NCBI GenBank assembly: GCA_017656145.1
Contig: JACDOI010000022.1
Span: 1-39,922, forward strand
Origin: Bacillota bacterium
GTDB taxonomy: Bacteria > Bacillota > Limnochordia > Limnochordales > ZCTH02-B6
Length of the DNA stretch: 39,922 nt
Reading direction: 5' to 3'
The notes under the pieces were generated by a model. It saw only the letters and a program-made list of their open reading frames with translations. It made no database searches and was not told the origin of the DNA. Both the position numbers and the translations under genes were made by a program. Position 1 is the stretch's first letter. Every line of letters starts with the position of its first letter. Shown in pieces: positions 1-39,922 of the stretch.

Positions 1-6
1 GCGGTT

Positions 7-981
7 TTATTGCCTCTCCGCCACAACACGCCGCACCGCGTCCGGGGCCCGCCCGGGACCCGGCGGAGCGCAGCGCGGCCCGGGGGGGCCCCGGGGTTGG
101 CCCCCCGGCGCCCCCCCCGCTTCGCTGGCCGCTTTGGCCCCGTTGGTGATCTCCACCACTCCCCGCAGTAGCGCATCCACGACCGATGGATGAACGTTGA
201 GCGGTTCAAGGACCGCCGCCAAAAGACCGCCGGCGATCGGGACGATGCCGGCCACCGCAAGAACCCGGATGAACACGGAGAACATAATGATGGAGCCGCC
301 CACAAAAAGCAGGTTGTACATCGATTGCCGCGCCGCATCCGCGAAGAGCTGGCCGATGGACCGGCCGTCTTGGCGCCGGGCGTCGGTGAGCGCCGTCAAC
401 GCTCGGGTCAAGGTGGAACCTTGGGAATGGTCGTCGGGCGTGACCGGTCCCCGGGACGCGTGAAATCGCATGATGAAACCGACGGTCAATACCGAGGCGT
501 AATGGCTGAGGGCGAGGGCGCCGCCCAGTTCGGGGACGGCGAACATGCCAACGGCTACCGCACCGGCCATGAACAGCGGGTCCGCCGTGTTGGCGAGACT
601 CAACAGCCGTTCCCCTTCGGGACCGGTGCATAATCCCTTCCGGCGCAAGTCGCCCGTTACCTTGGCTCCGAGGGGATACCCTGCGGCAAGGCCGATCGCA
701 ACCGCAAAGGCGCCGGCACCCGGTATCCGGAACAGCGGCCGCATGTAGGGCTCCAAAAGGACGCCGACAAAATGCACGACCCCAAGCCCCATCATGATCT
801 CGGCCATGACGAAAAAGGGAAGCAGCGCCGGCAATACGACGTCAAACCACAGGCGCAGCCCGTGCACCGAAGCCTCAAAGGAATCCCGGGGGAACAAAAC
901 GATCATCGCCGTGAGAAAGGAACCAGCGGCGGCCAGGGCGTAGGTTCCGGAGCGCGGGCGGGCGTTAGGACGCACAGGCAT
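7..981 (-). CDS. ylbJ: YlbJ-like sporulation integral membrane protein, C-terminus aberrant
   Basis: Multi-pass membrane protein of the YlbJ (nucleoside-recognition/Gate domain) family, which in Bacillus is needed for normal spore formation. The ATG at 981 is preceded on the minus strand by AAGGAGGGA, a near-perfect ribosome site; the frame continues upstream, but that part shows no family similarity. Family motifs include GLAAGYPLGAKVTGDL and LLSLANTADPLFMAGAVAVG, several hydrophobic segments, and VEITNGAKAAS near residue 280. After that point the family normally continues for about 100 residues with further membrane segments (B. subtilis YlbJ is about 400 residues). Here the frame enters a Gly/Pro/Arg-rich tail encoded by very GC-rich, homopolymeric DNA and stops at 324 residues. 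This could be a frameshift, a misassembly at a contig end, or a true truncation. The family call is firm; the 3' end is not. Confidence 0.8.
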   Translation of the reverse strand: MPVRPNARPRSGTYALAAAGSFLTAMIVLFPRDSFEASVHGLRLWFDVVLPALLPFFVMAEIMMGLGVVHFVGVLLEPYMRPLFRIPGAGAFAVAIGLAAGYPLGAKVTGDLRRKGLCTGPEGERLLSLANTADPLFMAGAVAVGMFAVPELGGALALSHYASVLTVGFIMRFHASRGPVTPDDHSQGSTLTRALTALTDARRQDGRSIGQLFADAARQSMYNLLFVGGSIIMFSVFIRVLAVAGIVPIAGGLLAAVLEPLNVHPSVVDALLRGVVEITNGAKAASEAGGAPGGQPRGPPGPRCAPPGPGRAPDAVRRVVAERQ

Positions 982-1112
982 TCCCTCCTTGGGGCGCGTC
1001 GGGGCGCGTTGGCAAACCCGGCCAGTCCAAGGGTGGACGGACCATTGCATGTTTACGAACGCCCCGGGCCCCTTATGCCGGGATGACGCCGGAGCGTGAC
1101 AGGGTCTTTTGA

Positions 1113-1141
1113 TTGACACCCCCTGGGGCAGACCGTATAAT
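1113..1141 (+). promoter_or_regulatory. Consensus sigma-A promoter for the yceD-rpmF-fab operon
   Basis: TTGACA (1113-1118) and TATAAT (1136-1141) with a 17-base spacer match the sigma-A consensus at every hexamer position. Transcription would start near 1148, about a dozen bases before the preferred yceD start, so the 5' leader is very short. This is the only strong promoter seen ahead of the fatty-acid gene run. Confidence 0.88.
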
Positions 1142-1159
1142 TGGGGCGGTGAGTCGCCG

Positions 1160-1702
1160 GTGCAGGTTTCCATCGCATCGATTCGTGAGCAGCGGGGTGC
1201 GACGGTTTCGTTCGACTTTTCGATGCCACCGTCGGAATGTGACGGGCTGGCACCGGATCTCGTGGCCGTTTCCCCTGTTTGGGTCCGCGGGACCATCACC
1301 AACGCGGGGGAATCGATGTTTGTGCGGGCGCAGGCCAGTGGTACGTTTGAAATGGCGTGCAGCCGTTGTCTCAAGCCGGTGGCCGCCGCGCTGAACGCCT
1401 CGTTCGAAGAGCGTTACCGCCGGATGACGCCGGGTTCGCAAACGGGTCCGAAAGAAACGTCCTCCGCAGACGACGACGCCCGGCCGTACCACGGCGACCG
1501 CATCGACTTAAGCGGTGCAGTTCGGGACCACCTTTTGCTTCAGATTCCGATGAAACCGGTGTGCCGGCCGGATTGCCGGGGCTTGTGCCCTCACTGCGGT
1601 GCCGACCTGAACGAGGCGGAATGCGGTTGCCGGCCGGCTGAAGGCGACCCCCGACTTGAGGTTCTGAAAGAGCTGTCCAGACGGCTCGATCCGATGAACT
1701 GA
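1160..1702 (+). CDS. yceD: DUF177 / YceD family protein
   Basis: Small cysteine-containing protein of the DUF177 (YceD; YlbN in Bacillus) family, almost always encoded just before rpmF and linked in other bacteria to 23S rRNA/50S accumulation. At 180 residues it is close to family size. Visible features are a CSRC pair in the N-terminal half, the LHLHLH-like QIPMKPVC region, and the C-terminal cluster CRPDCRGLCPHCGADL followed by CGC, which probably binds zinc. The frame stays open upstream to a TTG at 1109, but that start lies inside the promoter. GTG 1160 follows GGTGAG with 6 bases spacing and fits the family N-terminus. It is the first gene of the operon, 70 bases ahead of rpmF. Confidence 0.88.
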   Translation: MQVSIASIREQRGATVSFDFSMPPSECDGLAPDLVAVSPVWVRGTITNAGESMFVRAQASGTFEMACSRCLKPVAAALNASFEERYRRMTPGSQTGPKETSSADDDARPYHGDRIDLSGAVRDHLLLQIPMKPVCRPDCRGLCPHCGADLNEAECGCRPAEGDPRLEVLKELSRRLDPMN

Positions 1703-1772
1703 ACAGAGCTGAGACGGAGCAAGCGGAGCCACGACGGATCGCGGCCCGCAAATCCCAGAGGAGGCGAAGGCG

Positions 1773-1961
1773 TTGGCCAATCCCAAGCGGCGGCATTCCA
1801 AGGCGCGGACGGGCAAGCGGCGTTCCACGTGGAGGCTGAACGTTCCAAACTACGGTCCCTGCCCCCAGTGCCACAAGCCCAAACCGCCCCACCGGGCGTG
1901 CCCTGAGTGCGGTTACTACGACGGGCGGCAAGTTATCGCCGTCGAGACCGATAAGGAGTGA
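1773..1961 (+). CDS. rpmF: Ribosomal protein L32 (zinc-binding form)
   Basis: Large-subunit ribosomal protein bL32, 62 residues. The N-terminus MANPKRRHSKARTGKRRS is diagnostic. CPQC and CPEC pairs make this the zinc-ribbon form. The start is TTG, preceded by GAGGAGGCGAAG. It sits between yceD and plsX, the standard bacterial arrangement linking ribosome supply to membrane lipid synthesis. Nine bases separate its stop from plsX, so the two are co-transcribed. Confidence 0.97.
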   Translation: MANPKRRHSKARTGKRRSTWRLNVPNYGPCPQCHKPKPPHRACPECGYYDGRQVIAVETDKE

Positions 1962-1970
1962 AAGGCCCCC

Positions 1971-3002
1971 ATGGCCAGTGAGGGGCCGCTGCGGGTCGCC
2001 CTGGATGCGATGGGGGGCGACCGGGCTCCCGCCGAGGTCGTCAAGGGGGGACTGGCGGCGGCGCGCGACTTTGGCGTCGCGGTGGCGTTGGTAGGCGATC
2101 GATCCCGGATCGAGGAGCTCCTCGGCGACGAGGACAGAGCTGAGGGCGTGACCATCGTGCACGCTCGGGACGTCGTCTCCATGAACGACCACCCTGCGGA
2201 GGCGGTTCGACGGAAGCGAAACTCGTCCATCGCAGTCGCAGCGCGCCTTGTGAAGGAAGGCGAGGCGGACGCGCTCGTCAGCGCGGGGCACACGGGTGCG
2301 GCCATGGCGGCCGCCCTGTTTCACATTGGCCGGGTTCGAGGGGTCGACCGGCCTGCCATCGCCGTACCCCTGCCTACTGCCACCGGCGTTTGCCTGCTGC
2401 TTGACGCCGGGGCTAATGTTGAGGTTCGACCGGAACATTTGGTGCAGTTCGCGCAGATGGGTGCCGTTTACGCCCGACACGTCCTGGGGCTTGACCACCC
2501 GCGGGTGGGGCTGCTGAACGTCGGCGAGGAACCGACCAAGGGAAGCCGGGTCGTCCAAGAAGCGTACCAGCGGCTCTTGTCGACGGCGGGCGTATCGTTT
2601 GTGGGCAATGTGGAAGGAAAGGACGTGCCGGTCGGTGCGGCCGACGTCATCGTGTGCGACGGGTTTACCGGCAACATTGTGCTCAAGCTGGCTGAGGGCC
2701 TGAGCGCGGCGATGTTCGAACTGTTGCGACGGGACGCGTTCGCCGGCTGGCGCGGTGCGGTGGCGGGAGCGCTGTTGCGCCCTTCCCTCCGGAGGATTCG
2801 ACGCCGGCTCGATTACGCCGAGTTCGGCGGCGCCCCCCTGCTGGGGGTCGATGGGGTAGTCGCCATCGCCCACGGCCGTTCGGACCGGCGGGCCATCCGC
2901 AACGCCATTCGCGCTGCCGTCCAGGCGGCTCGCCAATCGGTCCCGGCCCGTATTGGGCAGGCCATGGACATAATTTATCAGGAATGCGAGGCGCGCGCAT
3001 GA
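1971..3002 (+). CDS. plsX: Phosphate acyltransferase PlsX
   Basis: PlsX converts acyl-ACP and phosphate to acyl-phosphate, the donor used by PlsY in the first step of phospholipid synthesis, and acts peripherally at the membrane. At 343 residues it has family length. Recognisable motifs are VALDAMGGDRAPAEVV at the N-terminus, SAGHTGAAMAAALF, LLNVGEEPTKG, VCDGFTGNIVLK and a C-terminal AEFGGAPLLGVDGVVAIAHG. No fapR repressor gene precedes it, unlike in Bacillus, so control is probably from the upstream sigma-A promoter. Its stop overlaps the preferred fabH start as ATGA. Confidence 0.97.
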   Translation: MASEGPLRVALDAMGGDRAPAEVVKGGLAAARDFGVAVALVGDRSRIEELLGDEDRAEGVTIVHARDVVSMNDHPAEAVRRKRNSSIAVAARLVKEGEADALVSAGHTGAAMAAALFHIGRVRGVDRPAIAVPLPTATGVCLLLDAGANVEVRPEHLVQFAQMGAVYARHVLGLDHPRVGLLNVGEEPTKGSRVVQEAYQRLLSTAGVSFVGNVEGKDVPVGAADVIVCDGFTGNIVLKLAEGLSAAMFELLRRDAFAGWRGAVAGALLRPSLRRIRRRLDYAEFGGAPLLGVDGVVAIAHGRSDRRAIRNAIRAAVQAARQSVPARIGQAMDIIYQECEARA

Positions 3003-4000
3003 AGTCCACTGGCATCCTCGGCGTGGGGCACGCCGTCCCCGAACGCAAGTTGACCAATGCGGACTTGGAGAAGATGGTCGACACGTCCGATGAGTGGATC
3101 ACGACCCGGACCGGCATTAAGGAACGGCGCATCGCCGATCCCGGGATTGCCGCGTCAGACCTTGCGGCGGCCGCGGCCCAGGAGGCGCTTGAGCGGGCGC
3201 GCATGTCACCCTCCGAGATTGATCTGATCATCGTGGCCACGGTGACCGGCGACTACGTCTTCCCGTCCACGGCCTGCCTTGTCCAAGACCGGCTTGGCAT
3301 TCCGAACGCGGCTGCGTACGACTTGGCTGCAGGCTGCTCGGGATTCGTCTACGCTCTGGACCAGGCGTGGCATGGCGTCCGATCCGGCGCGTACGGGGCG
3401 GCCCTCGTCATCGGGGTCGATGTGCTGAGCCGGATTACCGACTGGCAAGACCGTTCCACCTGCGTCCTGTTTGGAGACGGCGCGGGGGCGGTCGTGGTAG
3501 GACCGGTGCGGGATGGTTTTGGGGTGCTCGCCACATATCTCGGCAGCGACGGGTCCGGCGCATCCAAACTCTACATCCCCGCCGGCGGTTCACGCCAGCC
3601 CCTTACCCCCGAAACGCTTACCGCGCGCGAGCAATACATCCGCATGTGCGGCAACGACGTCTTCAAGTTTGCTGTTCGGGTCATGGAGGATGCGACGCTG
3701 GAAGTGCTGCGGCGGGCGGGCTTGACGTCCGGTGATGTCAATTTGTTCGTTCCCCATCAGGCCAACATCCGCATCATCGACGCGGCCGCGCGCAGGCTCG
3801 GCATCGACTGGGACCGGATCGTCGTCAACGTCGACCGGTACGGCAACACCTCTGCCGCGTCTATCCCCCTCGCCCTGTCCGAAGCCCTGCAGGCAGGCCG
3901 GATCAAGGCCGGCGACTACATCGTCTGCGTCGGGTTCGGCGCGGGACTCACGTGGGGCGCGGCCGCGATGCGGTGGGACGGACGGGAGGCGTACCGGTGA
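2999..4000 (+). CDS. fabH: Beta-ketoacyl-ACP synthase III
   Basis: Starts fatty-acid synthesis by condensing an acyl-CoA primer with malonyl-ACP. The catalytic triad is visible: Cys113 in GCSGFVYAL, His in [11 protein letters not shown], and Asn in [11 protein letters not shown]. The N-terminus [15 protein letters not shown] and the [16 protein letters not shown] motif are typical. ATG 2999 overlaps the plsX stop (ATGA) and fits the family start; an in-frame ATG at 2984 would add five residues and cannot be excluded. It is 333 residues long. The 3' end overlaps fabD by 4 bases, implying translational coupling. Confidence 0.96.
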
Positions 4001-4941
4001 GTTTGCGGCTGGCGTTCGTCTTTCCTGGTCAAGGTTCGCAATTTGTGGGCATGGGACGGGAACTGTACGAGAACTTCGCCGCGGCCCGGGAGGTGTTTGC
4101 GGAGGCTGACGATGCTTTGGGCTTTCCCTTGAGCCGCCTGTGCTTTGAGGGGCCGGCTGAGGAGCTGTGGTTGACCTACAACACCCAACCGGCGCTGCTC
4201 ACCGTCAGCGTCGCCGCCTTGCGAGTGCTTGTGGACCACGGCATTCAACCCGACGTCGTCGCCGGGCATAGCCTCGGCGAGTACAGCGCCCTGGTCGCGG
4301 CCGGCGCCCTGCAATTTTCGGAAGCCGTGCGCCTTGTGCGGGCCCGGGGCAGGTACATGAATGAGGCGGTGCCGGCAGGCACCGGAGCGATGGGCGCGGT
4401 GATGGGCCTTGCCGCCGAGACCGTCGAGAAGTTGTGCCGGGAAGTCGAATCGGGCCTCGTAGAGCCGGCCACCTACAACGCTCCCGGGCAGATCGTGGTC
4501 GCTGGATACCGGACCGCGGTTGCGGAATGCCTGGAACGGGCCCGGCAAGCGGGAGCCCGGGTGCAGATGCTCAACGTCAGCGGCCCGTTTCACTGCCGGT
4601 TGCTGGAACCGGCGGGGCAGCGGCTCGCGGAGGAGTTGGCGCACGTGACCGTCCGGAACCCGCGCATTCCTGTGGTGGCCAACGTGAGCGCCTTGCCGCT
4701 GATGACGGCCGACGAAGTCCGCCGGAGCCTGGTGGAGCAGGTGAGCCGGCCCGTCTTGTGGGAGCAGTCGGTGCGTTGGCTCATCAGCCAGGGGACCAGG
4801 CTGTTCGTTGAAGTGGGTGCGGGACGGGTTCTCTCGGGGCTCATTCGGCGGTCCGCGCCCGGGGCGGTCTGCTTGCCCTGCGGGGACCGGGCGGGCCTGG
4901 AAAAAGTGCTTGCGTGCCAAACTGGGGGTGATGTAACATGA
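3997..4941 (+). CDS. fabD: Malonyl-CoA:ACP transacylase
   Basis: Transfers malonyl from CoA to acyl carrier protein, supplying the extender unit for FabH and FabF. It shows [12 protein letters not shown] at the N-terminus, the nucleophile elbow [10 protein letters not shown] with Ser92, and the downstream active-site His in SGPFHCRLL. The start is GTG 3997, overlapping the fabH stop as GTGA and preceded by GGGAGG. The open frame extends further upstream into fabH but lacks family similarity there. It is 314 residues long, normal for the family, and overlaps fabG by ATGA. Confidence 0.96.
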
Positions 4942-5681
4942 GACTTGCGGGCAAGACGGCCCTTGTGACGGGCAGTACGAGGGGCATCGGACTTGCTGTC
5001 GCCCGGCGGTTGGCCGCAGAAGGCGCGCTGGTGGCCGTCACGGGGCGCAGCCGGGAGCAGGCCGACTTGGTGGCTGCGAGCATCACCTCCGCCGGCGGCC
5101 GGGCCGAGGCGTTCGCCGCCGATCTGTCTCAGGGAAACGAGGCCGAGGAGCTGGTGGAGGCGGTCCTCGAGCGGTTCGGCTCGCTGGACATCCTCGTGAA
5201 CAACGCCGGCGTCACCCGGGATAACCTGTTTGTGCGCCTAAAGCCGGAGGACTGGGAGTACGTCCTGGACGTCAACCTCCAGGGAGTGGTTCGCTGCACC
5301 CGGGCAGCAGTGCGCGCCATGCTGAAACGTCGGTATGGCCGAATCATCAACATCTCTTCGGTGGTGGCGCTGACCGGCAATCCGGGGCAGACGAATTACG
5401 CGGCCGCCAAGGCGGCGATCATCGGTTTTTCCCGCAGCCTCGCCCGGGAGCTTGCGGTGCGGAACATCACCGTCAACGTCGTCGCACCAGGCTACATCCG
5501 GAGCGATATGACAGAGCGGCTGAGCGATAAAGTAAAGGAAGAGATTCGCGGTCAGATTCCTATGGGGCGCGTCGGAGAACCGGAAGACGTGGCCAATGCC
5601 GTCCTGTTTCTGGCCAGTGACGAAAGCAGCTACATCACCGGTCACACCCTGGTGGTGGACGGCGGGCTGACCGCGGTATGA
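4938..5681 (+). CDS. fabG: 3-oxoacyl-ACP reductase
   Basis: NADPH-dependent short-chain dehydrogenase that performs the first reduction of each elongation cycle. The TGSTRGIG dinucleotide-binding loop is near residue 12, followed by [11 protein letters not shown]. The catalytic Ser141, Tyr154 and Lys158 lie in the [20 protein letters not shown] segment, and the C-terminus [13 protein letters not shown] is typical. It is 247 residues long. The ATG start overlaps the fabD stop. Its place directly before acpP supports FabG rather than another SDR. Confidence 0.96.
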
Positions 5682-5697
5682 GCGCGCCCTGAAGGGC

Positions 5698-5707
5698 AAG
5701 GAGGTGA
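5698..5707 (+). promoter_or_regulatory. Full-length Shine-Dalgarno site of acpP
   Basis: AAGGAGGTGA is complementary over all ten bases to the 3' end of Bacillus-type 16S rRNA, with 7 bases to the acpP ATG. It is the strongest ribosome site in the window and fits the high demand for acyl carrier protein. Confidence 0.85.
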
Positions 5708-5714
5708 CGATTAA

Positions 5715-5957
5715 ATGGACGTTTTGGAACGGGTGCGGGAGATCGTGGCCGAGCGGCTCGGGGTTGAAGTGGACGAGGTCCGGCCCCAGTCTTCGTTCGT
5801 CGACGACCTTGGGGCCGACTCGCTGGACGTAGTCGAGCTCGTGATGGCCTTGGAGGAAGCGTTTGACCTGGAGATCCCTGACGAGGATGTAGAGCAAATC
5901 TCGACGGTGGAAGACGCCGTCCGCTATATCCGGGAACGCAAAGAGGGTAAGGAGTAA
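5715..5957 (+). CDS. acpP: Acyl carrier protein
   Basis: Small acidic carrier of growing acyl chains. The phosphopantetheine attachment motif [10 protein letters not shown] has Ser36 in the expected place. At 80 residues with a strongly acidic composition it matches bacterial AcpP. It lies 33 bases after fabG and is followed by fabF, the usual arrangement. An 85-base GC-rich gap with short palindromes precedes fabF. Confidence 0.97.
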
Positions 5958-6042
5958 CCGCCTGCCCGTTGTTCCGGCCCGACTGACCGGCGCGGGGGCC
6001 GTGCCGATCGGCTTATGCCTTCGGGCCGGGGAGGTGGCAATC

Positions 6043-7281
6043 GTGCGTAGGCGTGTGGTCGTGACCGGGGTCGGTGCGGTGAGCCCGCTGGGCATCGGCA
6101 AAGACGAGTTTTGGAGCTCTCTGTGCGCCGGTGTCTCAGGCATCGGCCCCATCACCCGCTTTGACGCTTCAGAGTACCCGACGCGGTTCGCCGGCGAGGT
6201 CCGGGACTTCGATCCGGGTCAGTACATGGACCGCAAGGACGCCCGCCGGCTCGACCGGTTCATCCAGTACGCCTGGGCCGCGACCCGCATGGCGCTGGAC
6301 GACGCGGGGCTTGACGTGACCCGGTTGGACGGCAACCGGGCCGGCGTAATCATCGGTTCAGGAATCGGCGGCATCGAGACGTTGGAATCGCAGGTGCGCG
6401 TGCTGGCCGAACGGGGCCCAAGCCGCGTGAGCCCGTTCCTCGTCCCGATGATGATTCCCGACATGGCCTCGGGATACGTTTCGATTCAGACCGGTGCCCG
6501 GGCCCACAATTCGTGCACTGTGACGGCCTGCGCGTCGGCGACCAACGCGATCGGTGACGCGGCGCGAATCATCGAGCGGGGCGATGCCGACGTCATGATC
6601 ACCGGCGGCAGCGAGGCGTCGGTGACACCGGTATCCCTGGCGGGCTTTAGTGCCGCCAAGGCGCTGTCGACCCGCAACGACGATCCAGAGCGAGCATCTA
6701 GACCGTTCGACAAGCACCGGGACGGTTTCGTGCTGGCTGAGGGCGCCGGCATCCTCATCCTCGAGAGCCTGGAGCACGCGCGCCAAAGAGGTGCCCGCAT
6801 CTATGCCGAGGTGGCCGGCTACGGATGCACCGGAGATGCCTATCATTTCACTCAGCCGGCTCCCGGGGGGGAAGGGGCATACCGCGCCATCCGCATGGCC
6901 CTTGAGGACGCGGGTGTGACTCCCGATGAGGTGGACTACATCAACGCTCACGGCACGTCCACGGAGTACAACGACCGGTTTGAGACGATGGCCATCAAGC
7001 GGGCGTTGGGGGATGCGGCGTCTCGGGTGGCGGTCAGCTCGACCAAATCCATGACCGGTCACATGCTCGGCGCGGCCGGGGCGGTGGAGGCGATCGCGTG
7101 CCTGTTGGCTATGGAGCGGCATGTCATTCCTCCGACCATCAACTACGAGGAACCGGATCCCGATTGCGATCTGGACTACGTGCCCAATCGGGCGCGGCCG
7201 GCCCACATCGATGTGGCCTTGTCAAACTCCTTCGGTTTCGGCGGCCATAACGCGGTTCTCGTCTTCCGGCGCGTGGCCTGA
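6043..7281 (+). CDS. fabF: Beta-ketoacyl-ACP synthase II
   Basis: Elongating condensing enzyme of fatty-acid synthesis. It has the Cys-His-His triad: Cys163 in [12 protein letters not shown], His in [11 protein letters not shown], and His in [14 protein letters not shown]. The C-terminus [14 protein letters not shown] is diagnostic. GTG 6043 gives [17 protein letters not shown], the usual N-terminus, and follows GGGGAGGTG by about 7 bases; the longer frame from 6001 adds 14 unrelated residues. It is 412 residues long, and the catalytic Cys position equals that of E. coli FabF, which supports the start choice. Confidence 0.96.
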
Positions 7282-7315
7282 AGATCGCAGCCGGTGGCGA
7301 TGAGGAGGCACCGCC

Positions 7316-8071
7316 GTGGACGAACCGGATGTCGCGCAGTGGGCCGCGGGGCTGGATCGGGTTCTCGGCGTGCGGCCGGAGCCGGTCCAGCTGTTTCTAG
7401 AAGCGTTTACCCATCCATCCTTTTCCCATGAGCAGCCGGAACCCCGTCCGGCCCATAACCAGCGTCTTGAGTTTCTCGGCGACGCGGTCGTGGGCCTTGT
7501 CGTCGCGTCGGAACTGTTCCAGCGCCACCCCGACCGCTCCGAAGGGGAGCTGACCCGGCGACGGGCGGCCGTAGTGAACACCCGGGCTCTTGCCGAGGCG
7601 GCCCGGCGGATGGGCCTGAACGCCTGGCTTCGCCTGGGAAAGGGGGAAGAGCTGGCCGGCGGCCGGGAACGGGATTCCAACTTGAGCGCTTTGTACGAAG
7701 CGGTGGCGGGAGCGGTGTTTTCTGTGGCAGGGTTCGACGCGGCCCGGGAGTTCGTCTTGCGCGGGCTCAAGGACCGCCTCGACAGCTTCGCACAGGCGTC
7801 ACCGGACCTTGCCGCTGGGTTCGACGCCAAAACGCGGCTTCAGGAGTATTTGCAGGCGCTTGAGAAGGTTGCGCCGGAATACCGGGTGGTGGAGGTCTCC
7901 GGGCCGGATCACGCCCGGACGTTTACGGTCGCGGTGAGCTGGCGAGGAAGGGAGCTGGCGGTCGGCAAGGGCGCGAGCAAGAAGGCCGCGGAGCAGGACG
8001 CAGCGTTGCGGGCGCTGAACCTCCTGGCACAGGAGGCGTCCGATGGAGGACCGCGAGCTCCGGGCGATTAA
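7316..8071 (+). CDS. rnc: Ribonuclease III with one atypical active-site position
   Basis: Double-strand-specific endoribonuclease for rRNA and mRNA processing. The signature NQRLEFLGDAVVGL (residues 48-61) is followed by GELTRRRAAVVN, and a dsRNA-binding domain spans about 171-240 (KTRLQEYLQ ... GKGASKKAAEQDAA). It is 251 residues long, with a GTG start after GATGAGGAGG. Family members have an Asp three residues before the last catalytic Glu (E. coli D114 and E117). Here that segment reads NLSALYEAV, with Ala125 in place of the Asp and Glu128 retained. The last gene of the fab operon, it ends against a convergent gene, the two stop codons sharing TTAA. Confidence 0.94.
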   Translation: MDEPDVAQWAAGLDRVLGVRPEPVQLFLEAFTHPSFSHEQPEPRPAHNQRLEFLGDAVVGLVVASELFQRHPDRSEGELTRRRAAVVNTRALAEAARRMGLNAWLRLGKGEELAGGRERDSNLSALYEAVAGAVFSVAGFDAAREFVLRGLKDRLDSFAQASPDLAAGFDAKTRLQEYLQALEKVAPEYRVVEVSGPDHARTFTVAVSWRGRELAVGKGASKKAAEQDAALRALNLLAQEASDGGPRAPGD

Positions 8072-8089
8072 AACGCCCGATGGAGCTCG
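8054..8089. terminator. Bidirectional stem-loop between convergent genes
   Basis: CGAGCTCC (8054-8061) pairs with GGAGCTCG (8082-8089). Inside it GGGCG (8062-8066) pairs with CGCCC (8074-8078), leaving a 3-base bulge (GAT) and a 7-base loop, ATTAAAA. The loop holds the overlapping stop codons of rnc and the minus-strand regulator gene. There is no long T run on either side, so it may terminate weakly or protect both mRNA 3' ends. Confidence 0.55.
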
Positions 8090-8661
8090 ACCACACGGCC
8101 GAGCAATGTGGGGCCATCTTTGGCACCGGCCTCATGGTGCAACACCGGCCGGCCGGTGACGGGGTGGACGAACCACGGACGAGAGACGGTGTACACCCGG
8201 CACAGGACCGGAGGGCCCGACCCCGGCTGCACGAGGGCGAGGTCGCCGTCAGCCAGGTTACCGCTGGGATCGATCAAGAGGATGTCGTCCCGCTCGACGA
8301 GCGGTCGATAATCGTCGGAATCGACGGACACAGCGAAGGCCGCCCGGCTGACGATTCGAGTCGTGACGACGTATCCGGCGAGCGTCGGCTCGTCGGGCCA
8401 TGCCGTTGACAGAAGCGGTACCTCTGCCACCTGTCTGGCCCCGGGACGCCCCGTGTCGCGGGGAACCGCGACAGGATAGTCGCCTGTGAGCACCGCGGAC
8501 CGGAACGCCTTCAGCCCATTGTATCCGGCCTTCCGCAGCCAGTAATACACGCTGCGTTCCTCGGCAAAGCCCAGCTCCCGGGCGAGCTGCTGAGCGGTGA
8601 CGGTGGGCCGCCGGAGGATGATTTCGGCCATGCGGTCCACAGGAGGGTGGCGATCGCTCAT
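8068..8661 (-). CDS. HTH regulator with degenerate LexA/S24-like C-terminal domain
   Basis: 197-residue protein. The N-terminal part (about residues 8-50, VTAQQLARELGFAEERSVYYWLRKAGYNGLKAF) looks like a helix-turn-helix. The C-terminal half resembles the LexA/phage-repressor S24 peptidase fold: AAFAVSVDSDDYRPLVERDDILLID parallels the usual GDSM-then-GD-vlvd pattern. A Ser is present in VDSDD, but the Met is missing. The Lys of the Ser-Lys dyad appears replaced by Arg (VLCRVY), so self-cleavage is doubtful. No strong ribosome site is seen at the chosen ATG; the frame continues upstream without similarity. It is divergent from the next gene across a dyad-rich region, suggesting self-regulation. 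The target and signal are unknown. Confidence 0.72.
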   Translation of the reverse strand: MSDRHPPVDRMAEIILRRPTVTAQQLARELGFAEERSVYYWLRKAGYNGLKAFRSAVLTGDYPVAVPRDTGRPGARQVAEVPLLSTAWPDEPTLAGYVVTTRIVSRAAFAVSVDSDDYRPLVERDDILLIDPSGNLADGDLALVQPGSGPPVLCRVYTVSRPWFVHPVTGRPVLHHEAGAKDGPTLLGRVVELHRAF

Positions 8662-8695
8662 GGCTGCTAAACTTGGTTGTGGCAAGCAGAAAACC

Positions 8696-8714
8696 TTTAC
8701 ATCGAATCGGTAAA
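8696..8714. promoter_or_regulatory. Palindromic operator candidate in divergent intergenic region
   Basis: TTTACATCGAATCGGTAAA is an inverted repeat with TTTAC/GTAAA arms around a 9-base centre. A near-copy of part of it, TCGATTCGG, lies at 8725-8733 against TCGAATCGG at 8702-8710. It sits between the LexA-like gene and the divergent unknown gene and does not resemble the Bacillus LexA box. Confidence 0.45.
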
Positions 8715-8781
8715 CTGTAGCTGGTCGATTCGGGATCGCTGTCAGAAAACATGCACACCCGGACAGACAGGGGGGCTTAGC

Positions 8782-9459
8782 GTGGCGGAACGGAACGCAG
8801 CCGGGCCCGGTTGGGTGGAAGACCTGGAGGACGCTATCGAGCGAGCCTTGGGATTGACAGCGGTTCGGGTTGTGGCTGACCCAACGGGAGCGGTCAAGGA
8901 AGTCCATGTGCTGGCTTCGCCCACGCGGCCTGCCGGGCGAATCAGGCGGGACATCGAAACGATGCTCCGCGTTCAACGGGGCATCCGCGTCGACCGCCGG
9001 CAGATCAGCGTTGCTCAATGGGGCGGCGAGGAATCGACCGGCGCCCCTTTGTTGCGCCTGGCGGCGATCCAAAGCTTGCTTCAGGCAGACGGCCTGCACG
9101 TCGAGGTCGATGTGGGCTTGGGCGAACAAACTGCCAGAGGCGCAGCCGGCGGCCCTGCTTCCGAGGACAACCGGGACCGCCTGGCCGCCCACGCGGCCGT
9201 CAAGGCCTTGAACAAGCTGGAAGGGATCGGCCGCCAGATACATGTGGAGGCAGTCCGGACCCTCGGGTTCCAGCGGGGGCGAGCCGTGCTGGTCTGCCTC
9301 TCGGTGCTCACCGGCGGCCGAGAGGACGTCGTGACCGGCGTCGCTCCGGTCGAGCGGGACGTGGCTGACGCGGCAGCCCGCGCGGTCTTAGCGGCCGTTG
9401 CCGGACAGTTATCCGGTCAACCCGCGGGTGGCGGATGGGCGGTGGTGTCCGACTGGTGA
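8782..9459 (+). CDS. Conserved protein of unknown function, two-module
   Basis: 225 residues; function not recognised. The N-terminal module (about residues 10-82) contains LEDAIERALGLTAVRVVADPT, then EVHVLASP, RRDIETMLRVQ and DRRQISVAQ, a pattern I associate with uncharacterised proteins of Firmicutes and Actinobacteria. The C-terminal part alternates strand- and helix-like segments (HVEVDVGLGE; AAHAAVKALNKLEGIGRQIHVEAV; RAVLVCLSVLTGG; DAAARAVLAAVAGQL), resembling repeated small alpha/beta units. There is no signal peptide or membrane segment. The start is GTG 8782, with a weak G-rich ribosome site; the frame is open further upstream through the dyad region. It diverges from the LexA-like gene and lies 111 bases before spoVS. 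Confidence 0.65.
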   Translation: MAERNAAGPGWVEDLEDAIERALGLTAVRVVADPTGAVKEVHVLASPTRPAGRIRRDIETMLRVQRGIRVDRRQISVAQWGGEESTGAPLLRLAAIQSLLQADGLHVEVDVGLGEQTARGAAGGPASEDNRDRLAAHAAVKALNKLEGIGRQIHVEAVRTLGFQRGRAVLVCLSVLTGGREDVVTGVAPVERDVADAAARAVLAAVAGQLSGQPAGGGWAVVSDW

Positions 9460-9467
9460 TCCGAATA

Positions 9468-9494
9468 AAAGGAAGCATTCATTGGTGGGCGAAT
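9468..9494 (+). promoter_or_regulatory. Sigma-H-like promoter of spoVS
   Basis: AAAGGAAGC (9468-9476), an 11-base spacer and GGCGAAT (9488-9494) match the Bacillus sigma-H pattern RnAGGAwww-N11-12-RnnGAAT, with the last two -35 positions off. In B. subtilis spoVS is sigma-H dependent. The leader to the spoVS ATG would be about 70 bases. Confidence 0.6.
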
Positions 9495-9570
9495 ATATTG
9501 GACAACAACCGGTGACGCGTCGCGATGAGCCATACAGCGGACACAACCGCTTGAGGAGGAGACGCCGACC

Positions 9571-9831
9571 ATGGAGGTACTCAAAGTTTCGGCCGCATCG
9601 AAGCCCAAGTCCGTTGCCGGCGCGCTAGCCGCGGTGTTGCGAGAGAAGGGGATGGTAGAAATTCAAGCGGTCGGCGCGGGCGCGGTCAACCAAGCCGTCA
9701 AATCCATCGCGATCGCTCGGGGTTTTGTCGCCCCCAACGGGATCGACTTAGTCTGCGTGCCCGCGTTCAGCGAAATCGAGATCGATGGCGAGGAGCGCAC
9801 AGCCATCCGGTTCATCGTCGGACCGCGCTGA
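9571..9831 (+). CDS. spoVS: Stage V sporulation protein S
   Basis: Small Alba-like protein required for proper spore coat assembly and septation control in Bacillus. The 86-residue sequence MEVLKVSAASKPKSVAGALA, then VEIQAVGAGAVNQAVKSIAIARGFV and a PAFSEIEIDGEERTAIRF tail, is essentially diagnostic, as the family is highly conserved. The ATG follows GAGGAGGAG with about 9 bases spacing. A sigma-H-like promoter lies upstream and a sigma-H-like gene directly downstream, a suggestive pairing. Confidence 0.96.
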   Translation: MEVLKVSAASKPKSVAGALAAVLREKGMVEIQAVGAGAVNQAVKSIAIARGFVAPNGIDLVCVPAFSEIEIDGEERTAIRFIVGPR

Positions 9832-9931
9832 CTACCGGATGCGGGAGACCGCCGCCGGTCGCGTCATATTCTCCCTAGACAAGCCATAGATCTGAACTGA
9901 CGGCATGACGCTTGGACAGGGAGGTACAGCC

Positions 9932-10630
9932 ATGCATGACGATCCGAACCAGCGGCGGGACTTGGCCTTCCTGGCGCGCATCCGCGCGGGGGACGCGGCG
10001 GCCAAGGAGGAGCTGGTGGAAAAGTACATCCCGTTGGTCAAGCACATCGTCCGGCATCACTATGCGAGTTTCTTGGAATTCGAAGACTTAATGCAAGAGG
10101 GGCTCATCGGCTTGCTCGGGGCCATCGAGGAATACCGGCCCGACGCATTCGACGTGAAGTTTAGCTCCTTCGCCTACATCTGCATTCTCCGCAAGGTGTA
10201 CAACGCGATCAAGCAGACGAACAGCAACAAGCACCGGGCCCTCAACGACGCGATTTCCTTGTACAGCCCCACTGGCGGCGACGACGGGCGCCCGATCCTT
10301 GAGCGCTGCGACGACGCTACCCAACGGGACCCGTTGGAGTGCGTGGTCGACAAGCTGACATCCCAGTATCTCGCGCGCCTGTTGCGCAATCACCTGTCGC
10401 TGCTCGAATACACCGTCTTCACCCTTCTTTTGCAAGGGTACTCCGCAGCCGAGATCGAGCGCGCTATCGGGGTGAGCCCCAAAGTCGTCGACAACGCCCG
10501 GACCCGGGGCAAGATCAAGCTCCGGCGGCTCGTAGAACAGTACGGTTCGCTGTTGGATCCCCGGGTGCCCATCAGGGTCCGCCGGCGCCGGGACTTGTAC
10601 GCCCGGGTCAACGTCAGCTTGAGCGGTTAA
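9932..10630 (+). CDS. sigH: Sigma-70 family factor, sigma-H (Spo0H) type
   Basis: Alternative sigma factor of 232 residues. Region 2 is seen in KEELVEKYIPLVKHIVRHHY, FEDLMQEGLIGLLGAIEEYRP and FSSFAYICILRKVYNAIKQTNSNKHRALNDAISL. The last part parallels B. subtilis SigH (ITRQIITAIKTATRQKH, then LNSYVSL). Region 4 ends SAAEIERAIGVSPKVVDNARTRGKIKLRR. Sigma-H directs early sporulation and competence genes. ATG 9932 follows AGGGAGG; an in-frame ATG at 9905 has no ribosome site. The gene lies between spoVS and smc rather than next to rpmG-secE as in Bacillus, so a paralogue elsewhere cannot be excluded. Confidence 0.85.
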   Translation: MHDDPNQRRDLAFLARIRAGDAAAKEELVEKYIPLVKHIVRHHYASFLEFEDLMQEGLIGLLGAIEEYRPDAFDVKFSSFAYICILRKVYNAIKQTNSNKHRALNDAISLYSPTGGDDGRPILERCDDATQRDPLECVVDKLTSQYLARLLRNHLSLLEYTVFTLLLQGYSAAEIERAIGVSPKVVDNARTRGKIKLRRLVEQYGSLLDPRVPIRVRRRRDLYARVNVSLSG

Positions 10631-10655
10631 AATCGCCGCAGCCGTGTGATACAAT
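10627..10655 (+). promoter_or_regulatory. Sigma-A promoter with extended -10 for smc
   Basis: TTAAAA (10627-10632; 4 of 6) and TACAAT (10650-10655) with a 17-base spacer, preceded by TG one base upstream (10647-10648), form an extended -10 promoter. Its -35 hexamer overlaps the stop codon of the sigma-factor gene, so smc can be transcribed independently of it. Confidence 0.65.
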
Positions 10656-10687
10656 TCTTGGGTGGTCGCCAAGGAGGTGCCACCCGG

Positions 10688-13600
10688 TTGCGGTTGCTGG
10701 CCCTGCAGCTGCTGGGCTTCAAATCGTTTCCCGACAAGACCGAACTTCGGTTCGGCCCAGGCATCACGGCCGTCGTCGGGCCCAACGGCAGCGGCAAGAG
10801 CAACATCGTGGACGCGATCCGCTGGGTGCTGGGAGAGGCGAGCGGCCGGGCGCTGCGAACGCCGCGGGCTACCGATCTCATCTTCGCCGGCACGTCCAGC
10901 CGAAAGCCCTTGGGGATGGCCCAGGTCACCCTCATCCTGGACAATGCGGATCAGGCGCTGTCGCTGCCGTACGCTGAGGTCAGCCTCACCCGCCGCATTT
11001 ACCGTTCCGGGGAAAGCGAGTTTCTCATCAACGGCCAGCCGTGCCGCCTGCGGGACATCCAGGAGCTTTTGCTCGGTACCGGGCTTGGCCGCGGGGGCAT
11101 GGCGATAGTCGGTCAAGGGGAGATCGATGCGGTTCTCAGCGCCGATCCCCGGGAGCGCCGCCTGTTGCTGGAGGAGACCGCCGGCACGAGCCGCTACCGG
11201 GCCCAGAAGCGGGAGGCGGTGCAGAAACTGTCCCAAGCCCAAGCGGACCTGGACCGGGTACGGGACATGGTTGTTGAGCTCACCCAGCGCCACGAGGGGC
11301 TCCAAGCCCAAGCCCGGGCCGCGGCCCGGTACCGGGAACTGGTACAGGCGCTGCGGGAAGCCCGGGCCTGCCAAGCGGCCCGGGAGTGGCTTGCGGCCGC
11401 GGGCCGGCTAAAGACCCTTCAGGCCGAGGCCCAGCAGGCCCAGCAGGCGCTGCTTGAAGCCGAGGCCGCATGGGAGCGCACTGGAGAAACCGCCCGGGCC
11501 TTTCGGGAGCAGGCGGCCTCCGCCCAGGCGGAGTTGCAAAAAGCCGAGCGGGAGCGGCAAGAGGCCGAGGCCCGCCTGGCAGCCGTCGTTCACGAGCTGG
11601 ACGTTGCCCTCGTCAAGCGGCAGGCGGCCGAGCGCCAGATGGCAAGCCTCGACGGGGAGATGGAGCGGCGCCAGAAGGAACTGGCTGCGGCTCGCGACGA
11701 GCTGGCGCGCGTTCAAGAAGAGCTGTCCCTTGCCCGTCAGCGGGCGCAAGTTCTCCGGTCCGAGGCCGCTGCCACCCAGCGGGAGCTGGCTGTCTACGAC
11801 GCCCAGCACCGGGAAGTGATGGGCCGCCTGGAGGCTGCCAGATCCGAGGCGCTGGAGGTCCTCCAGCGGCTGGCCCACCAGCGCAACGAAACCCGGCGGC
11901 TCGAATCGGAGCTGGCGTCCCTGGCAGCCAAAAAGGCGCGCTTAGGCGACACCCTGGACGCGCTGGCCAAGGAGCAGGACGAATGGCGCAAGGCACTGGG
12001 ACAAGCCCTTGGGCAGCTACAGGAGCGCGAATCCCGCCTCAAGGATTTCCAGCGGCGGGAAGCGGAGGCCTCCAAGGCGCTGAAACAGGCGGAAACGCAT
12101 CTTGCGGAACTTGTGCGCAGCGCCGCGGGCATCCGCAGCCGCCTTGAGGAAGCTAGGGCCGCCCGGCGGGCCATCTTGCGGTTGGAGGACAATCTTTCCG
12201 GATACCAGCCCGCCGTGAAGGCGGTGCTTCAGGCCGATCCGCCCCTTGCCGGGATCCGGGGAACGGTGGCTCAACTCATGGAGGTGCCGACCCCGTTTGA
12301 GGCGGCCATCCAGGCGGCTTTAGGGGCCGCGTTGCAGTACGTCGTCGTAGACGATCAGGCCGCGGTCAAGGCGGCCATCGAGCATTTGCGGGCTCGGCGG
12401 GCAGGACGGGCCACCTTTCTTCCCCTTGACACGTTGCGGGCCCGGCGGTGGCCCGGGGATTTGCAATGGGCTCTCAGCGCGCCCGGCGTGGCAGGCCGGG
12501 CCGCGGACTTGGTGAACTGTGCCCAGGACGTTCAGGTCGTCGCCGAGCATCTGCTCGGGCGAATTCTCGTCGTTGAGACGCTGGAAAGGGCCATGGCCCT
12601 TTCCAGGGAGTTGCCGGCCGGCGTGCGCCTCGTCTCCAAGACGGGGGACCTGATCGTCCCCGGCGGGCCGGTCACCGGTGGTTCGACGCAAGCGGATCCA
12701 AAGGCGGGGCTTTTGGCCCGGCGGCGGGAACTGCGGGAGTGGGAAGAGCGGCAGCGGTCGGCGCAACGGGAGCTGGAACAGGCTCAACAGCAACTCGCTG
12801 CGGCCCAGGAGGACGTCGAGGCACTGAAGGGGGCGGTGGCCCGCTACCGCACCGCTGCCCAGCAGGAGACCTTAGCGCTGGAGCGGGCCCGGCACGCGGC
12901 GGCAGCGTTGGAAAAGGAAGGACAGCGTCTTGAGAAAGCGGCTGCCCTTCACCGGGCCGAGCAGGAGGAGGTGCGCCAGACCGAGGCTGCTACCCGGGAA
13001 CGGCTCGCACAGGCGCAGGCAGAACTCCGGGAGCTGGAAGCGCGCGAGGGGGATTTGCGCCAGGCGCTCCACCACCTCACCGAAAAGGGGCGGCGGGAAG
13101 AGGAGGGCCGGCGCCGGCGGGCTGATGCCTTGGCGGAGGCCCGGTCGCGGCTGGCAGCCCGGGAGGAAGCCGTCAAGTCGCTGGAGCGGGAAGCCAGCGC
13201 CTGCCGGCGGCGGCTCGATGAGCACAAGGCCGCGCTGGACCGAATGGATGAGGAGCGCCGGGCTCTGGCCGCGGATCTGGAGCGCCTCGTCAAAACCCAG
13301 GCCGAGCTCGAGGAGCGAATGCCCCGCGCGCGGGAGGAAGCGCGGCGGGCTCAGGAGCGGGAAGCTCAAGCGGCCGCGCGCGTTTCGCAGGTCCGCCAAG
13401 CCGCGGACGCGGCCGACGGCGAATGCGCCCGGGCGCGTCTTGAGGCCGAGCGCTGCCGGGAGCGGGTGTGGCGGGTCCAGGCCGATGAAGCCCGAGTCCG
13501 GGCCCAAGCGGACAACTTGGCCCAGCGATTGGCGGAACTCGGAAGCTCGTGCGAGGAAGCCGAGAAGCTGGCCCGCGCGCCACTGCGGTCCAGCGACGAC

Positions 13601-14230
13601 ATTCGGCGCCTCGAACAAGAGCTGGAAGCGTTAGGTGGGGTCCATCTGGGCGCCGAGGAGGAGCTGGAGGAAGTCGGCAGCCGGCTGGCGTTTCTGCGGG
13701 AGCAACAGGCCGACCTGGAGCGGGCAACAAGCTCCCTCACAGAAGCCATCGCCCGCTTGGACCGGGTATGCGAAGAGCGGTTCGCCCGCACGCTGGAGCA
13801 GGTGAGACGGTCCTTTCTCACCACGTTCCGGCGGCTGTTCGGCGACGGCGAGGCCCGGCTTGAACTGACCGGCGAGGGCGGCGTGGACGTCCACGTCAAG
13901 TTGCCGGGCAAGCGCAGCCAAAACCTTCTGGCCCTGTCGGGCGGCGAGCGGGCGCTTGTGGCCATCGCGCTTTTGTTTGCCATGCTGGACGTCCAACCGA
14001 GCCCGTTTTATGTCCTGGATGAGATCGACGCAGCCCTGGACGAGGCCAATTTGGTTCGGTTCCAAGCGCTGTTGCGGCAAGCGGCGGAAACCGCCCAGTT
14101 CATCGTCATCACCCACCGGGCCACCACCATGGAAGCGGCGGGGGTTCTTTACGGCGTTACCGCCGCCCAGCCGGGGGTGTCGACCTTGATTTCGCTGGAC
14201 CTGGCCCGGGCGCTGGCCACGACCGCTTGA
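10688..14230 (+). CDS. smc: Chromosome segregation ATPase SMC
   Basis: Forms the SMC-ScpAB complex that loads at origins and aligns chromosome arms. It has 1180 residues, close to B. subtilis Smc. The order is N-terminal head with Walker A GPNGSGKSN (about 31-39), coiled coil from about 150, a hinge around 500-650 (NLSGYQPAVKAVL ... GDLIVPGGPVTGGS), the return coiled coil, and the C-terminal head with signature LSGGERALVAIAL (about 1083) and Walker B YVLDEIDAALDEAN. The start is TTG 10688 after AAGGAGGTG with 8 bases; upstream in-frame residues lie within the promoter. The stop overlaps no gene, and ftsY begins 77 bases on. Confidence 0.96.
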   Translation: MRLLALQLLGFKSFPDKTELRFGPGITAVVGPNGSGKSNIVDAIRWVLGEASGRALRTPRATDLIFAGTSSRKPLGMAQVTLILDNADQALSLPYAEVSLTRRIYRSGESEFLINGQPCRLRDIQELLLGTGLGRGGMAIVGQGEIDAVLSADPRERRLLLEETAGTSRYRAQKREAVQKLSQAQADLDRVRDMVVELTQRHEGLQAQARAAARYRELVQALREARACQAAREWLAAAGRLKTLQAEAQQAQQALLEAEAAWERTGETARAFREQAASAQAELQKAERERQEAEARLAAVVHELDVALVKRQAAERQMASLDGEMERRQKELAAARDELARVQEELSLARQRAQVLRSEAAATQRELAVYDAQHREVMGRLEAARSEALEVLQRLAHQRNETRRLESELASLAAKKARLGDTLDALAKEQDEWRKALGQALGQLQERESRLKDFQRREAEASKALKQAETHLAELVRSAAGIRSRLEEARAARRAILRLEDNLSGYQPAVKAVLQADPPLAGIRGTVAQLMEVPTPFEAAIQAALGAALQYVVVDDQAAVKAAIEHLRARRAGRATFLPLDTLRARRWPGDLQWALSAPGVAGRAADLVNCAQDVQVVAEHLLGRILVVETLERAMALSRELPAGVRLVSKTGDLIVPGGPVTGGSTQADPKAGLLARRRELREWEERQRSAQRELEQAQQQLAAAQEDVEALKGAVARYRTAAQQETLALERARHAAAALEKEGQRLEKAAALHRAEQEEVRQTEAATRERLAQAQAELRELEAREGDLRQALHHLTEKGRREEEGRRRRADALAEARSRLAAREEAVKSLEREASACRRRLDEHKAALDRMDEERRALAADLERLVKTQAELEERMPRAREEARRAQEREAQAAARVSQVRQAADAADGECARARLEAERCRERVWRVQADEARVRAQADNLAQRLAELGSSCEEAEKLARAPLRSSDDIRRLEQELEALGGVHLGAEEELEEVGSRLAFLREQQADLERATSSLTEAIARLDRVCEERFARTLEQVRRSFLTTFRRLFGDGEARLELTGEGGVDVHVKLPGKRSQNLLALSGGERALVAIALLFAMLDVQPSPFYVLDEIDAALDEANLVRFQALLRQAAETAQFIVITHRATTMEAAGVLYGVTAAQPGVSTLISLDLARALATTA

Positions 14231-14307
14231 CCGGGCTGCGGCCGGATGCGGGCGAGTGGTCCCACCTCATGCGGGAGCGGGCTTTGACGTTTGAGAGGAG
14301 GCAGAAC

Positions 14308-15234
14308 ATGGGCGAAGGCGGCGGATGGTTCAGCCGGCTGCGGGCCGGTTTGGCCAAGACCCGGGCAGGATTGGCATCCCGCGTCGAAGGGCTGCTTTCA
14401 GGGAGAGGCGGGCGCATCGACGAGTCGGTGTACGAGGGGCTCGAGGAGGCGCTGGTGCTGGCCGATGCGGGCGTCACCGCCACGATGAGCATCATGGAGC
14501 GGCTCCGGGAGCGGGCGAAGCGGGAAGCGCCCAAGGGCGCGGAAGATCTCAAGCGGATGCTGAAGGAGGAAATCGCCGCGCTGCTCCGGCCGGTGGCCCG
14601 ACCGCTGGCTTTGGATCCCCCGGGCCTGGCGGCGGCCATGGTGGTGGGGGTAAACGGCAGCGGCAAGACGACGTCCGTAGGCAAATTGGCGTGGCGCTTG
14701 CAACGGGAAGGGCGGCAGGTGATCATCGGGGCCGCGGACACGTTCCGGGCGGCCGCCATCGAGCAGTTGCAAGTCTGGGGCCGGCGGGCCGGGGCTGCGG
14801 TCATCGCCCACGAACCCGGCGCCGATCCGGCGGCGGTCGCGTTTGACGCGGCCCAGGCGGCTGTTGCCCGCGGCGCGGATGTGCTGCTCGTTGACACCGC
14901 CGGCCGGCTTCATACCCGGACCAATCTGATGGAGGAACTGCGCAAGGTGCACCGGGTGATGACGAGCCGGCTCGGACAACCGCTTCGGGAAGTTCTGCTG
15001 GTACTGGATGCCACCACCGGCCAAAACGGGCTGGTCCAAGCGCGCCAGTTCGCCGAAGCGGTGCCCCTGACGGGTATCGTCTTGACGAAGCTCGACGGCA
15101 CGGCCAAAGGGGGCATCGTCATCGCCATCGCGAGCGAGCTGGGGCTGCCGGTCAAGCTGGTGGGCGTCGGGGAAGGAGCCGAGGATCTGCAGGACTTTGC
15201 TCCCGAAGCGTTCGCGGAAGCCCTGTTCTCTTGA
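14308..15234 (+). CDS. ftsY: Signal recognition particle receptor FtsY
   Basis: SRP-receptor GTPase that docks Ffh-bound ribosomes at the membrane. It has 308 residues with only a short N-terminal region before the N domain, as in many Gram-positives. The G domain shows GVNGSGKTTSVGKLA (P-loop), [30 protein letters not shown] and TKLDGTAKGG, the set distinguishing FtsY/Ffh from other GTPases; GATTGQN-like DATTGQNGLVQAR favours FtsY. ATG 14308 follows GAGAGGAGG; the open frame upstream of it is not family-like. Its stop codon overlaps the -35 of the next promoter. Confidence 0.95.
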   Translation: MGEGGGWFSRLRAGLAKTRAGLASRVEGLLSGRGGRIDESVYEGLEEALVLADAGVTATMSIMERLRERAKREAPKGAEDLKRMLKEEIAALLRPVARPLALDPPGLAAAMVVGVNGSGKTTSVGKLAWRLQREGRQVIIGAADTFRAAAIEQLQVWGRRAGAAVIAHEPGADPAAVAFDAAQAAVARGADVLLVDTAGRLHTRTNLMEELRKVHRVMTSRLGQPLREVLLVLDATTGQNGLVQARQFAEAVPLTGIVLTKLDGTAKGGIVIAIASELGLPVKLVGVGEGAEDLQDFAPEAFAEALFS

Positions 15235-15259
15235 CAACCGGCGCCAGGGCGGGTATACT
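15231..15259 (+). promoter_or_regulatory. Strong sigma-A promoter for the ylxM-ffh-rpsP operon
   Basis: TTGACA (15231-15236) and TATACT (15254-15259) with a 17-base spacer: 11 of 12 consensus positions. The -35 overlaps the ftsY stop codon. It gives a roughly 40-base leader to ylxM. Confidence 0.87.
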
Positions 15260-15305
15260 GCCCCTGTAAAGCGTCCGTGCTTAACAGAGGTGAGCGCGCA
15301 TTCCC

Positions 15306-15725
15306 GTGCCGGCTGACAAGAAGGTCCGCATGAACCTTCTGTTCGACTTCTACGGCCAGTTGTTGACCGAAAAACAACGGGCTTTCTTCGAGCTGTATCA
15401 CCACGACGATCTGTCCTTGGGTGAGATCGCTCAGGAACATGGGGTAAGCCGGCAAGCGGTATACGACATCCTGAAGCGGGCCGAGAGGACTCTTGAGGAG
15501 TTTGAGTCCAAGCTGGCGCTGGTGGACCGGTACTGGCAGGAGCGGGAAGTGTTGCGGGAGCTGGACCGGGAGCTTTCGATGCTCGAGCAAGACGTGGCGG
15601 TGCTGGCCCGCCGCGAGGCCGGGGTGTCCGGCTGGCAGCGGCGGCTCAGCATGATCAGGCACCGGTTGCGGGCGTTGGCCGGGGATGGCCCGGCGGAGGA
15701 AGACGAGGGCGGTGCCGGAAACTGA
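15306..15725 (+). CDS. ylxM: YlxM family DNA-binding protein (SRP operon)
   Basis: UPF0122 family protein with a sigma-70 region-4-like HTH, nearly always encoded before ffh; it is thought to modulate SRP function or expression. [46 protein letters not shown] is diagnostic (residues 9-54). At 139 residues it has a coiled, charged C-terminal extension compared with the roughly 110-residue Bacillus form. The start is GTG 15306; an internal ATG at 15330 is an alternative. It overlaps ffh slightly. Confidence 0.9.
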
Positions 15726-17097
15726 TTCGCCTGCGGGCAGAGGCGGTGCGGCATTGTTCGGCAACCTGGCGGAGCGACTGCAAGCGGCTTTGGGAAAGCT
15801 CAAAGGCCGCGGCAAGTTGTCGGAACGGGACGTAGAGGAAGCCCTTCGAGAGGTGCGGCTGGCGCTTCTTGAGGCCGACGTCAACTTCCGGGTCGTCAAG
15901 GATTTCCTCGCCCAGGTGAAGGAACGGGCCGTCGGCCAGGAGGTGATGCAGAGCCTCACCCCTGGCCAGCAGGTCATCAAGATCGTCCACGAAGAGCTTA
16001 CGGCCTTGATGGGCGGCAGCCACGCGCGCCTCGCACTGTCGGGCAAGGCGCCCCATGTGGTGATGCTGGTCGGTCTGCAGGGCTCCGGCAAGACGACGTC
16101 CGCGGCCAAGTTGGCCAATCTCCTTCGCAAGCAGGGGCACCGGCCGCTTTTGGTGGCGGCCGATGTGTACCGGCCGGCGGCCATCCGCCAGCTGGAAGTG
16201 TTGGGCCAGCAGCTGGAGGTGCCGGTGTTTTCCTTGGGCGAGCGCCACGATCCGGTCGACATCGCCCGGGCGGCGCTGTCCCACGCCCGCGACCGGGGCC
16301 ACGACGTCGTGGTTGTAGACACCGCCGGGCGCTTGCACGTCGACGAGGAGCTGATGGCCGAACTGGAGAGGATGGCCGAGGCTCTAAATCCCCGGGAGAC
16401 GCTTCTCGTGCTCGATGCCATGACCGGCCAGGAAGCGGTCAACGTCGCGCAGCGGTTCAACGAGCGCTTTGAGCTGAGCGGGTTCATCCTGACCAAGTTG
16501 GACGGCGACGCCCGGGGCGGCGCAGCCTTGTCGGTGCGGGCTGTAGTGGGCCAGCCGGTGAAGTTCGCGGGCGTCGGTGAGAAGCTGGACCAGCTGGAGC
16601 CGTTCCATCCCGAGCGGATGGCGTCTCGGATTCTCGGCATGGGCGACGTGCTCACGCTCATCGAGAAAGCCCAGATGGCCATGGACGCTGAAGAAGCCCA
16701 GCGGATGGCGGCCAAGCTCAAGTCTGCCGAGTTTACGCTGGAAGACTTCTTGGTGCAGTTGCGCCAAGTTCGCAATATGGGCCCGCTGGATCAGCTCCTC
16801 GGCATGATCCCGGGTCTGGCAGGAGCCTCGCAGCTCAAAGGCTTGGACGTCGATGAGAAGCAGTTGAAGCGCATCGAGGCCATCATTCAGTCGATGACTC
16901 CGGAGGAGCGGGCTCATCCGGCGATTATCAACGGCAGCCGCCGGCGGCGCATCGCGCGGGGCAGCGGCACGTCGGTTCAAGACGTCAACCGCCTTCTCAA
17001 GCAGTTTGAGCAGACGCGGGGACTGCTCAAGCAACTCGGCGCAGGCAAAGGTTCCCGGCGAGCAAGAAGCATCTTTGCCCGCTTGTTCCAAGGATAA
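15712..17097 (+). CDS. ffh: Signal recognition particle protein Ffh
   Basis: SRP54 GTPase that binds signal sequences with 4.5S/6S RNA and partners with FtsY. The N domain starts [23 protein letters not shown]. The G domain contains [53 protein letters not shown] and [14 protein letters not shown]. The M domain ends with [26 protein letters not shown], the SRP RNA-binding helix-turn-helix. GTG 15712 gives a normal N-terminus and overlaps ylxM by 14 bases; ATG 15685 is an alternative adding nine basic residues. No SRP RNA gene is visible in this window. Confidence 0.96.
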
Positions 17098-17122
17098 ATC
17101 GCGTAGGGACGGAGGTGAGGAG

Positions 17123-17404
17123 ATGGCTGTTCGCATTCGCCTAAAGCGCATGGGGGCCAAGAAGCGGCCGTTTTACCGTCTGGTGGTGGCCGACTCCCGG
17201 GCCGCCCGCGACGGGCGTTACATCGATCAGCTCGGCCATTACAATCCCATCGAGGAACCCGCCACAATCGTGGTGGACGAGGAAAAGGCTCTTGAGTGGC
17301 TGCGCAAAGGGGCTCAAGCTTCTGATACCGCACGGGCGCTGCTGCGCAAGGCCGGGGTGTGGGAGAAGTTCAAGCCGGGCGAGGCCGGAGGCCGGCAGGA
17401 GTAG
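17123..17404 (+). CDS. rpsP: Ribosomal protein S16
   Basis: Small-subunit protein bS16, 93 residues. [26 protein letters not shown] and [12 protein letters not shown] are diagnostic. The ATG follows GGAGGTGAGGAG. It lies 25 bases after ffh in the classic ffh-rpsP order, inside the operon driven from upstream of ylxM. Confidence 0.97.
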
Positions 17405-17426
17405 CTCCCAGCAGGGAGGGTGAGCC

Positions 17427-17657
17427 GTGAAGGACCTCCTAGAGTTTGTGGCGCGCCAGTTGGTCAGCGATCCCGATGCGGTTCAGGTGCATGAGGTGGC
17501 CGGCCAGCGTTCCGTCGTGCTGGAGTTGCGGGTGGCGCCTGATGACTTGGGTAAGGTCATCGGCCGGCAAGGCCGGGTGGCGAAGGCCATCCGCGCACTG
17601 ATGAAGGCCGCGGCCGCCCGCGACGGCCGCCTCGTTCACGTGGAGATTATGGACTGA
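17427..17657 (+). CDS. khpA: KH-domain RNA-binding protein KhpA (YlqC)
   Basis: 76-residue single KH-domain protein, the partner of KhpB/Jag in Gram-positive RNA regulation and cell elongation. The KH signature LGKVIGRQGRVAKAIRALM contains the GxxG loop (GRQG). The start is GTG after GGGAGGGTGAG. It sits between rpsP and rimM as in Bacillus; the usual next gene ylqD is absent here. Confidence 0.95.
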   Translation: MKDLLEFVARQLVSDPDAVQVHEVAGQRSVVLELRVAPDDLGKVIGRQGRVAKAIRALMKAAAARDGRLVHVEIMD

Positions 17658-17680
17658 TCGGCGTTCCGGGAGAGCGGGCC

Positions 17681-18196
17681 ATGGAAGGCTTTGTCACCGT
17701 CGGAGAGGTCCTCGCTCCCCACGGCGTCCGGGGAGAAGTGAAAGTGCGGCCTATGACGGACTTTCCCGAACGGTTCGGACGCCTTGAGCGGATCTACGTT
17801 CAGCGGCCTGAGGGCACTGGGCGGGAGGTCCGGGCGGTGGAGCGGGCCCGGCTTCACCGGGGCATCGTGCTGCTCAAGTTGTCGGGCGTCGATGACCGCA
17901 GTGCGGCTGAAACGTTGCGGCGGGCTTTGTTGCAAGTGACCAAGGCGGAGGTGTATCCGCTGCCTCCGGGGCATTATTATGTGTTCCAGATCGAGGGGCT
18001 GGCCGTGTACGACGGGACCGGCCGGCGCCTGGGCGTCGTCCGGGAGGTGTTGCAGACCGGGGCCAATGATGTCTATGTGGTGGCCCGGGAGGATGGCAGG
18101 CCGGACCTGCTGTTGCCAGCGACCCGGGAGGTGATCCGGAAGGTGGACCTGGAGGCCGGCCGGATGGACGTGGAGCTTTTGCCCGGGCTGGAGTGA
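17681..18196 (+). CDS. rimM: 16S rRNA processing protein RimM
   Basis: Ribosome-maturation factor that binds S19 and the 30S head. The N-terminal RimM domain opens [29 protein letters not shown]; the C-terminal PRC-barrel includes [13 protein letters not shown] and [19 protein letters not shown]. At 171 residues it has family length. Its 3' end overlaps the trmD GTG start as GTGA, consistent with the conserved rimM-trmD coupling. Confidence 0.95.
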
Positions 18197-19023
18197 GGCG
18201 CGTGCGGGTGGATGTTTTAACCCTGTTTCCCGAAATGTTTGCGGGCCCGCTCGATCACAGCATCGTCGGGCGCGCCCGGGAACGGGGACTGCTCGACCTG
18301 CGGATTACCAACATCCGGGACTTCGCCACCGACCGCCACCGGATCGTCGACGACACTCCATACGGGGGCGGCCCCGGCATGGTCATGAAGCCGGAGCCGG
18401 TGTGGCGAGCTCTGGAAGCGGTTCGTCAAGGGCGGAACAGCTACGTCATCCTGATGGACCCCCAGGGCACCCGCTTCACGCAGGCTCGAGCTTGGGAACT
18501 GGCCCGCAAGGAGCATTTGATTTTTTTGTGCGGGCATTACGAAGGTGTGGACGAGCGCGTCAGGCACTGGGTGGACGAGGAATTGTCCATCGGCGACTAC
18601 GTCCTCACCGGCGGGGAACTTCCCGCCATGGTCGTCATCGACGCGATCGCCCGGCTTTTGCCCGGGGCGCTTGGTCAGGCCGCGTCGGCTCAAGAAGATT
18701 CGTTTGAGGGCGGCTTGCTCGACCACCCCCAGTACACCCGGCCCCCGGTGTTTCGCGGCGCCGCGGTGCCGCCGGTGCTGCTCAGCGGCCATCACGAGGA
18801 GATTCGCCGATGGCGCCGGCGGGAGGCGCTGCGGCGGACGCTGATGAAGCGGCCCGACTTGCTGGCCGCTGCCCGGCTCACCGATGAAGATCGCCGGTGG
18901 CTGGCCGAACTGGCCGCGCAGGCATCCCGCGGCGGGGAGGGCGAAGGCCGTTTTGAGGCGCTTCAGCCGGCGCCGGAGGGTGAATCGGGCATCCGGGACG
19001 CCGGCGGTGAATCCTCAGGGTAG
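18193..19023 (+). CDS. trmD: tRNA (guanine-37-N1)-methyltransferase
   Basis: SAM-dependent knotted (SPOUT) methyltransferase that methylates G37 of tRNAs to keep reading frame. Key segments are [54 protein letters not shown] and [27 protein letters not shown] (the knot). GTG 18193 overlaps rimM; GTG 18202 is an equally reasonable start. The C-terminus carries about 35 extra Gly/Glu-rich residues beyond the family core, probably disordered. Confidence 0.95.
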
Positions 19024-19028
19024 GAACG

Positions 19029-19057
19029 TTGTGAGGTTGCGGAGCCCGTGATAGAAT
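19029..19057 (+). promoter_or_regulatory. Sigma-A promoter of rplS, bracketed by a dyad
   Basis: TTGTGA (19029-19034) and TAGAAT (19052-19057) with a 17-base spacer and an extended -10 TG (19049-19050). A perfect 7-base inverted repeat, GAGCCCG (19042-19048) and CGGGCTC (19068-19074), flanks the -10 element and could be an operator or leader structure. Confidence 0.65.
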
Positions 19058-19101
19058 AGTCAAGTCGCGGGCTCGAGGCAAAGAGCGAGGAGTGGTTCGC
19101 G

Positions 19102-19446
19102 GTGGATGTCATTCGGGAATTGGAACAGGAGCAACTGCGCCGGGATATCCCGGAATTTGGGCCCGGGGACACGGTCCGGGTGCATGTGAAAGTGATCGAG
19201 GCCGACCGGGAGCGGATCCAGGTGTTCGAAGGCGTCGTCCTGCGCCGCTCCGGCGGGGGGCTTCGGGAGACGTTCACCGTCCGCAAGGTGTCCCAGGGTG
19301 TAGGGGTAGAGCGGACGTTCCCGCTGCACTCGCCGCGGATCGACAAAATCGAGGTCGTTCGCCGCGGGCGAGTGCGCCGGGCACGCCTGTACTACCTGCG
19401 GGACCGGATCGGAAAGGCCGCCCGGGTTCGAGAGCGGCGCGCGTAG
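19102..19446 (+). CDS. rplS: Ribosomal protein L19
   Basis: Large-subunit protein bL19, at the 30S/50S interface. [30 protein letters not shown] and the C-terminal [13 protein letters not shown] are diagnostic; 114 residues. The start is GTG after GAGGAG with about 9 bases. A separate promoter lies just upstream, so it can be transcribed independently of trmD. L19 genes of low-GC Gram-positives carry a structured leader; the short repeats here may serve the same purpose. Confidence 0.97.
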
Positions 19447-19464
19447 CAGGGCCGGGCCGCGGGG

Positions 19465-20031
19465 ATGGACCGCAGCGGGGAGGTGCCGGCGGTCAAGTCG
19501 GCGCTCAGGGAGTACTTCGAGGCCATCGTCGTGGCCGTCGTCCTGGCCGCGTTCATCATCACGTTCGTCGCCCAGTCGTACGTGGTGTTGGGAAGTTCCA
19601 TGGAACCGACCCTCACCGATGGGCAACGGCTTCTTGTCGACAAGCTCACTTATCGGTTCCGACCTCCTCGCCGGGGGGAGATCATTGTGTTCAACTACCC
19701 GGCGGACCCAACCCGCAAGTTTATCAAGCGGGTCGTAGGCGTTCCGGGCGATACGGTGCTGATTGCGGGTCATCGCCTCATCTTGAACGGTCGGCCGGTG
19801 GCGGAGCCGTACGTGAAGGATACAATGTACGGGACCTTTGGGCCGGTGACGGTGCCCGAAGGCCACGTCTTCGTGTTGGGGGACAACCGCAACCATTCCG
19901 ACGACAGCCGCTATCCCGACGTAGGACCTGTTCCATACGGGCTCATCGTCGGCCTGGCTCGCATCACCTACTGGCCCCCGGGCCGGATGGGGCTTGTGCG
20001 TGTCGCGGAAACGCTGGCCGCGATGCCGTAG
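19465..20031 (+). CDS. lepB: Type I signal peptidase
   Basis: Membrane-anchored serine protease that removes signal peptides of secreted proteins. One transmembrane helix spans about residues 18-38. Catalytic Ser45 is in LGSSMEPTL and the general-base Lys88 in RKFIKRVVGVPGD, followed by FVLGDNRNHSDDSR (boxes C-E). At 188 residues with a single anchor it is the Gram-positive form. Box order and spacing are normal. The ATG start has a poor ribosome site; GTG 19483 is an alternative. Its insertion between rplS and rbgA is common in several clostridial lineages. Confidence 0.95.
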   Translation: MDRSGEVPAVKSALREYFEAIVVAVVLAAFIITFVAQSYVVLGSSMEPTLTDGQRLLVDKLTYRFRPPRRGEIIVFNYPADPTRKFIKRVVGVPGDTVLIAGHRLILNGRPVAEPYVKDTMYGTFGPVTVPEGHVFVLGDNRNHSDDSRYPDVGPVPYGLIVGLARITYWPPGRMGLVRVAETLAAMP

Positions 20032-20101
20032 CCCGCGCCGGTCCCGCTGTTTCCCGGCCGGCGCGGGACTCGGGGTGGCGAGCCGAATGCAGGGATCGCC
20101 G

Positions 20102-20959
20102 ATGTTCGAGTTGCACTGGTATCCCGGGCACATGGCCCAGGCAGTCCGGACGACGCGGGAGCTCATGCGGCTGGCCGATGCCGTGCTGGAGGTGGCCGAC
20201 GCCCGCATCCCCTTCACAAGCCGCCATCCGAACCTGCCTGCATCCGGACGCCCCATTGTCCGGGTGCTTTTGCTCTCCCGGGCCGATTTGGCCGAACCCG
20301 GGGTCACCCGCGCGTGGATCCGGCGTTTCCGCCGGGAGGGTCTTGTGGCCCTGGCGGCGGATTTGCGACGCGATGATTGGACCGCGCAAGCCCGGAAGCT
20401 GCTTTCGGCATCGGTCAACCGCGCGCGACCTTGGGCGGCCCGCCAGGAAATCCGCGTTGTCGTGGTTGGACTGCCCAACGTGGGCAAGTCGACGGCCATC
20501 AACAGGCTGATCGGAAAGGCAAAGGCCCGCACTGGCGGCCGGCCCGGCGTCACCCGCCGGCCCGGATGGATCTCGGCAGGTGGCCGCCTGTTGTTTCTGG
20601 ACACTCCAGGGGTGCTGTGGCCCCAGATCACGCGAGGAAAACCCGCGCTGTATCTGGCCGCAACCGGATGCGTGCCAGATGAGGTCTTCGACGTTCAGGC
20701 CGCGGGTCGGGCCCTTTGGGAAGAGCTTGCGGCCCGGTTTCCGGAACGGCTGAAAGCGCGGTATGGCCTGTGGGATGAGGCGGGCGGCGAGCGGGGACTG
20801 GAAGTCGTCGCACGGCGCACCGGTTGTCTTGGCCGGTACGGCGAACCCGATGAGGCCCGAGCGGCGGCGATACTGCTGAACGACTTTCGAACAGGCCGCC
20901 TGGGGCCCTTCAGCCTGGAGCGGCCGCCAAAAGAGCAGCCATCCACGGAGGGCGGATAG
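20102..20959 (+). CDS. rbgA: Ribosome-assembly GTPase RbgA (YlqF), degenerate G4
   Basis: Circularly permuted GTPase for late 50S assembly. The start fits the family: MFELHWYPGHMAQAVR; ATG 20102 follows AGGGAT. G1 is GLPNVGKSTAINRL and G3 LDTPGVLWP, with RPGVTRRPGW as the G2-type segment; the C-terminal domain ends with FRTGRLGPFSLERPP. The G4 motif, usually NKAD in this family, reads SRAD (LLLSRADLAEP), which should weaken guanine recognition. It is 285 residues long. It lies between lepB and rnhB, with only 3 bases before rnhB. Confidence 0.93.
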   Translation: MFELHWYPGHMAQAVRTTRELMRLADAVLEVADARIPFTSRHPNLPASGRPIVRVLLLSRADLAEPGVTRAWIRRFRREGLVALAADLRRDDWTAQARKLLSASVNRARPWAARQEIRVVVVGLPNVGKSTAINRLIGKAKARTGGRPGVTRRPGWISAGGRLLFLDTPGVLWPQITRGKPALYLAATGCVPDEVFDVQAAGRALWEELAARFPERLKARYGLWDEAGGERGLEVVARRTGCLGRYGEPDEARAAAILLNDFRTGRLGPFSLERPPKEQPSTEGG

Positions 20960-20962
20960 CCG

Positions 20963-21565
20963 GTGGAAGTCATGTCGGCCAGGTTGGCCCGGCGCGTCAT
21001 CGCTGGCGTCGACGAGGCAGGACGGGGACCCCTGGCGGGTCCGGTGGTGGCCGCTGCGGTCATCCTGGGCTCCCAAGTCCCAGACGGGTTGGCTGATTCC
21101 AAGCAGTTGTCCCCGTCCCGGCGGGAGCGCGCGTTTTGCGCGATTGTCGAGACAGCGGCGGCGATCGCGGTGCGGGCCGTGTCCCCGCGGCGAATCGATG
21201 CGGTCAACGTGCTGCAGGCGAGCCTGTCGGCCATGCGCGAGGCGGTGCTGGCGCTGCCGGTGTTTCCGGACGAAGTGTGGATCGACGGGCCCTGGCGGGT
21301 GCCCGGCCTTCCGGGCTTGCAGCGGGCCGTCGTGGGCGGGGACCGGACATGTCCGGCCATCGCGGCCGCGAGCATCGTCGCCAAGGTGATCCGGGATCGG
21401 ATGATGCGGATGTGGGACCGGGTGTATCCCGGCTACGGCTTCGGCCAACACAAGGGATATCCCACCCGGGCGCATGTGGACGCACTGCAGCGGATGGGGC
21501 CGTGCCCCATCCATCGCCGGACGTTTTCGCCGGTTGTTGCATGTCAAACGCGCAGGATTTCGTAA
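20963..21565 (+). CDS. rnhB: Ribonuclease HII
   Basis: Removes ribonucleotides from DNA and RNA primers. The DEDD metal site is recognisable: Asp17-Glu18 in GVDEAGRGPLAGPVVAAAVIL, Asp in VWIDGP, and Asp in AASIVAKVIRDRMM. The YGFGQHKGYPTRAH motif is diagnostic. It is 200 residues long. GTG 20963 follows GGAGGGCGG; an in-frame ATG at 20972 is an alternative. Confidence 0.95.
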   Translation: MEVMSARLARRVIAGVDEAGRGPLAGPVVAAAVILGSQVPDGLADSKQLSPSRRERAFCAIVETAAAIAVRAVSPRRIDAVNVLQASLSAMREAVLALPVFPDEVWIDGPWRVPGLPGLQRAVVGGDRTCPAIAAASIVAKVIRDRMMRMWDRVYPGYGFGQHKGYPTRAHVDALQRMGPCPIHRRTFSPVVACQTRRIS

Positions 21566-21609
21566 GATGGTTTGCAGGAGGAAATCGACAACAGGTTAAA
21601 TGTTTACAC

Positions 21610-22683
21610 ATGCGCTTTATGCCCATCGGCCGAGCCCGTCCCGGCGAGCGGGTGGCCCGGACCGTGTACGCGAGCGACGGTGCCGTCCTTCTTCGGGCCG
21701 GTACGACGTTGACCGGGGTAGTCATTCGGCGGCTGGCCGACCTCGGTTTTCCTGGCGTCTACGTTCTGGACCCCGGCGAGGAAGACTGGCACACGCCCGA
21801 GTTGGTCTCGGATGCGACCCGGGCTGCGGCCATGGCCCGCCTTTGGCACGCGTTTCGCGATCTGCAAAGCGAGCGCCGGTTGGACGTGGCAGCCCTTTAC
21901 GACTCCGTCGATAACATAATGGAAGAGATCCTCTCAGAGCCGCGGGTCGTCGTCAATCTGGCAGACTTGCGCAGCCACGACAGCTACACGTTTGGCCATT
22001 CAGTGGACGTGGCTGTTCTGTGCATGTCCGTTGGGCGGGCCCTGGGACTGAACCGGCCCGCCCTGCGGGAGATCGGCCTGGGCGCCTTGTTGCACGATGT
22101 GGGGAAGATCGGAATCCCACAGCACATTTTGTCCAAACCCGGGCCGCTGACGACTGAAGAGTGGGCTGTCGTGCGAGAACACCCGCGCCTTGGGTTTGAA
22201 ATCTTGCGCCGGTACTACGAGATTCCGGTTCCAGCGGCCCACATCGCCCTCCAGCACCACGAGCGGCTGGACGGCAGCGGCTATCCGCGGGGACTGCACG
22301 ACGGGGAAATTCATCCGTACGCCCGCATCGCCGCCGTGGCTGACACCTACGACGCGATGCGCTCCACCCGGGTGTATCGACCGGGGCGTCCCAGCCATGA
22401 AGTGCTGGACTTTATCAGCCGGCACCGGGGCGTGCTGTTCGCTCCGGAGGTCGTAGACTGCCTGTTGCAGCAGGTAGCCCCGTATCCGGTCGGAACCAGC
22501 GTTCGCTTAAACAGCGGTGAGGTGGGCGTCGTCGCGTGGGTGCGCCAGGATCGGCCCGATCGCCCGGTGGTCCGCGTCACCGCTGACGAACGGGGTCGCC
22601 GGCCGGACAAGCCGGTTTACCGCGATTTGAGCGCTGAAGAGCGGTTGGCCATTCAGGAGGTGCTGGACGCGATCGAGGAATGA
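21610..22683 (+). CDS. HD-GYP domain protein, probable c-di-GMP phosphodiesterase
   Basis: 357-residue cytoplasmic protein. The N-terminal 110 residues resemble the DUF3391-like or unassigned lead of many HD-GYP proteins (RPGERVARTVYASDGAVLLRAGTTLT). The HD-GYP domain has HSVDVAVL, GLGALLHDVGKIGIP (His162-Asp163), HIALQHHERLDGSGYPRGL (Gly224-Tyr225-Pro226) and ARIAAVADTYDAM. All metal and GYP residues are intact, so hydrolysis of cyclic di-GMP is likely. There is no receiver or membrane domain. The strongest ribosome site (AGGAGGA, 21577-21583) is 26 bases before this ATG, so the start is uncertain; ATG 21541 overlapping rnhB is the alternative. Cyclic di-GMP control would fit the flagellar operon nearby. 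Confidence 0.88.
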   Translation: MRFMPIGRARPGERVARTVYASDGAVLLRAGTTLTGVVIRRLADLGFPGVYVLDPGEEDWHTPELVSDATRAAAMARLWHAFRDLQSERRLDVAALYDSVDNIMEEILSEPRVVVNLADLRSHDSYTFGHSVDVAVLCMSVGRALGLNRPALREIGLGALLHDVGKIGIPQHILSKPGPLTTEEWAVVREHPRLGFEILRRYYEIPVPAAHIALQHHERLDGSGYPRGLHDGEIHPYARIAAVADTYDAMRSTRVYRPGRPSHEVLDFISRHRGVLFAPEVVDCLLQQVAPYPVGTSVRLNSGEVGVVAWVRQDRPDRPVVRVTADERGRRPDKPVYRDLSAEERLAIQEVLDAIEE

Positions 22684-23063
22684 GGGATGCCGGAAAGCCC
22701 GTCCCTCGTTCCCGCCGGGGCAAGGCGGCTGAAGAGGCGGCCGTCCGGCGGCTTCAGGACATGGGCTACCAGATCTTGACCCGGAACTTTCGCGGCCGGC
22801 GGGGCGAGATCGACGTAGTGGCTCGGGACGGCTGCTGCATCGCTTTCGTTGAGGTAAAGGCCCGTCGTTGGGTTGACGATTCTATGGCTGCCGTCGATTG
22901 GCGCAAGCGGCGGCGGCTGGTCGGGGCCGCCCTGGAGTATCTGGCCATCCGGCGGCTTTCGGGGGTTCGGGTTCGGTTTGACGTCGTTGCTGTTGGCCTT
23001 GACAAGAACGGCGCGCCGGATGAAATTGTTGTCCTGAAAGACGCGTTCGGAGCGAAAGAGTAG
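22680..23063 (+). CDS. yraN: UPF0102 (YraN) family endonuclease-like protein
   Basis: Small protein with the PD-(D/E)xK nuclease-like core: GKAAEEAAVRRLQDMGYQILTRNFRGRRGEIDVVARDG then FVEVKARRW (the GEID ... EVK residues of the fold). It is 127 residues long, normal for the family. The function is not settled; its constant association with rnhB, comM and dprA suggests DNA processing. The ATG overlaps the HD-GYP stop codon. Confidence 0.93.
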   Translation: MRDAGKPVPRSRRGKAAEEAAVRRLQDMGYQILTRNFRGRRGEIDVVARDGCCIAFVEVKARRWVDDSMAAVDWRKRRRLVGAALEYLAIRRLSGVRVRFDVVAVGLDKNGAPDEIVVLKDAFGAKE

Positions 23064-23197
23064 CAGCGAGGCCGGTGCATCGGCAGCCCGGGTGCATCGT
23101 CCGTCGGGAAGGAACCGGGCCGCTGGCGAAGAACATCTATGATCTAGAATCGAGAGGACACCGGTCACTGCCCGAAAGGGGCGGTGGAGGTGTCTTT

Positions 23198-24778
23198 TTG
23201 TTCGCGCGGGTGTGGAGCGGCACCGTCTACGGCGTAGACGGTCACTTGGTCCAGGTCGAAGTCGACATCAGCCGGGGGCTGCCGCTGTTCGAGATCGTCG
23301 GGTTGCCGAGTGCTCTGGTCCGCGAAAGCCGTGACAGGGTTCGCACCGCCATCCGCAACTCAGGACTTCCGTTTCCCACCGGGCGCATCGTGGTCAATCT
23401 CGCCCCCGCGGATTTGCCCAAGGCGGGTCCCGCGTGCGATCTTGCCATCGCGCTGGGCGTGCTCGCGGCCGGCGGGCAAGTCCCCGCTGAGCGGGCGGCA
23501 AGCCTGTGCGCGGTCGGCGAGCTCTCTCTAGACGGCGCGGTGCGGTGGGTTCCCGGGGTCCTTTCCATCGCCCTGGCGGCCGCAGGGCGCGGGATCCGGC
23601 TTGCGGTCCCCGCCGCGGCCTTTTCTGAGGCGGCGCTGGTGCCCGGATTGGACGTCATCCCGGTCCGGTCGCTGGCAGAGGCGGTCGCGTGGTTGCAAGG
23701 TGGCGAGCGTCCTCGTTCCCCCGGAGCTTCGGAGACCGGCTGCCCACGTTCGGCACGGTCGCCCGGTGAGGAAGGCGACCTGGCCGACGTGTCGGGCCAA
23801 TTTCTGGCCAAGCGCGCGCTCGAAGTCGCCGCGGCCGGCGGCCACAATCTGCTGTTCACCGGCCCGCCGGGCGTGGGCAAGACGATGCTGGCCCGGCGCA
23901 TGCCGGGCATACTCCCGCCCCTTGGCGATGCAGAGTATTTGGAAGTATGCCGCGTCTACAGCATCGCCGGCCTGTTGGATGACGACCCGGTGCGGGCCGG
24001 ACGGCGGCCGTTTCGCGCACCGCACCACACTTCGAGCCGGGCCGGGCTTCTCGGCAGCGCCCGGGGGATTCCCGGGGAGGTGTCCCTGGCCCACCATGGG
24101 GTGCTATTCCTGGACGAGCTCAACGAGTTTTCCCGCCCGGTCTTGGAGGCCCTCCGGCAGCCGCTGGAGGACGGGATAGTGGTCATCGCCCGCTGGCCGC
24201 GCCCGTTGCGGTTTCCTGCCCGGTTCGCGCTGGTGGCGGCGGCCAACCCGTGTCCCTGCGGATACCTCGGGGACGCCCGTCGGGAGTGCCGGTGCAGCGA
24301 AGCCGCGGTTCAGGCTTACAGGCGGAAGTTGTCGGGTCCTATGGCCGACCGGATCGACCTGCACGTCGAGATGACCGTCCCTACCTGGACCGAGCTGCGG
24401 GGTCGAGGAGGAAGTCCGACGTCCGCGGAGGTTCGGGACCGGGTGGCCCGGGCCCGGGAGATCCAGGCGCGGCGGTTTTGCGGGCTTGCGGTTCAAGTCA
24501 ACGGCCGGATGGACGCGGCTTTGGTGCAGCGGTTCTGCCAGCTGGACGAAAAAGGCGAGCAACTGTTGCGCGCGGCCCTGCAGCAGGGGGTGGTCAGCGC
24601 CCGGGGCAGCGCGCGGGTGTTGCGGGTCGCCCGCACCATCGCCGATCTTGCCGGCTGTCCCCGCATACAGGCGGAGCACGTCGGTGAGGCGCTGGCGTTC
24701 CGGGCGGCGATCGCCGGCGCATCGGGGGCGGGCCGGGGTCATATGCATTCGGTAGGCGCTGGAGGTGGTTTGCAGTGA
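23198..24778 (+). CDS. comM: ComM / YifB family AAA+ ATPase (Mg-chelatase-like)
   Basis: 526-residue protein. The N-terminal Lon-like domain (FARVWSGTVYGVDGHLVQVEVDISRGLPLFEIVGLP) is followed by an AAA+ module with Walker A GPPGVGKTMLARRMPGILP near residue 222, the FRAPHHTSSRAGLLG segment, Walker B GVLFLDELNEFSRPVLEALRQPLEDG and AANPCPCGYLGD with C-x-C-type cysteines. In Vibrio, ComM is a branch-migration helicase that promotes integration of transformed DNA. TTG 23198 follows GGTGGAGGTG; the frame extends upstream without similarity. It lies between yraN and dprA-side genes, the common context, and overlaps the next gene as GTGA. Confidence 0.94.
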   Translation: MFARVWSGTVYGVDGHLVQVEVDISRGLPLFEIVGLPSALVRESRDRVRTAIRNSGLPFPTGRIVVNLAPADLPKAGPACDLAIALGVLAAGGQVPAERAASLCAVGELSLDGAVRWVPGVLSIALAAAGRGIRLAVPAAAFSEAALVPGLDVIPVRSLAEAVAWLQGGERPRSPGASETGCPRSARSPGEEGDLADVSGQFLAKRALEVAAAGGHNLLFTGPPGVGKTMLARRMPGILPPLGDAEYLEVCRVYSIAGLLDDDPVRAGRRPFRAPHHTSSRAGLLGSARGIPGEVSLAHHGVLFLDELNEFSRPVLEALRQPLEDGIVVIARWPRPLRFPARFALVAAANPCPCGYLGDARRECRCSEAAVQAYRRKLSGPMADRIDLHVEMTVPTWTELRGRGGSPTSAEVRDRVARAREIQARRFCGLAVQVNGRMDAALVQRFCQLDEKGEQLLRAALQQGVVSARGSARVLRVARTIADLAGCPRIQAEHVGEALAFRAAIAGASGAGRGHMHSVGAGGGLQ

Positions 24779-25719
24779 ACAGGTCGGCCGGACGGGCATG
24801 CCTGGAACTGCTTGTCGCCGTTGCGCTGGTCGCGGTCGTTTGCGGCAACGCCCTTGGCCAGTCCCCCCGGTCCCCGGTATGCGAGCTGGCACCGGTGTTG
24901 CGCCTGACCGAACCGCCCATGACGGGCAACGCCGTATGGGAGCTGAAGGTCCGCTTGCGGCAGCTCGGGTTTGATCCGGGCGACCCGGACAACGAACGGT
25001 ACGACCGGTTGACGGCCGCGGCCGTGCGGCAGTTTCAAGAAAGCCGGGGGTTGGTCCCCGACGGCGTCGTAGGCCCCCGCACGTGGGACGCGCTGGCGGA
25101 AGACAGCGTCGTGGCGACTTCATCTGCTCGCTCGCCGCGTCCTGAGGGGGAAATCTCCCTCCTGATCGATAGCGAAAAGTTGACGCTGACGGTGCTGGTG
25201 GACGGCCAGCCGTACAAAACGTACCCGGTTGCCGTCGGCCGCCCCAAGGAGTCGACGCTCACCCCGGTGGGGGAGTGGCGGATCATCCACAAGGCCGTCA
25301 ATTGGGGCGGCGGATTCGGGACCCGATGGCTCGGCCTCAATGTGCCTTGGGGCATCTACGGCATTCATGGCACCAACAAACCCTACTCCATCGGCACCCG
25401 GGCCAGCGCGGGCTGCATCCGAATGTTCAACCGGGACGTCGAAGAGCTGTACGAATGGGTTTCGGTGGGAACCCGGGTCAAGATCGTGGGCGTCAAGCCG
25501 TCTGTGTCATTCGGGCGCAGGTTGCGGCAGGGCGTGTCGGGCAAGGACGTCGTGGAGGTCCAGCTGCGCCTCAACGAAATGGGGTTCTCCGCGGGCGACG
25601 CGGACGGCCGGTTTGGGCCCAATACCCGGGCGGCCGTGGAGCGGTTGCAGCGCACCTTCGGCCTTCCAGTGGACGGAGAAGTTTGGACCGACGTCTACTA
25701 CATTCTGGGACTTCAGTAG
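24775..25719 (+). CDS. Secreted L,D-transpeptidase with two peptidoglycan-binding domains
   Basis: 314 residues. It begins with a signal peptide (hydrophobic LELLVAVALVAVVCGNALG). A first PG_binding_1 domain covers about 48-108 (AVWELKVRLRQLGFDPGD ... LTAAAVRQFQ). The YkuD catalytic domain at about 125-240 contains YGIHGTNKPYSIGTRASAGCIRM, the HxT...SxGCIRM active site with Cys nucleophile. A second PG_binding_1 domain covers about 250-312 (KDVVEVQLRLNEMGFSAGDADGRFGPNTRAAVERLQ). It makes 3-3 peptidoglycan cross-links or acts on spore or cell-wall peptides. GTG overlaps the comM stop, suggesting co-translation with a DNA-uptake gene. Members in Bacillus (YkuD) are sporulation-linked. Confidence 0.93.
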   Translation: MNRSAGRACLELLVAVALVAVVCGNALGQSPRSPVCELAPVLRLTEPPMTGNAVWELKVRLRQLGFDPGDPDNERYDRLTAAAVRQFQESRGLVPDGVVGPRTWDALAEDSVVATSSARSPRPEGEISLLIDSEKLTLTVLVDGQPYKTYPVAVGRPKESTLTPVGEWRIIHKAVNWGGGFGTRWLGLNVPWGIYGIHGTNKPYSIGTRASAGCIRMFNRDVEELYEWVSVGTRVKIVGVKPSVSFGRRLRQGVSGKDVVEVQLRLNEMGFSAGDADGRFGPNTRAAVERLQRTFGLPVDGEVWTDVYYILGLQ

Positions 25720-25797
25720 GCCGGCGGTTGGGATAAGAGGGGAGCCCGGGCGGGATGCTACTCGAAAGACGCCGTGCTGACGAGAGGAGACGCCTTG

Positions 25798-26040
25798 ATG
25801 GACCTGGAGCCGGGCAGCACGCGCATGTTCCGTTGCGCGCTGTGCGGGACGGATGCGCCCCACCGACTCCGCGCCCGGCGGGGAACCCGATGCGCGATCT
25901 TGTGCACCAACTGCGGCAGCGGCAGCATCGTAGGCGAGGACGACCTGCTGCTCTACCAGGTCCGCTGGGAGGAAGAGCTGCGCCAGATCCTCGAGCAGCT
26001 GGCCGAGAACGACGACAAGAGCGACGACCACCGGCCCTGA
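25798..26040 (+). CDS. Small zinc-ribbon protein of unknown function
   Basis: 80 residues. Two Cys pairs, CALCG and CTNCGSG, 24 residues apart form a probable zinc ribbon, followed by an acidic, helical C-terminus (LLYQVRWEEELRQILEQLAENDDKSDD). I do not recognise a named family. ATG 25798 follows GAGAGGAG by 8 bases; a TTG three bases earlier is also possible. It is encoded 22 bases before dprA and probably co-transcribed with it. Confidence 0.68.
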   Translation: MDLEPGSTRMFRCALCGTDAPHRLRARRGTRCAILCTNCGSGSIVGEDDLLLYQVRWEEELRQILEQLAENDDKSDDHRP

Positions 26041-26061
26041 CCGAAACGGGAGGGAGGACCG

Positions 26062-27156
26062 GTGGATGAGCGGGCGTGCTTTCTCGCACTGCGGCTTTTG
26101 CCGGGCATCGGTCCGCGGCGGCTGATGCAGCTTGTAAAACGGTACGGTTCCGCCCAGGCCGCATGGAACGCCAGGGGGGAATGGGGTCAGTGGCCGGGCT
26201 TTGAAAAAGCGGCAGCCACTGCAAGCAGCGGGTCCGTCGCGCGGGCTGTAGCCCGCCAAAAGCGGGTCCTCGCGTCCTTGGGCGCTCGCATTGTGACCTA
26301 TCCCGATCCTGACTATCCCGAATCGCTTCGCCGCATCCCCGATCCGCCCCCGCTGCTGTTTGTCCGGGGCCTCAACCGGCCGCCCGTCGCGCGGCGCGTC
26401 GCTATCGTCGGTACCCGCCGGGCGAGCCTGTACGGGTTGCGGATCGCCCGGCAGTTGGGCCGGGACCTGGGCGCGGCGGGGATCGAAGTCGTCAGCGGTC
26501 TTGCCCGGGGCATCGACGGTGCGGCCCATCGGGGGGCTTTGGAAAGCGGTGGCGCCACCGCGGCCGTGCTCGGTTGCGGTCTGGACGTCGCGTACCCGCC
26601 GGAACACCGGGACTTGATGGAAGAGATCGCGCGGCACGGAATCGTCCTCACCGAATACCCGTGCGGAACGAAACCAGCGCCGGGCCATTTCCCCGCCCGC
26701 AACCGCATCATTGCAGGGCTCGCGGATGCCGTAGTGCTCGTTGAGGCCAGCAAAAGAAGCGGAGCTATGCACACGGTCAACTTGGCGCTGGAGGCCGGAA
26801 GGGAAGTCATGGCGGTGCCCGGCGATGTGGATCGATGGGGCAGCGAAGGGCCGAACCAGCTCATTTGCGAAGGAGCTACTCCTGTTCGCCATGCTCGGGA
26901 CGTCCTGGAAAGCCTCGGTTGTCCTGCCGATATCAAGGGCGACGCCGCCAGCCCGGCCACCGGTGCGCAGGAGGAGGGTGACGACCCGGCGGCCGCGGTG
27001 CTGCGGTTGTTGGCCGCGAGCGGTGCATTAAGCCTGGACGAACTCGCGGCCGGTCTGGAGCAGGCGGTCGAAGACGTGGCGGGAGCGGTGGCTCAGCTGG
27101 AGATCGGCGGGCACGTTGTGAGGCAGCCCGGCGGGCGGTTTGTCCTGCGGCGCTAA
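26062..27156 (+). CDS. dprA: DNA-processing protein DprA (Smf)
   Basis: Loads RecA onto incoming single-stranded DNA during natural transformation. The N-terminal SAM-like region (LPGIGPRRLMQLVKRYGS) is followed by a Rossmann-like domain with VAIVGTRRASLYGLRIARQLGRDL, VVSGLARGIDGAAHRGAL, AVLGCGLDVAYPPEH, FPARNRIIAGLADAVVLVEASKRSGAMHT and VMAVPGDVD. A C-terminal winged-helix (DLD) domain is present (AVLRLLAASGALSLDELA ... LEIGGHVVRQPGGRFVLR). It is 364 residues long, starting with GTG after GGGAGGGAGG. With comM and yraN nearby it suggests that competence functions are retained. Confidence 0.96.
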   Translation: MDERACFLALRLLPGIGPRRLMQLVKRYGSAQAAWNARGEWGQWPGFEKAAATASSGSVARAVARQKRVLASLGARIVTYPDPDYPESLRRIPDPPPLLFVRGLNRPPVARRVAIVGTRRASLYGLRIARQLGRDLGAAGIEVVSGLARGIDGAAHRGALESGGATAAVLGCGLDVAYPPEHRDLMEEIARHGIVLTEYPCGTKPAPGHFPARNRIIAGLADAVVLVEASKRSGAMHTVNLALEAGREVMAVPGDVDRWGSEGPNQLICEGATPVRHARDVLESLGCPADIKGDAASPATGAQEEGDDPAAAVLRLLAASGALSLDELAAGLEQAVEDVAGAVAQLEIGGHVVRQPGGRFVLRR

Positions 27157-27177
27157 AGCCTGCGCCAGCCGGTTCGG

Positions 27178-27206
27178 TTTACAAGCACAAGCCGCCTCAC
27201 TATAAT
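27178..27206 (+). promoter_or_regulatory. Strong sigma-A promoter of topA
   Basis: TTTACA (27178-27183) and TATAAT (27201-27206) with a 17-base spacer: 11 of 12 consensus positions. It lies in the 81-base gap after dprA and probably drives topA-hslV-hslU. Confidence 0.87.
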
Positions 27207-27237
27207 TAGATGCGAATGCCCAACTGGGGGGATACCC

Positions 27238-29361
27238 GTGGGAACCCTCGTGATCGTGGAGTCGCCGGCCAAAGCTAGGACCATCGGCAAGTTTCTCGGG
27301 CGCGGGTACACCGTCAAAGCCAGCATCGGACACGTGCGGGATTTGCCGAAAAGCCAGTTCGGCGTCGATGTGGAACGCGGATTCAAGCCGCGCTTTATCA
27401 CCATCCGGGGCAAAGGCAATGTGTTGCAAGAGCTTCGGGAAAGCGCCCGGAAAGCCGACCGGGTCCTCCTGGCCACCGACCCCGATCGGGAGGGGGAAGC
27501 CATCTCGTGGCACTTGGTCGAGGTGTTAAAGCTCGACAGCCGCAGCGCAAACCGCATCCAGTTCCACGAGATCACCCGCGAAGCAGTGCGGCGAGCCCTC
27601 AAGGAGCCCCGGCCCATCGACGGTCGGCTCGTAGACGCGTACCAGGCCCGCCGGGTGCTGGACCGGATCGTAGGCTACATGTTGAGCCCGTTGCTTTGGC
27701 GGAAAGTCCGGGCTGGTTTGAGCGCCGGCCGGGTACAGTCGGTCGCAGTGCGCCTCATCTGCGATCGAGAGGCGGAAATCGAGGCGTTCGTCCCGGAGGA
27801 GTACTGGAGCATCACCGCCCAGTTGGCTTTTCCGGGAGCGGACAATGAGGCCCACCCATTCGAGGCGCGGCTGTGGCGCCAGGACGGCAAGCGGGTTCAC
27901 ATCCCGGACGAAGCCGCAGCCTGGGCCATCGCCGAAGAGCTGGCCGGTGCCCGCTTTACCGTGGCGGAAGTCAAGCGCAGCCAACGGCGGCGCAACCCGG
28001 CGCCGCCATTTATCACCAGCACGCTGCAGCAGGAAGCGTCCCGCAAGCTCGGTTTTTCGGCCCGCAAGACCATGAACCTTGCTCAGCAGCTCTATGAAGG
28101 GCTCGACGTAGGTCCTGAGGGCACCGTCGGTCTCATCACATACATGCGCACCGATGCGACCCGGGTGGCGGAAGAAGCGCAGCAAGAGGCGGCCCAGGTC
28201 ATCGACGAAATGTTTGGCCGGGAATACCGTCCCGATAATCCGCCCCGCTACCGTTCCCGGGCCGGCGCACAAGCGGCTCATGAGGCTATTCGCCCGACGA
28301 GCGTCCGCCGCACGCCCGAGCAGGTCAAGCCGTACTTGCGCCGGGACCAGTATCGCCTCTACCGGCTCATCTGGGAACGGTTCGTCGCGAGCCAAATGGC
28401 TCCGGCAGTGCTGGACACGGTGACGGTAAACATTGCCGCGGGCCGCTACATATTTCGGGCCAGCGGGTCCACGCTCCGGTTTGCGGGTTTCATGAGCGTG
28501 TACATGGAAGGGGCCGATGAGGACGGGGAGAAGGAGCAGCAACTCACCGGCGACTTCTCACCGGGGCAGGAAGTCCGGTGCCTCAAGCTGAGCCAAGAGC
28601 AGCATTTCACCCAGCCGCCGCCTCGATACAGCGAGGCCATGCTGGTCAAGGCTCTGGAAGAGCAAGGCATCGGGCGGCCCAGCACGTATGCGCAGATCCT
28701 TGACACCATCGTCCGCCGCGGCTACGTCACCGTGCAAGACAAGCGGTTTCACCCGACGGAGCTGGGCCGGCTCGTGGTGGACCTGTTGAAGGAGCATTTC
28801 CCCAGGGTCATCGACGTCGAGTTTACCGCCCGCATGGAGGAAGCGCTGGACCGGATCGAAGAGGGCGAAGTCCACTGGGTCGACGTGGTGAGGGAGTTCT
28901 ACACGCCGTTTGTCGAAGCGGTGGAACGGGCCAAGGTCGAAATGCAGGCGGTAGAACTTGAGGAAGAAGTCACGGACGAGCGGTGCGAGGTGTGTGGGCG
29001 GAATCTCGTCGTCAAGTGGGGCCGGTTCGGAAAGTTTTTAGGCTGCCCGGGGTACCCCGAGTGCAAGTACACCCGCCCGCTGCTGAACGAGATCGGCGTT
29101 GCGTGTCCCGAGTGCGGCCAGGGACAGGTGGTGGAACGCCGCTCCCGGCGGGGGAGGACGTTCTACGGCTGCAGCCGCTATCCCGAGTGCCGGTTTACCA
29201 GCTGGCAGCGACCGTCGCCCCATCGTTGCCCGCGGTGCGGCCGCCACCTGGTGGAGCAGAGGCGACGGGGCGAAGTGGAGCGTTTGGTCTGCTCCGACAA
29301 GCAGTGCGGCTATAGCGCCCGGCCTGAAAACGTGGCTGCGGCGGCGCCGGAACGGGTGTGA
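27238..29361 (+). CDS. topA: DNA topoisomerase I
   Basis: Type IA topoisomerase that relaxes negative supercoils. The Toprim domain begins [18 protein letters not shown] and contains [15 protein letters not shown]. The active-site Tyr302 lies in [14 protein letters not shown]. The core is followed by three C-terminal zinc-ribbon units: CEVCGRNL...CPGYPEC, CPECGQG...CSRYPEC and CPRCGRHL...CSDKQC. It is 707 residues long, standard for Firmicutes. The start is GTG. In Bacillus topA is followed by trmFO, xerC and clpQY; here hslV follows at once, overlapping as TGATG. Confidence 0.96.
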
Positions 29362-29906
29362 TGGCAAGCGTGGAAGGCATTCATGGAACGACCATCGTCG
29401 CAGTTCGCCGGGACGGTCGGGGCGCCATGGCCGGGGACGGCCAGGTTACCTTCGGACAACAAACCATTATGAAGAGCGGGGCCCGCAAGGTCCGGCGGCT
29501 GTACCACGGCCGGGTGGTGGCCGGGTTTGCCGGATCGGCCGCCGATGGGTTTTCGCTCCTGGAGCGGTTTGAAACGAAGCTGGAATCGTTTCAGGGAAGC
29601 CTTTTGCGGTCTGCGGTGGAGCTCGCGAAGGAGTGGCGGACCGATCGGGTGCTGCGGCGCCTTGAGGCGCTATTGCTCGTCATGGATCGGGAGCGCATCC
29701 TGGTCCTTTCCGGTAACGGGGAAGTCGTCGAGCCCGACGACGAGGCGGCCGCCATCGGTTCGGGCGGCCCGTTTGCCCTGGCGGCGGCCCGGGCTCTTTT
29801 GGCGCATTCCTCCCTGTCCGCCCGGGAGATCGCCGTCGAGAGCTTGCGGATCGCCGCGTCCATCTGCGTGTATACCAACGATCGCGTGATCGTCGAGGAA
29901 GTCTGA
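29361..29906 (+). CDS. hslV: ATP-dependent protease subunit HslV (ClpQ)
   Basis: Proteasome-like peptidase that forms a complex with HslU. The catalytic N-terminal Thr follows a short leader: MASVEGIHG then [25 protein letters not shown], so about nine residues must be removed to expose the first Thr. The family core [15 protein letters not shown] and [15 protein letters not shown] is intact. It is 181 residues long from ATG 29361; GTG 29358 would add one residue. It is encoded 25 bases before hslU. Confidence 0.94.
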
Positions 29907-29931
29907 ACGCAAGGAAGGGTGCAGGATCCCG

Positions 29932-31326
29932 ATGGAGCTCACCCCGCGCCAAATCGTAGCCGAGCTCGACAAGTACATCGTCGGGCAAACCCGCGCAAAG
30001 CGGGCCGTCGCGATCGCCCTGCGCAACCGGTACCGGCGCCAGCAGCTGCCCGAAGGCTTGCGGGACGAGGTGAATCCCAAAAACATCCTTATGATCGGGC
30101 CTACTGGCGTCGGAAAGACAGAGATCGCCCGGAGGCTCGCGCGGCTGGCCCGCGCGCCCTTCGTCAAGGTGGAGGCGACGAAGTTCACCGAGGTCGGCTA
30201 CGTCGGCCGGGACGTGGAATCCATGATCCGGGACCTGGCGGAGACGGCGGTTCGCATGGTCAAGGAAGAACGGATGGAAAGCGTCAAAGACCGGGCCGAG
30301 GAGCTCGCCAACGAGCGCCTGTTGGATTACTTGGCCCCGCTGCCCAAGCGGGAGCGGCCCGTCAACCCGTTCGCCGCCCTCTTTGGAGCGCCGGGTCATC
30401 CCCGGGAGACGGACGATGACTGGTCCCGCCAGATGGCGGAAGCCCGGGCGGCCCGGCAGGAGATCCAACACAAGCTGGCGGCGGGAGAACTGGAGGACGA
30501 ATGGGTCGAGATCGAGGTAGAGGACACCCGCCCGCCGATGATGGAAATTTTCTCTGCTCACGGCATGGAACAGATGGGCGTCAATTTGCAGGACTTGTTC
30601 GGGAGCTGGCTGCCAAAGCGCCACAAGAAGCGGAAGTGCCGGGTTTCCGAGGCCCGCAAGATCCTGGCGCAAGAAGAGGCCCAGAAGCTGATCGATATAG
30701 ACGAAGCAACGGCTGAGGGGGTGCGCCGGGCCGAACAGAGCGGCATCGTCTTCATCGATGAGATCGACAAGATTGCGGCCACCGGCGGAAAGGGATCGGG
30801 TCCCGACGTGTCCCGGGAAGGCGTCCAGCGGGATATTTTGCCCATCATCGAAGGCTCCACCGTGATGACCAAATACGGCCCTGTCAAGACCGATCATATC
30901 CTGTTCATCGCCGCGGGCGCGTTCCACATGGCGAAGCCGTCCGATCTGATTCCAGAGCTTCAGGGACGGCTGCCCATTCGGGTTGAGCTGGAACCCTTGG
31001 GGCAGGCCGATTTCCGCCGCATTCTTATCGAGCCGGAGAACGCTTTGCTGAAACAGTACGCCGCCCTTTTGGCCACCGAAGGCGTCAACATCCGGTTTGA
31101 CGACAGCGCCGTAGAAGCGCTGGCCCGCATCGCGGAGGAGGTCAATTCCCAGACGGAAAACATCGGCGCCCGCCGGCTGCACACGATTCTCGAGCACCTC
31201 TTGGAGGAGATCTCCTTTGACGCGCCGGAGATGAGCGGCCGGGAAATCGTCATCGACGGCTCTTACGTGGAAAGCCGCTTGAGCGGCATCGCCAATGATC
31301 GAAACCTCAGCCGCTACATCCTCTAG
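29932..31326 (+). CDS. hslU: ATP-dependent protease ATPase subunit HslU (ClpY)
   Basis: AAA+ unfoldase that feeds substrates to Hsl[31 protein letters not shown] opens the protein; Walker A is [15 protein letters not shown] (about 57), then [19 protein letters not shown], the intermediate domain (about 110-235), Walker [12 protein letters not shown] (about 273) and sensor motifs [12 protein letters not shown]. The C-terminal LSRYIL tail inserts into HslV. It is 464 residues long, normal for the family. In Bacillus codY follows; here the flagellar operon comes next. Confidence 0.96.
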
Positions 31327-31338
31327 CCCCGCGGAACG

Positions 31339-31432
31339 TCCAGGCGGGCCTTGGACCGGGCGAACTTCTTGGGCCTCCCGGGGTCGGGCGATCCGGTCCG
31401 GCCCGGGTTCCGGCGGCGAGCCCGGTTCCGGG
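31339..31432. other. GC-rich palindromic gap between hslU and flgB
   Basis: After the hslU stop, GTCCAGGC and GCCTTGGAC can form a hairpin with one bulged T (31339-31357), and CCCGGttCCGGG (31421-31432) forms another; GCCCGG-TTCCGG occurs twice (31401-31413, 31420-31432). No T run follows either hairpin, so a classical intrinsic terminator is not evident, but this is the likely boundary between the hsl and flagellar units. I see no gene here. Confidence 0.35.
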
Positions 31433-31460
31433 AAAGGCTGAACAAAAAGGAATTCATAGT

Positions 31461-31545
31461 TTCCCGCCGAATTTCCCCAGAACGACGGCCGAAAAACGGA
31501 GGATTTGTCCAGGTTTATCAAGGTTTGCCAGGTTCCCGCCGATAC
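31461..31545 (+). promoter_or_regulatory. Sigma-D-like promoter region of the flagellar operon, with tandem repeats
   Basis: TCAA (31518-31521), 16 bases, GCCGATAC (31538-31545) resembles the sigma-D consensus TAAA-N15-16-GCCGATAT. The decamer TTCCCGCCGA occurs at 31461-31470 and 31533-31542, the first giving a weaker GCCGAATT with an A-rich upstream stretch. Two 10-base tandem units with consensus AGGTTTnnCA (31511-31520, 31521-31530), plus a third AGGTT at 31530, lie on one helix face and overlap the -35. Confidence 0.5.
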
Positions 31546-31580
31546 ATGTGATGAGATCCGGTAGGAAGGGGGGGCGAGCT

Positions 31581-31988
31581 GTGGCGGGCGTGCGAGGATT
31601 CGCGGAGCTCGACGGCGTGCTCAAGGCGGCTATGGACGCGGCGGCTCTTCGCCAGCAAGTGGCCGCGCACAACATCGCCAACGTCAACACTCCTCGGTTT
31701 CGACGCAGCTACGTCCGGTTCGAGGACAAGCTCGCGCAGTCGATGGGACGGCGCCTCAGCGGAGTGATCACTCATCCCCGTCACATCCCCTTCGGGTCTT
31801 GGCAGCTGCCGCAGCCGGAAGTCGCCGTAGATCGGTCCACGATCATGCGCAACGACGGCAACAACGTCGATATCGAGCGGGAGATGGCGTTGCTGTCGGC
31901 CGCTGAGGTGCAGTACGCCGCCCTGACGCAAGTGGCGGCCGCGCGGTACCGGATGTTGCGGTCGGCCATGTCGCAGGGAGGCAGATGA
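31581..31988 (+). CDS. flgB: Flagellar basal-body rod protein FlgB
   Basis: Proximal rod component of the flagellar basal body. AAALRQQVAAHNIANVNTPRFRRSYVRFED is the FlgB/FlgC rod signature; DGNNVDIEREMALLSAAEVQYAALTQ is typical of FlgB. It is 135 residues long. GTG 31581 follows AAGGGGGGG; an in-frame ATG at 31548 lies inside the promoter region. It is the first gene of the flagellar run. Confidence 0.95.
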   Translation: MAGVRGFAELDGVLKAAMDAAALRQQVAAHNIANVNTPRFRRSYVRFEDKLAQSMGRRLSGVITHPRHIPFGSWQLPQPEVAVDRSTIMRNDGNNVDIEREMALLSAAEVQYAALTQVAAARYRMLRSAMSQGGR

Positions 31989-31992
31989 GACT

Positions 31993-32409
31993 ATGCTGCA
32001 CGCGTTTTCCATCAGCGCTTCCGGCATGACGGCTGAACGGGTGCGGATGGACACCATTGCCAACAACTTGGCCAATGCCAACACAACTCGTACCCCCGAA
32101 GGCGGCCCGTACCGGCGTCAGGTTCCGGTGTTCGCAGCCCGGGAATGGCCGTCATGGCAGCGCATGGGATTTGCGGGGGCGGGCGTGCGGGTCGTAGCGA
32201 TCCGCGAGGATCCCGGGCCTTTCCGGCTCGTGTACGATCCGCACCACCCGGACGCGGGCCCTGACGGCTACGTGCGCATGCCCAACGTGGACGTGGTGCG
32301 GGAAATGGTGGACTTGATCTCGGCCACCAGGGCGTACGAGGCCAACGTGAGCGCGTTCAACGCAGCCAAGACCATGGCCATGCGAGCATTGGACATCGGC
32401 AGGGCCTGA
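31993..32409 (+). CDS. flgC: Flagellar basal-body rod protein FlgC
   Basis: Second proximal rod protein. FSISASGMTAERVRMDTIANNLANANTTRTPEGGPYRRQV is the rod-protein N-terminal signature; VRMPNVDVVREMVDLISATRAYEANVSAFNAAKTMAMRALDIGR is the conserved C-terminus. It is 138 residues long and lies 4 bases after flgB, with GGGAGG 11 bases before the ATG. Confidence 0.96.
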   Translation: MLHAFSISASGMTAERVRMDTIANNLANANTTRTPEGGPYRRQVPVFAAREWPSWQRMGFAGAGVRVVAIREDPGPFRLVYDPHHPDAGPDGYVRMPNVDVVREMVDLISATRAYEANVSAFNAAKTMAMRALDIGRA

Positions 32410-32473
32410 CGGGGACGGGCCATTGCTTGCGGGGATGCCGATGGCCTCCCATATGCCGAAGGGGTGAATACCG

Positions 32474-32761
32474 GTGCGCATCGAAGGGACGGTAGTGCGC
32501 CCGCGCCTTTTGCCCGAGCGGGACGTACAGCGGGCCGGCGGTCCTTCGTTTGCCGAACTGTTGCAGGCGGGATTTGAGCGGGTTAACGCCATGCAGGCGG
32601 AGGCCGATCAGGCCGCATGGGCGTTGGCGACCGGCCAAGTTCAAGACTTGCATCACGTCATGATCGCCATCGAACGGGCTTCGCTCGCGCTGGAAATGAC
32701 GGTTGCGATCCGTAACCGGTTGATCGACGCGTACCACGAGATCATGCGGATGCAGGTCTGA
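32474..32761 (+). CDS. fliE: Flagellar hook-basal body protein FliE
   Basis: Junction protein between the MS ring and rod. FAELLQAGFERVNAMQAEADQAAWALATGQVQDLHHVMIAIERASLALEMTVAIRNRLIDAYHEIMRMQV carries the family C-terminus almost unchanged. It is 95 residues long. GTG start after AGGGGTG. The usual order flgC-fliE-fliF is kept. Confidence 0.95.
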   Translation: MRIEGTVVRPRLLPERDVQRAGGPSFAELLQAGFERVNAMQAEADQAAWALATGQVQDLHHVMIAIERASLALEMTVAIRNRLIDAYHEIMRMQV

Positions 32762-32775
32762 CCCGGGACGGTTCG

Positions 32776-34302
32776 GTGACGATGACAGAGCTGTGGACCC
32801 GCTTGCGCCAGCAAGTAGCCGCGATTTTGGGGAGTATGAGCCGCACCCAACGGATACTGGCCGGTGCGGTTTCCTCGGCCGTACTGGTCGGCCTGCTCAT
32901 GATGGCTTGGCGCGCGTCGAATCCGCCATATGCCACGCTGTTTTCCCGTCTTGGTGTCGCCGACGCTGGGGAGATCGTCAGTGCCCTGCGGGATATGGGC
33001 GTTCCGTACCGCTTGGCCGACGGCGGGACGACGGTGCTCGTGCCCGAGGACCAGGTGTATGATGCGCGCCTCAGCCTTGCGGGCCAGGGGTTGCCACGCG
33101 GAGGTGTCGTCGGTTTCGAGATTTTTCTCGAATCGGCCTTGGGCGCCACCGACTTTGACCGCCAGGTTCGGTACAACATGGCCCTCCAAGGGGAACTGAC
33201 CCGCACCATCCGGGAGCTGGACGGCGTCATGGATGCCCGGGTGCATATCGTCCTGCCGGAACGCCGGGTGTTCCGCCAGGACCAGCGGCCGGCGACGGCG
33301 TCGGTGTTCGTGCAACTGGCGCCCGGCGCCGACTTGCGTCCCGACCAGGTGCGGGCAATCGCGCACCTGATTGCCCGCAGCGTCGAGGGGCTTCAGCCGG
33401 AAAACGTAACCATCGTGGACAACCGCGGGCGGGTTCTGTCGGATGCGGTTCGGCTGGCCGACGGCGCCGTGCTGGACGGTGCCGGCGTAGCGGCCCGTTT
33501 TGACGTCCAGCGGGCGTACGAGCAAGAGCTGGCGCTGCGGGTCCAGTCCATGCTGGAGGCCGTCTACGGTCCGGGCCGGGCCATCGTCCGGGTCAGTGCG
33601 CCCATGAACTTCGACATGCAGGAAGAGCGGGAAGACCGCTACGAACCCATCACCCGGTCCGGGGGTCTGGTGCGCAGCAGCCAGGTTTTGGAGGAAGAAG
33701 GCCTCGGCTCGGGACCGGCCGTGGGCGCCGCAGGAGTCGACGCCAACGTTCCCGGGTACGTCGCGGACGCCCCGGGCACGCAAAGCTTTTCCCGGCGCGA
33801 GGAAATTCTCAACTTCGAGCTCAACCGGATCGAGCGGGTGCGGGTCCAGGCCCCCGGCCGGGTGGAGCGGCTGTCGGTGGCAGTATGGCTTGACGCTGAG
33901 CTTGAACCCGGCGAGGCCCGCCGGGTGGAAGAACTGATCGCGGCCGCGGTCGGGGTAGACCCAGCCAGGGGCGACTCGGTGATCGTGGACGCCATGCCGT
34001 TTGTCGCCGCCGCCAGCGTGGCTGCCCCGGCTGTGGAAGCGGCGCCGGAGCCGGGCCTTGAGCCCTGGATTCTGGCCTTTGCTGCGGCTTTGGCGCTGCT
34101 TATTGCGTGGTGGCTCCTAGCCCGGCGGCGCCAGGCGGGGGCGGTCGTCGATATGACGGTCGCCGAAGAGGTCGCCCCGGCTGCGGAAGAAGGGGCCGAA
34201 GGCAACGAGCGCCGTCGACTGCGGGAGCGGGTGGCCGGCCTCGTCCGGCAAAACCCGCGAGAGGTGGCTCAATTGGTCAAGATCTGGCTGGCGGAGGACT
34301 GA
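32776..34302 (+). CDS. fliF: Flagellar MS-ring protein FliF
   Basis: Forms the inner-membrane MS ring on which the rotor and export gate assemble. Two transmembrane helices are visible: about residues 28-46 (AGAVSSAVLVGLLMMAW) and about 430-450 (PWILAFAAALALLIAWWLLA). Ring-building motifs include YATLFSRLGVADAGEIVSALRDMGVPYRL, GFEIFLESALGATDFDRQVRYNMALQGELTRTI and LPERRVFRQDQRPATASVFV. The cytoplasmic tail RRRLRERVAGLVRQNPREVAQLVKIWLAED is the FliG-binding segment. It has 508 residues; GTG 32776 or ATG 32782 may be the start. Confidence 0.95.
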   Translation: MTMTELWTRLRQQVAAILGSMSRTQRILAGAVSSAVLVGLLMMAWRASNPPYATLFSRLGVADAGEIVSALRDMGVPYRLADGGTTVLVPEDQVYDARLSLAGQGLPRGGVVGFEIFLESALGATDFDRQVRYNMALQGELTRTIRELDGVMDARVHIVLPERRVFRQDQRPATASVFVQLAPGADLRPDQVRAIAHLIARSVEGLQPENVTIVDNRGRVLSDAVRLADGAVLDGAGVAARFDVQRAYEQELALRVQSMLEAVYGPGRAIVRVSAPMNFDMQEEREDRYEPITRSGGLVRSSQVLEEEGLGSGPAVGAAGVDANVPGYVADAPGTQSFSRREEILNFELNRIERVRVQAPGRVERLSVAVWLDAELEPGEARRVEELIAAAVGVDPARGDSVIVDAMPFVAAASVAAPAVEAAPEPGLEPWILAFAAALALLIAWWLLARRRQAGAVVDMTVAEEVAPAAEEGAEGNERRRLRERVAGLVRQNPREVAQLVKIWLAED

Positions 34303-34308
34303 CGCCGG

Positions 34309-35334
34309 ATGGCAGAGTCGGTGCGGCAGCGTAGCCAAAAGCTAACCGGTCGCCAGAAGGCGGCGGTGTTGCTCATCGCCCTGGGCCCCGAAAGCGCGGC
34401 CCAGGTGTTCAAACACCTGAGGGAAGACGAAATCGAGCGGATCACGTGGGAAATCGCCAACATGCGCCACGTGGATCCGGAGGTCACGCTCAAGGTGCTT
34501 GAGGAGTTCGACCACCTGGCGCTAGCGCGAGAACATCTGGCCCAGGGAGGGCTTGAGTACGCCCGGGACGTTTTGGAGAAGGCGGTCGGACCGCAGCGGG
34601 CCGCGCAGCTCATCGAGCGGCTGGCCGCATCGCTTCAGGTTCGGCCGTTTGATTTCGCCCGCAAGACGGACCCGGCGCAGCTTTTGAGCTTCATCCAAAA
34701 CGAACATCCTCAGACCATCAGTCTTATCATGGCCCATTTGCATCCGGACCAAGCAGGCACTATTTTGTCCGCCCTGCCGCCGGAACGGCAAGTAGAGGTG
34801 GCCAAACGGCTCGCGACGCTGGACCGGACGTCCCCTGAAGTGCTGGAGGAGGTCGAGGCCACGTTGGAGAAGCGGCTGGCCTCTTTCGTGCGCCAGGAAT
34901 TCACCGCCGCCGGCGGCATCGAGGTCGCGGTAGAGGTATTGAACCGCGTTGATCGCCAGACGGAGCGAACGATTATGGAGGCGCTCGAAGAAGACGATCC
35001 GGAACTGGCCGAAGAGATCAAGCGGCGGATGTTTGTGTTCGAAGATATCGTCACCCTCGACAACCGCTCGGTGCAGAAAGTCATCTCGGAAGTTGAAACT
35101 TCGGTCTGGGCTCTCGCCCTCAAGACGGCCAGCGAGGACGTGGCCAACGTCATCTTCCACAACCTGTCCAAGCGGGCTGCGGAGATTCTCCGGGAAGAGA
35201 TCGAGTACTTGGGCCCGGTCCGGCTGCGGGATGTGGAGGAGGCCCAGCAGCGCATCGTCGCCACCATCCGGCGGCTCGAGGAAGCGGGGGAAATCATCAT
35301 CGCCCGGGGCGGAGGGGACGAGATCGTTGTCTAA
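34309..35334 (+). CDS. fliG: Flagellar motor switch protein FliG
   Basis: Rotor component that contacts MotA and FliF. The N-domain LTGRQKAAVLLIALGPESAAQVFKHLREDEIERI, the middle domain NEHPQTISLIMAHLHPDQAGTILSALPPERQVEVAKRL, and the C-domain with the charged torque helix DDPELAEEIKRRMFVFEDIVTLDNRSVQKVISEV are all present. It is 341 residues long. It lies 6 bases after fliF, and its stop overlaps the fliH TTG start. Confidence 0.97.
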   Translation: MAESVRQRSQKLTGRQKAAVLLIALGPESAAQVFKHLREDEIERITWEIANMRHVDPEVTLKVLEEFDHLALAREHLAQGGLEYARDVLEKAVGPQRAAQLIERLAASLQVRPFDFARKTDPAQLLSFIQNEHPQTISLIMAHLHPDQAGTILSALPPERQVEVAKRLATLDRTSPEVLEEVEATLEKRLASFVRQEFTAAGGIEVAVEVLNRVDRQTERTIMEALEEDDPELAEEIKRRMFVFEDIVTLDNRSVQKVISEVETSVWALALKTASEDVANVIFHNLSKRAAEILREEIEYLGPVRLRDVEEAQQRIVATIRRLEEAGEIIIARGGGDEIVV

Positions 35335-36076
35335 CGTCATCAAGGCCGGGAAAGTCGGTCGGTCGGCCTATTCACCGCCGTGGGGGCGCGCCCCGGAGCT
35401 CTCGGTGCCGCATGAACCCGTCCGCCGGATCGCCCGGATGTGGTTGGACGCGGCGCCGGTTTACTATGTGACCCGGGAGCGGTGCCGCCGGTTGCTGCAG
35501 GAAGCGGAAGCCGAGGCCGAAGCCGCCGTGAAGGCCGCCGCCTCCCAGGCCGAGTCTATCCGGCAACGCGCGCAGGCGGAAGGGCGCGAGGCGGGTCTTG
35601 CCGCCGGAAGGGAAGAAGGGATTCGGCAAGCCCAGCTCGAGGCCGAGGGTGCGCTGGAGACGTTGCGGTCGGTCCTGGCGGAGGCGGGGCGGCTAAGAGA
35701 TGAGGCCGCTGAGCGCCACGAGGCGGAAGTCGTGGAGCTGGCTCTGGCGGTCTCCCGGCAGCTGGTGCGACGGCTCGACGAAGTCACCCCAGAGACCGTG
35801 CGGCAGATCTTGGAAGAGTGGCTGCCCAAGGCCGCTGGAGCCAGAGAGGTTACGGTGCGCCTCAACCCGGCTGACCTTGCTGCCCTTGAGCGAATATTGC
35901 CCGATCTCACAGCCCGCGTGGACGGCGGCGCCCGGGTTCGCTGGGAGGCCGATGAAGGACTGTCTTGCGGCGGGTGTGTCATCGAGACGGACCGGGGGCT
36001 GGTGGATGCCCGCATGGAAACCCGTCTCGCGCGGCTGGCCGAGGCTGTTGCGGCTGTGGTGGGACATGGGCGATAA
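35327..36076 (+). CDS. fliH: Flagellar export apparatus protein FliH
   Basis: Regulates the FliI ATPase in flagellar type III export. TTG 35327, overlapping the fliG stop, follows GGAGGGG by 9 bases. The central part is a long Glu/Ala/Arg coiled coil (EAEAEAEAAVKAAASQAESIRQRAQAEGREAGLAAGREEGIRQAQLEAEGALETLRSVL). The C-terminal domain EVVELALAVSRQLVRRLDEVTPETVRQILEEWLPKAAGAREVTVRLNPADLAALE matches the FliH/V-ATPase E family. It is 249 residues long and overlaps fliI by 11 bases. The frame is open far upstream inside fliG, which is not coding in this frame. Confidence 0.92.
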   Translation: MSNVIKAGKVGRSAYSPPWGRAPELSVPHEPVRRIARMWLDAAPVYYVTRERCRRLLQEAEAEAEAAVKAAASQAESIRQRAQAEGREAGLAAGREEGIRQAQLEAEGALETLRSVLAEAGRLRDEAAERHEAEVVELALAVSRQLVRRLDEVTPETVRQILEEWLPKAAGAREVTVRLNPADLAALERILPDLTARVDGGARVRWEADEGLSCGGCVIETDRGLVDARMETRLARLAEAVAAVVGHGR

Positions 36077-37394
36077 GGATGGCGAACCGTTGTCGCCTCT
36101 GGAACGGCTCAAGGCTGCGATTGCCGGCGCGGCCGACGTGCGCTCCGTTGGCACCGTAACCCGGCTGGTCGGCCTGACGGTGGAGGGCCGGGGCCCCATC
36201 TGTACCGTCGGCGAGCTGTGCCGGATATACCCGCTGGGAGGCGGAACGCCGATTCCTGCGGAGGTGGTGGGGTTCCACGAGCGGGCCGTCATCCTCATGC
36301 CCCTTGGCCACTTGACTGGCATCGGACCCGGCAGCCGCATTGAGACGGCCGTTCATCCACTCCGGGCCGTGGTCGGCGACGGGGTGTTGGGAAGGGTTTT
36401 GGATGGCCTCGGGCGGCCTGTGGACGGCGGGCCCCCGGTATCGGGTGTGCTCGTGCCTTTGGAAGGCCGCCCTCCGGCGCCGCTGCGCCGCCAGCGCATC
36501 CACGAAGCCCTTTCACTGGGCGTGCGGTCGGTGGACGCGCTGGCGACGTGCGGCAAGGGACAACGGTTGGGCATCTTTGCGGGCAGCGGGGTCGGTAAGA
36601 CGACGTTGCTGGCCATGATGGCCCGCAATACCGCGGCCGACGTGACATGTATCGGGCTCATCGGCGAGCGGGGACGAGAAGTCAGGGAGTTCCTGGAACG
36701 GGACCTCGGCGAGGAAGGATTGCGGCGGTCGGTAGTGGTGGTGGCCACCTCGGACGAGCCGCCTATGATGCGGGTCAAAGCCGCAATGCTTGTCACTACC
36801 ATTGCAGAGTACTTCCGGGACCAGGGCAAGGACGTGCTCTTGATGATGGACTCGGTCACCCGGGTTGCCATGGCGCAACGGGAGATCGGCCTGGCCACCG
36901 GCGAGCCCCCCGCCACCCGGGGTTACACCCCATCGGTGTTCACCCTCTTGTCGCGGCTGTTGGAACGGGCCGGTCCCGGCGAGCGGGGTACCGTGACCGG
37001 CTTGTACACGGTGTTGGTCGAGGGCGACGACCTGATGGAACCGGTGGCGGATACCGTCCGCGGGATTCTGGACGGTCACGTGGTGCTTTCGCGGCGGCTG
37101 GCGGAGAAACATCTCTACCCCGCGGTGGACGTTTCGGCCAGCGTCAGCCGCCTCATGCAGGAGGTGACCAGCCCCGAGCACGGGCGGGCGGCCGCCAGGG
37201 TACGGGAGATCTTGGCCACCTACGCCGAAGCCGAGGATCTGGTCAATATCGGCGCGTACGCCCGGGGCGCCAATCCCCGCATCGATCAGGCTCTTGATCG
37301 GATCGACGATGTGTGGAATTTCCTGCGGCAGGATCCATGGGAAAAGGCGCCGATGGAGGAAACGATCGCGCGATTGGTGGCGGAGTTTTCATGA
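36066..37394 (+). CDS. fliI: Flagellum-specific ATPase FliI
   Basis: F1-beta-like ATPase energising flagellar protein export. Walker A GIFAGSGVGKTTLLAMMARNT (about 170), then GLIGERGREVREFLERDLGEEG, Walker B DVLLMMDSVTRVAMAQREIGLATGEPPATRGYTPSVF (about 257), and the C-terminal LYPAVDVSASVSRLM. It is 442 residues long. ATG 36066 overlaps the fliH 3' end; the open frame before it is the out-of-frame part of fliH. It ends with ATGA overlap to fliJ. Confidence 0.97.
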   Translation: MGDKDGEPLSPLERLKAAIAGAADVRSVGTVTRLVGLTVEGRGPICTVGELCRIYPLGGGTPIPAEVVGFHERAVILMPLGHLTGIGPGSRIETAVHPLRAVVGDGVLGRVLDGLGRPVDGGPPVSGVLVPLEGRPPAPLRRQRIHEALSLGVRSVDALATCGKGQRLGIFAGSGVGKTTLLAMMARNTAADVTCIGLIGERGREVREFLERDLGEEGLRRSVVVVATSDEPPMMRVKAAMLVTTIAEYFRDQGKDVLLMMDSVTRVAMAQREIGLATGEPPATRGYTPSVFTLLSRLLERAGPGERGTVTGLYTVLVEGDDLMEPVADTVRGILDGHVVLSRRLAEKHLYPAVDVSASVSRLMQEVTSPEHGRAAARVREILATYAEAEDLVNIGAYARGANPRIDQALDRIDDVWNFLRQDPWEKAPMEETIARLVAEFS

Positions 37395-37852
37395 GACGGT
37401 GGCGGTTTGAGCTGCAACGGGTATTGGACGTCCGTCGCATCCGCGAGGAAGAGCGCCGGCAGCAACTGGCCCGGGCCCAGGCGGAGTGGACGGTCGTAGC
37501 CCGTAGGTTGGACGGTGTCCGGGCGGAACGCCACAAAGCTGTGGAAGCCGCCGTCTCCGGGGCGTTTGACGTCAGCTGGCGGATCGTGGGCTGGTCGCAG
37601 CGGGCCCGCCTTTTCTCCCGAATGCGGGCCCTTGAGGATGAGCTGGCCGAGCGGGAACGGGATAGAGACGAGGTCCGGGAACAATTGGTGCAGGCAGCTC
37701 GTGAGCGGCAGGTGCTGGAGCGGCTGGCCGAGCGGCGCCGGGCGGCGTTCCTGTTGGAGGAGGGCCGCCGGGAACAGGCGCTCCTTGACGACATGGTCGC
37801 AGCCCGCCTCGGCCGGCGCGAGGCGAGCCGCTGGGGCCTGCCGGGGAGGTGA
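37391..37852 (+). CDS. fliJ: Flagellar export chaperone FliJ
   Basis: Coiled-coil protein that couples FliI to the export gate, like the gamma subunit of F1. RWRFELQRVLDVRRIREEERRQQLARAQ is the family N-terminus; nearly the whole protein is charged helix. It is 153 residues long, placed between fliI and the ylxF-like gene, with overlapping starts and stops on both sides. Sequence similarity in this family is low, so context carries part of the call. Confidence 0.9.
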   Translation: MRRWRFELQRVLDVRRIREEERRQQLARAQAEWTVVARRLDGVRAERHKAVEAAVSGAFDVSWRIVGWSQRARLFSRMRALEDELAERERDRDEVREQLVQAARERQVLERLAERRRAAFLLEEGRREQALLDDMVAARLGRREASRWGLPGR

Positions 37853-38421
37853 GACCGGTGTGGAAAACCGGCTTTGCAATCGGGCTTCTGGCCGTGTCGG
37901 TGGCGGTGGCGCTGTGGGTTGCCCAGGTGACGGGCTTGTGGAACTGGGCAGGCCCGCTGCTTGCGCGGATCGAAGCCTTGCCGGCGGTCGCCCCCCATGT
38001 CGAGCAATACCGCCTCGGGGCCGAGCAAAGCCAGCTTCTCCAGGAGCGGGAGGAGGCCCTGGCGGTCCGGGAAATGGCCCTTGAGGTTGAAGCCGAGGCG
38101 TTGCGCCGGCAGCGCCAGGAGCTTTTGGCAGAACAGGCCGCCCTGGAAGAGGAACGGGAGCGGCTTGCGGCCTGGGAAGCGCAGCTTCTTGAGCGCGAGG
38201 AAAAGCTCAGGCGGCTTGAGGATCAAGAAGAGGCCCGGGCTCAGCTGAGGGACGTCTACGAAGCCATGCGGCCCCAGGAAGCGGCCCGCATCCTCGCCGA
38301 CATGCACGACGACGAGGTGGCCGCTCTCTTGGCGGATATGGACCCGCGCCAGGCGGGACAGATTCTGGCCGCCTTGCCGCCGGAGCGGGCGGCGCGTGTG
38401 TCCCGGGCGCTGGCGCCTTGA
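37849..38421 (+). CDS. MotE/YlxF-like protein with MgtE_N-type domain
   Basis: 190 residues. An N-terminal membrane anchor (FAIGLLAVSVAVALWVAQVTGLW, about 8-30) is followed by a periplasmic-side or extracytoplasmic coiled coil rich in Glu/Leu/Arg (about 58-128) and a small helical domain (about 132-188) with VYEAMRPQEAARILADMHDDEVAALLADMDPRQAGQILAALPPERAARVSRAL, the MgtE N-terminal-type repeat. In Bacillus the gene in this position is ylxF; in epsilonproteobacteria MotE of the same architecture is a chaperone for MotC. GTG overlaps the fliJ stop; GTG 37858 is also possible. Function here is inference from architecture and place. Confidence 0.82.
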   Translation: MRPVWKTGFAIGLLAVSVAVALWVAQVTGLWNWAGPLLARIEALPAVAPHVEQYRLGAEQSQLLQEREEALAVREMALEVEAEALRRQRQELLAEQAALEEERERLAAWEAQLLEREEKLRRLEDQEEARAQLRDVYEAMRPQEAARILADMHDDEVAALLADMDPRQAGQILAALPPERAARVSRALAP

Positions 38422-38423
38422 GT

Positions 38424-38490
38424 CCGGATCGTTGGCGCCGGCCGCGGAGACCGGCTTCATCCAGTCTTCCGGCCCTTTCTTTCGATCCGG
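38424..38490 (+). other. Inverted-repeat leader between ylxF-like gene and fliK
   Basis: CCGGATCG (38424-38431) and CGATCCGG (38483-38490) are perfect 8-base arms around 51 bases, with GCCGG (38437-38441) and CCGGC (38451-38455) nested inside. It occupies most of a 139-base gap within an operon whose genes otherwise overlap. No T run follows, so attenuation, mRNA processing or stability control are possibilities; none is shown. Confidence 0.4.
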
Positions 38491-38560
38491 CTCCGCCAAC
38501 TCGTCTCTTCCCTAAAGTCCCTCGGATGGAAAGTCGAGGATCGTAAGGAATAGAACAGTT

Positions 38561-39922
38561 TTGGCGGACGGGATGGGTATGGTGCATGGTGCAGCCCCGC
38601 TGGCGCCTCTGAGACAACTGCCTGAGGTCCCCGGGCCTTCCGAGCGAACCCTCAAAGGTCAATTTCATTCGGAATTGGTCCAAGCCCTGACCGGCCCCGG
38701 TGTTGCTGCGGGAGGCCGTTCTCCAGGATCCGGCCCAGCGACGGGAGTCGGCGCGGCCGACCAGGGGGATGGTCCGGACCAGACCCGACCACCGGCGGGT
38801 AAGGATGGACAGGAAGCCGGCGCCGAAGCACCGGGAGATGCCGCACCAGCCGGTGCCAGTGCGCTGGAGCAGGCCGCGGCGGTCTGGTCGACTGCGGCTC
38901 CGGTGGCGGCTGGTGGCGGGATTCCTCTGCCGCAAACAGCGGACCCGGCCGTTGGCGGGAACTCCGGTCGAGTTCCGCCGTTCCCGGCTAGCCGGGACTT
39001 GCCGGCGGGGCAGCCGGGTTTCCTGAGCCTGCCGGGCCGGGATGCAGCCGGCGTGCCGGTATGGATGGAGCCGCCGGCCGCGCCTCGGGGGCCCGGATGG
39101 CCCGGGGACGGGGTAGCGGTTGCCAAGCCCGATGGGTTTGCGAGGGAGCCGGGCGGCGTTCCGGAAGCCTTAAGGCTTCCGGCCGGGGGGCGTGAATGGT
39201 TGGCGGGGCCGGCCGGCCAGCTCCGGTTGCCCGGCGTCGGGGTGGCAGACGGCCTAGGGCAGGCCGACGAGAGGACACAGCCTGGAGCTTTGGCGGGACT
39301 GATCGGCCGGGCACAAGCTCCCGAGCTTTTGGGCCGCCAAACTCTGGACGGGCGCGGCCGCGTGTCCTGGCCGCTGCAGGAAAACGCAGGAGTGCCGGCT
39401 TTGGAAACGATGGAAAGCACAAGGGCAAAGCCGGTGCTGCAACGAGCGGCCCAGCATGGGTCTTTGCCGGGCGGCGAACCCCGAACGCCAGCCATGGAGA
39501 CCGGCCTGCCCGCGCCCTTCCCGCCACCGGAGACAGCCCTGCAAAACCCGGAACCGTTCGCCGGCGCGAATCCGGGCCAATTGGAACGACACCCTGGGCC
39601 GGACTTGGCGGTTTCCGGTTCGCCGGCTGACCCTGCGACACACTGGGAAGCGGAAACCGGCATTCTTGCCGCAGGGACAGCTGGGGCGAGGGGACACAAG
39701 CCCGCCCGACCGGCAAGCGGGAACGGGGCACGAGCGCCCGCCACGGAAGAGGAAAGCATTATCTTCATGGACGAGGATGGGCGCCGGGCCATGCCGGATG
39801 CGGTTCAGGCCACCAGGCCGGCGGGCAGCGGGGAACGCCAGCCGCTTGCCGATGACGGCACATGGATCGCCGTCCCTCCGCAGGACTCGGCCCCTGAGGA
39901 CCGACAACACCCCGCGCGCCCC
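38561..39922 (+). CDS. fliK: FliK-like hook-length control protein, N-terminal part (open at window end)
   Basis: A frame open from here to the last base, 454 codons without a stop. The product is rich in Pro, Gly and Ala (for example QALTGPGVAAGGRSPGSGPA, LAGLIGRAQAPELLGRQTL), as expected of the variable N-terminal secreted ruler of FliK. The conserved FliK C-terminal Flg_hook domain lies beyond the window. The place after fliJ-ylxF is that of fliK in Bacillus. TTG 38561 follows AAGGA by 11 bases; ATG 38573 and ATG 38579 are alternatives with weaker sites. The identity rests mostly on context and composition. Confidence 0.7.
   Translation, partial: MADGMGMVHGAAPLAPLRQLPEVPGPSERTLKGQFHSELVQALTGPGVAAGGRSPGSGPATGVGAADQGDGPDQTRPPAGKDGQEAGAEAPGDAAPAGASALEQAAAVWSTAAPVAAGGGIPLPQTADPAVGGNSGRVPPFPASRDLPAGQPGFLSLPGRDAAGVPVWMEPPAAPRGPGWPGDGVAVAKPDGFAREPGGVPEALRLPAGGREWLAGPAGQLRLPGVGVADGLGQADERTQPGALAGLIGRAQAPELLGRQTLDGRGRVSWPLQENAGVPALETMESTRAKPVLQRAAQHGSLPGGEPRTPAMETGLPAPFPPPETALQNPEPFAGANPGQLERHPGPDLAVSGSPADPATHWEAETGILAAGTAGARGHKPARPASGNGARAPATEEESIIFMDEDGRRAMPDAVQATRPAGSGERQPLADDGTWIAVPPQDSAPEDRQHPARP

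Follow-up and report, generated by a model that had tools for sequence, protein, structure and literature searches.

The window (the whole stretch of 39,922 nt that was analysed) carries a flagellar operon; its genes, hslU, the elements between them and the SigH-type site at 9470–9494 described below lie on the forward (+) strand. The operon begins with flgB (31581–31988; TIGR01396, 99.7 bits against a cut-off of 59) and continues with flgC (31993–32409; TIGR01395, 182.6 bits), fliE (ORF 32474–32761, start uncertain; TIGR00205, 94.9 bits), fliF (32776–34302; TIGR00206, 285.8 bits) and fliG (34309–35334; TIGR00207, 436.7 bits). The likely start of flgB is the GTG at 31581, which follows a ribosome binding site, AGGAAGGGGGGG (31563–31574), read from the sequence; the mechanical ORF start at 31548 is not favoured. 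Upstream, on the same strand, lies hslU (29932–31326; TIGR00390, 667 bits), and the 254 nt between the two genes hold the stretch 31461–31545. We scanned 31200–31700 and found no terminator-like site between hslU and flgB and no SigA-type promoter, and both were rejected as candidates.

Two promoter-like elements lie in this intergenic region. The consensus for SigD (sigma-28) consists of a TAAAGTTT-like –35 element, an 11-nt spacer and a –10 element, GCCGATAA/T. The downstream element, P_D, reads CAAGGTTT-N11-GCCGATAC (31519–31545); its –35 element, CAAGGTTT (31519–31526), matches TAAAGTTT at 6 of 8 positions and its –10 element, GCCGATAC (31538–31545), matches GCCGATAT at 7 of 8, for 13 of 16 consensus letters in all. 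None of 100 shuffles reached this score. SigD is encoded in the genome, on another contig of the draft (G000:C5:83656-84333; 291 bits, cut-off 189.6), and lies above the cut-off in 13 of 14 genomes of the order, this one among them. The flagellin promoter match, TAAAGTTC-N12-GACGAAAT, is an imperfect SigD site.

Relatives share P_D unevenly. Two same-family genomes (G012 and G013) have CAAGATTT at –35 and CGATAT at –10, in register with P_D. In two others (G010 and G011), no counterpart was found, and shuffles matched their best scores in 99 and 73 of 100 runs, respectively. Two genomes of family f3 (G004 and G005) carry CAAG-N15-GCCGATAT before flgB. Across the class, AAR-N17-CGATA is present in 6 of 70 flgB regions, compared to at most one at other spacings, and a sample drawn from the phylum at large showed no SigD spacing peak (2/100 at N17, up to 10 elsewhere). 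These data point to a good SigD-type promoter that only part of the relatives possess.

The upstream element, P_H, has the form AGGAATT-N14-GAAT (31448–31472). Its –35 element, AGGAATT (31448–31454), fits the pattern AGGAWNT-N14-GAAT, and the AGGA is invariant in five same-family genomes. The –10 core, GAAT (31469–31472), lies within GCCGAATT, and the family's spoIIAA and spo0A sites have the N14 spacer as well. The TGT that is common before the –10 element elsewhere is missing from P_H, which has CGCCGAAT. In the 2.57-Mb genome, AGGAWNT-N14-GAAT occurs 10 times, one of these being P_H, versus once for the reversed control pattern. The distance from AGGN to GAA is 17, within the 17–18 of SigH promoters from C. 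difficile. In the portion of the C. difficile set used here (28 typed rows of 40; PMC7438776), this distance is 17 in 11 rows and 18 in 14, while the remaining 3 of the 28 gave 14, our script having taken the first GAA.

We scored the window with three SigH matrices. One was built on 10 SigH promoters of C. difficile, one on 59 sites from class flgB regions outside family f1, to which the window belongs, and one on 62 sites of the phylum sample. With each matrix, position 31448 ranked first among 79,784 window positions, at 24–27 bits, and the runner-up reached 12–17. A second SigH-type site (9470–9494) ranked second with the C. difficile and phylum matrices and third with the class matrix. 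It lies ∼100 nt before spoVS (9571–9831; PF04232, 135 bits) and serves as an internal positive control. That part of the window (9470–14230) comprises the SigH-type site, spoVS, a SigH-like paralog (9905–10630) and an SMC protein (10646–14230), so that smc comes directly after one sporulation gene and one for a sigma factor.

The motif was calibrated on sporulation genes of the five family genomes. AGGA-N17-GAA stands before spoIIAA in 5/5; as none of the five spoIIAA matches passes the curated cut-off, these genes are named by best match only. AGGA or AGGG at the N17 spacing precedes 8 of 9 spo0A homologues, and in the ninth, from this genome, an AGGG stands one base farther away. A search for SpoVG, usually a SigH target, gave 0/5. 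Two proteins of this genome exceed the Spo0A cut-off (G000:C48:6779-7528, locus L115, and G000:C33:17671-18450, locus L109, the latter being that ninth homologue). On these grounds we classify the upstream site as a predicted SigH (Spo0H)-type promoter, not a SigD-like one.

We then asked how widely AGGA-N17-GAA recurs before flgB. Within the family, it lies upstream of flgB in 5/5 genomes, at –108 to –133, with per-region shuffle rates of 0.7–4.2%; while the sequence around has diverged, this site persists, as does the SigD site in part. Controls for the counts over larger samples were shuffled sequences, alternative spacings, reverse-strand counts and the remainder of 33 loci. The class count covers every one of the 70 genomes that have a FlgB match (2 of 72 had none); four of the regions fall short of 400 nt. 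The site is present within 400 nt upstream of flgB in 52 of the 70. Against this, 100 shuffling runs gave 3.3 (at most 8), other spacings 1–11, the reverse strand 0/70 and the rest of the 33 loci, mostly coding, 0.03 per 400 nt. The exact form is missing in 18 of the 70, three of which have just 3, 60 and 240 nt upstream.

A similar excess was seen in the phylum sample, where 55 of 100 genomes, from 34 of 55 families, have the site. Here shuffles gave 5.7 (maximum 13), the reverse strand 0/100, N18 19 and other spacings 3–10; some of the 45 genomes without the exact form have N18. The sample comprises 100 of the 168 genomes in which FlgB was matched and is not random, as the best-scoring FlgB places outside the class were taken (G145, at a contig edge, was skipped). 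Two of its regions were short, at 64 and 291 nt. Because genomes are related, counts do not represent independent events, and family numbers are given for this reason. A first survey of 63 loci had yielded 20 matches at N17, 6 at N18 and 0–3 at other spacings. Its carriers include Dethiobacter (L013 and L016) and Paenibacillus (L024, and L025 and L028, which are P. mendelii C/2 and P. harenae CC479). P. xylaniclasticus (L019) lacks the site, which was also found in 0/10 loci labelled with the names of non-Bacillota taxa (L017, L021, L026, L029, L034, L038, L039, L041, L042 and L044). Collectively, these comparisons identify P_H as the conserved core, with P_D present in only some relatives.

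Other families of the class add a further element. Of 69 class loci that were scanned, 18 have a c-di-GMP-I type riboswitch before flgB (L069–L073, L128–L130, L132–L136, L142, L151, L157, L158 and L169). It is present in 11/11 members of family f8 and 2/2 of f4, and in these families the SigH-type site lies just upstream of it, in 10/11 (the eleventh region is short) and 2/2, respectively. Such an arrangement would place sigma-factor and second-messenger control in series. A riboswitch was also considered for the flgB leader of the window's family, f1, and rejected, as none was found there, though c-di-GMP-I occurs in other class families.

Which sigma factor would read P_H? SigH is encoded in this genome (G000:C8:22013-22606; 372.7 bits, cut-off 294.8) and exceeds the curated cut-off in 13 of the 14 order genomes, including this one. 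A second SigH-like sigma factor (G000:C5:15767-16348; locus L105) scores 248 bits to TIGR02859; such a protein scores 243–248 bits in 10 of the 14 order genomes, and lower in f2. Since it shares its last helix (KSIDNALxRxKxK) with SigH, P_H could be read by either SigH-class factor. P_H might then be real and SigH-class, but read mainly by the second factor, perhaps for motility or stress. We regard this as unlikely, given that the same site form stands before spoIIAA, spo0A and spoVS and occurs phylum-wide (the survey of the paralog covered the order). The SigH-like protein at 9905–10630 in the window is a third one, with only 104 bits to TIGR02859.

Another reading concerns the –10 region. 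The Spo0A box is TGNCGAA, and the conserved GTCGAA of the upstream element could be such a box rather than a SigH –10 element, or the two could overlap. Spo0A homologues are present in 5/5 family genomes, and TGTCGAA leads the 7-mers at the class sites (12/64). In the phylum sample, however, TGTTGAA (11/64) and TGTAGAA (10/64) are commoner than TGTCGAA (7/64), the window itself has CGCCGAA, and a Spo0A box leaves the AGGA at its fixed 17-nt distance unexplained. These points make a Spo0A box improbable as an account of the upstream element.

The original prediction had proposed a repeated sigma-D promoter with phased AGGTTT sites for an activator or repressor. It was right that TTCCCGCCGA occurs twice, 72 nt apart (31461–31470 and 31533–31542), and the window has no third copy. 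Two copies were reached in 2 of 100 shuffles of the window, where 0.28 are expected on average. However, a repeat of some 10-mer arises within the 254-nt region in 102 of 1000 shuffles, so the TTCCCGCCGA repeat itself is near chance and, taken alone, constitutes weak evidence. Both copies had been placed in sigma-D-like –10 elements. This is borne out for the downstream copy, which lies in P_D and its 7/8 match, but not for the upstream one, which overlaps the –10 element of P_H at what had been the first GCCGA site. There, GCCGAATT (31466–31473) matches the sigma-D –10 element at only 6 of 8 positions, inspection by eye found no sigma-D –35 element at N11 before it (AAGGAATT, 3/8), and the site is absent from the sigma-D scan matches of the window.

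The AGGTTT repeats fared less well. AGGTT occurs at 31511, 31521 and 31530, so that the claimed 10-base tandem is correct in its first step, while the third AGGTT, supposedly one turn on, follows after 9 and is only approximately phased. A tandem matching at 8 of 10 positions with period 10 was reached in 67 of 500 shuffles. Copy 2 of the tandem (AGGTTTATCA/AGGTTTGCCA, 31511–31530) forms part of the –35 element of P_D, and copy 1, for which no function is supported, falls at a ∼14-nt stretch (31502–31515, bounds depending on the alignment) that is missing from four same-family relatives. A pair of AGGTTT at 10-nt distance is unique to the window among 70 class flgB regions. Conservation of the repeats upstream of flgB, on which the prediction had staked itself, is thus not seen in relatives. 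A genome-wide scan for AGGTTTNNCA gave 38 matches versus 55 for the reversed control pattern; as it is rarer than its control, the word is not motility-specific. AGGTTT forms no part of the flagellin promoter match. We therefore rejected an AGGTTT operator array (67/500 shuffles; no other 10-nt pair in 70 class regions) and a second SigD promoter at 31461, where the –35 element is missing and relatives keep AGGA-N17-GAA rather than GCCGA. Two sigma-D promoters with phased operators, though TTCCCGCCGA is common to both sites and the downstream one is sigma-D-like, are accordingly very improbable. What does stand is the prediction of a double promoter before the flagellar operon, with a SigH-type element upstream and a sigma-D-type element downstream.

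Transcription of the operon mainly by read-through from hslVU, with the intergenic elements of little weight, would fit the short same-strand gap and the scan for terminators, but is hardly credible given that AGGA-N17-GAA and partly the SigD site are preserved in otherwise diverged sequence and that the SigH-type element recurs even where a riboswitch separates it from flgB.

We favour, with a probability of roughly 0.8, the reading that a SigH-type promoter (P_H) and a SigD-type promoter (P_D), arranged in tandem and each partly covered by 31461–31545, head the flgBC-fliEFG operon and provide SigH entry and SigD feedback. P_H would be read by RNA polymerase carrying SigH or the SigH-like paralog, and its transcript would begin near 31480, with a leader of ∼100 nt. 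P_D would be read by SigD from a start near 31552, with a leader of ∼30 nt. SigH-RNA polymerase may open the operon as the cell leaves fast growth, on inputs that also start sporulation. SigD, once made by the flagellar programme, could act back on P_D and amplify expression.

In B. subtilis, the fla/che operon, of which flgB is the first gene, is served by promoters of the SigA class and weak ones of the SigD class. It is customary, with B. subtilis as the example, to describe motility and sporulation as antagonistic, each run by its own sigma factors. The arrangement in the window resembles fla/che in that flgB heads the operon and a SigD-type promoter precedes it, but differs in that the other promoter is SigH-type, with no SigA-type site in the scanned interval. 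The portion of PMC5540618 consulted counts fla-che among SigD-regulon genes expressed mainly from SigA promoters.

Comparison with C. difficile gives a similarly mixed picture. Its SigH promoters, which in the part of PMC7438776 used here (Table 3) include those of spoIIAA, spo0A, spoVS, ftsZ and minC, share with P_H an AGG(A) –35 element, a GAA(T) –10 element and the spacing, and their matrix is one of those that rank P_H first. However, no flagellar structural operon appears in that table. According to the sections consulted of PMC7438776 and PMC3865298, C. difficile flgB is SigA-driven, and the latter source also states that SigH lowers motility. The C. difficile flgB operon combines a SigA-type promoter with a c-di-GMP riboswitch; the riboswitch has its likeness in part of the class (the 18 loci above), whereas family f1 lacks it. 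No SigH promoter before flgB is reported in the portions consulted of PMC7438776, PMC2530871, PMC5540618 and PMC3865298. Nor did a full-text literature search, which left most subscription journals outside its reach, return such a report, so novelty is unproven.

The breadth of the motif inclines us, by a narrow measure, to a more general proposal. A SigH-type promoter may be the old and widespread entry to the flagellar basal-body operon in Bacillota, with SigH rather than SigA opening flagellar synthesis in numerous lineages. On this view, control of flgB by SigA, as in B. subtilis and C. difficile, would be a derived or special state, and c-di-GMP riboswitches and SigD feedback would be layers added downstream. 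If this is true, flagella belong to the SigH regulon across a large part of the phylum, and swimming is tied to the transition and sporulation programme.

Two further features were observed upstream of flgB in other families. In family f13 (among L144–L178), AGGA-N17-GAA occurs twice in 12 of 21 members, the additional site lying ∼80–95 nt upstream of the first. In family f3 (L065–L068), a near-palindrome, AAACTGACAGTTT (AAACCGACAGTTT in L065), is kept ∼170–220 nt before flgB and represents a possible operator.
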